Part shown: positions 1-64,000 of the stretch, one piece after another | How positions within the stretch are numbered: the first letter of the stretch is position 1 | Layout of the letters: each line of letters starts with the position of its first letter | Origin: Sulfobacillus thermosulfidooxidans | Lineage (GTDB): Bacteria; Bacillota; Sulfobacillia; Sulfobacillales; Sulfobacillaceae | NCBI RefSeq assembly: GCF_001280565.1 | Contig: NZ_LGRO01000001.1 | Span: forward strand, 1-64,000 | Length of the DNA stretch: 64,000 nt | Direction: 5' to 3' | Notes under the pieces: model-generated | Databases searched by the model: none | Seen by the model: the letters and a program-made list of their open reading frames with translations, nothing else | What the model was told of the DNA's origin: nothing | Made by a program: the position numbers and the translations under genes

Positions 1-192
1 AACACCAACCTTATAATCTTGTCTAGATCCAAATTTAACTTCTTTCCACATTAGCCCCAGTGTTATTTGTGCCCGAATTTCCGAAAAATTACGCGACAGA
101 TAGTTGGTTATTTTCCTAGAAATTAACCAATAACCTCACTGACTCCAATTATCCTAGATCGCTCCCTCACTTTGGCAAAGAGAAGGAATTAG

Positions 193-846
193 TCAGCCAT
201 TCGTTCCTTTAACTCGATAACTTAACCACCAATAGCATTGACCAACATGAATGTGTAGCGCATCAGCATACGGAGAGAATAATGTTCTCAGCTCGTCTTG
301 AGTGTAGTAATTTTTTAGAACTTCATATCTCCGACCGTCTTCCAACGTCCGCATTTTGTATGTGTTGTTATCCGAAGCTTTAGAAATCAGTTGTCCCCCT
401 ACGCCGTCCATATAAACATTATCAGCCATAAAAACTGTGGAAGCTTGTCCAAGACGGGCATGCCAATGGCTTAGAAATTCGTGAATGCGGCATTTAGGCA
501 CGTGAGAAAACCAGAAGTTTGCCACTCCTCCATCAAAATTGCCTCGTAGACTATTCAGATTATAAGCATCTCCTTGGCAAAATATGACGATGTCGGAATC
601 GAGACCTTTGCTTTTGGCAATGTTTAACATTTCTTTAGAGGCATCCACCGCTACGACATGACGGGCAATTCGGGCGAGATATTGTGTCCAATAACCCGTA
701 CCACACGCTACTTCCAACACCGATTTGTCCGAGAATAAGTTCGTCATAGCATGCCGTAATTCTAGTAACTCGCGCTGACAGACCTGCTCGCTTCTTAAAT
801 AAACTTTCTCATATTCACGGGAGCGTGCTCCGTAATATGTTTCCAC
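193..846 (-). CDS. Class I SAM-dependent methyltransferase
   Basis: A 217-residue soluble protein with the Rossmann-type methyltransferase fold. Motif I (VLEVACGTGYW, residues 43-53) forms the SAM-binding loop, the acidic residue of motif II is in VVAVD (about D68), and QGDAY at 91-95 is the usual post-II position. The methyl acceptor cannot be read from the sequence. It starts with GTG at 846, with AAGGGGG about 10 bases upstream on the minus strand. It stands alone: the next gene upstream on the same strand begins 760 bases away, and nothing is seen in the 192 bases before the window edge. Its length is normal for small stand-alone methyltransferases of the UbiE/BioC-like group. The family call is firm and the function unknown. 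Confidence 0.85.
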   Translation of the reverse strand: METYYGARSREYEKVYLRSEQVCQRELLELRHAMTNLFSDKSVLEVACGTGYWTQYLARIARHVVAVDASKEMLNIAKSKGLDSDIVIFCQGDAYNLNSLRGNFDGGVANFWFSHVPKCRIHEFLSHWHARLGQASTVFMADNVYMDGVGGQLISKASDNNTYKMRTLEDGRRYEVLKNYYTQDELRTLFSPYADALHIHVGQCYWWLSYRVKGTNG

Positions 847-1608
847 AGCGAAATCCCCCTTGAGTGAATCAGTTCAAGTCGAGCCGGAATTCTACAAAAC
901 GCTTTTCCAAAACGCTTTTTTGGGATCACGCCTATTTTCGCTGCCATATTTGGCGTTGCCGCCGATATTAGGCAATATAAGCTTTTTGGAGCAATTGTCG
1001 ATCAAAGATCTAACGACTGAAAGGGACTAGCAGATTGGAACTCCCATAATCCCCCGCATATGCGATTTTTTAGCTGTTCTACCGACAAATGGCGCCAGCC
1101 TTTCGCAATGCGTCCTGGAGCGATATCCAATATGCGAACCCTGCATGGGACCACTCTCAATAACGATGGACAGGAACGAAGGATAGCATGGCAACGATGG
1201 GCGAACGAGAAAATAATCTTCATAGAAAATGTGTCTGTCCCAACGTGCAGTGCTAGCGTGTGATTTCACCCGTCGCATCCAAAGAGCATAATAGATGAGG
1301 CATTGACACGCGAGCCAGCGGCGCAAAATCCCTTGCTGCTCTGGGAGACACACGCAATGGATACCGAGTGATCATCACGGAACCTTCCTACGAATATAAG
1401 TTGCCCGCGTTTACCATGACACAAGATTTGAGAAAAGGGGCTGGTCATCTAGCAGCCTAAACACCGCTTAACGCTATTTTGGCTATCCCCTCAGAGGGCA
1501 AATGCACGGGTCTTATATTCAAAAAAGAGCCTATTTTACGAGAATACAAGATATATCAATATACACTGGTCTCCTGGTAAATCTGCATTGACACTATGGT
1601 ATCGCATT
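847..1608. other. Long stretch without a convincing gene
   Basis: Short open frames exist on both strands (60 to 108 codons) but none has a good ribosome binding site, a recognisable motif or a match to a known family. Two adjacent minus-strand frames (about 1027-1353 and 1266-1448) could be the debris of one decayed gene, but this is a guess. Near 897-920 the phrase aaacgctttt occurs twice 10 bases apart. No terminal repeats or target duplications of a mobile element were seen. Confidence 0.4.
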
Positions 1609-2685
1609 TTAAGGATTAACTAAAAGATGGACAGGCAAAGATGTCACATTCATGTGATCGGGATCGGAAGCCGTAATTTGATATATTCCTGGAGAAACAT
1701 TGGCTCCTGCGGTAATCACCACCGTGCCAGTTTGAAGAGTCGGTGCATTTTGAAAGGTATATTGACCATGAACGAGTTCCTGGTTGGTGACCCCAAATCC
1801 CGAAATCGTAAAACCGGAGGCCGGCTGACCATGCGCATTTGTGATTGTAAAAATCGAATCTAAATTATCTAAGGACATTCCCATAGCGAGCTCATCATTA
1901 GCGTAAACCTGAGACAATGTTAACGAGGCTGAACTACCAGCATTGATGGATATCAGTGAAGGAGTTAACTGAAAATCTACCGTAGGCATTACAGTCACAC
2001 TCATCTCAGGGCTCCAAATCTCATTCGCTGGCGTCGCCGGCGCATTACCGTCTTTCGCATAAACCATAACATGATATGTACCAGCATGGGACGGTGATAC
2101 AGGATAAAATGGTACGGTAATCATCGATATTGTAGAATAATTTCCACTTGAGGTCCAATGCCCGTTTGGACCCTGCCACCAAAATTGATAGACGGGATCT
2201 ATCAGATTACTTGCCATCGCCTGAACCATAGGTTCCATAGACGCCATATTATTCATCATGGGCATAGTCTTTAGGTGTACTTGGCTGTCAACATCAACAA
2301 ATCGCGTGGTGACAATCGCACTCGTCCAAGCATGCGATTTTACAGAAGAGCCGGGCAGAGCATACGCAACGATTTCATAGCTGCCCGGCATAATATCGTG
2401 GATTGTGTAATAGTTATTCGTTGAGTAGTTTTGCACCAGTTTCCATCCTTGTGAAGAATCCATCCAAAATTGATATTCCCATCCGGTGGTATTACTCGAA
2501 CTTTCCACTGTAAATGTAGGACTTTGTCCGGCCACAATGGCGGCATTCGGCCCAATAAGTTTTAGGGTTGTACTGGCTGAACTGGCTGCCAATGCTGTCA
2601 TTCCAGGCATAATAGATACATCGATTAACAGCATGGTGGCTAAAAGACCAACGTTTTTAATCCGTGTGACCCAACTTTTTGACAT
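1609..2685 (-). CDS. Secreted Ig-like repeat protein with a Met-rich linker
   Basis: A 358-residue exported protein of unknown function. A Sec signal peptide (KSWVTRIK, a hydrophobic core, and a likely cut after TALA at residue 33) is followed by two related modules. Module 1 (about 68-130) has YQFWMDSSQGW, NYST and GSYEIVAYA; module 2 (about 163-232) has YQFWWQGPNGHW, NYST and GTYHVMVYA. They look like an internal duplication of a beta-sandwich surface domain. Between them, residues 141-157 hold seven methionines in 17 residues, a composition seen in some copper-handling proteins. A third beta-rich region (235-358) ends the chain; no sortase motif or transmembrane anchor is seen. The ATG at 2685 has AAGGGAG on the minus strand. 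It is preceded by an 11-base repeat array (2849-3002). Export is well supported; the role is not known. Confidence 0.75.
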   Translation of the reverse strand: MSKSWVTRIKNVGLLATMLLIDVSIMPGMTALAASSASTTLKLIGPNAAIVAGQSPTFTVESSSNTTGWEYQFWMDSSQGWKLVQNYSTNNYYTIHDIMPGSYEIVAYALPGSSVKSHAWTSAIVTTRFVDVDSQVHLKTMPMMNNMASMEPMVQAMASNLIDPVYQFWWQGPNGHWTSSGNYSTISMITVPFYPVSPSHAGTYHVMVYAKDGNAPATPANEIWSPEMSVTVMPTVDFQLTPSLISINAGSSASLTLSQVYANDELAMGMSLDNLDSIFTITNAHGQPASGFTISGFGVTNQELVHGQYTFQNAPTLQTGTVVITAGANVSPGIYQITASDPDHMNVTSLPVHLLVNP

Positions 2686-2848
2686 AGTCTAATCTCCCTT
2701 CTTGGCTTTCCTGTCATTATTAAAGCTATCAATCCCCTCAGGCGGAGCGGTTCGCCCAATGACTTTTAAATTGAAAATCATGTCAGAAGTTTTCGTTATT
2801 GAGCGTAATTCCCCCATAATGGCGCGACAATATCAGGAAAGGTCTCAA

Positions 2849-3002
2849 TCTCTTTCATTTCTCTTTCATTTCTCTTTCATTTCTCTTTCATTTCTCTTTC
2901 ATTTCTCTTTCATTTCTCTTTCATTTCTCTTTCATTTCTCTTTCATTTCTCTTTCATTTCTCTTTCATTTCTCTTTCATTTCTCTTTCATTTCTCTTTCA
3001 TT
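2849..3002. repeat. Fourteen perfect tandem copies of an 11-base unit
   Basis: The unit TCTCTTTCATT (AATGAAAGAGA on the minus strand) is repeated fourteen times without a single mismatch over 154 bases. The array begins 164 bases upstream of the start of the minus-strand secreted protein gene. On the plus strand it is open in all three frames and would encode an 11-residue repeat (SLSFLFHFSFI), so a long plus-strand frame from 2702 to 3106 is an artefact of the repeat. On the minus strand it contains stops. Eleven bases is about one turn of B-DNA, so all copies face the same side of the helix. Confidence 0.97.
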
Positions 3003-3293
3003 ACTACCTTCATCTTCGCAATATGTGTTCCTATTTTTTGATTGTGCAAAGCTTGGGTATTCGTCAGGCACATGATTTCCGTGTAGTTATCCAAGCGATA
3101 GGCTGAATTGTCGCCAATTTCGATGGGAATAACCACTCTGCGGAGGACTAGATGGAGAGATCGAAAAGTTGCATAGCGTCATGACAAGGTCTGAGGTTGA
3201 TGCGAACAAGCATAGGAAGATTATCTATGTGTAAATGAGAATATCAAACAAGGTAATGCTAGCCGTAAGATTTTGAAGCTCATTTGCATTATT
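3003..3293. other. Intergenic stretch, nothing recognised
   Basis: Between the 11-base array and the terminator-like hairpin at 3294-3332. Only a very short plus-strand frame ending near 3233 is seen, with no ribosome binding site. The region probably holds the upstream part of the secreted protein's promoter region, but no convincing -35/-10 pair was identified. Confidence 0.4.
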
Positions 3294-3332
3294 AAAAAAA
3301 CCCCTCTCACATAGGATGAGAGGGGATTTTTT
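3294..3332. terminator. Bidirectional intrinsic terminator
   Basis: CCCCTCTCA (3301-3309) pairs perfectly with TGAGAGGGG (3317-3325) across a 7-base loop. Seven A residues precede the stem and ATTTTTT follows it, so it works as a U-tract terminator in either direction. It most likely ends transcription of the minus-strand hydrolase gene that stops at 3609. The 280 bases between hold no gene. Confidence 0.85.
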
Positions 3333-3608
3333 ATTTCTTCCGTTTACTATCCAAAACAGGATATTCGGGATAGATAGTTCTTCAGTTGGTCTTCGTGATA
3401 CCTGGGCATGAAGCCTTTATGATTTGTCAAATTCAGCAATGAAATTCTTCGCATTAGACCAAGAAAATAGACCTACCCTAGAATTGACAATTTTTTAGCA
3501 AGCTACACGTTTCGGCTGGATGACATCACAAACGGAGAAATAAGCGTATGGGGCGACTTTAGATCGGCATTTCATGAACAGCGTGACCTAACTCGGTCAT
3601 TATCTATT

Positions 3609-4502
3609 TCACGCCATCCAGTTCACGACGGCCGCTGCGAATAACTCTGGCTGTTCAACATGCACGAAATGGCTGCTCGCATCGGCGACCATGAGTTTGG
3701 AATGGGGATGTGTTTCGAGACAGCGATGGATTTGATCCAGTCCAAACACGGCATCATAATAACCTCGAATAAATAGCGTGGGATGGGTAATTTGAGAAAA
3801 ACGGGATATTAACGAATCAAAAATTGCGCCTTCTTCATATAGAGCAGCTTGGTGGTCTGCACCGCGCTTCCACAATTCATCTCCAAAAGACGACTCACGA
3901 ACCAGCCGTTGGAAAAACTGTTTGTCCGGGCCATAGACATAAAGATTATCGCGCTGCTTACCCAATCCCTGGGACAGCACAGTAAATTTGTCCCAAACAA
4001 AGCGGGAGTCAAGTGCGTCATCAGACGCAATGGCTAAACATTCACGCGCTTTCTCTTGGTTTCCCAGTACGCCATATTCCAATGCGGTGTGCTGCAATAA
4101 CGAGCGAGCTGAAGCCGCGAGATCAAAGGTCGGATTTTCAAAGATTAGCCGGTCAATGGCATCTGGATAAGTGCTGGAGTACAAAAGTCCCACATATCCG
4201 CCAAAAGAATGACCGATTACAGACCATCGAGATATGCCGAGATGCTTTCTAAGAGCTTCTGCATCCTCCACTAAATCCCTAAGCGAGAGGGTTTGATTAC
4301 CCAGAAGATCCGATCGAAGAACTCCGCGTTGGTCCATTGCGATTAACCGGACGGAGGTCGCCAATCGTTGACCTTGATAAAGCACAAAGTCATAACAACC
4401 GGAGCCGGGTCCGCCGTGTAAATATAAAACCACTGGTCTGTTGGAATCTCCGAGGTCTTCGACCCACAACCGTGTGCCCCGGACCCGCACTATTGCACCC
4501 AT
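3609..4502 (-). CDS. Alpha/beta hydrolase, proline iminopeptidase-like (S33)
   Basis: A 297-residue cytoplasmic hydrolase. The oxyanion-loop motif HGGPGSG (29-35), DQRG at 57-60 and the nucleophile elbow GHSFGG (Ser99) are typical of the proline iminopeptidase branch of family S33. The acid is probably the Asp in RGYYDAVFG (about residue 245) and the base His278 in SHFVHVEQPE. A helical cap lies between the elbow and the acid. The length matches the family. It could be an aminopeptidase acting on N-terminal proline or a related esterase or lactonase; sequence alone does not decide. ATG at 4502 has GGGGTGAG upstream. It appears monocistronic, ending towards the terminator at 3301-3325. Confidence 0.85.
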   Translation of the reverse strand: MGAIVRVRGTRLWVEDLGDSNRPVVLYLHGGPGSGCYDFVLYQGQRLATSVRLIAMDQRGVLRSDLLGNQTLSLRDLVEDAEALRKHLGISRWSVIGHSFGGYVGLLYSSTYPDAIDRLIFENPTFDLAASARSLLQHTALEYGVLGNQEKARECLAIASDDALDSRFVWDKFTVLSQGLGKQRDNLYVYGPDKQFFQRLVRESSFGDELWKRGADHQAALYEEGAIFDSLISRFSQITHPTLFIRGYYDAVFGLDQIHRCLETHPHSKLMVADASSHFVHVEQPELFAAAVVNWMA

Positions 4503-4703
4503 GCTATCTCACCCCATGAGGATGCGCTAATGTTGCGGTCAGTATATCAGAAAAATGGGGAATGGTAGAACTATTGGTATGCGTTTTGGAACTACCTGTT
4601 CGATCGTCTGCTCGAAAAGGCAATTCAATCAACATGAACAGCCCTTCCGGCGTTTGGCCGCAAAATTTTTTGATTTACCACAAAATCCTTATACCCAGAA
4701 AAA

Positions 4704-5588
4704 TTAATCGGGCTGCTTAAAGGATTCGAGGCGGTTAATCACTTCACGAGTAATGCGACTTGGCGTCGATGAACCAGCTGTGACACCGACCGTATTCACA
4801 CCAACGAACCAATTGGGATCTAAATCCTCAACACTTTCGACACGAACGGAGGGCTTATGAGCAATTTTTTCAACGACTTCAACCAGACGATTAGAATTAT
4901 TACTGCGCCGATCCCCAACCACAACAACCATATCTACGTCTTTGGCAGCTTTGACCGCTGCTTCTTGTCGTAATTGAGTTGCTAAACAGATTTCGTTGTG
5001 CACTTCGGCATGCGGATATTTGGCAAGCAATGCTTCGATAATCGCCTGCGTATCCCATTGGCTTAATGTCGTCTGCGTGACAATGGCTAATGGTGTGGTC
5101 GGGTCAAAGGGCACACTGTCCACATCCTGAACATTCGTGACCAAAAAGACGCGATCATGCGGCGCTTCTCCCATAGCTCCTTCGGGTTCTGGATGATCCT
5201 TGGTTCCGATATAGATAATCGAATACCCTTGATGGATTTTTTCCTGAATCAACGTATGGGTTTTGGTTACATCGGGGCAGGTCGCATCAAAGAACGTCAA
5301 GTGCCGTTCTTGAGCGCGCGCTTTGACAGCGGGCGAAATCCCATGTGCCGTAAAAATCACGGTGGCACCGTCGGGGACTTTGTCCAGCAGTTCCAGCCGC
5401 GATCCCCCGTCTAAGGTCGTAATACCATATTGTTCGAGTTCCAAAACGGTATGCTGATTATGAACAATTTGTCCCAAGATATAGATAGGACGGGGAATTG
5501 TAGGATCTTGCGCAATACGCTTAGCCATCGTAATAGCATCGACAACTCCATAACAATACCCGCGAGGATGAATTTTCACTACGTTCAT
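4704..5588 (-). CDS. ispH: 4-hydroxy-3-methylbut-2-enyl diphosphate reductase
   Basis: The last enzyme of the methylerythritol phosphate pathway, reducing HMBPP to isopentenyl and dimethylallyl diphosphate with a [4Fe-4S] cluster. The three cluster cysteines are visible: Cys12 (GYCYGVVDA), Cys104 (DATCPDV) and Cys201 (NEICLATQ). The substrate-binding histidines (His43 in IVHNQH, His82 in TAHG, His132 in DHPE) and the proton-donating Glu of EPEG (about 136) are present, as is the late GSSTP motif. At 294 residues it is full length. ATG at 5588 has AAAGGAG upstream. It lies downstream of the ccdA-tlpA-lgt-like operon on the same strand, only 43 bases after it, and may be co-transcribed. It supplies precursors for the polyprenyl synthase at 36065. 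Confidence 0.96.
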   Translation of the reverse strand: MNVVKIHPRGYCYGVVDAITMAKRIAQDPTIPRPIYILGQIVHNQHTVLELEQYGITTLDGGSRLELLDKVPDGATVIFTAHGISPAVKARAQERHLTFFDATCPDVTKTHTLIQEKIHQGYSIIYIGTKDHPEPEGAMGEAPHDRVFLVTNVQDVDSVPFDPTTPLAIVTQTTLSQWDTQAIIEALLAKYPHAEVHNEICLATQLRQEAAVKAAKDVDMVVVVGDRRSNNSNRLVEVVEKIAHKPSVRVESVEDLDPNWFVGVNTVGVTAGSSTPSRITREVINRLESFKQPD

Positions 5589-5631
5589 AAGACTTATTTG
5601 GCTCCTTTATAGTCAATACCTCTATTGTACT

Positions 5632-6339
5632 CTAATTCGTTTCATGATTTTCAGCTACGGGTGTCATGAAACGATATCCGGCGACGGCTGAAATGATGGC
5701 TAACCAATCTAATGTGCTCAAAGTGAATTCAGGACGGGGTGCTGTTAATTGGGCGGCCACTAGAGAAATCGCCGTTAACAGAAGAAAGAGACCGGCTACC
5801 TGACCATGAGTGTTCGAAAAACGTCGGTGAAAGATGGTGATGATAACCGTGATTATTCCCATGAGCAAAAAGAAGAAGAAAAACGTGGCAAAACGGTCCA
5901 AATGCTGTTTGTGAATACTGAGCAGGGGAATCTTGCTGGGTAATCCAATCCAATTAAAACCAAGACTCCATAAAGTTAAGGCAGGAGATGCGGCTAAAGC
6001 CATGACATCCATATCGTGACGGGTCCATTCTGAGTGGTGGCGGAAGATGACAATTACGGTCCCGATAACGGCACCAATGCCTAGTCCCCATAATCCCAAT
6101 GAACTTTCCGGAGTAAAAATTAAATGAGCTGGATCTTCGAGATAGTAATGGAGATCAGTGACAATATAAATGCCTTTATCGCCCAAAATGGCGCCGACAA
6201 GAATGGCCCAAAAAATGTCCTGAACACGGTCCGGGGCCTGATAGCGCGATAACAGGAACGAGGCCAGTGCGATGCTGAGAACCATGAGAACATTAAATAA
6301 AGGCAAGGGGCCAATAAATATTTGCGAAGGTAAATACAT
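5632..6339 (-). CDS. Lgt-like membrane protein, catalytic motifs lost
   Basis: A 235-residue polytopic membrane protein with about seven hydrophobic segments. The order of features follows prolipoprotein diacylglyceryl transferase: IGPLPLFNVLM at the N-terminus, GAILGDKGIYIV (compare the Lgt GA-ARLYYV segment), NP-like EDPAHLIF, then LWGLGIGAVIGT where Lgt has the HGG region, and LDVMALAASPALTLW-type residues. The Lgt signature GRIGNF is replaced by LGFNWIGLPSK, so the essential Arg and His are not seen. It is therefore probably a non-transferase paralogue. It is the third gene of an operon, 2 bases after tlpA, with AGGAGCG before its ATG. Association with ccdA and tlpA suggests a role in extracytoplasmic thiol or lipoprotein handling; this is inference. 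Confidence 0.6.
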   Translation of the reverse strand: MYLPSQIFIGPLPLFNVLMVLSIALASFLLSRYQAPDRVQDIFWAILVGAILGDKGIYIVTDLHYYLEDPAHLIFTPESSLGLWGLGIGAVIGTVIVIFRHHSEWTRHDMDVMALAASPALTLWSLGFNWIGLPSKIPLLSIHKQHLDRFATFFFFFLLMGIITVIITIFHRRFSNTHGQVAGLFLLLTAISLVAAQLTAPRPEFTLSTLDWLAIISAVAGYRFMTPVAENHETN

Positions 6340-6341
6340 CG

Positions 6342-6863
6342 TTATCGCTCCTGACTCGTATCCGCTAATCTCAAGTTTTGTCTAATGAGATGTGGCGTCA
6401 TCGGTCCAATCACCTTGCTGACAATGATACCGTTTCGATTGACAAAATAGGACGTCGGTAACGTTGTAATAAAGAAACTATTAAACACATGGCCCGAGGG
6501 GTCATAAAAACTGTGATCGGAGGCAATCCCGTAATGCTGAAGAAATACGGCCGTGCTGGCACTGTTGCCCTGGCTTATGAGAATTAGCTGATTTGGGGCG
6601 GCCACGACTTGGTGTAAGTCAGGAAGTTCCATTTTGCAAGCAGGGCACCATGTGGCAAAAAAATTAATCAAGGCGGGGTGGTGATGTAAAATCTGGCCCA
6701 ATGTTTTTGTCTTCCCGCTCCCGCTAACGACGCGAATATGATTGACGGATTGTCCGACCTGCCCATTAAAACCCGAGGTCTTGGCGGGCCGGATGATGAT
6801 GCTAAGAGCTAACAAGACAACCAAGAGACTGCTTAAAATATTACGCCACGTATGCATACTCAT
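6342..6863 (-). CDS. TlpA/ResA-like membrane-anchored thioredoxin
   Basis: A 173-residue thiol-disulfide oxidoreductase facing the outside of the membrane. An N-terminal anchor (about 8-25) is followed by a TlpA-type thioredoxin fold with the redox site TWCPACKMELP (Cys73, Cys76) and the cis-proline in TTLPTSY near residue 143. This family reduces disulfides in apocytochrome c or other exported proteins using electrons passed by CcdA, which is encoded 5 bases upstream. Start choice is open: ATG at 6863, or ATG at 6857 which is better spaced from AAGGG. Length matches ResA/TlpA proteins. Confidence 0.88.
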   Translation of the reverse strand: MSMHTWRNILSSLLVVLLALSIIIRPAKTSGFNGQVGQSVNHIRVVSGSGKTKTLGQILHHHPALINFFATWCPACKMELPDLHQVVAAPNQLILISQGNSASTAVFLQHYGIASDHSFYDPSGHVFNSFFITTLPTSYFVNRNGIIVSKVIGPMTPHLIRQNLRLADTSQER

Positions 6864-6868
6864 GGCCC

Positions 6869-7570
6869 TTATGCCACAATATTGGGAATGCGGTCATACC
6901 ATCCCGTAAGCAGCATGACCCCCAAGATGACTAACATAGCGCCTGAAATGCGTTCAATCCACGGGAGATAACGTCCCATCTGCCGCGTCCATTGAGCGGC
7001 CTGCCCAAGGAAAAAAGCCAGCGCTAAAAATGGGACCGCTAATCCCAAAGCATAACTGGCTAACATCATGCCCCCTGCGCCAAGAGTGGACGAACGGGCC
7101 GCCAATAATAAAATGCTGGTTAAAATGGGACCGACGCAGGGAGTCCATCCTGCGGCAAAGACGATACCTAATAATACCGCCGATAGCCCTTGGGCTCTTG
7201 GTTTCATGGATAAGTGAACATCCCGCTTGATGAGACCAATTTGAATGAATCCCAGGATTTCGAGACCAAAAATAATGGTAATGAGTCCCCCAAGCTGGGC
7301 AATAACGTGGCGATGGAACTGAACAAATTGTCCAAGACTACTTGCTCCAAGGCCAGCCAAGACCAAAACCGTCGAAAAGCCGAGAACAAACAAGAAGGCA
7401 TTTTGCATGACCCGACGTCGCACCTGGTGATTTTGGATAGCATCCGCTGTTAATGCTGTTCCCGCCATCGTCGTGAGATATGACGGAATCAAAGGCAACA
7501 CACAAGGAGAAAGCACGGAAGCCAGCCCTCCAATGAATGCAACTCCTAACGAAACTAACGAGATGTCCAA
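6869..7570 (-). CDS. ccdA: CcdA-family thiol electron transporter
   Basis: A 233-residue, six-helix membrane protein that carries reducing equivalents from cytoplasmic thioredoxin to exported thiol oxidoreductases. The two redox cysteines are present: Cys23 in LSPCVLP and Cys145 in GWTPCVGPI, each in the conserved SPC/TPC-proline context. It heads the ccdA-tlpA-lgt-like operon. The start seems to be TTG at 7570 (TTG GAC ATC), with AAGGGGGC upstream at a rather long distance of about 11 bases; no better start is seen. It is divergent from ftsE, with about 110 bases shared between them. It could serve cytochrome c maturation or general disulfide reduction. Confidence 0.88.
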   Translation of the reverse strand: MDISLVSLGVAFIGGLASVLSPCVLPLIPSYLTTMAGTALTADAIQNHQVRRRVMQNAFLFVLGFSTVLVLAGLGASSLGQFVQFHRHVIAQLGGLITIIFGLEILGFIQIGLIKRDVHLSMKPRAQGLSAVLLGIVFAAGWTPCVGPILTSILLLAARSSTLGAGGMMLASYALGLAVPFLALAFFLGQAAQWTRQMGRYLPWIERISGAMLVILGVMLLTGWYDRIPNIVA

Positions 7571-7681
7571 TTCCCACGTGCCCCCTTTTGATGGCGGAAA
7601 TTATATCACGTCAGCACTCGTGTGTCATGTGAGCAGGAATCTGACGATTTATGTCGTATTTTAATATGTTGGGAGGCTATT

Positions 7682-8368
7682 ATGATACGGTTGGAAAATG
7701 TCAGTAAACGATATGCGAACGGGCATTATGGCGTCATCGATGTGAATCTCGAAATTCGGCGTGGCGAATTTCTCTTCCTTGTCGGACCCTCAGGGGCGGG
7801 GAAGTCTTCCCTCATCCGCCTTTTATATCGGGAAGAAGTGCCGACCTCAGGCGAGATCTACCTCGATGAGTTCCGTCTTTCACAGTTGAGACGGGGCCAA
7901 GTATCGCGCCTAAGGCGCCAACTTGGGGTGGTCTTTCAAGATGTGAAATTATTGACGAATCGTACGGTGTATCAAAATGTTGCGTTTGCCATGGAAGTTG
8001 TGGGCGCCTCAAGCCGCGATATTCATAAACGGGTTCCGCAAGTATTGGAACTGGTTGGTTTATCCAGGCGACGCAATAATTATCCCCATCAGCTTTCTGG
8101 AGGAGAACAGCAGCGTGTCGGGATCGCCAGGGCATTAGTCAATAATCCCGTCTACATTATTGCCGACGAACCAACGGGTAATTTAGATCCGGAAACCTCA
8201 TTTGAAATTATTAAATTGTTGAATGAAATCAACCGGCGGGGAGCGACGGTGATTATGGCGACCCATGCCAAAGATATTGTTAACCAGATGCACAAGCGCG
8301 TTGTAGCCGTAGAAAATGGTCGAATTGTGCGTGATGAAGCGAGAGGAGCTTATGGCTATGAGCCTTAG
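7682..8368 (+). CDS. ftsE: Cell division ABC transporter ATP-binding protein FtsE
   Basis: A 228-residue ATPase of the FtsEX complex, which in Bacillota controls peptidoglycan hydrolases at the membrane. Walker A is GPSGAGKSS (35-43), the signature is LSGGEQQR, Walker B is IIADEPTGNLD, and the H-loop is in ATHAKD. ATG at 7682 is chosen because GGGAGG lies 5 bases before it; an upstream extension to 7622 has no such site. It overlaps ftsX by 17 bases, showing translational coupling. A peptidase gene (ctpA) follows rather than a known hydrolase partner. Confidence 0.95.
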   Translation: MIRLENVSKRYANGHYGVIDVNLEIRRGEFLFLVGPSGAGKSSLIRLLYREEVPTSGEIYLDEFRLSQLRRGQVSRLRRQLGVVFQDVKLLTNRTVYQNVAFAMEVVGASSRDIHKRVPQVLELVGLSRRRNNYPHQLSGGEQQRVGIARALVNNPVYIIADEPTGNLDPETSFEIIKLLNEINRRGATVIMATHAKDIVNQMHKRVVAVENGRIVRDEARGAYGYEP

Positions 8369-9245
8369 CAGCATATGGTACATTACCAAAGAAACAGGAC
8401 GCAATCTCATCCATAATGCATGGATGACCTTGGCTTCGGTTTCGACAGTGGCCATTTCCATGTTTGTGCTCTCGTTCTTTTTGGTGTTAACCGTGAATAT
8501 GAATCATGTCACGAGCGTGCTACAAAGTCAGGTGGAAATGCGGGTCTTTATCAAAACCCATGTGTCCCGTTCTCAAGAAATGGCATTATTGGCGCAGGCA
8601 AAACATTGGCCCGGGGTAAGAAAAATTCAGTTTTTTACCAAACAGCAAGCGGCGGCCCAGCTCAAAAAAGAATTTCCCAACCAGCAAGATTTGCTGACTT
8701 TGATATCGAAATCCAATCCATTATTCGATGGGTATAATGTCTATACGGAAAATCCCCAACAAATTCCTGGGTTAGCTAAACGCTTTGACCATCAAAAAAT
8801 TGTGCATAATGTCGTTTATGAGGGGCAAGTTGTCAACCGCTTATCCCGTCTATCGGTGGTTTTGAAGTGGGTGGGTTGGGGCATTGAGTTTTTATTAGGG
8901 TTGGCGACGCTCTTTATTATCGTCAACACGATTCGTTTAGCCGTATTTGCCCGCAGACGGGAAGTAGCCGTCATGAAATTGGTGGGAGCGACAGATTGGT
9001 TCATTCGTTGGCCGTTTGTGTTAGAGGGATTAGCCCTGGGCCTCGTGGGGGCTGTCGTTGCGGACATTATTGTAGCCCAAGGCTATCACTGGCTTCTTGT
9101 TGAAGCGAGTAACGCGCTGCCATTTTGGCCCATGGCACCGTTTCAGCAAGTGATGCACAAGACTTTAGATTTTACGTTGATTGGGGGACTTTTGGTCGGC
9201 GGATTGGCTAGTCTTGTGGCGCTCAGACGGTTCTTGCGCGTCTGA
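8352..9245 (+). CDS. ftsX: Cell division ABC transporter permease FtsX
   Basis: A 297-residue membrane protein with the FtsX layout: a cytoplasmic N-terminus, TM1 (about 25-48), a long extracellular domain (about 50-170), then three more helices containing the FtsX/MacB core with the conserved RREVAVMKLVGATDWFIRWPF stretch around residue 205. The external loop would contact and switch a wall hydrolase. ATG at 8352 is chosen because GAGAGGAG ends 3 bases before it; ATG at 8358 is an alternative. It lies within the end of ftsE. Confidence 0.94.
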   Translation: MAMSLSSIWYITKETGRNLIHNAWMTLASVSTVAISMFVLSFFLVLTVNMNHVTSVLQSQVEMRVFIKTHVSRSQEMALLAQAKHWPGVRKIQFFTKQQAAAQLKKEFPNQQDLLTLISKSNPLFDGYNVYTENPQQIPGLAKRFDHQKIVHNVVYEGQVVNRLSRLSVVLKWVGWGIEFLLGLATLFIIVNTIRLAVFARRREVAVMKLVGATDWFIRWPFVLEGLALGLVGAVVADIIVAQGYHWLLVEASNALPFWPMAPFQQVMHKTLDFTLIGGLLVGGLASLVALRRFLRV

Positions 9246-9259
9246 GTTTTGATAACGCG

Positions 9260-9268
9260 TGGTATAAT
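9260..9268 (+). promoter_or_regulatory. Extended -10 promoter of ctpA
   Basis: TGGTATAAT fits the TGnTATAAT extended -10 consensus exactly. It is 28 bases before the ctpA start, in the 51-base gap after ftsX. No good -35 at 16-18 bases is seen, which is normal for extended -10 promoters. It suggests that ctpA and perhaps the uvr genes have their own start of transcription. Confidence 0.6.
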
Positions 9269-9296
9269 GGCAGGGAGAAACTAAGGGAGGAACCCG

Positions 9297-10487
9297 ATGC
9301 GTTTTCCCAAATGGGGTCTTTGGCTGAGCGCGACACTGGTGTTAATGGCGGGATCCTCAGTCGGAACCTGGTATTGGTTAACCCAAGTCGATCCTGGCGT
9401 CCGGATTCCTGCCAGCATGCGGAACAATCCGGAATTCGCGCAGTTTGTCCAAACCTATCAGTTAATTCGCAGTAAGACCATTTGGTCGAATAGTCCCCAT
9501 CAATTATTGGCCGGTGCAATTAATGGGATGGTGGGGACTTTACATGATCAATTCTCGAATTATCTCTCGCCCTCCAGCAATAAGAATTTTAATGCATTGC
9601 TCAATCCCACATTTACCGGGATTGGAATTGAGGTCGAGCCTGAAGTCCATGACTTGCGTATTATGCAAGTCTTTCCGCATTCTCCGGCGGCATTAGCAGG
9701 ACTCAAACCCGGCGAACTGATCGTGGATGTCGACCATACTGCAGTAGCTCGTCTGAATCCTATTCAAGCCTTAAGCCGGATTCGGGGACCTGTGGGCACA
9801 TATGTGACCTTAACAGTCGAAGATCACAACCAGCTTCAAACCCACCGGATTGAACGCGAGAAAATCGCGTTGCCCACGGTGTTTAGTCAAATGATGCCTC
9901 ACCATATTGCCTATATGAACATCACAGAATTCGGCAATAACACCGGACAAGAGGCTACCCAACAATGGCACCAGTTACTTCACGAAGGTGCTCGGGGATT
10001 ACTATTGGATTTGCGCAACAATCCGGGAGGAGAAGTATCGCAAGCCTTGGAAGTGGCTAACTTGTTTGTGCCCAAAGGTCCGGTGGTGACATTAAAGTTT
10101 AAAAATCCGGCCGAGGATCAAACCCTCAATTCAGAGGGGCCAGGGACTTCACTTCCCATCGTGGTATTGGTTAACGGACAAACCGCATCCGCAGCAGAAA
10201 TATTGTCGGCAGCTATTCAAGAACGGCAGGGCGGTCTTTTAGTCGGCACGAGAACATATGGCAAGGGCATTGTGCAACAGGTCTTGTCATTGCCTGGGCA
10301 TGCGGCCTTAAAATTGACCGTGGCGCGCTATTACACACCGGATGGTCAATACATTGAGCATGTGGGACTGTCCCCTAATGTCTATGATCCTGAACCCATT
10401 GATGTAGTACCATCCAATAATCCCAACCAGGATCCCCAGTTGCAAAAGGCCATCGCGGTTCTCCTTCAGCACATGGCACATCGGTAA
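9297..10487 (+). CDS. ctpA: C-terminal processing serine protease (S41, CtpA)
   Basis: A 396-residue exported protease of family S41. An N-terminal signal-anchor (about 8-28) is followed by a helical region, a PDZ domain (about 105-190; GIGIEVEPEVHDLRI and PHSPAALAGLKPGE) and the S41 catalytic domain. The nucleophile is the Ser of NGQTASAAEI and the general base Lys lies in TRTYGKGIVQ, spaced as in CtpA/CtpB. Such enzymes clip exported proteins and regulators at the membrane. ATG at 9297 has GGGAGG upstream. It sits between ftsEX and uvrB, 21 bases before the latter. No C-terminal peptidoglycan-binding domain is seen. Confidence 0.92.
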   Translation: MRFPKWGLWLSATLVLMAGSSVGTWYWLTQVDPGVRIPASMRNNPEFAQFVQTYQLIRSKTIWSNSPHQLLAGAINGMVGTLHDQFSNYLSPSSNKNFNALLNPTFTGIGIEVEPEVHDLRIMQVFPHSPAALAGLKPGELIVDVDHTAVARLNPIQALSRIRGPVGTYVTLTVEDHNQLQTHRIEREKIALPTVFSQMMPHHIAYMNITEFGNNTGQEATQQWHQLLHEGARGLLLDLRNNPGGEVSQALEVANLFVPKGPVVTLKFKNPAEDQTLNSEGPGTSLPIVVLVNGQTASAAEILSAAIQERQGGLLVGTRTYGKGIVQQVLSLPGHAALKLTVARYYTPDGQYIEHVGLSPNVYDPEPIDVVPSNNPNQDPQLQKAIAVLLQHMAHR

Positions 10488-10508
10488 GTGTTTGAGAAAG
10501 GATAAAGG

Positions 10509-12521
10509 ATGGGCGTATTTCAATTAGTCAGTCCCTATGAGCCTCAGGGTGATCAGCCCAAAGCCATTGATGCCTTGGTCCGCGGCATTCAACAGAATTT
10601 GGGCCAGCAAGTTCTATTGGGCGTCACCGGATCGGGCAAGACCTTTACCATGGCGAATATCATCCAACGGGTGAATCGGCCAACATTGGTCATGGCGCCC
10701 AACAAGACCTTAGCCGCGCAGTTGGCGGGAGAGCTCAAAGCCTTCTTTCCCCATAACGCGGTCGAATATTTTATTAGTTACTATGATTATTATCAACCGG
10801 AAGCCTACGTGCCTCAAACCGATCTGTATATCGAAAAAGATTCTCAAATTAATGATGAAATCGATAAACTGAGACACTCGGCGACCTCTGCCTTGCTTGA
10901 ACGACCGGATGTCATTATTGTGGCGAGCGTTTCCTGTATTTATGGTTTAGGATCTCCGGAGGATTACCGACAATTGGTGTTGTCCCTAAGGGTTGGCATG
11001 GAACGGGAACGCGACAGTATTTTACGTAAGTTAGTGGAAATTCAATATGACCGCAATGATGTCAACTTTGTTCGCGGCAAATTTCGAGTTCGCGGTGACG
11101 TTATCGAAATTTTTCCGGCTAACCAAAGCGAGCAAGCAATTCGTGTAGAAATGTTTGGGGACGAAATTGAACGCATTCGTGAATTTGATCCTCTCACCGG
11201 AGAAATTATTGGGGACCGGGATCATGTTGCGATTTATCCGGCCTCCCACTATGTCATGGGTCAAGACCGGTTAAGACCGGCGATTTTGAGTATTCAACAA
11301 GAATTAGACGAGCGGCTTAAAGAATTGAAAGATTTAGGAAAAGATCTTGAGGCGCAACGGTTGGAACAACGCACGCGCTATGATTTAGAAATGCTGGAAG
11401 AAGTCGGCTTTTGCTCAGGCATTGAAAATTATGCCAGGCATTTCACCGGACGCCCTCCTGGTGCTCCCCCGTATACACTCTTGGATTATTTTCCCCATCC
11501 CTTTTTAACCATTATTGATGAGTCCCATGTCACCGTACCCCAGATTCGGGGCATGTATGCGGGGGATATTTCGCGAAAAACGACCTTGGTCGAGCATGGA
11601 TTTCGTTTGCCCTCGGCTTTGGACAACCGCCCGTTGCGTTTTGATGAATTTTTACACAGTATTGATCAAGTGATTTATGTATCAGCAACTCCCGGCCCTT
11701 ACGAATTACAAGTCGCCGAACAAGTGGTGGAGCAGATTGTCCGTCCGACTGGGCTCGTCGACCCGCCTATTGTGGTGAAACCCACAATGGGACAAATTGA
11801 CGATTTGTTGGCGGAAATTCGTCAGCGTGTCTTTAAGTCTCAACGCGTGTTGGTCACGACCCTTACCAAGCGAATGGCGGAAGATTTGACCGAATATCTG
11901 CGAGAAAACCAGGTGCGGGTTCGATATCTCCATTCCGATATCGACGCGCTCGAGCGGATGGCCATTATTCGTGACTTACGGCTCGGCGAGTTTGATGTGT
12001 TGGTAGGTATTAACTTGTTGCGTGAAGGACTAGACCTGCCTGAAGTGGGACTGGTGGCCATTTTGGATGCCGACAAAGAAGGCTATTTACGTTCGGTCAC
12101 GTCTTTGGTGCAAACCATTGGCCGCGCCGCGAGAAACTTGGAAGGTCAAGTGATTATGTACGCAGACAAAATCACGGACTCGATGCGTAAGGCTATCGAT
12201 GAAACCGACCGCCGGCGTGCGATACAACAAGAATATAACGAGGTGCATCACATTACGCCGAAGGGCATTGTTAAAGAAGTGCGGGATGTCATCCAAGCAA
12301 CAAAGGCTGTGGAAGATCCACCCGATAGGGGTAAATCGATTAAAGAGATGACCCTGCGGGAACGCACGGAGTTAGCCAAGAAGTTGCGGAAAGAAATGAA
12401 AGAAGCCAGCCGCAATTGGGAATTTGAACGGGCGGCCATGTTGCGGGATATGCTCATGGAACTCGAAAATGAGCGGCCAATTAAGGCCGTGTCGGGAGGG
12501 AAAAAGAAAGACCATGGCTAA
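10509..12521 (+). CDS. uvrB: Excinuclease ABC subunit B
   Basis: A 670-residue DNA damage-verifying helicase-like subunit of nucleotide excision repair. Walker [10 protein letters not shown] (38-46), the [10 protein letters not shown] beta-hairpin segment (about 95-105) that clamps DNA, the DEAD-like IIDESH, motif [11 protein letters not shown], and a C-terminal UVR domain (about 615-655; [22 protein letters not shown]) that binds UvrC are all visible. It is followed by uvrA with an 8-base overlap and then uvrC, a compact uvrBAC repair operon. ATG at 10509 is preceded by AAAGGAT. Confidence 0.97.
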
Positions 12522-15351
12522 GCATGTGATTGCCATTCACGGAGCACGGCAACACAATTTAAAGAATATTTCCGTCGACATCCCCCGTGACAAATTGGTT
12601 GTTATTACGGGCGTTTCGGGATCGGGGAAATCCTCTTTGGCATTTGATACGATCTATGCCGAAGGACAAAGGCGCTACGTGGAGTCATTGTCGAGTTATG
12701 CACGCCAATTCTTGGGGCAAATGGATAAACCGGACGTGGATAGTATCGATGGCTTATCCCCTGCCATATCGATTGACCAGAAGACGACGAGCCATAATCC
12801 CCGAAGTACAGTGGGCACGGTAACAGAAATTTATGATTATCTTCGGTTGTTGTACGCGCGGGTTGGTACACCGCACTGTCCACAGTGCGGAGAACGGATT
12901 AGCCAACAAACGATTGAACAAATGGTCGACCGCATTGTGGAAAAACCGGAAGGGACACGTCTAGAAATTCGCGCCCCCATTATTCGTGGCCGGAAAGGAA
13001 GTCACGAAAAAGTTTTTGATCAACTGCGGCAACAAGGATTTACCCGGGCCCGGGTGGATCAGGCTTTAATTGAAATCGAAAATCCTCCCGTCTTAAATAA
13101 GAATAAAAAGCACGATATCGCCGCTATTGTCGACCGGATCGTGGTGCGGCCCAACATTCAGCACCGCTTGGCGGAATCGTTGGAACAGGCGCTCGAGATA
13201 AGTGGAGGACTGGCAGAAGTGGGCGAACCCGATGGTCCTAGTGAGTTATATTCAAGGGAGCTCGCTTGTCCACATTGTGGCATTTCCTTAGAGGAACTCA
13301 CGCCACGGATGTTTTCGTTTAATGCCCCCTATGGGTCTTGTCCCGATTGTATGGGCCTTGGCTATAAACTAGAACCTGATCCCGAGTTGATCGTGCCAAA
13401 TCCCACGTTATCCATTAATGAAGGAGCCATTGCCCCGTTTTTCCGGGCCCCGACCCGGTTTTACATGGATTTGTTAGCAAAGGTTTTTGAGGATGCGGGC
13501 TATTCTTTAGATGTCCCGTTTAAAGATTTGCCGCAGGAGGCCCAGCAGATTGTGTTTTATGGCTATCCGAAGACCTTGCCCTTTCATTACGAAGGCGTTT
13601 TTGGGAATCATGTGCATATGACCCGGTACCAAGGCGTTATTCCGATTCTTGCCAAGCGTCATAAGGAATCGAGTAGTGAAAGCGCACGCCAGGACGTTGA
13701 AGAATATATGAGCTCAAAACCCTGTGCAACCTGCCAAGGCAAACGGCTCAAACCCGAGGTGTTGGCGGTGACCATTGGTGATATGTCCATTGCGGATTTA
13801 ACCGACCTATCCGTGCGTAAAGCCCGAGAATTTTTGCGCTCTTTAACCTGGAACGAACGCGAACAAATGATTGCGGGACCTATTTTGAAAGAAGTCGATG
13901 AACGGTTAAGTTTTTTGATTGATGTGGGTCTTGGTTATTTGACCTTGTCCCGGGCAGCGGGGACGTTGTCGGGGGGAGAAGCTCAGCGAATCCGCTTGGC
14001 TACGCAAATTGGTTCGTCATTGGTGGGAGTCTTATATATCTTGGACGAGCCTTCAATTGGCCTTCATCAGCGAGACAATGACCGGCTCATTGCGACATTG
14101 AAACGACTTAGGGACCTGGGTAATACCGTATTAGTCGTTGAGCATGATGAAGATACTATGTTAGCAGCAGATTATTTAATTGACGTGGGTCCGGGACCAG
14201 GAATTTATGGGGGCCAGATTGTGGCTCACGGCACTCCCGAAGAAGTGATGGCCAATCCAGCAAGCTTGACGGGACAATACTTATCCGGACAAAAAGAAAT
14301 ACCCATGCCTAAAGTCCCCCGCGAACCCCAAGACAGATGGCTGACGATCGTCGGTGCGCGTGAACACAATTTGAAAAACATTACGGTGAAAATTCCTTTG
14401 GGGCTCATGGTCGTGGTCACTGGCGTATCGGGATCGGGAAAGTCGACGCTCGTCAATGAAATCATTCGTAAGCAACTGGAAGTCACACTCAATAAAGCGA
14501 GGAGTCGGCGCATCGGTGAACATGACTCGATTACCGGCTTAGAGTATTTAGATAAAGTCATCGCGATTGACCAAAGTCCTATTGGCCGGACTCCGCGTTC
14601 CAATCCGGCGACCTATACTGGCGCCTTTGATTTGATCCGGGAAATTTTTGCGAATACCACTGAGGCGAATATTCGTGGGTATAAAGCCGGACGGTTTTCA
14701 TTTAACGTGCGCGGGGGACGCTGTGAGGCCTGTAAGGGAGATGGGATTTTGAAGATTGAAATGCATTTTCTCCCCGATATTTATGTCCCCTGTGAAGTTT
14801 GCAAAGGGACGCGTTACAATCGCGAGACCTTGGAAGTGCACTACCGTGGCAAAACCATTGCGGATGTGCTGGACATGACCGTCGATGAAGCGTTGGACTT
14901 CTTTCAACATCATTCTCGTTTAAAAAGAAAATTAGAGACGTTGCGCGATGTGGGATTAGGTTATGTGCGCTTAGGCCAAAGTGCGACGACATTATCCGGA
15001 GGCGAAGCTCAACGGGTAAAATTGGCGACCGAACTTTCCAGACGTTCGGAAGGCCGCACCCTCTATATCTTAGATGAACCCACGACAGGGCTTCATCAAG
15101 AAGATATTCGCCATTTACTGGACGTGTTGCAACGTTTAGTCTCGCAAGGTGATACCGTGTTAGTTATTGAGCATAATCTGGATGTTATCAAAACTGCGGA
15201 CTGGATCATTGATTTAGGTCCAGAAGGCGGCGATTTAGGGGGAGAGATTGTCGCTGAGGGTCCTGTGAAGGAAATTATTGCCTCCGAAAGATCTTATACC
15301 GGTCAGTTTTTGGCGCGGCATTTACAACGTCGGCAAATGGTTCAGCCCTAA
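12514..15351 (+). CDS. uvrA: Excinuclease ABC subunit A
   Basis: A 945-residue damage-recognition ATPase. Two ABC modules each have Walker A (GVSGSGKSS near residue 33, GVSGSGKST near 646) and signature [11 protein letters not shown] / [11 protein letters not shown]. Zinc-binding cysteine pairs are seen: CPQC near 121 with CPHCG and CPDC near 255-280, and RCEACKGDG with [10 protein letters not shown] near 737-765. ATG at 12514 lies inside the last codons of uvrB and has GGGAGG 13 bases upstream; it gives the usual N-terminus ([12 protein letters not shown]). Confidence 0.97.
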
Positions 15352-15408
15352 AATAACGAAGATAGCCGGCAAGTGCATGTGAGGGGAGTGGCAAGAAAGG
15401 CAGAGGGT

Positions 15409-17292
15409 ATGATGACATTATCAGAACACCTAGAAGAAAAACGCCAACTACTTCCGGATAAACCCGGTGTCTATCTGATGAAAGACCACGAAGGGCACGT
15501 CATTTATGTTGGGAAAGCCGTCAATTTAAAACAACGAGTCCGAAGTTATTTCCAAGAAGCGAGCCGGCTTTTGCCAAAAGTGGCGGCGATGATGCGCCAT
15601 GTGGAAGATTTTGAAATTATTACGACCGATACTGAAGTCGAAGCCTTGATCTTGGAAGCCACGCTCATTAAAAAATACCGGCCGCATTACAATATCCGGT
15701 TAAAAGATGATAAGGCTTACCCATATATCCGTTTGACATGGGAGGAAGATTTTCCGCGGCTCATTATTGCCAGACGCCCTGATAATTCTGGAAGTCGCTA
15801 TTTTGGCCCGTATACCCGGGCACAAAGTGTGCATGAAACGATTCGTCTCTTACGCCATATTTTTCCTATTCGGAATTGCACGAACCAGAAATTTAAAAAT
15901 GCGGTTCGCCCTTGTCTGGAATATCATATTAAACGGTGTCCGGGTCCTTGTCAGGCTTTGATCGACAAAGCGAGTTACCGGGACATGATGAAAAATGTGG
16001 AATGGTTTTTAGAAGGCAAGGTCGACGCCGTAGAAAAATCCTTAGTGAAGGAATTAAACCACGCGGCAGAAGAGCTGGAATTTGAAAAAGCGGCGAAATT
16101 GCGCGACCAGGTTATGGCCATTCGGGAAATCACGGCGCAACAAAAGGTTTCTGCGGAAGCGGGACGAAATTTGGATGCGATTAGCTGGGCCTTGAGCAAT
16201 CAAGATGCTTATTTACAGGTATTTATGGTGCGCGATGGTCGGCTCATTGGGCGGGAGTCATTTACGTTAACCGGTGTCGACGGGACCGATGAAAAAGAAT
16301 TGGCGCACGCCTTTTTAATGCAATATTATGACCGGGCACGAGACATTCCCCAGGAAATTCTGATTGAACGCCTCCCTCCCGATGATAGTCAAATTGCTGC
16401 ATGGCTTCGCGACAAACGCGGAGGCAAGGTTGAATTGAAAGTCCCCGTGCGGGGGGAGAAACAACGGCTGTTAGCCATGGTCCGGCAAAATGCGACGATT
16501 GCCCGCGATGAAGCACTCCGGCGAATGGAAATCAAAGAACGAGACCGCGAACGGGCCTTGTTGGAGATTCAGCAAACCCTAGGTCTCCCCGAATTTCCCC
16601 GCCGGATGGAGTGTTACGATATTTCTAATACCCAAGGGACCGAATCCGTCGCGTCTATGGTCGTTTTCACCGATGGCAGGCCGGATAAAAGCCAATACCG
16701 GCGCTTTAAAATTCAGAGTGTGGAAGGCCCCAATGACTTTTTATCCATGAAAGAAGTCATAACCCGGCGATTTCATCATCAAGCGCAAGATGCCAAACAA
16801 ATGGGTAAAAGTCACTTTGCCAAAACCCCCAACTTGGTGATTATCGATGGAGGCCGTGGCCAGCTCGGATATGCCTATCAGGCGATGCGCGAATTAAATG
16901 TGGCAGATATTCCCGTCTTTGGTTTAGCCAAGCAACATGAGTGGCTATTTGAACCAGACCGTGCTGAACCCATTATTCTTGATCGCGATTCCGCTGGCCT
17001 CAAACTCTTGATGCATCTCCGGGATGAAGCCCACCGGTTTGCGATTACATATCACCGTAAACTCCGGACTAAACGCAACCTCGCCTCGATCTTAGATGAC
17101 ATCGAGGGTATTGGCCCGGCACGCAAGAAAATTCTGCGGCAAACTTACGGCGATTTGGAAGCCATTTCGCAAGCGAGTGTCGACGAATTGGCGGAATTAC
17201 CCAAAATGACGCGCCCTGCAGCGGAAGCCGTCAAACGCTATCTCGATGAACATTTTAAGCCGAGTGACGAGGGAAAACGGGTGCCGGAATAA
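15409..17292 (+). CDS. uvrC: Excinuclease ABC subunit C
   Basis: A dual-incision nuclease of about 628 residues. The N-terminal GIY-YIG domain (PGVYLMKD and IYVGKA) makes the 3' cut, a Cys-rich patch (CTNQ, CLEYHIKRCPGPC) follows, then a UVR domain (FEKAAKLRDQV) that meets UvrB, an RNase H-like domain (CYDISNTQG, IDGGRGQL, LAKQHE) that makes the 5' cut, and C-terminal helix-hairpin-helix motifs (IEGIGPARKKIL). ATG at 15409 with AAAGG upstream gives the usual family start; in-frame GTG codons at 15373-15388 would add up to 12 residues and are less likely. Confidence 0.95.
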   Translation: MMTLSEHLEEKRQLLPDKPGVYLMKDHEGHVIYVGKAVNLKQRVRSYFQEASRLLPKVAAMMRHVEDFEIITTDTEVEALILEATLIKKYRPHYNIRLKDDKAYPYIRLTWEEDFPRLIIARRPDNSGSRYFGPYTRAQSVHETIRLLRHIFPIRNCTNQKFKNAVRPCLEYHIKRCPGPCQALIDKASYRDMMKNVEWFLEGKVDAVEKSLVKELNHAAEELEFEKAAKLRDQVMAIREITAQQKVSAEAGRNLDAISWALSNQDAYLQVFMVRDGRLIGRESFTLTGVDGTDEKELAHAFLMQYYDRARDIPQEILIERLPPDDSQIAAWLRDKRGGKVELKVPVRGEKQRLLAMVRQNATIARDEALRRMEIKERDRERALLEIQQTLGLPEFPRRMECYDISNTQGTESVASMVVFTDGRPDKSQYRRFKIQSVEGPNDFLSMKEVITRRFHHQAQDAKQMGKSHFAKTPNLVIIDGGRGQLGYAYQAMRELNVADIPVFGLAKQHEWLFEPDRAEPIILDRDSAGLKLLMHLRDEAHRFAITYHRKLRTKRNLASILDDIEGIGPARKKILRQTYGDLEAISQASVDELAELPKMTRPAAEAVKRYLDEHFKPSDEGKRVPE

Positions 17293-17342
17293 GGATTCAA
17301 CGATATTATGGGAAGAGTACAGGAGGGGGAAGGGGAGAGACT

Positions 17343-17684
17343 ATGCGGTGGTTAACGGTCTGGATTGCTTCGGCGATTGGACTCGCGGTGGTAAGTCATA
17401 TACACTTAGGCATTATGGCTAAGAGTACGGAGGCTATTATCGTCGCCTCTTTTGTTTTAGGCTTGGTTAATACGACGATTAAGCCCATCGTGAAACTCCT
17501 GACTTTGCCCATTAACTTGCTGACCTTCGGTCTTTTTGGATGGGTTATCAATGCCTTAATGCTGTGGCTGGTTTCGGCTATTGTCCCTGGCTTTATTGTG
17601 CACGGATTCGGCGCGGCCTTTTGGGGTGCATTAATTTTGTCGATTGTATCGGGGGTTGTAGGTTGGATAATCAGGTACGCATAA
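17343..17684 (+). CDS. YvlD-like small membrane protein (phage holin 4 superfamily)
   Basis: A 113-residue protein made almost entirely of four transmembrane helices, with the family core IKPIVKLLTLPINLLTFGLF and NALMLWLVSAIVPGF. These proteins are common in Bacillota and cyanobacteria; despite the name they are not tied to prophages and their function is not settled. ATG at 17343 is preceded by GGAGGGGGAAGGGGAG. It overlaps the start of the following HAD hydrolase gene. Confidence 0.85.
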   Translation: MRWLTVWIASAIGLAVVSHIHLGIMAKSTEAIIVASFVLGLVNTTIKPIVKLLTLPINLLTFGLFGWVINALMLWLVSAIVPGFIVHGFGAAFWGALILSIVSGVVGWIIRYA

Positions 17685-18511
17685 AGTTATTAGTGTTAGA
17701 TTTAGACGGCACTGTGCTGCGCTCAGATGGTTCGTTATCAGAGGCATTAGTGAAGGCGGTGAATCAGGCGAAGGACCACGGTATTGCCGTCATTTTGGCC
17801 ACAGGCCGGATGGTCCGTTCAGCAGAACCTTATTGGCTACAGTTACAACTGGGCACGGGACCGTTAATTGCGTATAACGGGAGTATGGTTGTGGAAATGC
17901 CTCGGCAAAATCCATGGTTTACCTGGCATCTCACGGAAGATGTGGCGCGGTTTGTCATTCAAGAAGCTTTAGATGCAGACATTCTCACCCAGGTATATGT
18001 CGGCAACGAATTATGGCTATCCAGAGAAGATGAGCGAGCTCAACATTATATTACAGTGAATCATATTCCCGGTGACGTAAAATCCCGTGAAGGGCTTCTC
18101 ACCTGGCCCTCACCGCCGATTAAAATTTTGTTGCAAGATGATCCAGATAAATTGGATCAGTTTCGTCTCCGCATTTCTCCAGAAGTCTTGGGATTACAGG
18201 GAAGAATTTTTAAATCGCAAGCGGATTATTTAGAAATTGTTCCGGCCGGTGTGGGCAAAGGACCGGCGTTGGCAAAAGTCGCTGAACGTTTGCATTTGTC
18301 CCCACAGCACATCATGGCGATTGGCGATGCTGAAAATGACGTCGACATGTTGAAATGGGTGGGAATGGGCGTAGCAATGGGTCAGGCACCGGATTTGGTG
18401 AAGCGTGCCGCCAACGTTGTCACTAAGAGCGTTGATCAGGATGGGGCAGCTTATGCGATTTACCGGTGGTTATTAGAGCCGATGCAAGGTTTTCACGAAA
18501 TGCAGCACTGA
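17663..18511 (+). CDS. Cof-type HAD-IIB family phosphatase
   Basis: A phosphatase of about 283 residues. HAD motif I is LLVLDLDGTVL near the N-terminus, motif II is in VILATGRM, motif III is the conserved Lys of GVGKGPAL, and motif IV is IGDAENDVDMLKW. The large C2B cap lies between motifs II and III, which defines HAD-IIB (Cof/YidA type). These enzymes dephosphorylate sugar phosphates, FMN or pyridoxal phosphate; the substrate here is unknown. The start is taken as TTG at 17663, 7 bases after GGGGG, overlapping the end of the upstream gene by 22 bases; no ATG or GTG fits. Confidence 0.85.
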   Translation: MDNQVRIKLLVLDLDGTVLRSDGSLSEALVKAVNQAKDHGIAVILATGRMVRSAEPYWLQLQLGTGPLIAYNGSMVVEMPRQNPWFTWHLTEDVARFVIQEALDADILTQVYVGNELWLSREDERAQHYITVNHIPGDVKSREGLLTWPSPPIKILLQDDPDKLDQFRLRISPEVLGLQGRIFKSQADYLEIVPAGVGKGPALAKVAERLHLSPQHIMAIGDAENDVDMLKWVGMGVAMGQAPDLVKRAANVVTKSVDQDGAAYAIYRWLLEPMQGFHEMQH

Positions 18512-18718
18512 GACCAATGCTTGCTGTCCCCATGGCAGTCGCCAAATCAGATAGAGCGTGGTGAAGGTCAAGGTAATGGAAAAGGCCCAAGCAAATTCCC
18601 GCTCCATTCGGCGCTGCTGAGCCATGCGTTTAAGATCCGCCCGTGAAACCCGTTCAACGGTAAAGGACGATTCGGATTTGTTCTGACGGGCACGCCTGGA
18701 TAATTCGGATGTCGCCAT
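18473..18718 (-). CDS. Small membrane protein of unknown function
   Basis: An 81-residue protein with a charged N-terminal half rich in Arg and Lys (ADLKRMAQQRRMEREF) and one hydrophobic helix (about 43-60, WAFSITLTFTTLYLIW). The ATG at 18718 has an excellent GGGAGGG site 5 bases upstream on the minus strand, which is the main reason to accept it as real. Its last 39 bases overlap, tail to tail, the end of the HAD phosphatase gene. It is divergent from rapZ. Not recognised as a named family. The basic N-terminus followed by a single helix resembles membrane-tethered division or wall-associated small proteins, but that is only an analogy. Confidence 0.65.
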   Translation of the reverse strand: MATSELSRRARQNKSESSFTVERVSRADLKRMAQQRRMEREFAWAFSITLTFTTLYLIWRLPWGQQALVSVLHFVKTLHRL

Positions 18719-18856
18719 AATAGCCCTCCCGAGAGAAACTCTTTGGGGTATTATTCGACAAGAAGCGAATTTTTCCTGTTAACGTCGTGACGAAATTACA
18801 AGTTTGTCGGCAGAAGTCATGAGCTTGCGGCAAAATTTAGGTGAGGCCAAATCGGA

Positions 18857-19735
18857 GTGAAACGGATGGAACACGTACGTTTAGTGATTATCACCGGTCT
18901 GTCCGGCGCTGGGCGCAGCGAAGCGATGCGCGTTTTTGAAGACTTAGGATATTTTTGTGTCGATAATTTACCTCCTAACTTGATTAGCAAATTTGCGGAA
19001 CTCCTGCAAAAAAGTCCTGAAGTTCAAGGAGCCGCTTTGGTGATGGATATTCGCGGCGGGGTATTTTTTTCCGAGCTGCAAGGATCTTTGAATGAACTGG
19101 ATAAAGGCCAATTACCCTATCAGATTCTTTATTTAGAAGCTGATGAAGAAACTTTAATCCGGCGCTATAAAATGTCCAGACGCCGCCATCCTTTGGAGAC
19201 GCAAGGACGATTGGTGGACGCCTTGCGCAAAGAGAAAGAGGCGTTGCGGGAACTCCGGGGTAAAGCCGATGTAATCATTGATACCTCGGGCTTGACGGCT
19301 CTCCAGCTTCGGCAGCGTATCTCCGATGTGTTTCGTCTTGATGGGACACAGTCCCTATTTCAAGTGCGGCTAGTGTCTTTTGGGTTTAAACATGGATTGC
19401 CGAAAGATGCTGATTTAGTGTTTGATGTCCGCTATTTGCCTAACCCTTATTATGTGGAGGAATTACGGAGTAAGACCGGGAATGACGAAGAAGTTGATCA
19501 ATATGTGATGCGTTTTCCCCAATCCAAAGAAACTCTCGACAAACTGGCCAATCTGCTTACCTTTTTGATTCCCCAGTTTCAGCAAGAAGGAAAACCGCAA
19601 GTCACGATCGGCATTGGCTGTACGGGTGGCCAACACCGGTCTGTGGTCTTCGCCAACCACTTGAAAGACTTGTTAACGCAAGCTGGGCATCAAGCGCTGG
19701 TCGAACATCGTGATTTGGACTTGCGGGAGGACTAA
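18857..19735 (+). CDS. rapZ: RapZ/YvcJ nucleotide-binding protein
   Basis: A 292-residue P-loop protein (Walker A TGLSGAGRS near residue 15) with the conserved DNLPPNLI segment and the C-terminal GIGCTGGQHRSV domain. In enterobacteria RapZ senses glucosamine-6-phosphate and guides RNase E; in Bacillota YvcJ binds nucleotides and its targets differ. It heads the conserved rapZ-yvcK-whiA cluster. The GTG at 18857 is given; ATG at 18866 with CGGAG 8 bases upstream is an equally good start. The yvcK start follows its stop by one base. Confidence 0.93.
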   Translation: MKRMEHVRLVIITGLSGAGRSEAMRVFEDLGYFCVDNLPPNLISKFAELLQKSPEVQGAALVMDIRGGVFFSELQGSLNELDKGQLPYQILYLEADEETLIRRYKMSRRRHPLETQGRLVDALRKEKEALRELRGKADVIIDTSGLTALQLRQRISDVFRLDGTQSLFQVRLVSFGFKHGLPKDADLVFDVRYLPNPYYVEELRSKTGNDEEVDQYVMRFPQSKETLDKLANLLTFLIPQFQQEGKPQVTIGIGCTGGQHRSVVFANHLKDLLTQAGHQALVEHRDLDLRED

Positions 19736-19736
19736 T

Positions 19737-21071
19737 ATGTGGCGGTTGTTGGTTCCGGGTTTAAAGCTCAAACGTTTTCTGGCTTTGATTGCTTTGGGAT
19801 TTATGGCACTAGGCGTGGCGATGGGGCTATCAGCCTGGATAGAACCTTATTTGTTTCCCTTTTGGCGTAGGCCGGTATTGGAAATGGTGTTATTTATCGT
19901 GGGCACCGTGTTGGTGGTGGGAGGATTTTGGGGATTGTGGCGCTCCATTAACGAGGTGCTGGGATCTGATAAATGGGCGGGATTATTGTACTCCCGGCGG
20001 CAACTGGCTAGAGGCCCACATATAGCCGCCTTAGGAGGCGGGACGGGAATGCCGTCGGTACTCAGAGGCCTCAAACATTACACCTCGAATTTAACGGCGA
20101 TTGTGACCGTGGCCGACGACGGCGGAAGTTCAGGGCGGCTGCGCGGTGATTTGGGCATGTTGCCGCCCGGAGACATTCGTAATTGTATGGTTGCTTTAGC
20201 CGACACCGAACCATTAATGGAACAACTTTTTCAGCACCGCTTTCAAGCCGGAGAATTAAAAGGCCACAGTTTTGGCAACTTATTTTTGGCGGCCATGGAA
20301 CAAGCCTCCGGGGATTTTGTCACCGCTTTACGGGAATCGAGCCGGGTTTTGGCCGTTCGCGGGACGGTTCTGCCAGCCACCCTGGAGCATGTCACGCTTC
20401 ATGCCACGCTGGTGACAGGAGCGCATGTGGAAGGGGAAAGTGCTATTGGACACAGTACTGACCGGATACAACGTATTTGGATGGATCCTCCTGATGCCAC
20501 TCCTCTTCGGGAAGCGGTGGAAGCGATCGTTGCTGCCGATATGGTGGTTTTGGGCCCAGGCAGTCTGTACACCTCTATTTTGCCGAATCTATTAATTCCA
20601 GCTATTGCCGATGCAATCCGGCAATCCAAAGGGATTCGAGTCTATGTGGCTAATATCATGACCCAACCCGGGGAAACAGCGAATTTTTCTGTCCGGGATC
20701 ATTTAAAAGCTATCGAAGATCATGTGGGACCTGGGCTAATCGATGTGGTTTTGGTGAACAACGAAAAGGTTCCCGAACGCCTGTTGCAAAAATACCGGAG
20801 GGAAGGAGCTGATCAAGTGACCTTTCAAGGAGAAGAATCACTGGTTAGCGGACAACCGATTATAATCTATGATAATCTACTTTTAGCAGATGGGGTCGTA
20901 CGTCACGATCCTGATAAGCTGGCACCGGCACTTTTGCGGGTGCTCCTCAAATTTCGCCCGAAGTGGGCTGAAGGGCGTTTGATCGACGCCTTATGGTTGG
21001 AAAATCGTTTACGGGAGCGACATCAACCGCGATGGGATGGTCATATGCCAGGCAAATCAAGGCCGAATTAG
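19737..21071 (+). CDS. yvcK: YvcK/GlmR (CofD-like) cell-wall carbon regulator
   Basis: A 444-residue protein with two N-terminal membrane segments (about 8-33 and 45-65) joined to a CofD-like domain: GGGTGMPSVLRGLK, TVADDGGSSGRLR and PGDIRNC are the UDP-sugar-binding loops. In Bacillus YvcK (GlmR) binds UDP-GlcNAc and stimulates amino-sugar synthesis by acting on GlmS, so it links functionally to glmS at 45381. The membrane-anchored N-terminus is not in the short Bacillus form but is common in other Bacillota. ATG at 19737 has GGGAGG 7 bases upstream. Confidence 0.93.
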   Translation: MWRLLVPGLKLKRFLALIALGFMALGVAMGLSAWIEPYLFPFWRRPVLEMVLFIVGTVLVVGGFWGLWRSINEVLGSDKWAGLLYSRRQLARGPHIAALGGGTGMPSVLRGLKHYTSNLTAIVTVADDGGSSGRLRGDLGMLPPGDIRNCMVALADTEPLMEQLFQHRFQAGELKGHSFGNLFLAAMEQASGDFVTALRESSRVLAVRGTVLPATLEHVTLHATLVTGAHVEGESAIGHSTDRIQRIWMDPPDATPLREAVEAIVAADMVVLGPGSLYTSILPNLLIPAIADAIRQSKGIRVYVANIMTQPGETANFSVRDHLKAIEDHVGPGLIDVVLVNNEKVPERLLQKYRREGADQVTFQGEESLVSGQPIIIYDNLLLADGVVRHDPDKLAPALLRVLLKFRPKWAEGRLIDALWLENRLRERHQPRWDGHMPGKSRPN

Positions 21072-21883
21072 CCCGGCTTCCTCAAGAAAAACGTCGGCTT
21101 TGCTTATGGGCAGAATTGCTCGGAATGGGCTCATATCTGGGCATGGAACAACTATCATCGGGGTTGGATGTCGGCAATGCCCTCGTGGCACGGCGCGCAT
21201 ACCACATCATGAAATGGTTGGGTCTATCGCCGCATATTACGGTAACACGCTCACGACGCCGGTTAGTCTTTCACGTCTCTTCCACGGAGCCTACTGCGGG
21301 AACCAACGAAAATCCCATTATGGGCTGTCCCAAAGCGTATTTACGCGGTCTTTTTTTGGCCCGGGGCTACTTAGCTGAACCCGAACGTGCAATTCATTTG
21401 GAAATGTGGATGAATGACCCCGAGCAATTTGATCTTGCCGAACGGATCTTGCTACCTCTTAAGATTCGGCCCAAAAGTTCCAGGCGGCGGGGGCGCGTTA
21501 TTCTTTATCTGAAAGATGGAGAACAAGTCGGGCGTTTCTTGACCCATATTGGTGCCCACCAAGCGGTTCTGGCACTAGAAAGTGCGCAAGTCATGAAAAC
21601 CATGAAAAATCAGGTTAACCGTTTGGTGAATTCGGAAACCGCCAACTTGCGGCGTGCTGTGGAATCAGGGTTGGAACAGGCTCGGATCCTTAAGGATCTT
21701 CTGAATAGCTCGCATGACGACATTCCGCCGGCGCTGAGGGAATTAGCCCTGTTGCGAATTGCTCATCCAGATTGGTCGTTAAAAGAATTGGGATTGGCTC
21801 TTCATCCGCCCCTTAGCAAATCGGCTGTCAATCACCGTATGCGGCGTCTTTTGCGCGGTTATGAAATGAGAACAACCAGTTAA
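21032..21883 (+). CDS. whiA: Sporulation/division regulator WhiA
   Basis: A protein of about 283 residues with the WhiA layout: an N-terminal LAGLIDADG homing-endonuclease-like domain (KAELARLPQEKRR, then LRGLFLARGYLAEP and the related segments around 110-190) and a C-terminal helix-turn-helix (LREL...SLKELGLALHPPLSKSAVNHRMRRL). It binds DNA and affects chromosome segregation and division. The ATG at 21032 gives the family N-terminus (SYARQIKAEL) and overlaps yvcK by 40 bases; GGGAG lies rather far upstream (14 bases), so the start is less certain than the gene. Confidence 0.92.
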   Translation: MGWSYARQIKAELARLPQEKRRLCLWAELLGMGSYLGMEQLSSGLDVGNALVARRAYHIMKWLGLSPHITVTRSRRRLVFHVSSTEPTAGTNENPIMGCPKAYLRGLFLARGYLAEPERAIHLEMWMNDPEQFDLAERILLPLKIRPKSSRRRGRVILYLKDGEQVGRFLTHIGAHQAVLALESAQVMKTMKNQVNRLVNSETANLRRAVESGLEQARILKDLLNSSHDDIPPALRELALLRIAHPDWSLKELGLALHPPLSKSAVNHRMRRLLRGYEMRTTS

Positions 21884-21987
21884 CTCTAGCCATTTTTTCA
21901 TCATTTTTGTGAAAAAGCTACCGTTCTGTCTGTTGTTTTGGCATAATGGTGAATTGTTAGAGTACTTTGACGAAACGCACCGTCGTG

Positions 21988-22016
21988 TCGACGGGGTGTA
22001 CCGCACAGCGTATAAT
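21988..22016 (+). promoter_or_regulatory. Probable promoter of the nuo operon
   Basis: TCGACG (21988-21993) and TATAAT (22011-22016) are separated by 17 bases, 80 bases before the nuoA start. The -35 overlaps a near-perfect inverted repeat (CACCGTCG and CGACGGGGTG, 21979-21999) that could be an operator. A single Rex-like half-site TTGTGAA with no partner lies at 21907-21913 and is not counted as a Rex operator. Confidence 0.5.
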
Positions 22017-22095
22017 TTACTTGTGAATCCGGTCACGTAAATTTGAATTAGCTATTTTAGTTCCTAACCTTTAACCAGATGGCGGGGGTGTTGTA

Positions 22096-22449
22096 TTGTT
22101 TACGCATTATACCGCGCTTTTGATTTATATCATCGTGGCCTTCCTTGTGGCTTTCGGCATGTCCTTTACCTCAGACTTGCTGGGACCTAAGGCACCGGGT
22201 GGATTGAAACGCACGACCTATGAGTCTGGAATCATCCCGGAGGCGCCGGTCGGATATTTTTCTGTGCGGTTTTATCGTGTCGCGATGTTTTTCATGATTT
22301 TTGATGTCGCCGTCATGGCGCTCTATCCATGGGCCATTAGTTTAACCAGCCTTCACCAAGCGGGATTCGTTAAAGCCCTAATCTTCTTAGTGGTCGTCGC
22401 TCTAGCGTTTGCTTACGTCTGGAATAAAGGGGGATTTCAATGGGATTAA
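22096..22449 (+). CDS. nuoA: NADH-quinone oxidoreductase subunit A
   Basis: A 117-residue membrane subunit of complex I with three helices and the family motif [12 protein letters not shown] in the loop after TM1. It forms part of the quinone-channel interface between the arms. The start is TTG at 22096, about 6 bases after GGGGGTG; there is no other start in range. It heads a complete nuoABCDEFGHIJKLMN operon and overlaps nuoB by 10 bases. Confidence 0.95.
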
Positions 22450-22955
22450 ATCTCACACAAAAAGAAACCGAAAAATCCTTGTTGCTCACCACTGTGGAGA
22501 AAATGGGGCGCTGGGCGCAGAAATCGTCGGTGTGGCCGGCAACCTTCGGGTTAGCGTGCTGTGCCATTGAGATGATGAGTGTGACCAATTCCCGCTATGA
22601 TTTAGCCAGATTTGGCGCCGAGGTCTTTCGGGCCTCCCCGCGGCAAGCCGACCTGATGATTGTTGCCGGACGTGTTAGCCAAAAGATGGCTCCTGTTCTG
22701 AGAACAATTTGGGAACAAATGCCCGAACCCAAATGGGTCATATCGATGGGAGCGTGTGCTTCCTCAGGTGGTGTGTTTGACAACTATGCCATTATTCAAG
22801 GCGTGGACCATGTGGTGCCGGTGGATATTTATGTTCCAGGGTGCCCGCCGAATCCTGAAGCGTTGATGTTTGGGATATTGAAATTGCAAGAACAAATTAT
22901 GCAAGGGATTCCTCCTAAATACCAACGCATGGCCATGGAGGGACACACATCATGA
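22440..22955 (+). CDS. nuoB: NADH-quinone oxidoreductase subunit B
   Basis: A 171-residue subunit holding the terminal [4Fe-4S] cluster N2. The ligands are visible as the adjacent cysteines of [20 protein letters not shown] and [11 protein letters not shown]. It passes electrons to quinone at the interface with NuoD. AGGGGGAT precedes the ATG, which lies within the last codons of nuoA; its own end overlaps nuoC by 4 bases (ATGA). Confidence 0.97.
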
Positions 22956-23413
22956 ACCATAATGACCCCGATATATTAGAACGCTTGGCTGAGGAGTTTC
23001 CCGGGGAATTTACGGTGGTGGATGCAATTGACCAGCCAACGATCTCCACTTCCCTAAAACAATTGCTCGCCGTCATGCAATATCTGCGGGATCAGGCGCA
23101 ATACCGCATCTGCCTTGATGTTTTGGCCGTAGACTACTTGCCAGACCGTCCACGTTTTGAGCTGGTTTATCACTTATACAATCCGTGGAAACATGCCCGT
23201 ATCCGGGTTAAAGTGCGGGCGGGTATTAATGAAAAAGTTCCAAGTGTCACAGCCTTGTGGCCAGGGGCCAATTGGCCAGAACGTGAGGCGTATGACTTGT
23301 TTGGCATTCAGTTTGAAGGGCACCCCGATTTGCGCCGGATTTATTTACCGGATGACTGGGACGGGCATCCCTTGCGTAAAGATTATCCCTTAACAGGCAC
23401 ACGAGTTGATTGA
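22952..23413 (+). CDS. nuoC: NADH-quinone oxidoreductase subunit C
   Basis: A 153-residue peripheral-arm subunit (30 kDa family). The conserved segment [17 protein letters not shown] and the C-terminal [20 protein letters not shown] are both complete. It is separate from NuoD rather than fused as in enterobacteria. It is shorter than many homologues mainly at the N-terminus. Confidence 0.95.
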
Positions 23414-23424
23414 GAGGTGACGAT

Positions 23425-24633
23425 ATGGCCACTGAAAAGCCTGAATTGCTAGAAACCTCGGACGGCAATGACACCATGATTATTAATTTAGGGCCTCAGC
23501 ATCCGAGTACGCACGGGGTACTCCGCGTGCGCCTTGAGCTCGATGGAGAGCGGGTGGTGCATGCTGAGCCGGTGGTTGGATATTTGCATACAGGATTTGA
23601 AAAGACGGCGGAAAATTTAACTTATCAACAGTGTAATACGATAACGGACCGCTTAGATTATCTGGCGCCGATGACGAATAATTTGGCGTATGTGTTAGCG
23701 GTGGAAAAATTGCTAAATGTCGAAGTGCCTAAACGCGCTCAATATATTCGTGTCCTATTTGCGGAATTGACGCGCGTGGCCAGCCACTTAGTTTGGCTCG
23801 GCACCCACGTGATGGATTTAGGTGCGATGAGTTTATTTTTCTATACCATGCGGGAACGGGAGGTCATTTTAGATCTCATTGAAGCCGTCTCAGGCGTCCG
23901 CATGAACCCGAGCTATTTCCGAATTGGGGGACTGGCCTATGACCTTCCCGAAGGCTTTCACGACAAAGTTTATGCCTTCATTAAAGATTTTCCGCGGTGG
24001 ATGAAAACCTATCGTCATCTTTTTGATGGCAATCCTCTCATTAACGAGCGTCTGCAAGGCATCGCCGTATTGACCCAGGAGGATGCGTTAGCCCTCTCGG
24101 TGACAGGACCGAATTTGCGGGCTACGGGAATGCCTTTAGATTTGAGAAAAGATGAACCCTATTCATCCTATGACGATTTTGAGTTTAATGTTCCAGTTCG
24201 CACGGAATGTGATGCGTACGCACGCTTTTGGGTACGTGTCGAAGAAATGTACGAATCGATGAAAATCATCGAACAAGCGATTGACAAAATTGAACCCAAA
24301 GGACCTTATACCACCAGTGACCGGAAAATCAGCTTGCCTCCCCGAGAGGAGATTTACGGCAATATGGAGGCGTTGATTCATCAGTTCAAGTTGGTGACGC
24401 AGGGATTTCCCGTGCCCGCTGGCGAGGTCTATCAGGGTATCGAAGGCCCGCGGGGTGAAATTGGATTTTATATTGTGTCAGATGGTGGATCTAAACCCTA
24501 CCGGTGGCGGGCCCGGACCCCATCATTTTATAACTTGCAATCCCTACCGCAGATGTGTGAGGGCGGGCTTGTGGCCGACGTGATTACGGCTATTGGGAGC
24601 ATAGACATAATGTTGGGGGATGTCGACAAATGA
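23425..24633 (+). CDS. nuoD: NADH-quinone oxidoreductase subunit D
   Basis: A 402-residue subunit (49 kDa family) forming the quinone-binding pocket with NuoB. LGPQHPSTHGVLR contains the quinone-site histidines, and YLHTGFEKTAE and the C-terminal DVVITAIGSIDIMLGDVDK-like ending are typical. The ATG at 23425 is chosen because GAGAGGTGA lies just before it; a TTG at 23410 would overlap nuoC but has no site of its own. It overlaps nuoE by 4 bases. Confidence 0.97.
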   Translation: MATEKPELLETSDGNDTMIINLGPQHPSTHGVLRVRLELDGERVVHAEPVVGYLHTGFEKTAENLTYQQCNTITDRLDYLAPMTNNLAYVLAVEKLLNVEVPKRAQYIRVLFAELTRVASHLVWLGTHVMDLGAMSLFFYTMREREVILDLIEAVSGVRMNPSYFRIGGLAYDLPEGFHDKVYAFIKDFPRWMKTYRHLFDGNPLINERLQGIAVLTQEDALALSVTGPNLRATGMPLDLRKDEPYSSYDDFEFNVPVRTECDAYARFWVRVEEMYESMKIIEQAIDKIEPKGPYTTSDRKISLPPREEIYGNMEALIHQFKLVTQGFPVPAGEVYQGIEGPRGEIGFYIVSDGGSKPYRWRARTPSFYNLQSLPQMCEGGLVADVITAIGSIDIMLGDVDK

Positions 24634-25106
24634 AGCCTGAATGGATAAAGTGGGCTCAAGAAGCCAAAGAACAGTTTCCGGAAGCCAATTCGAGCCTATT
24701 GCCCCTTTTACACCGGATTCAACAGGCCGAGGGATGGTTGTCTGATGACACCATAAGGGACGTGGCTTCACTACTCGGTTTAACCACCCAGTATGTTGAA
24801 TCCGTGGCCTCATTTTATTCGTTGTTATATCGGGAAAAAGTGGGTAAGAATGTTATTCATGTCTGCGTCGGATTGTCTTGTGCATTAGCCGGAGCTGACA
24901 AGGTTATGGAAGAGCTGGAGCATAAACTCGGGATTTCCGAAGGTCAGACCACACCCGATGGAGAGTATACGTTATTAGAAGCGGAATGCCTCGCCGCCTG
25001 CAATCTGGCTCCCGTCGTCCAGCGCAACTTGCGCTACCATGGGCTCGTAAATACCGCTCAATTAGATGCGCTGTTGGCCGATGACGAAAAAGAGGTGAAG
25101 TCGTGA
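24630..25106 (+). CDS. nuoE: NADH-quinone oxidoreductase subunit E
   Basis: A 158-residue subunit with a thioredoxin-like fold and the [2Fe-2S] cluster N1a. Ligands are in HVCVGLSCALAG (two cysteines five apart) and ECLAACNLAPV (two cysteines four apart). It pairs with NuoF in the NADH-oxidising module. Start and stop overlap the neighbours by 4 bases each, showing tight coupling. Confidence 0.95.
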   Translation: MKPEWIKWAQEAKEQFPEANSSLLPLLHRIQQAEGWLSDDTIRDVASLLGLTTQYVESVASFYSLLYREKVGKNVIHVCVGLSCALAGADKVMEELEHKLGISEGQTTPDGEYTLLEAECLAACNLAPVVQRNLRYHGLVNTAQLDALLADDEKEVKS

Positions 25107-26395
25107 GTCAGAAATATTACTTATTACGCAACCGGGAAATTCCGGATATTGATCAAATGCCTGTGTATCTTGCCAACGGCGGCTACCAAGCCTTACGCAA
25201 AGCATTAAATGAATTTAAGCCCGAAGAACTTGTGGAGTTGGTTAAGAAATCGGGTCTAAGGGGACGAGGCGGAGCGGGATTTCCCACAGGCATGAAATGG
25301 GGATTTTTGCCTAATGATGGCCGAAAACGATATTTAGTCGTGAATTCTGATGAAGCCGAACCGGGAACTTATAAAGACCGCGAAATTATCGAACGCAATC
25401 CTCACCAACTTATTGAAGGCATTATCATTTCCAGTTATGCGACAAAAGCGCGCGAAGCCTATATCTATTGCCGCGGCGAGTTTCTCTTTGGTTCGGAACA
25501 ACTAAAGCGTGCCGTGCAAGAAGCATATGAACAGGGATTTCTCGGGGAAAACATTCTAGGATCGGGATTTTCTTTGGATCTGAAAGTGTACCGGGGCGCG
25601 GGGGCCTATATTTGTGGAGAAGAATCCGCTTTATTGGAATCCCTTGAAGGCAAGCGCGGCAATCCCCGTCTAAAGCCGCCTTTTCCCGCTATTGCAGGGT
25701 TGTACGGCGGTCCAACGGTGGTCAATAATGTGGAAACAATCACTAATATCCCCGCAATTGTGACCTACGGGGCAGAATGGTACACCTCGATGGGAACCGC
25801 CAAAAGCCCCGGATTAAAAATATTTAGCGTCAGTGGACGCGTCAATCGTCCAGACAATTATGAAATTCCGCTTGCCACCCCTCTTCGCACCCTGATTGAG
25901 GATTATGCCGGAGGTGTATTGCCGGGCCGCAAGATTAAGGCAGTCATTCCAGGCGGAAGCTCAGTGCCACTACTTACGCCCGATAAATTGGACACGCCCT
26001 TGGATTATGAATCGGTTTTGCAGGCGGGTTCCATGTTGGGGTCCGGAGGCTGTATCGTGCTCGACGATCAGGTGTGCATCGTAGGCGCGACCGCAAGGCT
26101 CGTGAAATTTTACCGGGAAGAATCATGTGGAAAGTGTACGCCGTGCCGAGAAGGAACGTACTGGATGACCGATATTCTCGAACGAATTGAACACGGTTTG
26201 GGCACACCTGCCGATCTCGACACGCTGTTGGATGTTGCCGACAATATCGGCGGAAAATGTTTCTGCCCACTTGGTGATGCATCACTAGGTGTGCTGGTTA
26301 GTGCCATGAAATACTTCCGTGACGAGTTCGAAGCCCATGTCTTTGAACACGCATGTCCGATGGGAGCGAAATTATATGATACGGTTAACCATTGA
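25103..26395 (+). CDS. nuoF: NADH-quinone oxidoreductase subunit F
   Basis: A 430-residue NADH-binding subunit. GRGGAGFPTGMKW is the NADH/FMN-binding glycine loop, followed by YRGAGAYICGEESALLES for FMN, and the N3 [4Fe-4S] ligands are in ESCGKCTPCREG with the fourth in GGKCFCPLG. It oxidises NADH and starts electron flow. The GTG start at 25103 has GAGGTGAAG upstream. Its 3' end overlaps nuoG by 20 bases. Confidence 0.97.
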   Translation: MSQKYYLLRNREIPDIDQMPVYLANGGYQALRKALNEFKPEELVELVKKSGLRGRGGAGFPTGMKWGFLPNDGRKRYLVVNSDEAEPGTYKDREIIERNPHQLIEGIIISSYATKAREAYIYCRGEFLFGSEQLKRAVQEAYEQGFLGENILGSGFSLDLKVYRGAGAYICGEESALLESLEGKRGNPRLKPPFPAIAGLYGGPTVVNNVETITNIPAIVTYGAEWYTSMGTAKSPGLKIFSVSGRVNRPDNYEIPLATPLRTLIEDYAGGVLPGRKIKAVIPGGSSVPLLTPDKLDTPLDYESVLQAGSMLGSGGCIVLDDQVCIVGATARLVKFYREESCGKCTPCREGTYWMTDILERIEHGLGTPADLDTLLDVADNIGGKCFCPLGDASLGVLVSAMKYFRDEFEAHVFEHACPMGAKLYDTVNH

Positions 26396-28700
26396 TGGTC
26401 AAGAAGTCACCGTGCCTGAAGGCACGATGATTGTCGATGCCGCAGCTAAATTAGGCATTGACGTTCCGATTTACTGCTATCATCAATCTTTAGGCCCCTT
26501 AGGCGCCTGTCGTATGTGTCTCGTGCAGGTGGAGAAAATGCCTAAACTGGTCACCGGCTGTACCACGGCGGTGGCTGAAGGGATGGTTGTGCATACCAAA
26601 GGCGACGCCGTTGAAAAAGGTCGAAAAGGAGTTCTCGAGTTTCTTTTAATTAACCACCCTTTAGATTGTCCAGTGTGTGATAAAGGGGGAGAGTGTTATC
26701 TTCAGGATTATACCTTCGAATATGGTCCGGGCCGGGGACGCTTTCAAGAGCCCAAGATTCAAAAAGTTAAAGATGGGCCCATTAACGAGTTTGTGTTAAT
26801 CGATCAAGAACGCTGTGTATTGTGTCAACGCTGTGTGCGTTATATGAACGAATATGTCGGCGAAGGCCAATTGTTGTTGGAGGGACGGGGCGTTGAAACC
26901 GTCGTGACGACCGTTAACCATGAACCAGCAACCAGTGTGTTTACTGGGAATGTCATTGACTTGTGTCCAGTGGGTGCTTTGTTGTCTGCGCCGTATCACC
27001 ATAAAGGTCGTCCTTGGAATATTGACCGGCAAACCACGATTTGTCCCCAATGTCCTGTCGGTTGCGCCAGCAAAATGACAACTCGGGAAAGTCATATTAT
27101 CCGGATGGAAGGCCGGCCGATCCCGGAGAGAGACTGGGGCTTTTTATGTGACCGGGGTCGATTTGGTTATGACTTTGGGTATCATCCGTTGCGTGTTCTA
27201 GATTCTGTCGTCCAAGGTGAAACCTTATCCAGTGCGCAAGCTATGCGTGACACGGCTGAATGGATGAAGGAAACGCTCAGGGAATATGGGTACGGCAGCA
27301 TTGGCTTTATCTTAGGAGGCCATTTTACCTCTGAGGAAGCGTATTGGATCAAACAATTTGCTCAGGATGTTGTGCATAGTCCGCAATGTGCCACAGTCCG
27401 CAATGTGCCGGGGTATCTTCCCATGAGTTTAAATGGCACATTTGAGGATATTGCCCTAAGCCATACGGTGGTTTTTGTGGGCGTTGATCCCTATGAAGCT
27501 GTGCCTGTCGTTCATCTCAAATTGCGAGATCGCTACAAACACTTTCCCGCCCTTCAGGTCGCAGGGGTTGGACCGAGGAAATTAACCCGCCCGACGTTAC
27601 CGGGAGAAAATTATATTGTGCCTAGTGAAGATGAAGCGGTGTTATTTGCTCAAGCATTATTTATGGCCAAAGACGATGACCCTATTGCGCAAACACTCGT
27701 GCAACAGGTGAAAGATTATCCGTTACCGGTACCCGCGGATGCACTAAAAGCGTTCGGCGAATCGCTTCTAAATTCGCCGTATTTAACGCTGTTATGGGAT
27801 GGCGAAAATCCGGAGATGGAGCAAATTTTCACAGCTTTACGCGCTATGCGCGAAAATCCTACTGCCATCTTACCGACTTTTGGCCCCGTGAACTGGCGCG
27901 GATATGAGTGGGCCGGCATTCCGACACGTTACGAAGCGGTGCGGGATTTATTGGTGAAAGCCAAAAATGGGGAAATTCGCATGCTGATATTGTGGGGCGC
28001 AGACTTATTACGTGACTTTCCCGACAAGGCATTGGCAAAGGAGGCCTTAGAGGCTGTGGATTACGTCATTTCGGCGCAAATCCGGCCACCTTTGGATATG
28101 CCCTATGTCGACGCGTTACTGCCAGTCGCAACCTGGGGAGAAGTGGAAGGAACCTATGTCAACATGGAAGGGCGCATTGCTTTGGCGGCCGCTGGGGTGC
28201 AGCCGCCTGGCCAATCTCGCCCAACAAAAACGTATCTGGTGGGTTGGGCCCGGTTATTTAAGCAGGTTTTTGGCACCGAAGACTTGTGGGATCTCTTTGA
28301 CACCGTAGCGGGTGATTTAATTCCTCGCAATCAAGATGCAGAGCAATCGCTGGTCGTACCCATTACGCGGCCAGTGGCTTCTGACGATCCGTCGCTATGG
28401 CGGGTCATTCACGGCGAATGGGTTTTTGAAAATGGCATTCCATCTGAAATTCTGGAACCCCGTTTCACGCCATTTGTTGCCCGCATTCATCCGGATGAGG
28501 CCAAAGCCTTGCAAATCCCCGAAGAGGGTGGATACGTGGATGTGATAACCTCCTCCGGAACATTGACGCTAGGCGTTAGACCGGATGATGCGATTCCTCT
28601 TCGAACATTATGGGTTCCGAGAACCTCTCACTATGACTGGATTACCGATCTTCACGACGTGAAAGAGCTTAGCCGCCGTGAGGAGGTGAAGAGCCTGTGA
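26376..28700 (+). CDS. nuoG: NADH-quinone oxidoreductase subunit G
   Basis: A 774-residue iron-sulfur subunit. The N-terminal ferredoxin domain carries N1b (CYHQSLGPLGACRMC and a later Cys), followed by the His-Cys3 cluster N5 (HPLDCPVCDKGGEC) and N4 (CVLCQRCVRYMNE). The next motif, CPQCPVGC with a fourth Cys in GFLCDRGR, is the extra cluster N7 found in only some bacteria. A large molybdopterin-oxidoreductase-like region without catalytic function follows. ATG at 26376 has GGGAGCG upstream and begins the normal domain (MIRLTIDGQEV). Confidence 0.95.
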   Translation: MIRLTIDGQEVTVPEGTMIVDAAAKLGIDVPIYCYHQSLGPLGACRMCLVQVEKMPKLVTGCTTAVAEGMVVHTKGDAVEKGRKGVLEFLLINHPLDCPVCDKGGECYLQDYTFEYGPGRGRFQEPKIQKVKDGPINEFVLIDQERCVLCQRCVRYMNEYVGEGQLLLEGRGVETVVTTVNHEPATSVFTGNVIDLCPVGALLSAPYHHKGRPWNIDRQTTICPQCPVGCASKMTTRESHIIRMEGRPIPERDWGFLCDRGRFGYDFGYHPLRVLDSVVQGETLSSAQAMRDTAEWMKETLREYGYGSIGFILGGHFTSEEAYWIKQFAQDVVHSPQCATVRNVPGYLPMSLNGTFEDIALSHTVVFVGVDPYEAVPVVHLKLRDRYKHFPALQVAGVGPRKLTRPTLPGENYIVPSEDEAVLFAQALFMAKDDDPIAQTLVQQVKDYPLPVPADALKAFGESLLNSPYLTLLWDGENPEMEQIFTALRAMRENPTAILPTFGPVNWRGYEWAGIPTRYEAVRDLLVKAKNGEIRMLILWGADLLRDFPDKALAKEALEAVDYVISAQIRPPLDMPYVDALLPVATWGEVEGTYVNMEGRIALAAAGVQPPGQSRPTKTYLVGWARLFKQVFGTEDLWDLFDTVAGDLIPRNQDAEQSLVVPITRPVASDDPSLWRVIHGEWVFENGIPSEILEPRFTPFVARIHPDEAKALQIPEEGGYVDVITSSGTLTLGVRPDDAIPLRTLWVPRTSHYDWITDLHDVKELSRREEVKSL

Positions 28701-29686
28701 TATTGCAGCTGATTATTCTCGTCGTCAAGATTATTTTGTTGATTGGCTTGTTAATGGGTGGTTTTGCCTATACCATGCTGTTAGAACGCCGTTTGTTGGG
28801 ATTTTTTCAACTGCGTCTCGGACCCAATCGGGTTGGACCTTTTGGACTCATGCAGCCATTGGCTGACGGTCTAAAAATGGCAATGAAAGAAGATCTGATG
28901 CCCAATGGTGCTGATAAATGGGTTTTTCGGATGGCGCCGGTGTTTTCGCTCTTTGCAGCTTTGTCGGTTGATGCTGTAATTCCTTTTGGGGCGCCAATTC
29001 ATCTCTTTGGAACCACCATCTCCTTGGACATTGCTAACCCGTCTATCGGTCTTTTGATTGCCTTTGCCTTTAGTTCCTTGGGGATCTATGGCATTGTTTT
29101 AGGGGGATGGGCTTCTCAGAACAAGTATTCACTATTGGGAGGTATTCGCGCCTCAGCGCAGATGATTTCTTATGAATTAGCAATGGGCCTCTCGGTGCTG
29201 GGCGTCTTAATGCTGGCGGGAACCGCTAATTTAGAGGGAATTGTGCTAGCGCAAAAAGAACATGGCTGGTTCTTTATCCCAGAATTTATTCCGTTTTTGA
29301 TTTACTACACCACCGCTATTGCCGAAACCAACCGGACCCCATTTGACTTGCCGGAAGCGGAATCCGAACTCGTTGCCGGGTATCATACCGAATACTCTGG
29401 ATTCCGTTTTGCCATGTTTTATATCGCAGAATACATCAATATGATTGCGGTGAGTGGGATTGCGGTCACCCTGTTTTTTGGAGGTTGGCTAGGTCCTAGT
29501 TTCTTGCCCCCAATTATTTGGTTTTTGTTGAAGGTTGGGGTATCAATCTTTATCTTTATCTGGATTCGCGCTACATTTCCCCGCTTTCGCTATGACAAAC
29601 TGATGTCATTTGGTTGGAAGTTTCTGGTTCCCGTGTCGTTTGTCTACTTTCTAGCGACGGCGGCATTTGTTTCCGGTGTGATCTAG
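28697..29686 (+). CDS. nuoH: NADH-quinone oxidoreductase subunit H
   Basis: A 329-residue membrane subunit with about eight helices, linking the quinone site to the proton path. ERRLLGFFQLRLGPNRVGPFG, the acidic E-loop region TNRTPFDLPEAESELVAGYHTEYSG and a C-terminal RFRYDKLMSFGWK segment are the family landmarks. GTG at 28697 overlaps the nuoG stop by 4 bases. A 118-base gap follows before nuoI. Confidence 0.97.
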   Translation: MILQLIILVVKIILLIGLLMGGFAYTMLLERRLLGFFQLRLGPNRVGPFGLMQPLADGLKMAMKEDLMPNGADKWVFRMAPVFSLFAALSVDAVIPFGAPIHLFGTTISLDIANPSIGLLIAFAFSSLGIYGIVLGGWASQNKYSLLGGIRASAQMISYELAMGLSVLGVLMLAGTANLEGIVLAQKEHGWFFIPEFIPFLIYYTTAIAETNRTPFDLPEAESELVAGYHTEYSGFRFAMFYIAEYINMIAVSGIAVTLFFGGWLGPSFLPPIIWFLLKVGVSIFIFIWIRATFPRFRYDKLMSFGWKFLVPVSFVYFLATAAFVSGVI

Positions 29687-29804
29687 AACTTATATGCTTG
29701 AGATGCTCTAAGCTCCGAGGACACTGCATTACGCGCCATCTGTTAACAAATTCAAACTCAAAACGCAAAATGCAACAATTCAAATTCAAAGGAGGGACTC
29801 ATCC
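29687..29804. other. A-rich gap inside the nuo operon
   Basis: The largest gap in an otherwise overlapping operon. Its second half is A-rich with repeated ATTCAAA and CAAAA phrases (AATTCAAACTCAAAACGC, AATTCAAATTCAAAGG) leading into GGAGGG and the nuoI ATG. No promoter or terminator is convincing. It may be an unstructured leader that strengthens nuoI translation or a processing point; inference only. Confidence 0.4.
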
Positions 29805-30242
29805 ATGTTGGAAGGGATTAAGGCATTAGCGAAGGGGCTTGGCACCACGTTTAAGGCTTTAGGCGAACCTCGTGATACCATCCAGTACCCCGAAAAACGC
29901 CGGGAATACTCCCCCCGTTTTCGCGGTAAGCACATGCTCGCCAAAGATGCCGACGGGCATGAACTGTGTGTGGGGTGTGGGTTATGTGAAGCGGTATGCC
30001 CGGCTCATGCAATTCGCGTGGTGGCGGCCGAAGCACCAGAAGGCAAAGCGATCTCGTGGACCAATCGCTATGCGGTCGATTATGAAGTCGATTTAATTCG
30101 ATGCATTTTCTGTGGGATGTGTGAGGAGGCATGCCCGACGAATGCGGTCAGGCTGACTCCCTTTAACGAATTAGCGGCCTCAGACCGTCTAGATATGATT
30201 GCAGACAAAGAAGAACTACTCCATCCGCCAGTCAGAAAATGA
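29805..30242 (+). CDS. nuoI: NADH-quinone oxidoreductase subunit I
   Basis: A 145-residue ferredoxin-like subunit with two [4Fe-4S] clusters, N6a and N6b. The ligands are CVGCGLCEAVCPAHA and CIFCGMCEEACPTNA. It bridges NuoG and NuoB in the electron wire. The protein is compact but both cluster motifs are complete. GGAGGG lies 9 bases before the ATG. Confidence 0.96.
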   Translation: MLEGIKALAKGLGTTFKALGEPRDTIQYPEKRREYSPRFRGKHMLAKDADGHELCVGCGLCEAVCPAHAIRVVAAEAPEGKAISWTNRYAVDYEVDLIRCIFCGMCEEACPTNAVRLTPFNELAASDRLDMIADKEELLHPPVRK

Positions 30243-30256
30243 GGTGATTTCGGCAC

Positions 30257-30835
30257 ATGGTCGGCATAGGCATATTGGCCATATTGGCTATTGCAGCATC
30301 CATTGGGGTTGTCACAGCACGTCAACCTGTTCACAGTGCGTTATATCTTGTCGGAAATATTTTGTCGTTGGCGCTCTTGTACTTGATCTTAAAAGCGGAA
30401 TTTTTGGCAGCTGCTCAAGTTATTGTGTACGCCGGCGCCATTATGGTTCTCTTCCTCTTTGTGGTTACGCTTTTAACAGCGGGTAAAGAAGAGCGAGAAC
30501 TCCCCGAGGATTTGCCCGGGCAACGGCTCACGGCGGGGGTTTTGTCGATTGTTGTGGGCGTCATCCTCGTCGCTTTAGCTATTAAGTATCCGGGATCAGC
30601 GATTCATGCTCCCTTGCCTGCCCATTTTGGAGATCTTACGGGAATTGGCCGCTTATTATGGGGCCCCGATTTTCTCTTCTTAATTGCGGTCGCCATTATG
30701 CTGGTGTCGGCGGCCTTAGGCGTATTGGTATTGAATCCGCCAAGGCGGCGTCGAGCTCAAATGGAAGCATCCCAAGCCAAAGAACAGAGCAAAAACCTCA
30801 GCAACAAAAAAGAGCAGGAGGGAACGGGCTCATGA
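30257..30835 (+). CDS. nuoJ: NADH-quinone oxidoreductase subunit J
   Basis: A 192-residue membrane subunit with five helices; AAQVIVYAGAIMVLFLFVV is the conserved TM3 with the pi-bulge region. The C-terminal tail (RRRRAQMEASQAKEQSKN and on) is unusually long, hydrophilic and probably cytoplasmic. GAGGTGA lies upstream of the ATG. It overlaps nuoK by 4 bases. Confidence 0.93.
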   Translation: MVGIGILAILAIAASIGVVTARQPVHSALYLVGNILSLALLYLILKAEFLAAAQVIVYAGAIMVLFLFVVTLLTAGKEERELPEDLPGQRLTAGVLSIVVGVILVALAIKYPGSAIHAPLPAHFGDLTGIGRLLWGPDFLFLIAVAIMLVSAALGVLVLNPPRRRRAQMEASQAKEQSKNLSNKKEQEGTGS

Positions 30836-31134
30836 TCTATAGCAATTGGGTTGTGGCCTTAGCGGGCATTATCTTTGCGATTGGCGCCATTGGTGTCATG
30901 TTTCGGCGCAATCCTCTCATTATGTTCATGGCGTCAGAAATGATGTGGAATGCCGCAGCATTGGCTTTTGTTGCTTATGCCCGGGAACTTCATGACATGA
31001 ATGGACAAGTTATGGCCTTTTTGATTATCGCAACAGCGGCTGCCGAAGTGGGGATAGGGTTGGCAATTATTGTCAGTGTCTATCATAAACGGCATCGCTT
31101 GGATATTGATGAAATTTCCCGTCTGAAAGGTTAA
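30832..31134 (+). CDS. nuoK: NADH-quinone oxidoreductase subunit K
   Basis: A 100-residue, three-helix proton-channel subunit related to MrpC. The two buried glutamates of the proton path are in MASEMMWNAA and AAAEVGIGLAI. The ATG at 30832 overlaps the nuoJ stop (ATGA). A 59-base gap with an AAGGAGCGG site follows before nuoL. Confidence 0.95.
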   Translation: MIYSNWVVALAGIIFAIGAIGVMFRRNPLIMFMASEMMWNAAALAFVAYARELHDMNGQVMAFLIIATAAAEVGIGLAIIVSVYHKRHRLDIDEISRLKG

Positions 31135-31193
31135 ATGGACTAATGATAGCGGACACAACAGACTAAACGAGTGTCCAGTAAGGAGCGGCGGAT

Positions 31194-33059
31194 ATGCAAG
31201 GTGTGGCGGAAATTGTGCTATTGCCTTTGTTTGGCGCAATAACCATTGGCGTATTTAAAGGAATAATGCCCAAGAAACTTCCCGGCATTTGGGCAAGCCT
31301 GCTCGTGGGGATTAGTTTCTTGGTGAGTATTAGTATGGATGTGAAATTGGCATCACTGCCTTCAAACCACCGCGTGATTACCGGTATTTTCTTTCCGTGG
31401 GTGACCGGGTTTGGGCCCGCCATTGACTGGCGATATTATCTTGACCCGTTGTCCGGCGTTTGGTTACTCGTCATCACCGGTGTTGGCATGCTGATTCACA
31501 TTTATTCGATAGGCTACATGCATGATGATCCTCATCAAGACCGGTATTTTTCGTATCTCAACTTCTTTGTTTTTTCCATGCTTTTGTTGGTCTTAGCGGG
31601 AAACCTGCTGATTTTGCTTATTGGTTGGGCATTAGTGGGATTGGCGTCTTATCTTCTCATCGGATTTTGGTATTACCGTCCCTCAGCAGTGCGCGCGGCC
31701 AAAAAGGCCTTTGTGATGAATACCTTGGGGGATGCCGGTATCTTAGTGGGACTGGCGCTGTTATATGCCCACTTTCACACAGTGTCTTACCCGGGTCTCT
31801 TTCGAATATTTGACGCATCGCATTCCTCAGCCTTTTTTGAATGGACAGCCTTCCTGCTTTATATTGGGGCCATGGCCAAATCGGCACAGTTTCCTTTACA
31901 CATGTGGTTGGTCGACGCGATGGAAGGGCCAACGCCGGTATCTGCACTCATTCACGCTGCCACCATGGTCACGGCTGGCGTTTACTTGATGGCAAGACTA
32001 TACCCGCTTTTACGGGTGGCTCCGACGATGGCTTATATTGTTGCGGCAATTGGGACGTTCATGACGATTTTGGCCGCAAGTAGTGCCATTTTTCAGCGGG
32101 ATATTAAAAAGGTATTGGCATACTCGACAGTCAGCCAACTCGGGTACATGTTTCTAGGAGTCGGAGTGGGTGCTTATACGGCTGGTGTTTTTCACTTTAT
32201 GATGCATGCCTTCTTCAAAGCCCTCTTATTCTTGGGTGCAGGCAGTGTCATTCATGCGTTGGCTGGTGAGCAGGATTTGAACCGGATGGGGGGATTATGG
32301 CGGAAAATGCCGTGGACTACATGGTCGTTTCTCGCCGGAACTTTGGCTATCTCTGGGATTCCGCCGTTTTCCGGATTTTATTCAAAAGAAGCGGTTTTAG
32401 GAGAGGCCTTTAATCTCGGGCATCCGGTTTTATGGTTGGTTGGCGCTATTGCAGCAGGCATGACCACATTTTATATGTTTCGTCTCTTCTTCTTGACGTT
32501 CTTTGGAAAACCACGGGATGCATCTTTATATGATCATGCTCATGAAGCGCCTTTAGTGATGACGATTCCCGTCGTAATCTTAGCGATTTTAGCGGTCATT
32601 GGCGGGTTTTTGGGATCGTGGCTGAACGGGTGGTTGTCACCTACCTTTCATCAGTATTTGGGCGCACCCCATGCCAGTCTTGAACAAGGCCCCTTTTGGA
32701 CCACGGCTTTTACGGTGGGCTTGGCTGTGATTGCCTTTATCATCGCCTACGCTTTATACATTCGCAAGGAAACCCCAACCAACGCGGCCACAGAAAAGGG
32801 TGTGGGGTTATGGGCGTATAACGCCTGGTATGTCGATAGCATGTGGATGTATTTGGTCGTGGTGCCCTTCAAGATGATTGGCAATGGCGTCCGCCAATTA
32901 GAGAGCGGGATTTTAGGGACAGTAAAAGGGATTGGTACCTTGGTATGGGACTGGGCCGAAGACTTGCGTCCCTTAGAAAGCGGATATGTCAGGCGTTACG
33001 CCCTGTCCATCATGGTGGGATTAGGTGCATTGCTGGCCTACTATCTTATCCGTGTGTGA
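31194..33059 (+). CDS. nuoL: NADH-quinone oxidoreductase subunit L
   Basis: A 621-residue antiporter-like proton-pumping subunit of the membrane arm. The core (GWALVGLASYLLIGFWY, MWLVDAMEGPTPVSALIHAATMVTAGVYLMAR) is that of the MrpA/NuoL family. The long amphipathic C-terminal helix and last transmembrane helix are present (about 540-621). ATG at 31194 with AAGGAGCGG upstream. Confidence 0.97.
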   Translation: MQGVAEIVLLPLFGAITIGVFKGIMPKKLPGIWASLLVGISFLVSISMDVKLASLPSNHRVITGIFFPWVTGFGPAIDWRYYLDPLSGVWLLVITGVGMLIHIYSIGYMHDDPHQDRYFSYLNFFVFSMLLLVLAGNLLILLIGWALVGLASYLLIGFWYYRPSAVRAAKKAFVMNTLGDAGILVGLALLYAHFHTVSYPGLFRIFDASHSSAFFEWTAFLLYIGAMAKSAQFPLHMWLVDAMEGPTPVSALIHAATMVTAGVYLMARLYPLLRVAPTMAYIVAAIGTFMTILAASSAIFQRDIKKVLAYSTVSQLGYMFLGVGVGAYTAGVFHFMMHAFFKALLFLGAGSVIHALAGEQDLNRMGGLWRKMPWTTWSFLAGTLAISGIPPFSGFYSKEAVLGEAFNLGHPVLWLVGAIAAGMTTFYMFRLFFLTFFGKPRDASLYDHAHEAPLVMTIPVVILAILAVIGGFLGSWLNGWLSPTFHQYLGAPHASLEQGPFWTTAFTVGLAVIAFIIAYALYIRKETPTNAATEKGVGLWAYNAWYVDSMWMYLVVVPFKMIGNGVRQLESGILGTVKGIGTLVWDWAEDLRPLESGYVRRYALSIMVGLGALLAYYLIRV

Positions 33060-33108
33060 TGGATGACATCTGAGGCTGACAGTGCAAAAAAGGTGAGGAG
33101 GCTAGGTA

Positions 33109-34551
33109 ATGGTTTTAGTGTGGTTGATGGCTATTCCGCTAATTGGCAGCTTTGTTGTGCTATTTAGCGGCAACCGTTTGGCCAAAGGGCTCAGCATTAT
33201 CGTGAGTTTTATTGAACTGATTGCATTTCTCATCTTATTGATTCATGGGCCTATGGCATTGAATCGCTCCTGGATTCCCTCTTGGGGCGTGCGTTTTCAC
33301 TTGGGTGCTGATGGGCTGTCGATGTTTCTTATTGGACTCACAGCGGTCTTAACCCTTATGGCGATATTGGCGTCGTCTTCTTCCTTTGGCAGAGCCTATT
33401 TTTTCTGGCTAGTGTTCTTGGAATTTGGAACGATTGGGCTCTTTGAATCATTAGACCTCGTGTTATTTTACGTGTTTTGGGAAGTGATTTTGATCCCCAT
33501 CTTTTTCTTGCTGACGGGATATTCGGGTCCTCAAGGACGTGGGGCCGCCATGAAATGGTTAATCATGAATTTAGTCGGCAGCTTATTTATGCTGATTGGG
33601 ATTGTGGCCGTGGCGGTCATTCACGCTGCACCGTTTGGTTCCTTGACCTTCGAAATTAATCAACTGGGGAACTTGACCATGAACCCTGTCGTGGCGCCAT
33701 GGGTCTTTGCCAGCTTCTTCATAGCATTTGCCATTAAAGCGCCCTTGTGGCCATTTCATGGATGGATGCCGGACAGTTACCGAGAGGCGCCACCTCCCGT
33801 TACGGCATTGCTGTCCGGTGTGATGTCTAAAGCAGGGATTTACGGGTTTCTTCGCATCATGTTGCCGATATTTATGCCGCAAATGCAGCATTATCAGGTG
33901 GGACTCTTAATCTTTGCCGTCATTGGACTGGTTTATGGCGGGTTCATGGCTCTTCGGCAGACAGATATGAAAATGATTAGTGCGTATTCGTCCCTGTCTC
34001 ATATGGGCATGATGGCGCTGGGCGTGTTTTCGTTGACGACCGCGGGCATTTTAGGGGCCACATTTTTGATGGTCGCTCATGGACTCATCGTTGGGGGTCT
34101 ATTTATTGTTCTAGGATTTGTGGAAGAACGGACTAAGACCCGAGATATCAAAGTATTAGGTGGTCTTAACGAGGACGCCCCGAGGCTTGCCGCCTACTTT
34201 TTATTCTTCGCCTTAGCGGCGTTGGGGTTGCCGGGATTGCCAGGCTTTGTTGGAGAGTATCTTATTATCCAAGGACTAGTAGGTCATGACCTGGTATTTG
34301 CCATTATTGCCGCTATCGTTTTGGTGGTGGCCGCATGGTACATGATCCGCCTGTTCCAAGGGGTCATGCAGGCGCAGCATAGAGCAGCTCCCATTACCGA
34401 TATGTCCGTTTTGCAAGTCAGTTATATAGCCTCATTAGCGCTCTTAATTGTGCTCTTAGGAGTCTGGCCCGCGGGAATTACATCGCATGCTGCTCCAACT
34501 TTATATCACGCCGTGCATCTTATCGCGACGAAAGGAGGCCAGGGACTATGA
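33109..34551 (+). CDS. nuoM: NADH-quinone oxidoreductase subunit M
   Basis: A 480-residue antiporter-like subunit. FYVFWEVILIPIFFLLTGYSG holds the channel glutamate, and GWMPDSYREAPPPVTALLSGVMSKAGIYG is the broken-helix region. GAGGAGG lies before the ATG. It overlaps nuoN by 4 bases. Confidence 0.97.
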   Translation: MVLVWLMAIPLIGSFVVLFSGNRLAKGLSIIVSFIELIAFLILLIHGPMALNRSWIPSWGVRFHLGADGLSMFLIGLTAVLTLMAILASSSSFGRAYFFWLVFLEFGTIGLFESLDLVLFYVFWEVILIPIFFLLTGYSGPQGRGAAMKWLIMNLVGSLFMLIGIVAVAVIHAAPFGSLTFEINQLGNLTMNPVVAPWVFASFFIAFAIKAPLWPFHGWMPDSYREAPPPVTALLSGVMSKAGIYGFLRIMLPIFMPQMQHYQVGLLIFAVIGLVYGGFMALRQTDMKMISAYSSLSHMGMMALGVFSLTTAGILGATFLMVAHGLIVGGLFIVLGFVEERTKTRDIKVLGGLNEDAPRLAAYFLFFALAALGLPGLPGFVGEYLIIQGLVGHDLVFAIIAAIVLVVAAWYMIRLFQGVMQAQHRAAPITDMSVLQVSYIASLALLIVLLGVWPAGITSHAAPTLYHAVHLIATKGGQGL

Positions 34552-35969
34552 GTGCGACCACTGCTTTGTTACCGGACTATATTATCGGCATTACTATTTT
34601 GGTGACGATGATTGCCGCTATGATTCGGCATGAACGTGGCACTTTGAGTTCTTGGGTAGCATTAATCGGAACACTGGGAGGGCTGTGGGCCACGATTGAT
34701 TTGTGGACCCAACATATAAAGCCAATGGTGTTCTATAACCAAAGTTTAACCGTTGACAACTACAGTTTGTTTGTGAATATTTTGGTCCTCATCGCGGCCG
34801 GCTCCACATTATTGTTAGGATGGACCGGGGAGCAAGACCATGATGAATTTCCTATTTTGGTGCTGATTGCCGCACTGGGAATGATGAGTCTAGGGATGGC
34901 GGCCAATTTGATTTCGCTGTTCTTAGGAATTGAAGTCTTGTCCCTTCCATTATACGTTTTAGCGGCCTCACACCGAACTGCCTTAGGAGGCGAAGCCGGG
35001 TTAAAGTATTTATTACTGGGCGCTTTTTCTTCCGGTATTCTTTTGTTTGGATTGGCCTTAATCTATGGGGCAGCGGGCACGATGAATTTCATTGATTTTG
35101 CCTCTTCAGTTAATAGCAATTCGCCATTATTGGCAGCAGGGCTGATGTTAACGCTCGTGGGCTTGCTCTTTAAACTGGGAATTGTGCCCTTCCATATGTG
35201 GGTTCCGGATGTCTACGAAGGTTCACCGACGCCTGTTACGAGTTTTATGGCTTTTGGAACCAAGGTAGGAGCGGCAGTCATTTTACTCCGCCTCTTAGCG
35301 TATGGATTTTATATGTCACCCCAAAATTGGGGACCGGTTTTAGGATATTTGGCCCTTTTAACGATGATTGTAGGTAACCTTTTGGCCTTGCCCCAAAATG
35401 ATTTAAAACGGCTGTTTGGATATTCGGGTATTGGTCATGCGGGATTTTTATTGATTGGGGTGGCTGTGCACAATGTGGTCGGGGCCCGGGCCATGCTATT
35501 TTATCTCTTACCTTATGGGCTGGCCGTGATTGGTGCTTTCGCTATTTTAACTATGATGGGTTCAGAGAAAGAGACCGTCACGATTAACGATTTACACGGT
35601 CTCGTGCGTCAAAAACCGTGGGCAGCCGCTTTATTCATTGTTTTTATGTTATCATTTGTGGGCATTCCTCTCACCGGAGGATTCGTGGGCAAATTTTATT
35701 TGTTGCAAGCCGCCCTATTCGCTCATCAACCAGGATTGGCAATCGGTTTGGTGCTAGGAACCTTCTTAGGACTAGGCGCCTACTTGAGGCCCTTACAAGC
35801 AATGTTCCGACGCCGGCAAACCGATTTGGAGATGGTTGACTGGAATGTGAATTGGGCACAAGTGGTAGTCCTCGTGGTAGCGCTGGTTGGAACGATTGGT
35901 CTTGGCGTTTATCCCACACCCGTGGTTCACTGGGTTAATCAATCTGCCAACTTTTTCTGGCTTCATTAA
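34548..35969 (+). CDS. nuoN: NADH-quinone oxidoreductase subunit N
   Basis: A 473-residue antiporter-like subunit that ends the nuo operon. FLGIEVLSLPLYVLAA and PFHMWVPDVYEGSPTPVTSFMA are the conserved channel segments. GGAGGCCAGG precedes the ATG. No strong terminator follows; the next gene starts about 95 bases on with its own probable promoter. Confidence 0.96.
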   Translation: MSATTALLPDYIIGITILVTMIAAMIRHERGTLSSWVALIGTLGGLWATIDLWTQHIKPMVFYNQSLTVDNYSLFVNILVLIAAGSTLLLGWTGEQDHDEFPILVLIAALGMMSLGMAANLISLFLGIEVLSLPLYVLAASHRTALGGEAGLKYLLLGAFSSGILLFGLALIYGAAGTMNFIDFASSVNSNSPLLAAGLMLTLVGLLFKLGIVPFHMWVPDVYEGSPTPVTSFMAFGTKVGAAVILLRLLAYGFYMSPQNWGPVLGYLALLTMIVGNLLALPQNDLKRLFGYSGIGHAGFLLIGVAVHNVVGARAMLFYLLPYGLAVIGAFAILTMMGSEKETVTINDLHGLVRQKPWAAALFIVFMLSFVGIPLTGGFVGKFYLLQAALFAHQPGLAIGLVLGTFLGLGAYLRPLQAMFRRRQTDLEMVDWNVNWAQVVVLVVALVGTIGLGVYPTPVVHWVNQSANFFWLH

Positions 35970-35981
35970 ATGAGAATTCGA

Positions 35982-36037
35982 TTAAGAACATCTTATGGTG
36001 TGTTAAAATTGTGAAGATAAGTGGCGCTTATTTCACA
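35982..36037 (+). promoter_or_regulatory. Promoter with an inverted repeat at its start site
   Basis: TTAAGA (35982-35987) and TAAAAT (36004-36009) are 16 bases apart. Directly after them TGTGAAGATAAG (36010-36021) and CTTATTTCACA (36027-36037) form an almost complete inverted repeat with one missing base and a 5-base centre. It could be an operator or a hairpin at the 5' end of the mRNA, 27 bases before the TTG start at 36065. The outer arms look like Rex half-sites, but their spacing is much longer than in a Rex operator. Confidence 0.5.
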
Positions 36038-36064
36038 CCCTTCTCAGGTAGAGAGGAGATTATT

Positions 36065-37030
36065 TTGGAGTTTTTTTCGTTGGTCGAACCCTATCTCCGT
36101 CAGGTTAATAGCTTGTTGGAAGAACAGCTCTTGACGGGCAATGAACTCATAGAAAATGTCGCCCAATATCTTCTGGTGGCTAGTGGTAAACGGCTACGAC
36201 CAGCGTTGGTGCTTTTAGCCGGGCAGTTTGGAACGGAATTATCCGCTGCCCGGTTGCAAAAGCTCATCGAAGTGGCTACGGCCGTGGAAATGATTCATAT
36301 GGCCACGCTTGTTCACGACGATATTATTGACGATGCGGCGATGCGGCGGGGTATGCCGGCTGTTCGTACCCAATTTAATAATACGATTGCCGTTTTAGCG
36401 GGAGATTTTCTTTTTGCTTTGGCTTTTCGCCTCTTTTCTTCGGCGGGAGATTTAGCTATTGTGGATATAGCCGCCAAGGTTGTTCATGTGATGTGCGTTG
36501 GTGAAATTTATCAGAACATGGATCATGGTCAAGTTGCTACGGAAGAAGCCTACTGGCGGCGTATAGAAGCCAAAACCGGATTTTTTCTCGAGACCAGTTG
36601 TCGGTTAGGCGCCCTTGCCACGGGAGTTCCGGAACGTGTGGAAACATTGCTCGGCCAGTATGGTCATCATATCGGCTTAGCGTATCAAGTTGTGGATGAT
36701 CTCTTAGACTGGTTGGCGAATCCGGAGACCTTAGGAAAAGCTGTGGGGGAAGATGTGGCAGCGGGAGTCTACACATTGCCCATTATCTACGCTTTGCGGC
36801 AAGAGCGTGTGGGAAGCCAGGTACAAAAAATCTTATCTGGTCCGCATCCCGAAAACCAAGTAGAAGAACTCAGGCATCTCTTGGAGAAGAGCGGAGCCTT
36901 ACAATATGCGAAGACTCAAGCGGGTCATCATATCGATAAGGCCCTGGAAATGTGCCGGCAATTGCCCAGTGGCCCTGCCCAACGAGCATTAGAAGAACTG
37001 GCAGAGTTTGTCTTGGCTCGAGAGTATTGA
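36065..37030 (+). CDS. Polyprenyl diphosphate synthase (HepT/IspB type)
   Basis: A trans-prenyl chain elongation enzyme of about 321 residues. GKRLRPALVLL binds the substrate, the first Asp-rich motif is LVHDDIIDDAAMRRG and the second is VVDDLLDWL. The residues before the first motif are small or bulky in the pattern of long-chain synthases, so it probably makes the menaquinone side chain that complex I reduces. TTG at 36065 is chosen because GAGAGGAG lies 6 bases before it; a GTG at 36011 would run through the inverted repeat and has no ribosome binding site. rex follows 28 bases later. Confidence 0.88.
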   Translation: MEFFSLVEPYLRQVNSLLEEQLLTGNELIENVAQYLLVASGKRLRPALVLLAGQFGTELSAARLQKLIEVATAVEMIHMATLVHDDIIDDAAMRRGMPAVRTQFNNTIAVLAGDFLFALAFRLFSSAGDLAIVDIAAKVVHVMCVGEIYQNMDHGQVATEEAYWRRIEAKTGFFLETSCRLGALATGVPERVETLLGQYGHHIGLAYQVVDDLLDWLANPETLGKAVGEDVAAGVYTLPIIYALRQERVGSQVQKILSGPHPENQVEELRHLLEKSGALQYAKTQAGHHIDKALEMCRQLPSGPAQRALEELAEFVLAREY

Positions 37031-37058
37031 TGGGGACTGGCAATAAGGAGCGATCGTC

Positions 37059-37688
37059 TTGCAACGGATTCCCGATGCGGCCATTCGACGCCTGCCTGCG
37101 TATTTGCGCTGGCTTACCGAATGTGAAGAAGAACGTGTGACATCAGTCATGTTAGGTCAGGCTACGGGTTATTCGTCTGAGCAGGTTCGTAAAGATCTGG
37201 CCTATTTTGGAGCGTTTGGGACCCGGGGTGTGGGGTATGATGTAAGCGCTCTGCGTGATGAAATTTACCGCATACTCAAATTAGACCAGGGTGTACGTGC
37301 CATTGTTGTAGGAGCGGGGCATTTAGGGACCGCTCTTGTGCGTTATGTGGATCAAGGCCATCAAGATGTCAAAATTATGGCGTTGGTCGACAATAACCCG
37401 GCTATCATTGGAACGCAAGTAGGCTCTTTGCGAGTTGAGCCAGTCGAGCGGTTAGAAGAGTTGGTGCACGAACTAGATATTGGCATCGGCGTGTTGACGG
37501 TTCCCAAAGAAGCGGCGGTCTTGGTTGCCGACCGGCTGGACGAGGCGGGCGTTCGTGCCATTTTGAATTTTGCCCCCGTTGCGGTCTGTACCAGGCATCC
37601 TGAAGTTTTTGTGCAACCGATTGATCTCACATTGGAGATGCAAGCCTTATCGTATTTCGTGGGGCAGAAGGCTCCGAATCGTTTATGA
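37059..37688 (+). CDS. rex: Redox-sensing repressor Rex
   Basis: A 209-residue dimeric repressor that leaves DNA when NADH is high. The N-terminal winged helix (AAIRRLPAYLRWL, then SSEQVRKDLAYFGAFGTRGVGYDV) binds DNA; the Rossmann domain has VVGAGHLGTALVRY for NAD(H); the C-terminal helix completes the swapped dimer. Start TTG at 37059, 8 bases after AAGGAG. Its position right after nuo and the quinone side-chain synthase is a logical one, though no full Rex operator was found near nuoA. The next gene overlaps its stop by 4 bases. Confidence 0.95.
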   Translation: MQRIPDAAIRRLPAYLRWLTECEEERVTSVMLGQATGYSSEQVRKDLAYFGAFGTRGVGYDVSALRDEIYRILKLDQGVRAIVVGAGHLGTALVRYVDQGHQDVKIMALVDNNPAIIGTQVGSLRVEPVERLEELVHELDIGIGVLTVPKEAAVLVADRLDEAGVRAILNFAPVAVCTRHPEVFVQPIDLTLEMQALSYFVGQKAPNRL

Positions 37689-38569
37689 ACCGTCGGGGAT
37701 TTTATATCGGCATGTCCCTGGTGGTATTAAGCTGGGGGCTCAATTATGTCATCACCAAAATCGGCGTGGGGCATTTTCCCCCGGCTGATTTTGTTTTTTG
37801 GCGGTTTTTGGCTACCACGATCATTACCTTGCCTTGGATGCTCAGAGCACGGCCTGGGGAGTGGCGTCAATATGGGCAAGTAGCTTTACTAGGTTTCACT
37901 GGGGTATCATTGTATCAGTGGGCATTTACCACGGCTTTGCATGACACTTTAGCTGCTAATGTGGCTTTTCTCTTTGATGTTTCCCCTTTGATGACGTTAG
38001 TCGGTCAGCGCCTATTAAAACTGCGTCCCTCCGGTCCGCAAATGTTCCTGGGGGCAGGCATTTCCCTTGTTGGTGTTGCCTTATTGGTCGGAGCGTCGCG
38101 TAGCGGTTCATTGTTGGGAGACAGCCTGGCGCTGTTAGCTGCCTTCTTGTGGGCTTTATTCACGATTTTGACCGACAAATTTCATGTGCCGGTTAAAGGT
38201 ATTGCCTTAACCGGCTGGATGAGTCTTTTTGGCACAGTGGGAATCATGCCGTTCATATCGTGGCATGGCTTGATACCCATGCATCCGGTTGTGATCATTC
38301 CTTTAGGCTATACCGTAATATTTGTGACCATTATGGGCCTGTCGCTTTGGCAAAACGCCGTAATGGCGGTAGGGGGAGGCAAAGCCAGCCTTTATCTGTA
38401 TTTAATCCCGGTCATAGCCGCCATCGCCGGCTGGTTGGTGCTGGATGAGGCCATGAATCTCATGGAAGCTTGCGGGGCTGTCTTGATTATTCTTGGCGTG
38501 AGCGTGGCGGAGGGCGTTGTGCCCATTAAACTTCGCCGTTCGCCGGAAGCCCCACCGTTTTGTGACTAA
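37685..38569 (+). CDS. EamA-family (DMT) transporter
   Basis: A 294-residue membrane protein with ten predicted helices formed by two EamA repeats (SWGLNYVITKIGVGHFPPADFVFWRF begins the first; FLWALFTILTDK begins the second). The family exports amino acids, nucleotides or other metabolites; the substrate is not evident. ATG at 37685 overlaps the rex stop, so it is translated with rex. Its stop codon abuts, with no spare base, the stop codon of the convergent next gene. Confidence 0.87.
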   Translation: MNRRGFYIGMSLVVLSWGLNYVITKIGVGHFPPADFVFWRFLATTIITLPWMLRARPGEWRQYGQVALLGFTGVSLYQWAFTTALHDTLAANVAFLFDVSPLMTLVGQRLLKLRPSGPQMFLGAGISLVGVALLVGASRSGSLLGDSLALLAAFLWALFTILTDKFHVPVKGIALTGWMSLFGTVGIMPFISWHGLIPMHPVVIIPLGYTVIFVTIMGLSLWQNAVMAVGGGKASLYLYLIPVIAAIAGWLVLDEAMNLMEACGAVLIILGVSVAEGVVPIKLRRSPEAPPFCD

Positions 38570-40060
38570 CTAGTGGACGGGATGGCTTCCGCCTTCATTG
38601 GGCGATCGAAAGTGAAAGTGCGGAGCTTCGGGAAAGACACCAGGACCTCCTTGGCTGATCCAAGGCTGGATCAGGCTTTTAACGTGCGCTATTTGCGCTG
38701 TCCAAGGATCTAATGCGACCAGGTCATCCCGGTTGACGTCATGAATATTGGTTTTGCCCAGCGCCTGTACCCCATAACGGAGTTCATCGCTAGAGGAACG
38801 CAGAAAATGGGCTAAGTGCCGCGCTGCTTGATCGACGTCCAATTCATGATGGCGTTTACCTTTGTGATATAAAAGGTCTTCGGGTGGCGCATAGGGCAAC
38901 ACTTTTTGCGCTTGATAGGCTGATAGCGCCATTAAAGCAGCATATCCAATATACACGGCATCGGCGCCCAGTGCCATAGCTTTCAAGTAATCTCCTGGGC
39001 TTCTTAAACCGCCGGCAGCAATGAGCGTGATCCGCTGACGGCAGTTTTTTTCACGCAAAAATTGATCAGCCCAGGAAATCGCGGCCATGGTGGGAATGCC
39101 AAAATCGTCCTGCAAGATAGGAGGACCACTGTGCGTTCCTCCTTCACCACCATCCAAAACGATGAAGTCGACATGAGCGTCCAAAATCACAGCCAAGTCG
39201 TCTTCTAGCCATCCCGATGGGGCAATTTTAACCCCTACTGGCACGCTATAGCGCCCTTTTAACTGGTGCACGAGGCGAACGAAATCCTGGGGAGTTTCCA
39301 CTCCCTGCAGGCGCGCAGCAATGACCGCTTTGTCCCCGTCTTTGAGACCAAAATACTTTTGCATCTCTGGGTCTACATGTTTGGTGATCATGGCACTGGC
39401 GGCCTGAGCGCCCTGGCCAATTTGAATTTCAATCGCATCGGCTGATTCCAAATATTCCGGATGGTTTTGGGCCGAAAGAGGCCAGGTGCCACGGTGATAT
39501 TGAACGATAAGCCGCTTGGCCGCATCGCGTTCTTCAGGAAGATAGGATTCGCCGGTATTGGTGGCCGTTCCGGCCATGTTGGCCCCCAGGGCCAAGGCTA
39601 TTTTGGCTTTCATTGACAGGGCACCGCCATAACTCATGGCGGCAATCAGGATCGGAATATCCGTGATAAGGGGACGCGCTGTTTTGGGCCCAATCACTGT
39701 TTTGAGTTCTACCTCTTCGCGACGCCGGGTAGGGATATGCGCCAGTTGTGCCGGATTGAAGACGAGATTTTCCCAATGCGAAAAAACTAACGGCGTGCCC
39801 ATGGGGCGACCAATGGCTTGATCTTGCGTGGCTCTGAGCGAATTTTCCAAGAAAATTTGCGGGTTGGCCCGGCGCAATAAAGACCATGCTGAGGTGAGAC
39901 TGGTCATATACCGGCTCTTCATGACTTTTTGTAAGGCTTGATCCGATAAATAATTAAATAAGGCTTTTTCTAATGTGGGCATCAAAAAAGCCACCACTAT
40001 GCTAAAAAGCGCCAAGGCTAAGAGGCTCGCACCAAAGATTTGCCAAAACACGTTTCTCAC
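38570..40060 (-). CDS. Membrane-anchored glutamate synthase-like FMN protein
   Basis: A 496-residue protein: an N-terminal hydrophobic anchor (about 7-29) followed by the FMN-binding TIM barrel of the large glutamate synthase subunit. SYGGALSMKAKIALALG, MAGTATNTGESYLPEE, QIGQGAQA, DFIVLDGGEGGTHSGP and IAAGGLRSPGDYLKAMALGADAVYIGY are the phosphate and FMN-binding segments. The glutaminase domain is absent. Such stand-alone proteins (YerD-like) occur in many bacteria and their reaction is not established. No FeS cysteine cluster of the GltB kind is seen. The gene is convergent with the EamA transporter gene. Confidence 0.85.
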   Translation of the reverse strand: MRNVFWQIFGASLLALALFSIVVAFLMPTLEKALFNYLSDQALQKVMKSRYMTSLTSAWSLLRRANPQIFLENSLRATQDQAIGRPMGTPLVFSHWENLVFNPAQLAHIPTRRREEVELKTVIGPKTARPLITDIPILIAAMSYGGALSMKAKIALALGANMAGTATNTGESYLPEERDAAKRLIVQYHRGTWPLSAQNHPEYLESADAIEIQIGQGAQAASAMITKHVDPEMQKYFGLKDGDKAVIAARLQGVETPQDFVRLVHQLKGRYSVPVGVKIAPSGWLEDDLAVILDAHVDFIVLDGGEGGTHSGPPILQDDFGIPTMAAISWADQFLREKNCRQRITLIAAGGLRSPGDYLKAMALGADAVYIGYAALMALSAYQAQKVLPYAPPEDLLYHKGKRHHELDVDQAARHLAHFLRSSSDELRYGVQALGKTNIHDVNRDDLVALDPWTAQIAHVKSLIQPWISQGGPGVFPEAPHFHFRSPNEGGSHPVH

Positions 40061-40169
40061 TCCTCGAGTGTTGTCTTTGGTGAGCGTGCCCCAAGAGAAG
40101 AAAATTTATGTCGTATGGGCCAGGAATACGTGTTAGGGGATTACATGATGATGATGAGGCGGATTGATA

Positions 40170-41849
40170 TTAGGGGAGGTGGCGCCCATGAAAAAGCGTC
40201 CCATATAAAAAAGCAAAAAACGCCAAAAGATAGAATCCGCCGCTCAGGAAATCATAATGATGAATGAGTAGCATAGTGGCCATCAGCGAAAACCCGATGA
40301 CATAAATCGACTGAATAAGGCCTCGAATTCCCCGGTATAGATAATGTAATTGGGAGGTTCCTTGTTTCCATTCGACCTTCGCTTCTAACTCGCCATTTTC
40401 GACTTGTTGGAGAATACGGTGAGATAATTCCGGGAGATCCACGAGCGTTTTCGTCATATCCATCACAACATGTTTGGCATAACCCCATGTGCCGCCACGG
40501 TCTTCGGTGACGAATCGCTTAGCGTAAGGTGCAAATAATTCGACGAGATTGATATCAGGATCAAGGCCGGTGGCTAATCCCACTAAAATGGCGATGGCGC
40601 GCCCTAAAAACGCAAATTGTCCGGGAACTTGAATGGGCTGAGTGCGCAACAAATTTTCAAAATCCCGCAACAACGCCACGAGATCAAGTGATTTTAACTC
40701 GTCCAAGGTTTCGGCGTAATAACGGTCTAACAGGTATTGGATCTGCCGGCGCAATTGGGCCCGGTCAGCATCAGGGCGAACCATTCCTAAAGCTTCCATG
40801 CTCGCTTGGAGCTCAGAAGCATTGCGTTTGGACACGGCCACAAATAGCCGCCGAATTTGTTTGCGTGAGGCTTGATCAATAATCCCAATCATGCCGTAAT
40901 CCAAAAGAATAAGTTTAGCGTCATGGGTTACGAGGATGTTGCCTGGATGGGGATCCGCGTGAAAAATACCCGATTCCATCACCATATGTAAATATAAATG
41001 AATAGCTTCTTCGGCGACGACGGTAGGATTTATATGATGTTGCTTCAGCTCATCCAATTGATTGATTTTAATCCCATCTTGAAATGCCATGGTTAACACA
41101 CGGCTGGTGGAGTACTCAGGATATGTTTTTGGCACGATAACATAACCAAGGTGCCGGACGTCTTGCCGAATGAGTTCGGTATTGGCCAATTCTTGTTGGT
41201 AGTTGAGTTCTTCCGTTACGACGCGCCGAAATTCCCGCAATACGGTAAACAGGTCAAATGCCTGACCAAAGCGGGTAAAACGCGTGGCCAAATTGACGAC
41301 GATACTAAGAGCTTTGAGATCGGCCTGTACGGTGCTCTCAATATAGGGACGCTGCACTTTGACTGCCACTTCAGTGCCGTCATGGAGGGCTGCCCGGTAG
41401 ACTTGTCCTAATGAGGCCGCGGCCAGAGGTTTTTCATCGAAAATGAGAAAGGATTCATGCAACGGGCCTAACTCTTGTTCTAGAATAGGACGAACCTGGG
41501 ACCAGGGGGCACTTTTGACATTGTCTTGCAGAGCTTGAAGTTGGTCGATAAAGGGTTTTGGCAGTAAATCTACCCGGCTGGACAAAAATTGCCCAACCTT
41601 AATCACCAATCCGCCAAGTTGTTCAGCAGTTTGCCGAAATTTCATAGCTTGGCGAGTATAAAGTTGTTCGAAAAAGGCTTCTTTTTCCGGACTATCGGGA
41701 CGATTTCGCTGCCAGAATGCTGCCCAGCCAATCCGGAGGATTATGCCAACGAATAATGTCACGACACGGTAAATACGGTGAACAACCCTGGTCCAACTGA
41801 GCTGAGCGTGTGGCAGGGCGCCTTCTTTCTCGTGGGTCATAGATGGCAC
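40170..41849 (-). CDS. UbiB/ABC1 atypical kinase family protein
   Basis: A 559-residue protein. The KxGQ motif (VIKVGQFLSSR, about 82-92), the Ala-rich loop AAASLGQVYRA that replaces the usual Gly-rich loop, VAVKVQRP with the ATP Lys, and HADPHPGNI and LLDYGMIG as the catalytic and metal-binding loops are all present. The C-terminus has two transmembrane helices (about 505-555). UbiB proteins support isoprenoid quinone or lipid metabolism; here menaquinone is the likely link. Starts with GTG at 41849, 7 bases after GGGAGGGGG. Divergent from cdaA. Confidence 0.88.
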   Translation of the reverse strand: MPSMTHEKEGALPHAQLSWTRVVHRIYRVVTLFVGIILRIGWAAFWQRNRPDSPEKEAFFEQLYTRQAMKFRQTAEQLGGLVIKVGQFLSSRVDLLPKPFIDQLQALQDNVKSAPWSQVRPILEQELGPLHESFLIFDEKPLAAASLGQVYRAALHDGTEVAVKVQRPYIESTVQADLKALSIVVNLATRFTRFGQAFDLFTVLREFRRVVTEELNYQQELANTELIRQDVRHLGYVIVPKTYPEYSTSRVLTMAFQDGIKINQLDELKQHHINPTVVAEEAIHLYLHMVMESGIFHADPHPGNILVTHDAKLILLDYGMIGIIDQASRKQIRRLFVAVSKRNASELQASMEALGMVRPDADRAQLRRQIQYLLDRYYAETLDELKSLDLVALLRDFENLLRTQPIQVPGQFAFLGRAIAILVGLATGLDPDINLVELFAPYAKRFVTEDRGGTWGYAKHVVMDMTKTLVDLPELSHRILQQVENGELEAKVEWKQGTSQLHYLYRGIRGLIQSIYVIGFSLMATMLLIHHYDFLSGGFYLLAFFAFLYGTLFHGRHLP

Positions 41850-42003
41850 GTCATTTCCCCCTCCCGGCTAGTCTATCATAGCAGGTAAAGGATGGACGCG
41901 GGTTTTGGTAAGGACTTGCCATGTGACCAAAAGATTTGATGTGAAGAATATGGTACGCTTAAAAGGGTACAGGATATTGGAGTCAGTAAGTGGGGTGGAA
42001 CCG

Positions 42004-42825
42004 GTGTTATCATTTGTACAAAATATGTCATGGTCATCATGGCTCCTATCCGTGGTCGATATATCCATTGTGGCTTACGGACTCTATCGCTTCTTTTTAC
42101 TCATTCGGGGAACACGGGCGGTTCAACTCATCAAAGGTATTATCATTTTGTTGGTTGCGGTGCCCGTGTCCAATTGGCTGCATCTGTACACGACACATTT
42201 TCTGTTGCAACAAATTCAGGTGATGCTTGTGGTGGCGTTACCCATTGTATTTCAACCCGAACTCCGGCGCGCACTTGAACACATTGGTCAAGGCCGGTTT
42301 TTTTCCGAAGGCATTTTGGTGCACGAGGAAACCGATATGGCCAAGGCCATTGACGAACTGGCCAGGGCTTGTGATCATCTCTCTCGGAGCCGGACGGGGG
42401 CCTTGTTTGTAATAGAACGTACGACAGGGTTGAATGAATACGCCGCAACGGGAACCCCGATTGGAGCCATTGTGTCCGCGCCGCTTTTAGAGAACATTTT
42501 CGTTCCTAATACCCCATTGCATGATGGGGCATGCATTATTCGCGGGGACCGGGTCATTGCTGCGGCAGCTTTTTTGCCGCTGACTGATAGTGCACAGCCC
42601 GGCAGTGAACTGGGAAGCCGTCACCGTGCCGCCATAGGAATTAGTGAACAGTCCGATGCGATTAGCGTGGCGGTTTCTGAGGAGACCGGATGGATATCTG
42701 TGGCTGTAGAAGGGCAATTATATCGCCGACTAGATGACCGGGCCCTAAGGGATATGTTAAGTCGTTTACTCATCACCAAACCTCATGCGCCCTTAAAAAT
42801 TTGGCGGAGGGGTGTGAATTCGTGA
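42004..42825 (+). CDS. cdaA: Diadenylate cyclase CdaA
   Basis: A c-di-AMP synthase of about 273 residues, the same length as the Bacillus protein. Three N-terminal membrane helices (about 12-85) and a DAC domain with the catalytic motifs TPLHDGACII and SRHRAAIG plus GTPIGA. It heads the cdaA-cdaR-glmM-glmS cluster conserved in Bacillota. GTG at 42004 with GGGGTGG 5 bases upstream is chosen; a longer frame from 41905 lacks a site. Its end overlaps cdaR by about 4 bases. Confidence 0.94.
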   Translation: MLSFVQNMSWSSWLLSVVDISIVAYGLYRFFLLIRGTRAVQLIKGIIILLVAVPVSNWLHLYTTHFLLQQIQVMLVVALPIVFQPELRRALEHIGQGRFFSEGILVHEETDMAKAIDELARACDHLSRSRTGALFVIERTTGLNEYAATGTPIGAIVSAPLLENIFVPNTPLHDGACIIRGDRVIAAAAFLPLTDSAQPGSELGSRHRAAIGISEQSDAISVAVSEETGWISVAVEGQLYRRLDDRALRDMLSRLLITKPHAPLKIWRRGVNS

Positions 42826-43763
42826 TGGACCGTCTTTTGGAAAATGACACGATTTTGAAGATTATTTCCCTGGTCGTCGCGTTATTTTTATGGTTTCAAG
42901 TGACCTCCACCAATGCCCAAGTGGTTGCGGACCGTCCCATTGGCCCGGTGCCGTTGGAATATACCCCTCCTACCAAATCTAATCTGACCGTAATGTCTAT
43001 GAACCCGAACACTGTCACTGTGGAAATTAAAGGGCCCGTGCAAACCATAAACCAGGTCAATCCCCATGCTATAGCGGCATTTGTTGACATGCAGGGGCTG
43101 ACTCATTCGGGAACGTATACCTTGCCGGTCCGTGTCTCCGTTCCCACGGGAACAAGTTTTGTAAATGTGGTGCCCAACAACGTGACAGTGGTCGTGGACG
43201 AGATGGGCACTAGGCATATGAATATTAATTTGCGCCCTATTGGCTCTCCAGCTCCTGGGTATGAGTTGCAGCAGTTAACCAGTAATACGCAAACGGCTAC
43301 ATTGTCAGGGCCTACCACAGATTTGAATATGGTTCATGAAGTGGTGGCCGAAGTGCCGGTAGGAGGCCGAGACGCAAGTTTTCAAGAACAAGTAATTCTG
43401 TTACCCTTAAACGCGGATGATCGCGTGGTTCAGCATGTGCAGGTATCGCCAGCCATGATTTCTGCTTCGGCGACGATCAAAAAGCGCCCGCCGGAAAAAG
43501 TTGTGGGGGTGGTAGCGAAATTAAGTGGTCATCCGGCGTCAGGTTATCAAATTACGAATATTCGCGTGCGGCCATCTAACATTACCATTACTGGCAGCCA
43601 AAGCGCCATTAATGCGGTCTCGGTAGTATACACGATTCCGATTAATGTCTCCGGAGATACGAGTTCAGTATCAGCGGCCGTGCCTCTGGTGTTTCCTTCG
43701 GGGGTATCCGGAGTCAAACAACAAGATGTTAGCGTGACTGTCACCATTACCAAAGCGGGATAA
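42822..43763 (+). CDS. cdaR: YbbR-domain regulator CdaR
   Basis: A protein of about 313 residues with one N-terminal transmembrane helix (about 12-28, KIISLVVALFLWFQV) and three extracellular YbbR domains (about 35-125, 130-218, 222-312), each ending in the repeated VTV or ISASATIKK type strand. It is the membrane partner that modulates CdaA. Start GTG 42822 or ATG 42825, both after GGAGGGG. The order between cdaA and glmM is the standard one. Confidence 0.92.
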   Translation: MMDRLLENDTILKIISLVVALFLWFQVTSTNAQVVADRPIGPVPLEYTPPTKSNLTVMSMNPNTVTVEIKGPVQTINQVNPHAIAAFVDMQGLTHSGTYTLPVRVSVPTGTSFVNVVPNNVTVVVDEMGTRHMNINLRPIGSPAPGYELQQLTSNTQTATLSGPTTDLNMVHEVVAEVPVGGRDASFQEQVILLPLNADDRVVQHVQVSPAMISASATIKKRPPEKVVGVVAKLSGHPASGYQITNIRVRPSNITITGSQSAINAVSVVYTIPINVSGDTSSVSAAVPLVFPSGVSGVKQQDVSVTVTITKAG

Positions 43764-43811
43764 TAGGGTATCAGCAGGTGTTTATTTAACGGATTGAAGG
43801 GACTGTCGTTC

Positions 43812-45152
43812 ATGTCGTTGTTTGGAACGGATGGGGCTCGGGGTATTGCGAATGTAGACCTCACGATTGATTTAGCCACGAACATTGCAAGAGCTGCTGC
43901 CGAGTCCCTGGGGCCTGGCGCTCGCGTTTTGATTGGACGGGACACACGTATTTCGGGCCCGATGTTAGAAGCGGCGTTAACAGCCGGATTTACCGCAAGT
44001 GGCGTCGATGTGTTGTTAGTCGGAATGCTACCGACTCCGGCTCTGGCATATTTGATCGGAAAAATGGATTGCCAAGCCGGGGTGATGATTTCCGCATCGC
44101 ACAATCCACCGCAATACAACGGAATCAAGTTATTAGATCAGCAAGGACGAAAATGGCCCATTGAGCAAGAGACGCTCGTCGAGCAGATGGTCGTATCTGG
44201 ACAATTCCCAGCCCTGGGTGACACTCATATTGGACGCGTGTTTCATTATGAGACAACAGCTATCGACCATTACCTTCGGTATTTAGAGAGTTTATTTGCG
44301 GGAATTATTCCCGAGCTCCATGTGGGACTGGATTTAGGACACGGAGCGGCTAGTGCGACGGCAGAAAGGGTCTTGCGAAATCTCGGCGTGCATGTCCATC
44401 CTTTGTTTAATGAACCGGAAGGCTCCTTAATCAATGTCCGTTGCGGAGCCACAGATCCGTCGACGTTGCAAGAACAAGTGTTGTTGAATCGGTGGGATTT
44501 AGGTTTAGCTTTTGATGGGGATGCCGATCGTTTAATTGCTGTTGATCATACAGGACATATTGTAGACGGTGATGAAATTTTGTTTGTTTTGGCGACGGGT
44601 CTCAAGCGACAAGGCTTGTTGGCCCAAAATACCGTCGTCGCCACCGTGATGTCGAATTTAGGTCTCGAACGTGCTCTGGAAAAAGAAGGCATTGTGCTCG
44701 AACGCACACCCGTGGGCGACCGCTGGGTTGCACAACGCATGCGGGAGCAGGGTTTTGTCCTTGGGGGTGAACAATCGGGACATGTGATTTTAGCCCAGTA
44801 CGCTTCTACTGGCGATGGATTATTGACAGCTTTGGCTCTTTTAGCAGAGATTCGCCGACAAAATCGTCCGTTAGCGGAACTTGTGCGTGCAGTGGAACGT
44901 TACCCGCAAATATTGCGTAACGTAAGAATTGAAAAGACCGTGGCAGAATGGGAGAGTATTCCCGGTCTCGTTGAATTAGTCAAAGAGGCCGAAAAGAGTT
45001 TAGGTCGTGATGGGCGTGTTTTTATCCGGCCTTCCGGAACAGAGCCTTTGTTGCGTATTATGGTAGAGGGACGTGATCCTCAAGATATTAAAATGTGGGC
45101 TGACCGTTTAGAATCGGTCGTGCAGCATGCTTTGGAGTCGGCTAAGGCATGA
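43812..45152 (+). CDS. glmM: Phosphoglucosamine mutase
   Basis: A 446-residue enzyme converting glucosamine-6-phosphate to glucosamine-1-phosphate for UDP-GlcNAc. The phosphoserine loop is MISASHNPPQYNGIK (Ser about 100), the metal loop AFDGDADRL, the sugar loop GGEQSGHVI and the phosphate-binding loop RPSGTEPLLRIM. The ATG at 43812 gives the family N-terminus (SLFGTDGARG) with GAAGGGA upstream; a TTG at 43794 is less likely. In Bacillus GlmM is inhibited by or inhibits CdaA by direct contact. Confidence 0.97.
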   Translation: MSLFGTDGARGIANVDLTIDLATNIARAAAESLGPGARVLIGRDTRISGPMLEAALTAGFTASGVDVLLVGMLPTPALAYLIGKMDCQAGVMISASHNPPQYNGIKLLDQQGRKWPIEQETLVEQMVVSGQFPALGDTHIGRVFHYETTAIDHYLRYLESLFAGIIPELHVGLDLGHGAASATAERVLRNLGVHVHPLFNEPEGSLINVRCGATDPSTLQEQVLLNRWDLGLAFDGDADRLIAVDHTGHIVDGDEILFVLATGLKRQGLLAQNTVVATVMSNLGLERALEKEGIVLERTPVGDRWVAQRMREQGFVLGGEQSGHVILAQYASTGDGLLTALALLAEIRRQNRPLAELVRAVERYPQILRNVRIEKTVAEWESIPGLVELVKEAEKSLGRDGRVFIRPSGTEPLLRIMVEGRDPQDIKMWADRLESVVQHALESAKA

Positions 45153-45167
45153 CCTGCATAGGGCCCA

Positions 45168-45345
45168 AATAGCGCCGGAACCTTTCGTTCGAGAATGACA
45201 GAAAGCGGAACATACCGTAGGTTTGAGACGAAAGGTTGACGAGGTGAGGGATCTCGAAGTCTTCGGCGGGTGACCTCCGGCTTCCCGACAGTCGTCAAAT
45301 CACGAACAAAGGTCGTTTGTAAAGACGACACAAAAACGTGTAGTT
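45168..45345 (+). ncRNA. glmS ribozyme (GlcN6P-sensing self-cleaving riboswitch)
   Basis: The leader of glmS matches the glmS ribozyme core. The cleavage site is A45171/G45172 in ATAGCGCCGGAAC. AACCTTTCGT (45179-45188) pairs with ACGAAAGGTT (45228-45237), enclosing an extra helix. The conserved GACGAGG (45239-45245), ATCTCGAAG and TTCGGCGGGTGACCTCCGG segments follow, then a P3 stem between GTCGTC (45291-45296) and GACGAC (45324-45329) and a terminal AAAACGTG. In this class glucosamine-6-phosphate is the cofactor for cleavage 5' of the glmS message, which then is degraded, giving feedback on amino-sugar synthesis. The core lies 36 bases before the glmS start. Confidence 0.95.
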
Positions 45346-45380
45346 GGGACCGACTCCAATCATATTGGAGGCGATGACAA

Positions 45381-47198
45381 GTGTGTGGCATTGTAGGATT
45401 CGTTGGGGAGAAAGACGATGCCCTCCCCTTTATTTTTAATGGACTAAAACGTTTGGAATATCGAGGCTATGATTCGGCGGGTATTGCGTTGGCTGCCTCA
45501 TCGGGCATTGCTATTCAGAAGACTCGCGGAAAACTTGCGGCCTTGGGCGAATTATTGGCCTCCTTACCGTCGGGAGTTCCTTGTGGGATCGGGCATACCA
45601 GATGGGCCACGCATGGGCGGCCAACGGATGAAAATGCACATCCGCATACCGATTGCCGGGGAGAAATTGCAACGGTTCACAATGGCATTATTGAAAATTT
45701 CCAGGCCCTGCGTGAAGAATTAATTGCGAAAGGCCATGTGTTTCAATCAGAAACCGATACCGAAGTCATCCCTCACTTGTTAGAAGAATATGGTGGGGCT
45801 GAGGATTTAGAAGGAGCCGTGCGCAAAGCAGAAAGTCGATTAGAAGGGGCCTATGCCTTTTTAGCAATTTCTTCGAGGCATCCTGACCGGATTGTGGCTG
45901 TGCGGCGCACGAGTCCTTTAATTATTGGATTGGGCGAGGACGCCAATTATTTGGCTTCGGACTTTAGTGCCTTTTTAGCGGCGACCAAACGCGCTCAAAT
46001 TCTAGAAAACGGCGATATGGCTGTGGTTACCCCGCGTTCTGTGACCATTACGAATTTGGCGGGGGATATGATTACTCGTCCTGTTATTACCGTGGATTGG
46101 GATATTAAGCAAGCGGAACGCGGTGGCTATGCGCACTTTATGTTAAAAGAAATTATGGAGCAGCCCGATGTTTGGGGAGACTGCCTTTTAGGGCGCATTC
46201 ATGAAGACCAGGTGGTCGCCAAAGAAATAGGATTGACACCCGAGTTATTGACGAGGTTGCAACGGATTCAAATTGTTGCGGCCGGGACCGCCTACCACGC
46301 AGGATTAATCGGAAAATCTTTAATCGAACGGTTGGCGCGGGTTCCCGTCAATGTTGATGTCGCCTCCGAATTTCGTTATGCTCATCCGATATTAGATAAG
46401 GACACCATGGTATTAGCCATATCTCAATCTGGAGAAACGGCAGACACCTTGGCTTGCTTGCGGATGGCCCACGAGCAAGGCGTATTTACCTATAGTATAA
46501 CCAATACGGTTGGGTCAACAGTGGCCAGGGAATCCGATGCGGTGGCTTACACCTTAGCCGGACCAGAAATTGCGGTAGCATCGACTAAAGCCTATACAAC
46601 CCAAATTCTGGTTTTGACGCTGCTAGCTTTAGCACTCGCCCAAGTGCGCGGGAATCCTCGACCGGATCTGGTCCGGCGCATGTTACAGTTACCATTATTA
46701 GGACATAAAGTGCTCGAGCGGATGAACCAAGGGATTCAAGGTATGGCGGCGAAATTGGCTAAGATGCATGATGTGTTTTATATTGGCCGCGGGCTTGATT
46801 ATGCCTTAGCGATGGAAGGACAGCTGAAGATTAAGGAAATCTCGTATTTACATGCCGAAGCGTATGCGGCGGGCGAACTCAAACACGGGACCTTAGCATT
46901 AATTGAAGAAGGCACTCCGGTCGTGGCGATTGTGACGGAACGGGAAGTAGCGGATAAGACGGTATCAAATATTTTGGAAGTGAAAGCCCGCGGTGCTGAA
47001 GTGTGGGGAATCGTTGATGATTGGTTGCCTCCTACTCTCCCTATTGACCACCGCATAGCGGTACCGATCGAGGAACCCCTTTTAGCCCCGGTATTGGCGG
47101 CGATCCCGTTACAACTCTTGGCCTATTATACGGCGGTGGCCCGCGGCCATGATGTCGATCAACCGAGAAATTTGGCCAAATCTGTCACCGTGGAATAA
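45381..47198 (+). CDS. glmS: Glutamine-fructose-6-phosphate aminotransferase
   Basis: A 605-residue enzyme making glucosamine-6-phosphate from fructose-6-phosphate and glutamine. The mature N-terminus is CGIVGFVG, with Cys2 as glutaminase nucleophile; HTRWATHGRP and the NGIIENF segment belong to the same domain. Two SIS domains (about 285-425 and 455-590) bind the sugar phosphate (SQSGETADT), and the C-terminus DQPRNLAKSVTVE is the universal channel-closing tail. GTG start at 45381 with GGAGG 9 bases upstream. Controlled by the ribozyme upstream. Confidence 0.98.
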   Translation: MCGIVGFVGEKDDALPFIFNGLKRLEYRGYDSAGIALAASSGIAIQKTRGKLAALGELLASLPSGVPCGIGHTRWATHGRPTDENAHPHTDCRGEIATVHNGIIENFQALREELIAKGHVFQSETDTEVIPHLLEEYGGAEDLEGAVRKAESRLEGAYAFLAISSRHPDRIVAVRRTSPLIIGLGEDANYLASDFSAFLAATKRAQILENGDMAVVTPRSVTITNLAGDMITRPVITVDWDIKQAERGGYAHFMLKEIMEQPDVWGDCLLGRIHEDQVVAKEIGLTPELLTRLQRIQIVAAGTAYHAGLIGKSLIERLARVPVNVDVASEFRYAHPILDKDTMVLAISQSGETADTLACLRMAHEQGVFTYSITNTVGSTVARESDAVAYTLAGPEIAVASTKAYTTQILVLTLLALALAQVRGNPRPDLVRRMLQLPLLGHKVLERMNQGIQGMAAKLAKMHDVFYIGRGLDYALAMEGQLKIKEISYLHAEAYAAGELKHGTLALIEEGTPVVAIVTEREVADKTVSNILEVKARGAEVWGIVDDWLPPTLPIDHRIAVPIEEPLLAPVLAAIPLQLLAYYTAVARGHDVDQPRNLAKSVTVE

Positions 47199-47278
47199 AG
47201 ACCGTTCTGGTGAACAAGATTGTTTAATCACAAAAATCACGTTAACTGAACTAACAACAAATAGCTTGGGATAATATG

Positions 47279-47317
47279 GCACAGTTGAAATCACTGTCAC
47301 GTTTCAACTGTGCTTTT
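47279..47317 (+). terminator. Intrinsic terminator of glmS
   Basis: GCACAGTTGAAA (47279-47290) pairs perfectly with TTTCAACTGTGC (47302-47313) across an 11-base loop, followed by TTTT. It lies 80 bases after the glmS stop. Confidence 0.85.
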
Positions 47318-47339
47318 GCTATGTGCGGGTGGAAATGGG

Positions 47340-47440
47340 TCGGATCATGAAGCCAAAGCCAAACGCCTGCAAAGGTTTTTGGAATTGCGGTGGAGTTTAG
47401 ATCCAAGCCTCGTCCTTTAGGGCGAGGTAATTGACTGCGT
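47340..47440 (+). mobile_element. Orphan right end of an IS200/IS605-type element
   Basis: CCTCGTCCTTTAGGGCGAGG (about 47409-47430) followed by TAATTGAC is the subterminal hairpin and end seen downstream of tnpB genes in this superfamily. Just before it the frame from about 47345 reads RLQRFLELRWSLDPSLVL and stops inside the hairpin, like a tnpB tail. No transposase or longer tnpB is present upstream, so only the right end is left, probably after a deletion that runs up to the glmS terminator. Confidence 0.55.
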
Positions 47441-47712
47441 GTTTATCCTCGTGGAAAGATGACACCACGAAATGCTTAGGAAGAGTCTTGTCGCCTTGAA
47501 ATTTTGTACGATATACTAATCATATTGCAATGGAGTTCTGCGTTCTTTTGGTTGTGGCCAAAAGAAAAACTGTCCCCAGGACTAATGACTCCTACCCATA
47601 CGGATTATATCCTTTGCTTGGGATGATCCATGAACGGGTGGGGGTCATATGTTTTGCGCCGTACATGCCAGGGAAAGCCTTGTAGAAAGGGTTGTGGTTA
47701 GGAGGACAAGAA
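47441..47712. other. Intergenic stretch after the element remnant
   Basis: No gene is seen. A small inverted repeat (TCGTGG and CCACGA, about 47453-47474) is present. AGGAGG at 47700-47705 belongs to the following gene. Confidence 0.4.
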
Positions 47713-48030
47713 ATGAAAATGCGTCGTTCGGATTTAGGGCATGTTAAATCCTCTTCGAGGAATATGGCATCCAACCTGTGGTGGGTTATTCTGTTTATTC
47801 CTTTATTAGCTAATGGGGCTCTGGCTTTTATCATTATGCGCCGCTATTCAGATCTGGCTAGGGGGAATGATTGGGTCAGCTGGGCAGCTTTGTTATTTTT
47901 CGGCATGATCCCTTTAGGGACAATGTTTATGATTCACGGTTCTTTTTCTTCAGTGAAACGTTGGTGGCGACGGCGCAACTTGCGTGTCGTGAGCCCTCCC
48001 AAGAAGAATGGACCTGAATCAACAATATAA
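47713..48030 (+). CDS. Small two-helix membrane protein, unknown function
   Basis: A 105-residue protein. A basic N-terminus is followed by two hydrophobic helices (about 22-42 and 55-77) with a short charged loop (RRYSDLARGND) and a strongly basic tail (KRWWRRRNLR). The ATG at 47713 follows AGGAGG by 7 bases. Not recognised as a named family. It precedes another small membrane protein by 123 bases on the same strand and may be expressed with it. Confidence 0.6.
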   Translation: MKMRRSDLGHVKSSSRNMASNLWWVILFIPLLANGALAFIIMRRYSDLARGNDWVSWAALLFFGMIPLGTMFMIHGSFSSVKRWWRRRNLRVVSPPKKNGPESTI

Positions 48031-48153
48031 AACGCCTGATCGCAAGATGGCCTGCAGAAAAGATTCGGAGGGACAAATGGGGAACAATCATTAGTTCTTG
48101 TTGAGGGGTTTGTATCATATGACATAGAAAATCCTACAGAAGAAAGGCGGAGA

Positions 48154-48507
48154 ATGTCTATTTTTCGAACCCATTCCCTGGAACTTTCCATGCTGTCAGC
48201 AGTCATCAGTACGGTATTGTTCTCGTGGTGGACAGCGAATTGGATGATTACATTTGTGCTTTTGGCACTAGGAACCGCCATATTATTAGCTGTTATGTCC
48301 TTAGTCCAAGGTCGGTTTGATCTCATGACGGCTATGATCGGGGCGACCGCTGGCGGTATGGTTGGCTCATTTGTCGTTATGGCAATTACGGTCACATGGA
48401 TTCATGCTATGCATTCTCATCATGGAATGATGATTATGGATGACACCATGGCTCAAATGGTCGGAGCGACTTTGGCCGGATGGTTACAACCCGTTAACAA
48501 GCAATAA
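48154..48507 (+). CDS. Small membrane protein with a His/Met-rich segment
   Basis: A 117-residue protein with three hydrophobic helices (about 10-27, 30-50, 58-83) and then HAMHSHHGMMIMDDTMAQM, a run with four histidines and six methionines, where a soft-metal ion such as copper could bind. AAAGGCGGAG precedes the ATG. Glycine-rich helix packing (GATAGGMVGS) recalls small transporters. Not recognised as a named family; metal handling is inference. Confidence 0.6.
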   Translation: MSIFRTHSLELSMLSAVISTVLFSWWTANWMITFVLLALGTAILLAVMSLVQGRFDLMTAMIGATAGGMVGSFVVMAITVTWIHAMHSHHGMMIMDDTMAQMVGATLAGWLQPVNKQ

Positions 48508-48508
48508 T

Positions 48509-48530
48509 CCGGACGCCTTGAGGCGTCCGG
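48509..48530. terminator. Strong hairpin between convergent genes
   Basis: CCGGACGCC (48509-48517) and GGCGTCCGG (48522-48530) form a perfect 9-base stem with a 4-base loop, immediately after the stop at 48507 and 9 bases before the end of the convergent minus-strand gene. There is no T-run on either side, so it may act as a weak terminator or as a barrier between the two transcripts. Confidence 0.6.
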
Positions 48531-48539
48531 ACAGGGAAC

Positions 48540-49148
48540 TTAACTACGAACCGAGGCTTGATCGGAATTTTTACCCCACCACTTTTGCCACCATGATTTG
48601 GATTGGGCTTGAGTTTGTTGTGATTTTTGAAGCATGTCCCGCATCTGAGAAACAATAAATTGATCGCGTTCCCTTGCCAATCGCGCATTCTGCATATCTT
48701 GTGTGTCCATATGAGATTTCAGTTTTTCAAAGGCTTCTGCCACCACGGCAACATTTTCTTCATATTTACGGTCTAAATCATCTTTGATCTGTTCTAATGA
48801 CAGCCGCATGGCCTGGATTTCTTCTGATTGTTGATAAAGAACTTGTACCATAGCTTGAGCAACTTGTTGCGGTGTGCCTGCTGTGACTTGAGCCAGTTCC
48901 GTTTCCGTGGTTTCGACATTTCTGGGATAGAGTCTGCCCAATGTCTCTTCGACCATCGTGGCCGTTTGTCCATTGCGTAGGCCATCAGCAATGGTATGAA
49001 AAATTTCCACAGCTTCTTCAGGATACCGGCGTTGGCGACCTTTGCCAATGACGGGGACAAACTCACTGAACCGGTCACGGTAATAACGGACCGTGCTCTC
49101 AGGCAAATCGAGTCGTGAAGCAATTTCGGCAATCGTCACTGTATTCAT
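48540..49148 (-). CDS. MerR-like HTH regulator with coiled coil
   Basis: A 202-residue DNA-binding protein. The N-terminal winged helix-turn-helix (TIAEIASRLDLPESTVRYYRDRF, about 4-26, and GRQRRYPEEA as the wing) is MerR-type; the rest is a long coiled coil (about 85-180) ending in a Trp-rich tail (SWWQKWWGK). No metal or drug-binding pocket is evident. This layout recalls RacA-like or BldC-like proteins that bind direct repeats. ATG at 49148 has AAGGAGG 6 bases upstream; three TGG-(T/C)A direct repeats lie just beyond. Divergent from the XRE-cupin gene. Confidence 0.78.
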   Translation of the reverse strand: MNTVTIAEIASRLDLPESTVRYYRDRFSEFVPVIGKGRQRRYPEEAVEIFHTIADGLRNGQTATMVEETLGRLYPRNVETTETELAQVTAGTPQQVAQAMVQVLYQQSEEIQAMRLSLEQIKDDLDRKYEENVAVVAEAFEKLKSHMDTQDMQNARLARERDQFIVSQMRDMLQKSQQTQAQSKSWWQKWWGKNSDQASVRS

Positions 49149-49284
49149 TTTATCCTCCTTACATGTAGTGCCAGTAATACCAGTAAATACCATTTTTTAG
49201 GGAAACGCAATAGGTTGTTGCGGAAAAACCGCAAAATCTCTTTAGTGTCTAATATAATGAACATGAGTATGATATAATGACCTC
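49149..49284. promoter_or_regulatory. Compact divergent control region
   Basis: Between two regulator genes. On the minus strand TGGTATTTAC, TGGTATTAC and TGGCACTACA (49192 down to 49164) are three direct repeats just upstream of the MerR-like gene. TTGCGGAAAAACCGCAA (49218-49234) is a perfect inverted repeat with a 5-base centre, ending at about the -35 position of TATAAT at 49253-49258. A second TATAAT at 49273-49278 ends 6 bases before the ATG at 49285, in a longer repeat of ATATAATGA. The second would produce a leaderless mRNA. Confidence 0.6.
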
Positions 49285-50610
49285 ATGAAACACAACTCAT
49301 TGCACTCGATCGTCGCAACCAATTTGCGTAAATGGCGACAGACGCGGGGCCTAAGTGTTAACGAACTGGCCAAAAAGGCTAACATCGCCAAAGGAACTTT
49401 ATCGCAGTTAGAACGCGGCTTGGCCAATCCGACTTTGGATACATTGTGGACTTTGTCTCAAGCATTAGGTGTATCGTTTGGGACGCTGATCACACCCGAT
49501 ACCGCGTCTTTTGGGGAAACGTTTGAGGTGGATGACCAGTTTGGGCAAACCTCTTTACTGGCGCGTGATCATGCGGATTTCGGCGTTGTCGAAACGTACC
49601 GAATGAATCTGCGTGCTCGTACCAGACGTGAAGCCAAAGCACATCCTCCCGGCGTATTTGAAGTTGTCACCGGAATTCGCGGGGACTGTCAGGTCGGTCC
49701 GCTAGATTCATTGCGGTTTGTTCATGCGGGCGATGTGCTCACTTTTTTTGCAGATCGTCCCCATGTTTATGAAACGGGTGAGGAGGGATGTGAAATCATG
49801 GTCGTGATTTTTTATCCGGAATTACCCCATAATATTTCATTAAAAGAGAAATATTTATCGTGGCCACTCGCATGGTCTATAAGTCACAATCAATTTCTGG
49901 AACACGTGTATACCGGATTACTGCCCGTTGCGATGGCGGATGAAGTGTTTAAGGCCAATTCTCAATCGTCCACTCACCGTACATTTCTCATAGAAATTGA
50001 TGAAACCGCCTTTTACCGTTTTGCCATTTTGCCCATGGGACGCCCAATGGCTGATATGGAAGATTCCACCCGTGAATATCTCATCCGCTCATTTGAAGGG
50101 GAGGGGCTCATTATTGATTCAGATGAGACGCTAAAGGATTTTGAGAAAAACCGCACAAATCCACAATGGGCATGGCTCTATTTTCGTGACCAGCTGTGGA
50201 CCCCGGAGCTCTTTGACATGATCACAGACAGGTTATTGCCGGGTGGACGGCTCATGGTGTCCACCCCTGTGCTGGATCCTTTTTCGGATTTGGCGAGTTA
50301 TCAACGTAGCTACCTTTTATATCACTGCATGAATCAATTAAGTGAGTGGCCTCAGCAGATCATCCCTAAAAATCACGCTCTCACGAAGACTTTAAAAATA
50401 TTTCAATACTCATGGGAGTGGGAGGGGGATCATCTTGCAAATGACAGCCCCCAAACAATTTTAGATAACTGGTTAGATGCCAAATCGCTGATGGACCGGA
50501 TTGTGAGTCATGGTTTTCGGATTCTTCACCATTACCGGGTGGCGGGATTTTGGTCTTCATCTGAATGGAGCAGTGGTCGACACATTTTTGTGTTTGGCAA
50601 AGGCACCTAG
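49285..50610 (+). CDS. XRE-cupin regulator with methyltransferase-like tail
   Basis: A 441-residue protein, more than twice the usual size for this family. An XRE helix-turn-helix (about 9-66; RKWRQTRGLSVNELAKKANI, TLSQLERGLANPT) and a cupin domain (about 85-172; HPPGVFEVVTGIRG, HAGDVLTFFADRPHVYE) form a normal effector-binding regulator. Residues about 175-441 are added: MITDRLLPGGRLMVSTPV and the final GFRILHHYRVAGFW look like the last strands of a class I methyltransferase, but no SAM-binding glycine loop is seen. No ribosome binding site precedes the ATG at 49285, in keeping with leaderless translation. azlC follows after 36 bases, so it probably regulates branched-chain amino acid export. 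Confidence 0.8.
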   Translation: MKHNSLHSIVATNLRKWRQTRGLSVNELAKKANIAKGTLSQLERGLANPTLDTLWTLSQALGVSFGTLITPDTASFGETFEVDDQFGQTSLLARDHADFGVVETYRMNLRARTRREAKAHPPGVFEVVTGIRGDCQVGPLDSLRFVHAGDVLTFFADRPHVYETGEEGCEIMVVIFYPELPHNISLKEKYLSWPLAWSISHNQFLEHVYTGLLPVAMADEVFKANSQSSTHRTFLIEIDETAFYRFAILPMGRPMADMEDSTREYLIRSFEGEGLIIDSDETLKDFEKNRTNPQWAWLYFRDQLWTPELFDMITDRLLPGGRLMVSTPVLDPFSDLASYQRSYLLYHCMNQLSEWPQQIIPKNHALTKTLKIFQYSWEWEGDHLANDSPQTILDNWLDAKSLMDRIVSHGFRILHHYRVAGFWSSSEWSSGRHIFVFGKGT

Positions 50611-50646
50611 CAAATTGTGTAAAAAGTTTCGGGAAGGATAAGGGAG

Positions 50647-51387
50647 ATGCACTCTAAAACACATCGTGTGCTCACGGCATTACAAGAAGGATTCCCCATT
50701 TACCTTGGATATTTGCCTCCTTCTATGGCCTTTGGCATGACAGCACAACAATATCACTGGCTGCCATGGCAAATCTTGGCCACATCAGCCATCCTTTATG
50801 CGGGCACTTCCCAATTTGTGTTATTATCCTTGATTTCGATGCACGCATCTCTATGGTCAAGCGCTATGACGGTTTGGTTGATCAATCTCCGTCATGTGAC
50901 TTATGGACCGGCACTCACCTTGGCTTCGAAGAGAAAACGATCAGTCAAAGAGATCTTACTCATCGGGTGGGGATTGACAGACGAAGTGTTTGCGACAATT
51001 TGTCGGCCCTTTTATTGCGAAGATGATCAAAAATCAGCCACATTCTACCTGTTGACCATTGCACTCATTGCCTATGGGGGATGGTTGAGTGGAACTATCA
51101 TGGGAGTCTTTTTCGGTCAAGCGGTGCTCAGAGAGATTCCCCATGCGTCCTTGGCTTTGAATTTTGCATTACCTGCATTGTTCATATTCATTCTCACGAC
51201 ATCCTTATTCCATCATAGGCGATGGCACCTTGGCTCCTTACGCGTCCTAGGAATGGCTTTAGGGTTTTATGTAATAGCCAAATCGCTGAATTGGGGCATG
51301 ACAAGTGTTTTGGTTGCGGCTATTTTGGCCTCGACCATTGAAGTGCTTTGGCAAGAACATGGACAGATGTGGCATGAAGCAGGGTGA
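50647..51387 (+). CDS. azlC: AzlC family branched-chain amino acid exporter, large subunit
   Basis: A 246-residue membrane protein with seven or eight helices. GFPIYLGYLPPSMAFGM, YAGTSQFVLLSL, LINLRHVTYGP and GWGLTDEVFAT are the family landmarks. With AzlD it exports branched-chain amino acids or their analogues. AAGGGAG precedes the ATG. It overlaps azlD by 4 bases and follows a regulator of the XRE-cupin type, the common arrangement. Confidence 0.9.
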   Translation: MHSKTHRVLTALQEGFPIYLGYLPPSMAFGMTAQQYHWLPWQILATSAILYAGTSQFVLLSLISMHASLWSSAMTVWLINLRHVTYGPALTLASKRKRSVKEILLIGWGLTDEVFATICRPFYCEDDQKSATFYLLTIALIAYGGWLSGTIMGVFFGQAVLREIPHASLALNFALPALFIFILTTSLFHHRRWHLGSLRVLGMALGFYVIAKSLNWGMTSVLVAAILASTIEVLWQEHGQMWHEAG

Positions 51388-51725
51388 TGAGTATGGTTAG
51401 GCAATGGATGGAGATATTAGTCTTAGCAGCATGGGGAACGTGGATGGAACGAGTCGTCCCGTGGATTTTAATGATCAAAGTCGGATCCCGTTTGGAAAAG
51501 TATTCCCGGTACTCTAAGAGCTGGGTATCCAACTTTGTTCCCGCCGTTGTGATGGCTTTATGGGTGCAATCCTTTTATGGCTATCATCTGCTGCGACATC
51601 TTCAATGGCTTCATATTGCCGTAGCCAGCGTGCTCACTATTATTGTTGCGTGGTGGTCTCACTCGTTAGCCGCCAGTGTGATGAGCGGGATATTTTTTTA
51701 TTGGTTAAGTTCTTTTATTCGTTAG
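51384..51725 (+). CDS. azlD: AzlD family exporter small subunit
   Basis: A 113-residue membrane protein with four helices; GTWMERVVPWILMIK near the N-terminus and the final AASVMSGIFFYWL are typical of AzlD. It completes the two-part exporter with AzlC. The start is GTG 51384, or ATG 51387 or 51393; all lie within the azlC stop region. Confidence 0.85.
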   Translation: MMSMVRQWMEILVLAAWGTWMERVVPWILMIKVGSRLEKYSRYSKSWVSNFVPAVVMALWVQSFYGYHLLRHLQWLHIAVASVLTIIVAWWSHSLAASVMSGIFFYWLSSFIR

Positions 51726-51779
51726 TTTCAGGCAATCGCACGTTCTTAAAAAAAATTTTATTTGTCGCAATAAGCTGGA

Positions 51780-51833
51780 TTGACGCGCATTCTTTTTGGT
51801 GTCACAATTTTCATGCGGTTCATGACCGCATGA
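51780..51833 (+). promoter_or_regulatory. Promoter with a perfect leader inverted repeat
   Basis: TTGACG (51780-51785) and CACAAT (51803-51808) are 17 bases apart. TCATGCGGT (51811-51819) and ACCGCATGA (51825-51833) form a perfect 9-base inverted repeat with a 5-base loop that would be the first thing transcribed. The repeat is immediately followed by the ribosome binding site GGGAGGT (51834-51840) of the DUF3311 gene. It can be an operator over the start site or an mRNA hairpin controlling translation. Confidence 0.6.
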
Positions 51834-51847
51834 GGGAGGTGGTGACA

Positions 51848-52039
51848 ATGCAAAAACAGACAAAGAGCGGATGGTATTGGTTATTCCTGATACCGTTTAT
51901 TGGAACCTTGTGGCCGCCTTTTTACGCTTCGTATCGACCAACCCTAGCGGGTTTCCCGTTTATGTACTGGTATCTGATTTTATGGATTTTCCTTGTCGCG
52001 CTTTTAAGCGGCATTGTTTATCTCATTGATAATCGCTAG
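51848..52039 (+). CDS. DUF3311 small membrane partner of a symporter
   Basis: A 63-residue protein with two helices (WYWLFLIPFIGTLWPP, then MYWYLILWIFLVALLSGIVYLI), matching the DUF3311 family usually encoded just before a monocarboxylate-type sodium-solute symporter. GGGAGGTGG precedes the ATG by 7 bases. The symporter gene starts 18 bases after its stop. It is probably an accessory subunit; its exact role is not known. Confidence 0.8.
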   Translation: MQKQTKSGWYWLFLIPFIGTLWPPFYASYRPTLAGFPFMYWYLILWIFLVALLSGIVYLIDNR

Positions 52040-52057
52040 TTGACACCAGGAAAAGGG

Positions 52058-53599
52058 GTGATTCCTATTTATTGGTCAGCATTTATTGTCTTTCTTATTC
52101 TCTTTGCCATGGTGACAGTGTTGGGCTTTTCCGCATCGCGCTGGCACCGGGGTGACCTGGATCTTATTGAAGAATGGGGATTGGCCGGTCGCCGCTTTGG
52201 CACATTCGTAACCTGGTTCTTACTCGGAGGAGATTTATACACGGCTTATACCTTTATTGCTGTGCCGGCTCTTGTGTATGGTGCAGGGGCTTTTGCATTT
52301 TTTGCTGTGCCGTATACGATCGTCGTTTTTCCTATTATGTACATTGTGATGCCTCGTTTATGGCGGGTATCTAAACAGCGGAATTATGTGACCGCTGCTG
52401 ATTTTGTGCGGGGGCGGTTCAATAGTCCGTTACTGGCCTTAGCGGTGGCTATTACCGGAATTTTAGCGACCATGCCGTACATTGCCTTGCAACTCACAGG
52501 TATTCAAGCAGTCTTGGCTGCCATGGGTTTATCAGGGCATGGATTCTTAAAAGATTTGCCTTTAGTGATTGCTTTTCTGATTTTAGCGGCCTACACCTAC
52601 ACTAGTGGGCTGAGAGCACCGGCTCTTACCGCCATCTTAAAAGATATTTTGATCTACGTGACCGTTATCGTCGCATGTATTGCTATTCCCATCCACTTAG
52701 GCGGATATGGACACATCTTCCAGGTTGCCGCGGCCAAACTCCCGGCAACAAAAGGATCGGTTATTCTCGCGCCTAAACTGTTCACAGCTTTTTCGACCTT
52801 GGCTTTAGGTTCAGCGTTTGCGTTGTTGCTCTATCCGCATGCTGTGACAGGAACCTTGGGGGCAAAAAGTGGGAAAACCATTCAACGCAATGCGGCATTA
52901 TTGCCACTGTACTCCTTAGCACTGACCTTTATCGCGATTTTGGGATATATGGCCATTGCCGCCGGGATTCACACCAAAGATACAAGCCTTGTGGTCCCAT
53001 TGCTCTTTTTAAAGACCTTGCCGACATGGTTTGCCGGCTTCGCCTTTGGAGCGATTGCCATCGGCGCTTTGGTACCTGCAGCGATTATGGCCATTGCCGC
53101 GGCGAACTTGTTTACCCGCAATATCTACCGGGAATACTTTGCTTCGGACAACGGCCCTAACCGTGAAGCCCAGATAGCGAAAATCGTCGGATTAATCGTG
53201 ATTTTAGGGGCCTTATTCTTTATTGTCGCGATTCCGTTGCAATATTCCATCTATTTCCAGACTTTAGGAGGAATTTGGATTTTGCAGACGGTTCCCACGA
53301 TTATATTTGGTTTATACACCAGATGGTTCCATCGTTGGGCCTTATTCTTGGGCTGGCTTGTAGGCATGATTATTGGAACGGGCATGGCCGCGGCCGAATC
53401 CTTCAAAACCTCCATTTACCCGTTGCATATCGGTCATAGCGTCTATTTGGCCTATGCGGGTGTCTGGGCTATTATCGTCAATATCGTTATTGTTGTGGTG
53501 TTGAGTATTCTCTTTAACGCCCTCAACATTAGCAATGGAACCGATGATACCCAGGACCAAGACTATGTATCCGAACCCGGAGAAGCGGTTGGTCAATAA
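52058..53599 (+). CDS. Sodium:solute symporter (MctP-like)
   Basis: A protein of about 513 residues with 13 transmembrane helices of the SSS family. WHRGDLDLIEEWGLAGRRFG, the sodium-site region WFLLGGDLYTAYTF and the core AFGAIAIGALVPAAIMAIAAANLFTRNIYREY are conserved features. Pairing with a DUF3311 protein points to a monocarboxylate (acetate, lactate, pyruvate) permease such as MctP; the substrate is inference. GTG at 52058 follows AGGAAAAGG; TTG at 52040 lacks a site. A terminator follows at 53619. Confidence 0.85.
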   Translation: MIPIYWSAFIVFLILFAMVTVLGFSASRWHRGDLDLIEEWGLAGRRFGTFVTWFLLGGDLYTAYTFIAVPALVYGAGAFAFFAVPYTIVVFPIMYIVMPRLWRVSKQRNYVTAADFVRGRFNSPLLALAVAITGILATMPYIALQLTGIQAVLAAMGLSGHGFLKDLPLVIAFLILAAYTYTSGLRAPALTAILKDILIYVTVIVACIAIPIHLGGYGHIFQVAAAKLPATKGSVILAPKLFTAFSTLALGSAFALLLYPHAVTGTLGAKSGKTIQRNAALLPLYSLALTFIAILGYMAIAAGIHTKDTSLVVPLLFLKTLPTWFAGFAFGAIAIGALVPAAIMAIAAANLFTRNIYREYFASDNGPNREAQIAKIVGLIVILGALFFIVAIPLQYSIYFQTLGGIWILQTVPTIIFGLYTRWFHRWALFLGWLVGMIIGTGMAAAESFKTSIYPLHIGHSVYLAYAGVWAIIVNIVIVVVLSILFNALNISNGTDDTQDQDYVSEPGEAVGQ

Positions 53600-53618
53600 G
53601 GTTCAACGACGAAGAAAG

Positions 53619-53644
53619 GCGAGACCTTCTGGTCTCGCTTTTTT
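53619..53644. terminator. Bidirectional intrinsic terminator
   Basis: GCGAGACC (53619-53626) and GGTCTCGC (53631-53638) pair perfectly with a TTCT loop and are followed by six T residues. The left side is GAAGAAAG, giving a U-rich tail in the other direction too. It lies between the symporter and the convergent P450 pseudogene. Confidence 0.88.
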
Positions 53645-53677
53645 CATGGCATTACATGGATGTATGCCGTTTTTGCC

Positions 53678-54198
53678 TTACTGGCTTCCTTTAACAATCA
53701 GGGGCAACGACTTTAAACCGCGTAAGAGGACATTGGGATTAAAAATCGGGTCGCCATGCAGTTCCAGGGAATAACGAAATAGTTCAGAAAACGCGATGGT
53801 CGCTTCCATCTTGGCCAAGGTCGCGCCTAAGCACATATGAACGCCACGACCAAAAGCCAGGTGCATATTGGGATGACGGTGAATGTCAAACATATCCGGA
53901 TTGGGAAAAATCTCCGGATCCCGATTAGCTTGCGCCAGAACCACGGTTACGGACGCGCCTTTCGGAATGATTTGATCTCCTATAGGGACGTCTTGTTGAG
54001 CCATACGCCCATCCAATTGGACTGGGGACTCAAAACGCAAGCATTCTTCCACGGCATTTGCCCACAATGCGGGTTTAAGACGGAGTTCATTCAGCGCTGA
54101 GGGTGTCATGAGCAAGCGATAGGTGCCAAGACTAATGAGGTTGGTTGTGGTTTCATGTCCAGCGACTAACAATAATAAGGACATCGTTAAAAGTTCTG
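53678..54198 (-). pseudogene. Cytochrome P450, C-terminal part
   Basis: About 174 codons reading from ELLTMSLLLL to the stop at 53678. It contains the oxygen-activating I-helix VAGHETT, the ExxR pair in VEECLRFE, the PERF-like NPDMFDIHR and the haem-binding loop AFGRGVHMCLGA with the axial Cys. Its upstream part is cut off at 54198/54199 by the IS607-type element. It cannot be expressed as a working P450. The remaining pieces are at 56179-56226 and 58032-58500. Confidence 0.93.
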
Positions 54199-55518
54199 CT
54201 ATAAAATCGGTGCGCCATTGTGCGCATCGATTTCTTCCTGCCCCGAAGCCGTTGGCAAGCCAACAGATCTCGCTTCGTTTCTGACAGGCGTGACTTTCCC
54301 GCCGATGCCGGGGTCTTCCGGCACCGTCGATAGGGTTGCCCCCATCGTCGCCACAGGTAGGGCGGTTTCGGTCGCCAGCCGTTTGAGATTGCGCGCCGCA
54401 TTCACATCCCGGTCATGAGTGATGCCGCACGATGGACAGGTCCACCTGCGATCTGTTAAGGTGAGGTCCTGCTTGACAGAGCCACAGCCGGGGGTCGCGC
54501 AGAGTTTGCTACTGGGAAACCAGCGGTCCGCTTCCACTAATCGGGTGCCATACCGTTGGGCTTTGCACTGGAGCAGGGAGAAGAAGCGTCCGAATCCCTG
54601 ATCTGCTATGGCCCGGGCCAAATGACGATTCGCCATCATCCTGCGCACCGACAACGTCTCGATCCCCATCGCTTGGTTTTCGCGACAAAGCCGAGTCGAT
54701 GTCTTGTGCAAGAAATCGTTCCGAAGATTGGCGACCCGCAGATGGGTGCGGGCCATAGAGTTTTTGGCCTTGTCCCAGTTCCGGCTACGCGGCAACCGCG
54801 TGCCTTTCGGCAGGGGTTCGTGCGGGGCTAAGCCGATCTGGACTTTGGCGGCCTGCATTTTTCGGGTAATGCTCCGTTGCCGCATTTTCAGGCGGCGTAA
54901 AGCGCGGCGATGAGCTTGGGGTCCGCCAATCTTTTCTCCCGTAGACAGCGTGGCAAACGTCTTGATGCCGACATCCACGCCTTCCACCCCATGACCCGTG
55001 CGCGTCCGATAATAGATGGCATCCGGCACGGATACGTGAATGGCCAAAAACCATTCATCGGCTTCCCGAAGCACTCGAGCGCCCAAGATTTTGCCGGGGA
55101 ATCGGAGGGTTTCCCGCAAGCGGATCCAGCCGATTTTCGGCAGTTTCACCCGACGTTTTGCGATCTGAAACTTATCGTTTGCCACGTAGAAACTGTCAGG
55201 GGTTTTCCCCTTTTTCTTAAACACGGGGCGGTCATTTTGCTGCGTAAAGAATCGGTGCCACGCGTCGGCTAAATCGGCAAACGGTTGGGCATGCGCATCC
55301 CGATGGATATCGTGGAGCCAGGGATATTGCTGATACTTCAGCGCATTAAACTGCTTCTTCAAGGCAGAGGCTTTGGGCTTCTGTCCAGCAGCATATTGGC
55401 GATTCCACTCAGCTAGCGCCCAATTCCAGACAAACCGGGCCGTTCCGGACGCTTGCTTAAAGTACCGAATCTGATCCGGCGTCGGATCGAGTCGAATCTT
55501 ATGCGCTAACGTCGGCAT
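54199..55518 (-). CDS. tnpB: TnpB-family RNA-guided nuclease
   Basis: A 439-residue TnpB (OrfB, the ancestor group of Cas12). The N-terminal helix-turn-helix-like region (IRLDPTPDQIRYFKQASG) is complete. The RuvC residues are Asp in GVDVGIKTFATLS, Glu in GIETLSVRRM and Asp in THDRDVNAARN; the zinc ribbon is CATPGCGSVK and WTCPSCG. All three acids are present, so the nuclease looks active. The stop codon TAG is the last three bases of the element. The end of the gene contains a hairpin (TGCGC and GCGCA near 54211-54225) that should be the end of the guide RNA scaffold, so the guide would be the adjoining P450 sequence. ATG at 55518 has AAAGGAGG upstream. Confidence 0.92.
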   Translation of the reverse strand: MPTLAHKIRLDPTPDQIRYFKQASGTARFVWNWALAEWNRQYAAGQKPKASALKKQFNALKYQQYPWLHDIHRDAHAQPFADLADAWHRFFTQQNDRPVFKKKGKTPDSFYVANDKFQIAKRRVKLPKIGWIRLRETLRFPGKILGARVLREADEWFLAIHVSVPDAIYYRTRTGHGVEGVDVGIKTFATLSTGEKIGGPQAHRRALRRLKMRQRSITRKMQAAKVQIGLAPHEPLPKGTRLPRSRNWDKAKNSMARTHLRVANLRNDFLHKTSTRLCRENQAMGIETLSVRRMMANRHLARAIADQGFGRFFSLLQCKAQRYGTRLVEADRWFPSSKLCATPGCGSVKQDLTLTDRRWTCPSCGITHDRDVNAARNLKRLATETALPVATMGATLSTVPEDPGIGGKVTPVRNEARSVGLPTASGQEEIDAHNGAPIL

Positions 55519-56125
55519 GAAGGGCCTCCTTTAAGCGTTGGCGGTACTTCCACAATCCGTATAACCGAGCCGAGAAGACATGCGTGATAGTGTGTGAGCA
55601 AATCCTGAACTCATTCCGACCCCGGCCAAAGATGTGCTTGATTCAGCACCACAATCTCGCATCCATGTTGCTGGCAGACCTGCTCAAACCATTCCTCCGA
55701 ATCGGGTCAAGCGATCCGTGTGGGCCCGATTGAGCATGCCACGTCTTCGCCATCCACAGCATCCATTACGGCGAGGAATCGCTTACGATGAAAGTTCAGG
55801 CCCCCATCGATTTCCTCGATGAACTCGACTGTGGCCAGTCCGCGAGCGGTACAGTAACAGCATTGTTCCCATGCTAACCGCGGATTCTTCAAATCCGGTC
55901 GCTGCCTTTGGCTGCTGACACGACAATACGCCATGATCTTTCGGGTCCGGGGGGACGGGGCTGCTGATGGCGGAAGGCCCGGATCTGATCTTCGGTATCA
56001 TAGCGACGACCCGTGGCCGTCCGACCAGTGGGTTTAAGTCGACCCTCCCGATCTCAACGGTGGATGGTCTTGATGTGGACCCCGAGCAGATGGGCTACCT
56101 CATGACTGGTTAATGTGCGATCCAT
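55500..56125 (-). pseudogene. tnpA: IS607-family serine recombinase TnpA, decayed
   Basis: The reconstructed protein begins MDRTLTSHEVAHLLGVHIKT, a MerR-like helix-turn-helix, then the serine recombinase segment YCRVSSQRQRPDLKNPRL with the catalytic Ser. The family Trp after KTIHR is a TGA stop at 56054-56056. A frameshift follows before AYCRVSSQ (about 55930), more frameshifts occur near 55850 and 55720, and the conserved tail (FSARLYGL, RQRLKEALHADV) returns in frame and ends inside the tnpB start. No functional recombinase can be made. Confidence 0.88.
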
Positions 56126-56178
56126 GGCCATATTTTACACTTTTAAGCACAATAACGGAAGCTAGATTATAACTCCGG

Positions 56179-56226
56179 CACTTAGGGTGCCTTCTTGTCC
56201 TTGAACTTGCAGAAGGGTGCTAAGAA
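56179..56226 (-). pseudogene. Cytochrome P450, middle fragment between two elements
   Basis: Forty-eight bases trapped between the IS607-type and IS1634-type elements. On the minus strand they read LLSTLLQVQGQEGTLSA when joined to the neighbouring parts, the loop before the P450 I-helix. One copy of the 6-base duplication (TAAGAA, 56221-56226) is at its edge. With it the P450 frame is continuous from 58500 to 53678. Confidence 0.9.
56221..56226. repeat. Target site duplication of the IS1634-type element, left copy
   Basis: TAAGAA, matched by the copy at 58032-58037. Only one copy is needed to keep the P450 frame. Confidence 0.85.
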
Positions 56227-58031
56227 CTTACTTTCCGCACGTGGCGGGAACAAAAAAATTATTTTTTTTGGGCTGATCGCAAAGGAGATTGGGTATCGCA
56301 TGGCGAAGTAATCTCTTATGAACACACCCATGCCGACACCCGTTGTTGTGGGGGCTGGACCGGTCATCCGAGCCCTCTGTGAGGAAATTGGATTCGTCGA
56401 GGCCATAAATCAGACCGTTGCGTGGGATTCGCAGCGTTGCCACCTGTCGCCCGGCGAACGGATTTTCGCGCTCGTCGTCAATTTGCTGACCGCTCGTCGA
56501 CCTCTGTATCGCGTCCACGAGCAATTTCAGTTAACCGATGTGCCCTTGTTGTTTGGATCCGGCCGCACCGCGGCCGATTTTACGGATGATGCCCTCGGAC
56601 GGGCTCTGGATAAAGTCGCCGCTGCCGGTGGCGCCACCGTCTTCAGTGCCGTTGCAACGCGAGCGCTCTTGCACGACCACGTGTGGACGCCCGATAGTCC
56701 GGTGTTTGTCCACTGGGATAGTACGACCCGCTCGGTCTATGGCACGTATCCGGACACCGGATCCGAGACCGGAGTGCATCCCACCTATGGCCATTCCAAG
56801 GATCATCGTCCCGATCTGCGTCAAATTCTCCTGACGCTGTTGGGGACCCGAGAAGGCATTCCGGTGGTAGGCACGGTGCAAGACGGGAATCTGAGTGATA
56901 AAACCCTCAATGCCGAGATGATTGCGGCCTTAGACGATTACTTTTCGCCTCAGCAACTGCAACAACTGGTCTACGTGGCCGATTCCGCTCTCATCACAGG
57001 TCCTAACTTAAAGGCAATGGCTGACCGTTCACTCCGCTTTCTCTCGCGTTGTCCGGAGACATTTCGAGCCGCGCACGATGCGAAGACGGCCGCCTTGGCG
57101 GCCAACGCCTGGGTTCCCCTCGGCAAAATCGGGGAGCGTGCCGATGCGGCCACCTATGCGGCCGCAGAACAGACCGGCGAAATTGAGGGCCGATCCTATC
57201 GGCTCGTGGTTTATCGCTCCGATCATCTAGCTGAGCGGAAAGCTCACACCATTGCCCGCCAGGTCGAACGGGCCCATAACCAGTTAACCCGGGCGGCGAC
57301 TCGCCTCGCGGAGACCGTGTTTGCCTGTGCTCATGATGCCGAAGCGGCCGTGGCCGCTTGGCGGGCCACCGCCCAATGGCATCATGTCGAGGCGACGGTT
57401 GTCGCGGAAACGCAGGTCCCCAAACGCACGACCCGCGGGCGTCCCCGCCACGATGCCCCCGAACCGGCTACCACCACAGTATACCGGGTCCATCCCACCA
57501 TTGGGGCAGTCGATGCGCAACGCGTGCAGGCGGCACAGGACCGGGCGGCGACGTTTGTCTTAATCACCAATCTACCGGCCTCTTCCTTTGATGCCCGCCG
57601 ATTGCTCGAAGAATACAAAGGCCAGACGGTCATCGAACACCGTTTTCGCTTTTTAAAAGACCCAGCCTTTGTGGATGCGCTCTATGTGCACAAGCCGGAA
57701 CGGGTGGAAGCCTTAGGTTATGTGCTCTTGCTCGCCGCGTTGGTGCTCAGTCTCATCGAACGTCGGGCCCGGCAGGCCCCGCCCCTTCCCACGCCGACTC
57801 GCGGTCTGTTGGCGCGGCCCACCGGGCAGGAGGTGTTACATCATCTGCGCGGACTGATTGTCGTGCCGCTGGATGCCCAGACCCGTCAACTCTTTGTCCC
57901 GGCGGTTCATACCCAGTCGGTGGCGGCCATTTTGGCCGCATTGGGTTTTACGGATACGATTTACACGCAGGTGCCCCCTAGACCCTCGGGATAAATTCCA
58001 CGGCTTTCACCCATCACGTGCGGAAGAGGAG
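56227..58031 (+). mobile_element. IS1634-type insertion sequence
   Basis: A 1805-base element. The left end CTTACTTTCCGCACGTGGCG (56227-56246) and the right end, read on the minus strand, CTCCTCTTCCGCACGTGATG (from 58031) share TTCCGCACGTG in an imperfect terminal repeat of about 22 bases that continues with GGG. Flanks carry a 6-base direct repeat (TAAGAA). It holds one transposase gene. It is inserted into the P450, 48 bases from the IS607-type element. The relative order of the two insertions is unknown. Confidence 0.88.
56318..57994 (+). CDS. IS1634 family transposase
   Basis: A 558-residue DDE (RNase H-like) transposase. The catalytic acids are probably Asp in FVHWDSTTRSVYG (about 131), Asp in YVADSALI (about 220) and Glu in GQTVIEHRFRFLKDP (about 440), and the C-terminal region ends in the usual ALVLSLIERRAR helix. 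The frame is intact and G+C-richer than the neighbouring genes, which suggests a recent arrival. ATG at 56318 is 37 bases after TTGC-AAAGGAG-like sequence that better fits the tiny frame at 56300 (ATG GCG AAG TAA); the true start may be different. Confidence 0.9.
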   Translation: MNTPMPTPVVVGAGPVIRALCEEIGFVEAINQTVAWDSQRCHLSPGERIFALVVNLLTARRPLYRVHEQFQLTDVPLLFGSGRTAADFTDDALGRALDKVAAAGGATVFSAVATRALLHDHVWTPDSPVFVHWDSTTRSVYGTYPDTGSETGVHPTYGHSKDHRPDLRQILLTLLGTREGIPVVGTVQDGNLSDKTLNAEMIAALDDYFSPQQLQQLVYVADSALITGPNLKAMADRSLRFLSRCPETFRAAHDAKTAALAANAWVPLGKIGERADAATYAAAEQTGEIEGRSYRLVVYRSDHLAERKAHTIARQVERAHNQLTRAATRLAETVFACAHDAEAAVAAWRATAQWHHVEATVVAETQVPKRTTRGRPRHDAPEPATTTVYRVHPTIGAVDAQRVQAAQDRAATFVLITNLPASSFDARRLLEEYKGQTVIEHRFRFLKDPAFVDALYVHKPERVEALGYVLLLAALVLSLIERRARQAPPLPTPTRGLLARPTGQEVLHHLRGLIVVPLDAQTRQLFVPAVHTQSVAAILAALGFTDTIYTQVPPRPSG

Positions 58032-58037
58032 TAAGAA
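58032..58037. repeat. Target site duplication of the IS1634-type element, right copy
   Basis: TAAGAA, identical to 56221-56226. Confidence 0.85.
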
Positions 58038-58500
58038 GATCATCCCCCGGATTTAACTTCTTTTCCTGAGTTAAATGATGAAAATAATCGAGGAGTTCCC
58101 AGCGTGCATCTTGTCCTTGTGGACGGATGACCGGTTCTTGTGTGGGGTCGATCATTAAGGCGATTTTCTGGGATAAGGATCGAAAGAGACTACGATCTTT
58201 AGCCGGGACCCCTATTAATTCTGCAATCACCAGAGCAGGTAAAGGAAAAGCGTAGTCCTCAACCAGATTGCCGCTACCATTGTTGACAAAGCTGTCTAAC
58301 AATTCCCGGGCAAGTTCAGCAATATAGGGGCGCAGGCGTTCTAAATGTTTAGGTTGGCATGCACGGTTTACCAGATTGCGCAGGCGCGTATGGTCCGGGG
58401 GATTGGTGACCAGCATGCTCGGCGCAAGGACAGGCAGAGATTGATACTTAGGCTGAGGAGTTCTTGGGGCCGGAGTCCGTTTGATAAAGCGGCCGTCCAT
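58032..58500 (-). pseudogene. Cytochrome P450, N-terminal part, 5' truncated
   Basis: About 156 codons of a class I bacterial P450: RFIKRTPAPRTP, TNPPDHTRLRNLVNRACQP, the FPLPALVIAELIGVP helix and NPGDDLL up to the IS1634-type element, where the frame then reads out into the element and stops at 57961. Typical P450s have about 60 more residues before this; none are found here and the region upstream runs into the odhB terminator. So the gene had a 5' deletion in addition to the two insertions. The frame before ATG 58500 is open back to a TGA near 58536. Confidence 0.88.
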
Positions 58501-58552
58501 TCCTTTATCGGCCTTTTGGGCAGTTTGCCTTAATCATAACGCGAAAAGAAAA

Positions 58553-58574
58553 TGCCCGGCAGTTTTTGCCGGGC
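58553..58574 (-). terminator. Intrinsic terminator of odhB
   Basis: On the minus strand GCCCGGCA (58574-58567) pairs with TGCCGGGC (58561-58554) over a 5-base loop and is followed by ATTTTCTTTTC. It is 15 bases after the odhB stop. Confidence 0.88.
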
Positions 58575-58588
58575 GTAAGTGTAAAATA

Positions 58589-59848
58589 TTATCCTTCCAA
58601 CAGTAATGCTTCGGGATCTTCAAGCAATTCTTTAATCAAGACCAGGAAGCGAACGGCTTCACTGCCATCAACAATCCGGTGATCATAAGACAAGGCAAGG
58701 TACATCATGGGGCGCACCACAATTTGTCCTTGAACCACAACCGGCCGCTCCTCAATTTTGTGCATGCCTAAAATAGCGACCTGAGGAGCATTGAGAATAG
58801 GGGTGGATAATAAGGATCCGAAGACTCCGCCGTTGGTGATCGTAAAGGTTCCTCCCTGGAGATCGGCAATTGACAACTTATTATCCCGCGCCTTGATGGC
58901 TAATTCGGCAATAGCTTTCTCTAACTCAGCAAAATTTAAACGATCGGCATTGCGCACCACGGGAACGACAAGACCATTATCGGTAGATACAGCAATACCG
59001 ATGTCATAATAATGTTTGAGAATCATTTCTTCGCCCTCAATTTCCGCATTCAACCGGGGAAATGCTTTCAGGGCCGCAATGGATGCTTTGGTAAAGAATG
59101 ACATAAAGCCGAGACGGATGCCATGGCGCTTTTCAAATTCATCACGGCGTCGTTGCCGGATGTCTAAAATCTTGGTCATATCCACTTCATTAAAGGTGGT
59201 CAACATGGCCGCAGTGTGTTGCGCGTTCACTAACCGGTTGGCAATAGTTAACCGGCGTCTAGACATTTTGATGCGCTCCACAGGCCGCACGTCATCCATG
59301 GACGTCTGTGACGGTGAGGACGACAAAGGTGGTATCTTCGGGCTCTGGGGCGCTTGCGGAGCGATCGGACTTTGAACAGGAGCTTTTTCCCGCGTTTGTT
59401 GGAGATAGGCCTCCACATCCGTATGGGTTACGCGCCCTCGGTTGCCTTGCGTGGGCACTTCACTGAGAATAATCCCTTCTTGGTCAGCCAAACGTCTTAC
59501 GTCCGGTGTAGCGCGGACGACAGGAGCCTCTTGTACCGAATTGGCGGGCTGGTCACTTGAAACAGTGGCTGTGGAGACTTGATGCGTTTGGGCTGTGTTA
59601 GCTGCGGAACTATCTCCGGGAACCAATGTGGCCAGCACATCACCCACGACAACGGTTTCACCGCTTTGTTTCAGAATTTCATGTAATGTTCCATCTTCAT
59701 TGGCGGTGATTTCTAAATTGACTTTGTCGGTTTCGAGCTCAACAATGGGGTCCCCGGCCTTTACCAGGTCTCCTGGTTTTTTTAACCATTCTCCAACAGT
59801 CGCTTCAGTTACGGATTCTCCAACTTCTGGAACCGTAATCTGTGTCAT
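58589..59848 (-). CDS. odhB: 2-oxoglutarate dehydrogenase E2 (succinyltransferase)
   Basis: A 419-residue acyltransferase. The N-terminal lipoyl domain (1-77) has the lipoylated Lys in [10 protein letters not shown] (Lys42), a linker rich in Ala, Pro and Ser follows, then the E1/E3-binding domain (about 108-145; [25 protein letters not shown]) and a catalytic core with [16 protein letters not shown] near the C-terminus (His and Asp of the active site). It transfers succinyl groups to CoA. It lies 13 bases after odhA; the E3 gene is not in the window. Confidence 0.96.
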
Positions 59849-59861
59849 GATTTATGTCCCC

Positions 59862-62666
59862 CTAACGGCTTATCGCTTCATGAATAATACGGTCTTGTTC
59901 TATGGCATGGTGCTGAGCAAAGCCTTCTGCCGGAGCAGAATGCGGTTGTCTCCCTACATATTTTAACGGCAGGCCCTTAACGTTGTACTGTAAAGTGGTT
60001 GCGATATAAGTCCACGCTCCCATATTTTGTGGCTCCTCTTGGACCCAATACACTTCTTTGAGATGCGGTAAGGAAGAAACGAGTGCGTCGAGTTCCGGGA
60101 AGGGGAAGGGATAGAGTTGTTCCACTCGCGCCAAGGCAATCCACTTGGCGTCGGACTCTTGTTCTTTAAGCGCTTGAGCTATTTCAATGCCAATTTTTCC
60201 GGCAGTTAACACTAAGCGCGTCACCTGAGACGGATCGGTTACAGGCAGTGGATACAAAGGCTGAAATTGACCCTGTACTAATTCCGTAACATCCGATGCT
60301 GCCAAAGGATTGCGCAGGAGGCTTTTAGGTGTTAACACCACTAAGGGACGGGGACGTTCTTTGAGCCATGCGGCTTGAGAACGGAGAAGATGAAAATATT
60401 GGGCCGCACTCGTGGGAATTGTGACCCGCCAATTCTCATCTGCTGACAATTGTAGGAATCGTTCTAAACGTGCGCTAGAGTGCTCCGGTCCTTGTCCTTC
60501 ATAACCGTGAGGTAAGAGCATGACAAGGCCTGAAGACTGAAGCCATTTGGCTCGACCCGGGGCGATAAATTGGTCAAAAAGCACCTGGCCGACATTGGCA
60601 AAATCTCCATATTGCGCTTCCCAAAACACCAGGGTGTCTGGAGCCTGGGTACTATAACCATATTCGAATCCTAATACAGCGGTTTCGGATAAGGGGCTGT
60701 TGGCCACTAAAAATGACGCACGCGCATGAGAAAGATGTTCTAAGGGAGAAAATTTCTCGCCGCTCTGGACATCGTGAAGAACCAAGTGACGCTGGCTAAA
60801 GGTGCCACGTTCCGAATCTTGACCTGTCATCCGGATAGGAATCCCATCCGCCAAAATTGTGCCCATGGCCAGAGTTTCGGCAAGAGCCCAGTCAACACCA
60901 CGAGGTGTGGTTAAAGCGTCTTGTCGTTTAGCCAAGATTTTTTCTAGTTTAGGATATAACTGAAATCCTTTCGGACGTCTTAATAATTCTTGGTTGATAT
61001 CGTTTAATAACTCGCGGGAGACAGGAGCCGGCAAAGGATTTGCGGGTTCTTCCGGCAAGGTTCCCCGCGGCGTTAATGTAATTTCCCCTCGGGTGAGTTT
61101 TTGGTAAATGGAACGTAAATCGTCTTGGATCGCCTGGATAATCTCATTAACCGCGTCTTCGGTAATCAAGCCTTCATCTTCTAAACGTTTAGCATAAACT
61201 TGCCATGGCACGGGATGAGAAGCGACGGCATGATATAACACGGGCTGGGTGACGCTCGGGTCGTCCCCTTCATTATGTCCCCATCGCCGGTAGCCAACCA
61301 AGTCGATCAGAAAGTCTTTGTGAAATGCCTGTCGATAGGCATGGGCCATTTCAATAACGCCCAGGCAAGCCTCAATGTCGTCGCCATTCACGTGGACAAT
61401 CGGAATCTCAAATCCCTTAGCCAAATCACTTGCATAAAGGGTACTACGCCCTTGGTCGGGTTCGGTCGTAAATCCTAAAAAGTTATTGGCGATAATATGC
61501 ACAGTTCCGCCCGTATTATAAGCGGCTAACCGCGACAAATTCAGAGTTTCGGATACGACGCCTTCGCCCGGAAACGAGGCATCACCGTGAATCAGGACGG
61601 CAAGTGCCCGATCGACATCTTGCACCGGGGCGCCAGGGCGCTGGCGAGAATCCTGTAAAGCCCGAGCCATTCCTTCTACCACCGGATCAACGAATTCGAG
61701 GTGACTGGGATTATTGGCTAGAGCCAGACGCATTTCGACCATATTAGACTCTTGCATAATTTTGCGGGCGCCGAGGTGATATTTGACATCCCCAGTCCAG
61801 CCAAAATTAATTCCAGCCGATCCAGCCGATGGAACCAAATCCTTATTGGGTGCACTATGAAATTCTGCAAAAATATCCGCATAGGGTTTACCTAAAATAT
61901 GTGCTAAAACATTTAACCGGCCGCGGTGAGCCATACCAATCACGACATTACGAATGGGAGTGGTCGTGGCGGTTAAATGAATTAAGCGGTCCAACATGGG
62001 GACCATCGCATCAGTGCCTTCAATTGAAAAACGCTTCTGACCCGGAAAAGTATGATGCAAAAATTTTTCAAACTGGTCGACGGCAATTAACCGCCGCAGG
62101 ATGGTTCGCTTGTCAACGGGTGATAATGGCAGTTGAATGCGGTGAGATTCGACATAATCCATAAGCCATTGGCGTTCCTCTAAGTTATGCACATGGCTAA
62201 ATTCATAAGCGACAGTTCCTGTGTACAATTTCAATAACTCTTCAATTGCGTCCCATCCCGTTTTTAGGGTTTCTGGGCAGTTAGGCCATAAAGACTTCGC
62301 TGGCACTTGTTGTAGTTGTTCAGGACTGAGCCCATAAGTTTCAAGGCGCAATAAGGGGGACGAAGGAACCCTGTTAGCGAGAGGATTCAAATGGGCTTGC
62401 AGATGTCCATACTCCCGGATATTGCGCGCCAATTCTGTCCCGCGGCGGATGATTTCTAAGCTCGCATCGCTGACCGTGACGGGTTCGGGATAATCTTCGG
62501 TGGGAAAATCATTGGGCGGAGGACCCCATTGTTCGAAGAGACGTCGACTGGCTTCATCAATCGACGCCGGATCCCGCAAGTATTGTTCATATAAGTCCAT
62601 AATATAGCCGGCATTCGGTCCATAAAATTCTTGCCATAATGTGTGCAACTCGCGAGCTGCGGCCAT
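59862..62666 (-). CDS. odhA: 2-oxoglutarate dehydrogenase E1
   Basis: A thiamine diphosphate-dependent enzyme of about 934 residues that decarboxylates 2-oxoglutarate. The N-terminal YGPNAGYIMDLYEQYLRDPAS region is typical, then VVIGMAHRGRLNVL, GDASFPGEGVV (Mg-ThDP GDG-like motif), NNFLGFTT, and in the second half the pyrimidine domain SERGTFSQRH and EFGYS-like ending. It is first in a two-gene operon with odhB. ATG at 62666 is preferred: AAAAGGAG lies 9 bases before it, whereas ATG 62675 directly touches that site. The N-terminal acyltransferase domain of actinobacterial KGD is absent. Confidence 0.96.
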   Translation of the reverse strand: MAAARELHTLWQEFYGPNAGYIMDLYEQYLRDPASIDEASRRLFEQWGPPPNDFPTEDYPEPVTVSDASLEIIRRGTELARNIREYGHLQAHLNPLANRVPSSPLLRLETYGLSPEQLQQVPAKSLWPNCPETLKTGWDAIEELLKLYTGTVAYEFSHVHNLEERQWLMDYVESHRIQLPLSPVDKRTILRRLIAVDQFEKFLHHTFPGQKRFSIEGTDAMVPMLDRLIHLTATTTPIRNVVIGMAHRGRLNVLAHILGKPYADIFAEFHSAPNKDLVPSAGSAGINFGWTGDVKYHLGARKIMQESNMVEMRLALANNPSHLEFVDPVVEGMARALQDSRQRPGAPVQDVDRALAVLIHGDASFPGEGVVSETLNLSRLAAYNTGGTVHIIANNFLGFTTEPDQGRSTLYASDLAKGFEIPIVHVNGDDIEACLGVIEMAHAYRQAFHKDFLIDLVGYRRWGHNEGDDPSVTQPVLYHAVASHPVPWQVYAKRLEDEGLITEDAVNEIIQAIQDDLRSIYQKLTRGEITLTPRGTLPEEPANPLPAPVSRELLNDINQELLRRPKGFQLYPKLEKILAKRQDALTTPRGVDWALAETLAMGTILADGIPIRMTGQDSERGTFSQRHLVLHDVQSGEKFSPLEHLSHARASFLVANSPLSETAVLGFEYGYSTQAPDTLVFWEAQYGDFANVGQVLFDQFIAPGRAKWLQSSGLVMLLPHGYEGQGPEHSSARLERFLQLSADENWRVTIPTSAAQYFHLLRSQAAWLKERPRPLVVLTPKSLLRNPLAASDVTELVQGQFQPLYPLPVTDPSQVTRLVLTAGKIGIEIAQALKEQESDAKWIALARVEQLYPFPFPELDALVSSLPHLKEVYWVQEEPQNMGAWTYIATTLQYNVKGLPLKYVGRQPHSAPAEGFAQHHAIEQDRIIHEAISR

Positions 62667-62689
62667 TCTTTCCATCTCCTTTTACCACT

Positions 62690-62728
62690 TTTTGAGGATA
62701 ACCGGATCACTGAAAAATATCCTCAAAA
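62690..62728 (-). promoter_or_regulatory. Inverted repeat in the odhA leader
   Basis: TTTTGAGGATA (62690-62700) and TATCCTCAAAA (62718-62728) form a perfect 11-base inverted repeat with a 17-base centre, starting about 23 bases upstream of the odhA start. There is no T-run on the minus side, so it is not a simple attenuator. It may be an operator or an mRNA stem-loop beside the ribosome binding site. Confidence 0.6.
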
Positions 62729-62950
62729 TCATTAACCCCGACGGACGACGTTGCCAATTTATGTCGAACGGTACTTACTAACCCGCTTATTACTATAACC
62801 ATCCCTTTCTATTCTGGCTAATCACTGTTTTCTATAAGAAAGTAAACTCACAGTTATATAAAGACCGTGAACATGATTGTCAGATTTTCGCTGTTCGCGT
62901 AAAATTTCATGGTCACATCGAATTATCGATTCCAGGCGAGGAGGCCTTGT

Positions 62951-63691
62951 ATGCATCTTGGATATTTATCCATCGATTCATATTTGATAGCATTCCTCAT
63001 CGTATTGGCCGCCTTTGCCATTCGGGGAATGCTGGGATTTGGATCGGGATTAATTTCCGTGTCGCTTTTGATATTTTTCTTGCCTATTAAACAGGTGGTG
63101 CCCATTGTCTTTTTGTTGGACGGTGTCGCGTCATTGGCGTTAGGTTCGTATGATTTTAAGGAGATTCGCTGGCAAGAAATGCCCTGGTTATGGATTTTTA
63201 CGATTTTAGGATTGATTGTGGGAGCCTGGATCTTAAAAACATTGCCCGCCCAGAGTGTGACCGTGTTGCTAGGGGTTTTCATTCTGCTTTATGTGGTCTA
63301 TGCCATCGTGACGAAACCCGAGCGTTTACCCCAAGTCTCTCGGATCTGGGGCGCTCCGTTAGGATTTTTAGGGGGAGTTATCGGTAGCTTATATGGAGGC
63401 GGTGGGCCCTCCATTGTGGCATATCTTCAGATGCGGCATTTGGATAAACGGGCGTTCCGGGCCTCGTTCCAATTTATCGCCATAACCGATAGCGTTGTTC
63501 GTGGCAGCCTATACTTTCTGTTGGGATTGTTAGGGGCCAAAACGGTAGTAACATCGGCATGGCTGCTGCCTGCCGTGGCCATTGGCTTGCTTGGCGGGAA
63601 CTTTCTCCATTTTCGAATTGATGCGAAACGGTTTCAATACCTTGTTCTCCTGGTTCTGGCATTTGCCGGCATTAAATTAGTGATACCCTAA
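62951..63691 (+). CDS. TauE/SafE family membrane permease
   Basis: A 246-residue protein with about eight helices. The two repeats of the family are seen as RGMLGFGSGLISVSLLIFFLP and GAPLGFLGGVIGSLYGGGGPSIVAYLQMR. Members move sulfite, sulfonates or organosulfur compounds outwards, or their substrate is unknown; in a sulfur-oxidising host sulfite export is plausible but not shown. ATG at 62951 has GAGGAGG 6 bases upstream; a GTG/ATG extension to 62909 lacks this. It is divergent from odhA. Confidence 0.85.
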   Translation: MHLGYLSIDSYLIAFLIVLAAFAIRGMLGFGSGLISVSLLIFFLPIKQVVPIVFLLDGVASLALGSYDFKEIRWQEMPWLWIFTILGLIVGAWILKTLPAQSVTVLLGVFILLYVVYAIVTKPERLPQVSRIWGAPLGFLGGVIGSLYGGGGPSIVAYLQMRHLDKRAFRASFQFIAITDSVVRGSLYFLLGLLGAKTVVTSAWLLPAVAIGLLGGNFLHFRIDAKRFQYLVLLVLAFAGIKLVIP

Positions 63692-63702
63692 CCATCATAG
63701 CC

Positions 63703-63741
63703 TAGATAGCGCCACATGCATAAGAGACATGGCGCTATCTA
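63703..63741. terminator. Strong inverted repeat after the permease gene
   Basis: TAGATAGCGCC (63703-63713) and GGCGCTATCTA (63731-63741) form a perfect 11-base stem with a 17-base loop, 12 bases after the stop. It is followed by AAATGAC with no T-run, so it is a terminator-like element of uncertain strength. A second small inverted repeat ACATTACACAATGT follows. Confidence 0.55.
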
Positions 63742-63849
63742 AATGACATTACACAATGTACAATAGATTTAAAAAGAATATCTATAAAAATGAGACATTT
63801 GTGACGTCATATGAGGCAAAGGGTGTCATGAGCCATTCGGGTCACTATT

Positions 63850-64000
63850 TTGGATCTTCTCTCATTGTTGACAATGAATTTGATTTGGGCAGGTACTTAT
63901 CCGGCGACCGCGGTGGCGCTTATTTCCGTTTCCGCATCCTTGCTCACGTTAATCCGTTTGGGAACCGGAAGCCTTGTTATGTTGCCATTTTTATGGCGAA
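63850..64000 (+). CDS. Probable EamA-family transporter, 5' part only
   Basis: An open frame that runs off the window edge. From a TTG at about 63850 it reads LDLLSLLTMNLIWAGTYPAT, then AVALISVSASLLTLIR and a further hydrophobic run, like the first two helices of an EamA (DMT) transporter with the conserved early Trp-Ala/Gly segment. The start is uncertain (TTG 63850 or ATG 63874); AAAGGGTG lies near 63818-63825. Confidence 0.5.
   Translation, partial: MDLLSLLTMNLIWAGTYPATAVALISVSASLLTLIRLGTGSLVMLPFLWR

What the first reader, a model, noticed from the sequence alone, without database searches (positions are those of the whole stretch)
54180..54230. The tnpB stop codon is the last codon of the element, so scaffold RNA and coding end coincide and the guide is P450 sequence
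The TAG of tnpB occupies 54199-54201, directly against the P450. A hairpin lies within the last coding bases. In TnpB systems the guide RNA ends at the element's right end and takes its guide from the flank, so the guide here would start CAGAACTTTTAACGATGT, which matches the coding strand of the P450. The protein's C-terminus is thus constrained by RNA structure.
Basis: partly seen in the sequence, partly recalled or inferred. Interest (0 to 1): 0.6.

Follow-up and report, generated by a model that had tools for sequence, protein, structure and literature searches.

The report
TnpB guide-RNA scaffold inside its gene
A small mobile element (IS607 type) sits inside a broken P450 gene, and its RNA-guided nuclease gene ends three bases before the element does, so the last 60 or so codons double as the guide-RNA scaffold; this is a well-preserved member of a known kind of system.

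Summary
The anatomy is mostly as described, with the boundary off by three bases. The tnpB TAG is at 54201-54199 (minus strand), but the element ends at 54196. An intact P450 ortholog in a sister genome (84-91% DNA identity around the site) gives the empty site, GGAG^AACTTTTAAC. The window reads CCGGAG|TTATAATC...TTTTATAGCAG|AACTTTTAAC, and all close relatives end in the same TTTATAGCAG. The guide should therefore start AACTTTTAACGATG, not CAGAACTT. The 2-bp junction (AG), the absence of a duplication and a decayed serine-recombinase tnpA make this an IS607-family element. Twelve left flanks (this one and 11 sister insertions) all read GGAG, 8 of 12 AGGAG, the published TAM of other IS607 TnpBs.

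The claim that the C-terminus is shaped by RNA holds. About 185 nt of coding sequence carries a covarying fold. Third codon positions there are nearly as conserved as first and second, unlike in the core. Several relatives have frameshifts or early stops in the tail while the right end stays unchanged. Such overlap is already described for ISDra2, whose C-terminal tail is dispensable. Ordinary mechanism, new member; mildly notable because published RAGATH-18 IS607 guides lie outside the gene.

The parts
54196..56172 (-). IS607-family element: left end TTATAATCTAGC... at 56172, right end ...TTTTATAGCAG at 54196 (the AG core counted once, at the right)
   Evidence: Empty site in the orthologous P450 of a sister genome, L102; joined flanks restore an open P450 frame; same ends in relatives
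56173..56177 (-). Left-flank target motif CGGAG (inferred TAM); AG at 56174-56173 is the crossover dinucleotide
   Evidence: Present in the empty site of L102 as AGGAG; GGAG at all 11 sister left flanks read
55505..56125 (-). tnpA remnant: MerR-type HTH plus serine recombinase, broken by in-frame stops and frameshifts
   Evidence: tblastn with the intact tnpA of L022: 41-55% identity in three pieces in different frames, stops inside (frames)
54199..55518 (-). tnpB, 439 aa, intact ORF; RuvC D/E/D and zinc-finger cysteines present
   Evidence: Pfam TNB 1.4e-20, OrfB_IS605 1.5e-19, HTH_OrfB 1.9e-16; NCBIfam guided_TnpB 307.6 bits, cut-off 100; PDB TnpB 8bf8 at 2.5e-52
54196..54380 (-). Predicted guide-RNA (omegaRNA/reRNA) scaffold, about 185 nt, all but the last 3 nt inside tnpB or its stop codon
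   Evidence: Consensus fold with covariation on 24 and 11 relatives; 5' limit is inference
54361..54376 (-). Scaffold helix 1 (54376-54373 with 54364-54361)
   Evidence: 97.9% of cells paired; 2 of 4 pairs with two-sided changes
54298..54357 (-). Scaffold helix 2 (54357-54354 with 54301-54298), enclosing the variable helix 3
   Evidence: 100% paired but nearly invariant; the Sulfobacillaceae-only fold pairs this stretch differently
54237..54288 (-). Scaffold helices 4 and 5 (54288-54283 with 54242-54237; 54277-54274 with 54247-54244)
   Evidence: 99.3% and 96.9% of cells paired
54203..54234 (-). Terminal hairpin in the last coding bases
   Evidence: in Sulfobacillaceae-type relatives 91.6% of cells paired, 18 two-sided changes, 0 of 500 shuffles as good
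54377..54379 (-). GCT, predicted pseudoknot partner of AGC at 54200-54198 (which overlaps the TAG)
   Evidence: Predicted by RNAalifold on both alignments; invariant, so not tested by covariation; AGC lies at -5 to -3 as in the ISDra2 pseudoknot (PMC10097598)
54196..54201 (-). TAGCAG terminus: stop codon TAG, then C, then the crossover dinucleotide AG
   Evidence: AGCAG invariant in 24 relatives, TAGCAG in nearly all; invariant in 11 Sulfobacillaceae-type right ends
54176..54195 (-). Predicted guide AACTTTTAACGATGTCCTTA (P450 coding strand)
   Evidence: Right flank immediately after the element end; guide length and use inferred from TnpB literature
53678..54195 (-). 3' part of the interrupted cytochrome P450 gene
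   Evidence: Pfam p450 2.5e-25; 89% protein identity to the intact gene in G006
56173..56226 (-). Short P450 fragment between the two insertions, including one copy of the IS1634 target duplication
   Evidence: 54-bp match to L102 at 85%; joined ORF
58032..58500 (-). 5' part of the P450 gene as it remains
   Evidence: 86% match to L102
56227..58031 (+). Second insertion: IS1634-family element with 6-bp duplication TAAGAA (minus strand TTCTTA)
   Evidence: NCBIfam IS1634 transposase 1.3e-87; TSD read

Best explanation
This is an IS607-family insertion sequence (serine recombinase tnpA, now a pseudogene, plus an intact TnpB RNA-guided nuclease gene) inserted in a P450 gene at GGAG^AACTT. Its right end encodes the TnpB guide RNA. 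The scaffold is nested in the last 60 or so codons of tnpB and runs 3 nt beyond the stop codon, to the AG crossover dinucleotide. Transcription through tnpB into the P450 would give an mRNA that TnpB trims to scaffold plus a guide starting AACTTTTAACGATG. The RNP would cut empty copies of this site (TAM CGGAG/AGGAG followed by the P450 sequence) and so favour keeping the element. The element's own right junction reads GCAG, not GGAG, so it lacks the TAM and should be spared. Shown here: ends, family, conserved fold, RNA-type constraint on the tail, conserved left-flank motif. Inferred from characterised TnpBs: transcription, RNA processing, cleavage and its consequence.
For: Empty site and intact P450 ortholog; joined flanks give one open P450 frame. 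Serine tnpA remnant here and tnpA of the same type beside tnpB in relatives. Invariant right end GCAG. GGAG at 12 of 12 left flanks, most located by tnpA homology without regard to the motif. Covariation of the scaffold: 88.5% of cells paired against 36-43% for slid controls, 89 two-sided changes against 35 in shuffles; terminal hairpin. Third-position conservation 0.68 in the tail against 0.47 in the core, above every equal-length core stretch (maximum 0.55), P about 4e-10. Published parallels: PMC10097598, PMC11061315, PMC10711439, PMC10278001.
Against: No RNA or cleavage data. The window TAM has C where most relatives and the ortholog have A (CGGAG against AGGAG), and for ISFba1 any single TAM change abolished cleavage (PMC11061315), so this copy may be weakened. 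tnpA is dead, so excision in cis is unlikely. The predicted pseudoknot is invariant and so untested. The terminal hairpin is poorly conserved as a pairing in the Massilia-type relatives, and could partly serve as a recombinase site.
Confidence: 0.9

Rival explanations
1. One reading: the element ends exactly at the tnpB stop codon, so scaffold and coding end coincide and the guide begins CAGAACTT.
For: The stop is within 3-6 nt of the end in most relatives.
Against: The empty site reads GGAG^AACTT, so C at 54198 cannot be P450 sequence; CAG is invariant at 24 and 11 insertion sites with different flanks; in IS607 the crossover nucleotide at the right junction belongs to the scaffold (PMC10711439).
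Confidence: 0.04
2. The terminal hairpin and conserved end serve mainly as DNA: binding and crossover sites for the serine recombinase, or an intrinsic terminator, and not as guide-RNA scaffold.
For: IS607 ends carry short directly repeated motifs for the recombinase (PMC6188088); the terminator scan flags the hairpin; pairing of this one hairpin is weak in the Massilia-type relatives.
Against: The constraint extends about 185 nt inward with five further helices, most with compensatory changes, far beyond a crossover site; hairpin stems in Sulfobacillaceae-type relatives change almost completely while staying paired (GATCAC forms), which a fixed DNA-binding site would not do; terminator-like hits are at chance level (5 found, 3.0 +/- 2.1 expected).
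Confidence: 0.1
3. The tail is conserved as protein, and nucleotide conservation follows from that.
For: The ORF stays open to the end in most relatives.
Against: Third positions are as conserved as second positions in the last 24 codons (0.716 and 0.705); frameshifts and early stops occur in L122, L124, L138/L047, L030, L035, L042, L043 with the right end kept; the matching tail of ISDra2 TnpB is disordered and dispensable (PMC10097598).
Confidence: 0.03

Closest known systems
ISDra2 TnpB and its omegaRNA/reRNA (IS200/IS605, Deinococcus radiodurans; PMC8612924, PMC10097598)
   Same: omegaRNA overlaps the 3' end of tnpB up to -10 (stop a few nt before the element end), pseudoknot strand at -5 to -3, C-terminal tail of the protein disordered and dispensable, guide taken from the right flank.
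   Different: ISDra2 uses a Y1 transposase and TTGAT target/TAM; here the transposase is a serine recombinase, the flank motif is GGAG and the 2-bp core is assigned to the scaffold.
ISXfa1 TnpB (IS607, Xylella; PMC10711439)
   Same: IS607 type, about 150-nt reRNA across the right boundary, crossover nucleotide is part of the scaffold.
   Different: GG core and GGG TAM there; AG core and GGAG flank here. Sequence relation to ISXfa1 was not tested.
ISFba1 and other RAGATH-18 IS607 TnpBs (PMC11061315)
   Same: IS607 type; AG-rich TAM, 5'-AGGAG in 18 of 22 strains, the same as the left-flank consensus found here; tnpA often a pseudogene.
   Different: Their reRNA lies wholly outside the coding sequence and holds the RAGATH-18 motif; here it lies inside the gene and no Rfam family matches.

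Membership tests
IS607 family | Serine-recombinase tnpA with N-terminal MerR-like HTH | tested here: met
   Remnant at 56125-55505 with stops and frameshifts; homologous serine tnpA beside tnpB in relatives
IS607 family | No target duplication; exchange at a shared dinucleotide | tested here: met
   Only AG is common to both junctions and to the empty site; published IS607 uses GG, here AG
IS607 family | NCBIfam IS607_TnpB model above cut-off | tested here: not met
   219.5 bits, cut-off 350; the IS200_TnpB model scores higher (311.2) but is also under its cut-off of 425. These are narrow exception-type models, and family membership rests on the transposase, not on TnpB
TnpB RNA-guided endonuclease | RuvC D-E-D, zinc finger and TNB domain | tested here: met
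   (guided_TnpB 307.6 bits, cut-off 100); VDVGIK, GIETL and DRDVNAA align to a solved TnpB-type nuclease
TnpB RNA-guided endonuclease | Conserved right-end scaffold RNA contiguous with the flank | tested here: met
   Covariation
TnpB RNA-guided endonuclease | Bound RNA and guided DNA cleavage next to a TAM | not testable with these tools
   Needs small RNA-seq and a TAM depletion or cleavage assay
IS607 TnpB with RAGATH-18 RNA | RAGATH-18 motif downstream of tnpB | tested here: not met
   No Rfam match at E<=1 over 53900-56300; scaffold lies inside the gene
IS200/IS605 family | Y1 (HUH) TnpA | tested here: not met
   The element carries a serine-recombinase remnant instead

The most novel reading that the evidence does not exclude
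The terminal TAGCAG does several jobs at once: stop codon of tnpB, pseudoknot strand of the guide scaffold, recombinase crossover dinucleotide, and a disabled TAM (GCAG instead of GGAG) that protects the element's own right junction. This would be an IS607 lineage whose whole scaffold is nested in the coding sequence, unlike the RAGATH-18 IS607 elements.
Probability: 0.35. Interest if true: 0.4.

Novelty: new member of a known kind. Interest (0 to 1): 0.28.

Why it matters
It gives an IS607 TnpB with both ends defined to the base, an empty target in a sister species, a predicted TAM and a predicted guide, so the homing model can be tested directly. It also shows over dozens of relatives that the TnpB tail evolves as RNA, and that the scaffold end, not the stop codon, is what is held fixed.

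Tried and rejected
Rfam search over the element gave nothing, RAGATH-18 included. No second copy of the element exists in this genome, only a degraded left end and a tnpA fragment, so sister copies were taken from other genomes. A wider phylum search added nothing beyond the family. A search for further genomic targets of the guide found only the G006 ortholog with 1 mismatch and the element's own junction; the 3-mismatch hits are about as many as the control gives. Terminator scan: chance level. Left ends of the Massilia-type relatives could not be fixed without empty sites, so the core and TAM claims are limited to the Sulfobacillaceae-type elements. Pseudoknot by covariation: invariant, cannot be tested; more distant GG-core relatives show GTTCC/GGAAC at what may be the same positions, suggestive only. 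One left-end search used a pattern that contained GGAG and was therefore biased; the left ends were re-read from tnpA homology. Literature search for Sulfobacillus with TnpB: none.

Full report
Observation. The tnpB ORF lies on the minus strand, 55518..54199, 439 aa, and ends in TAG at 54201-54199. The last coding bases fold into a hairpin, 54234-54203, at -15.6 kcal/mol against a shuffled mean of -5.6. The protein is a TnpB with an intact RuvC triad and zinc finger. Downstream is the C-terminal part of a cytochrome P450.

Where the element ends. A genome of the same genus (G006) carries an intact P450 at the same place, next to the same neighbour gene, at 84-91% DNA identity. Its uninterrupted site reads GTGCAGGAGAACTTTTAACC. 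The window reads GTGCCGGAG|TTATAATC on the left and TTTTATAGCAG|AACTTTTAACG on the right. Joining the flanks (and leaving out a second IS, below) gives one open P450 frame...EGTLSAGELLTMSLLLLVAGHETT.... The element therefore spans 56172-54196, and the only bases shared by both junctions are AG. The base C at 54198 cannot be P450, so the stop codon is followed by three more element bases. Relatives agree...AGCAG is invariant at the right end of 24 homologous elements from several phyla, and TTTATAGCAG is invariant in 11 Sulfobacillaceae-type elements, followed by different flanks.

Family. Between 56125 and 55505 lies a broken gene for a MerR-HTH plus serine recombinase (41-55% identity to the intact copy of L022, in different frames and with stops). 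Homologous serine tnpA genes sit upstream of tnpB in relatives. With the 2-bp shared core and no duplication this is an IS607-type element, whose known members exchange over GG (PMC6188088); here the core is AG.

Left flank. In 12 insertions (this one and 11 others, most located by tnpA homology and not by the motif) the left flank is GGAG, and in 8 of the 12 AGGAG. In the window the motif belongs to the target, because the empty site has it. AGGAG is the experimentally determined TAM of 18 of 22 strains with RAGATH-18 IS607 TnpBs (PMC11061315). I infer that it is the TAM here too. The element's own right junction reads GCAG, one base off, so it should not be cut.

Guide. In ISXfa1 the right-flanking crossover nucleotide belongs to the scaffold (PMC10711439). 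Matching the P450 coding strand is a necessary consequence of orientation, not a separate observation. The only good match among 8 genomes of the genus is the ortholog in G006, with one mismatch.

RNA constraint. RNAalifold on 24 relatives finds a multi-helix fold over about 185 nt. On a named structure of 33 pairs, 88.5% of cells pair against 36-43% when slid, with 89 two-sided changes against 35.0 in shuffles. The structure was taken from the same alignment, so the slid control favours it; the excess of two-sided changes is the stronger evidence. The terminal hairpin alone is only moderately supported across all relatives (69.3% paired), but in the Sulfobacillaceae-type set it is 91.6% paired, with 18 two-sided changes against 6.7 and 0 of 500 shuffles as good; some members have replaced nearly the whole stem (TCTTGTGATCACCAACGATCACAAGA) and still pair. 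The two alignments disagree about the partners of the 54357-54332 stretch, so helices 2 and 3 are provisional. Both alignments predict the terminal AGC (-5 to -3) pairing with GCT at 54379-54377; this mirrors the ISDra2 pseudoknot at -5 to -3 (PMC10097598), but it is invariant and untested.

Coding constraint. In codons 1-378 identity at positions 1, 2, 3 is 0.74, 0.80, 0.47; in the tail (57 codons) it is 0.78, 0.75, 0.68. No core stretch of equal length reaches the tail's third-position value (maximum 0.55; Mann-Whitney P about 4e-10; codons and sequences are not independent, so the P value is indicative). The stop lies 3 or 6 nt before the end in most relatives, but 18 nt in L030, L042 and L043, 60 in L138/L047, 63 in L124, 100 in L035, and past the end in L122 after a 1-nt loss. 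The RNA and the end are kept, while the stop can move. In more distant GG-core relatives the stop is about 40 nt before the end.

Comparison. Overlap of omegaRNA with tnpB to within a few nucleotides of the element end, with a disordered and dispensable protein tail, is documented for ISDra2 (PMC10097598; PMC11844463), and TnpB can cut its guide from its own mRNA (PMC10278001). What is less usual is finding this in a serine-recombinase element, since the RAGATH-18 IS607 reRNAs are separate from the gene (PMC11061315). ISXfa1 may share the arrangement; I could not check.

State of this copy. tnpA is dead, tnpB and scaffold look intact, and the left-flank motif has C for A. The element may still supply a working nuclease, but it probably cannot excise by itself. 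The host P450 is broken three ways: this element, an IS1634-family element (56227-58031, 6-bp duplication) and an apparent 5' deletion of roughly 195 bp relative to G006.

Noticed in passing
56227-58031: A complete-looking IS1634-family element (558-aa transposase) in the same P450, 54 bp from the IS607 left end, with 6-bp duplication TAAGAA.
   Followed up: partly
58500-58540: Compared with G006 the window lacks about 195 bp around the P450 5' end, so the P450 had lost its start as well as taking two insertions.
   Followed up: partly
L006 (reverse strand from about 2757): A degraded left end of the same IS607 subfamily (78% over 220 bp) elsewhere in this genome, also preceded by AAGGAG.
   Followed up: partly
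L020 1501-1690: A second fragment of the same tnpA region in this genome (about 82-84% identity), without tnpB beside it.
   Followed up: no
L122 right end: A 1-nt loss in the terminal hairpin shifts the tnpB frame so that its stop lies in the host flank, which means the protein end would differ at each insertion site.
   Followed up: partly
L046 4700-4725 and 6334-6350: A possible 6-7 bp direct repeat (GGCATGA) at the two ends of a Thermomonas relative, unexpected for IS607; may be chance.
   Followed up: no
G000 (own genome): 17 other matches to the TnpB TNB domain in this 3.8-Mb genome, 16 above the Pfam cut-off, several with long open frames.
   Followed up: no
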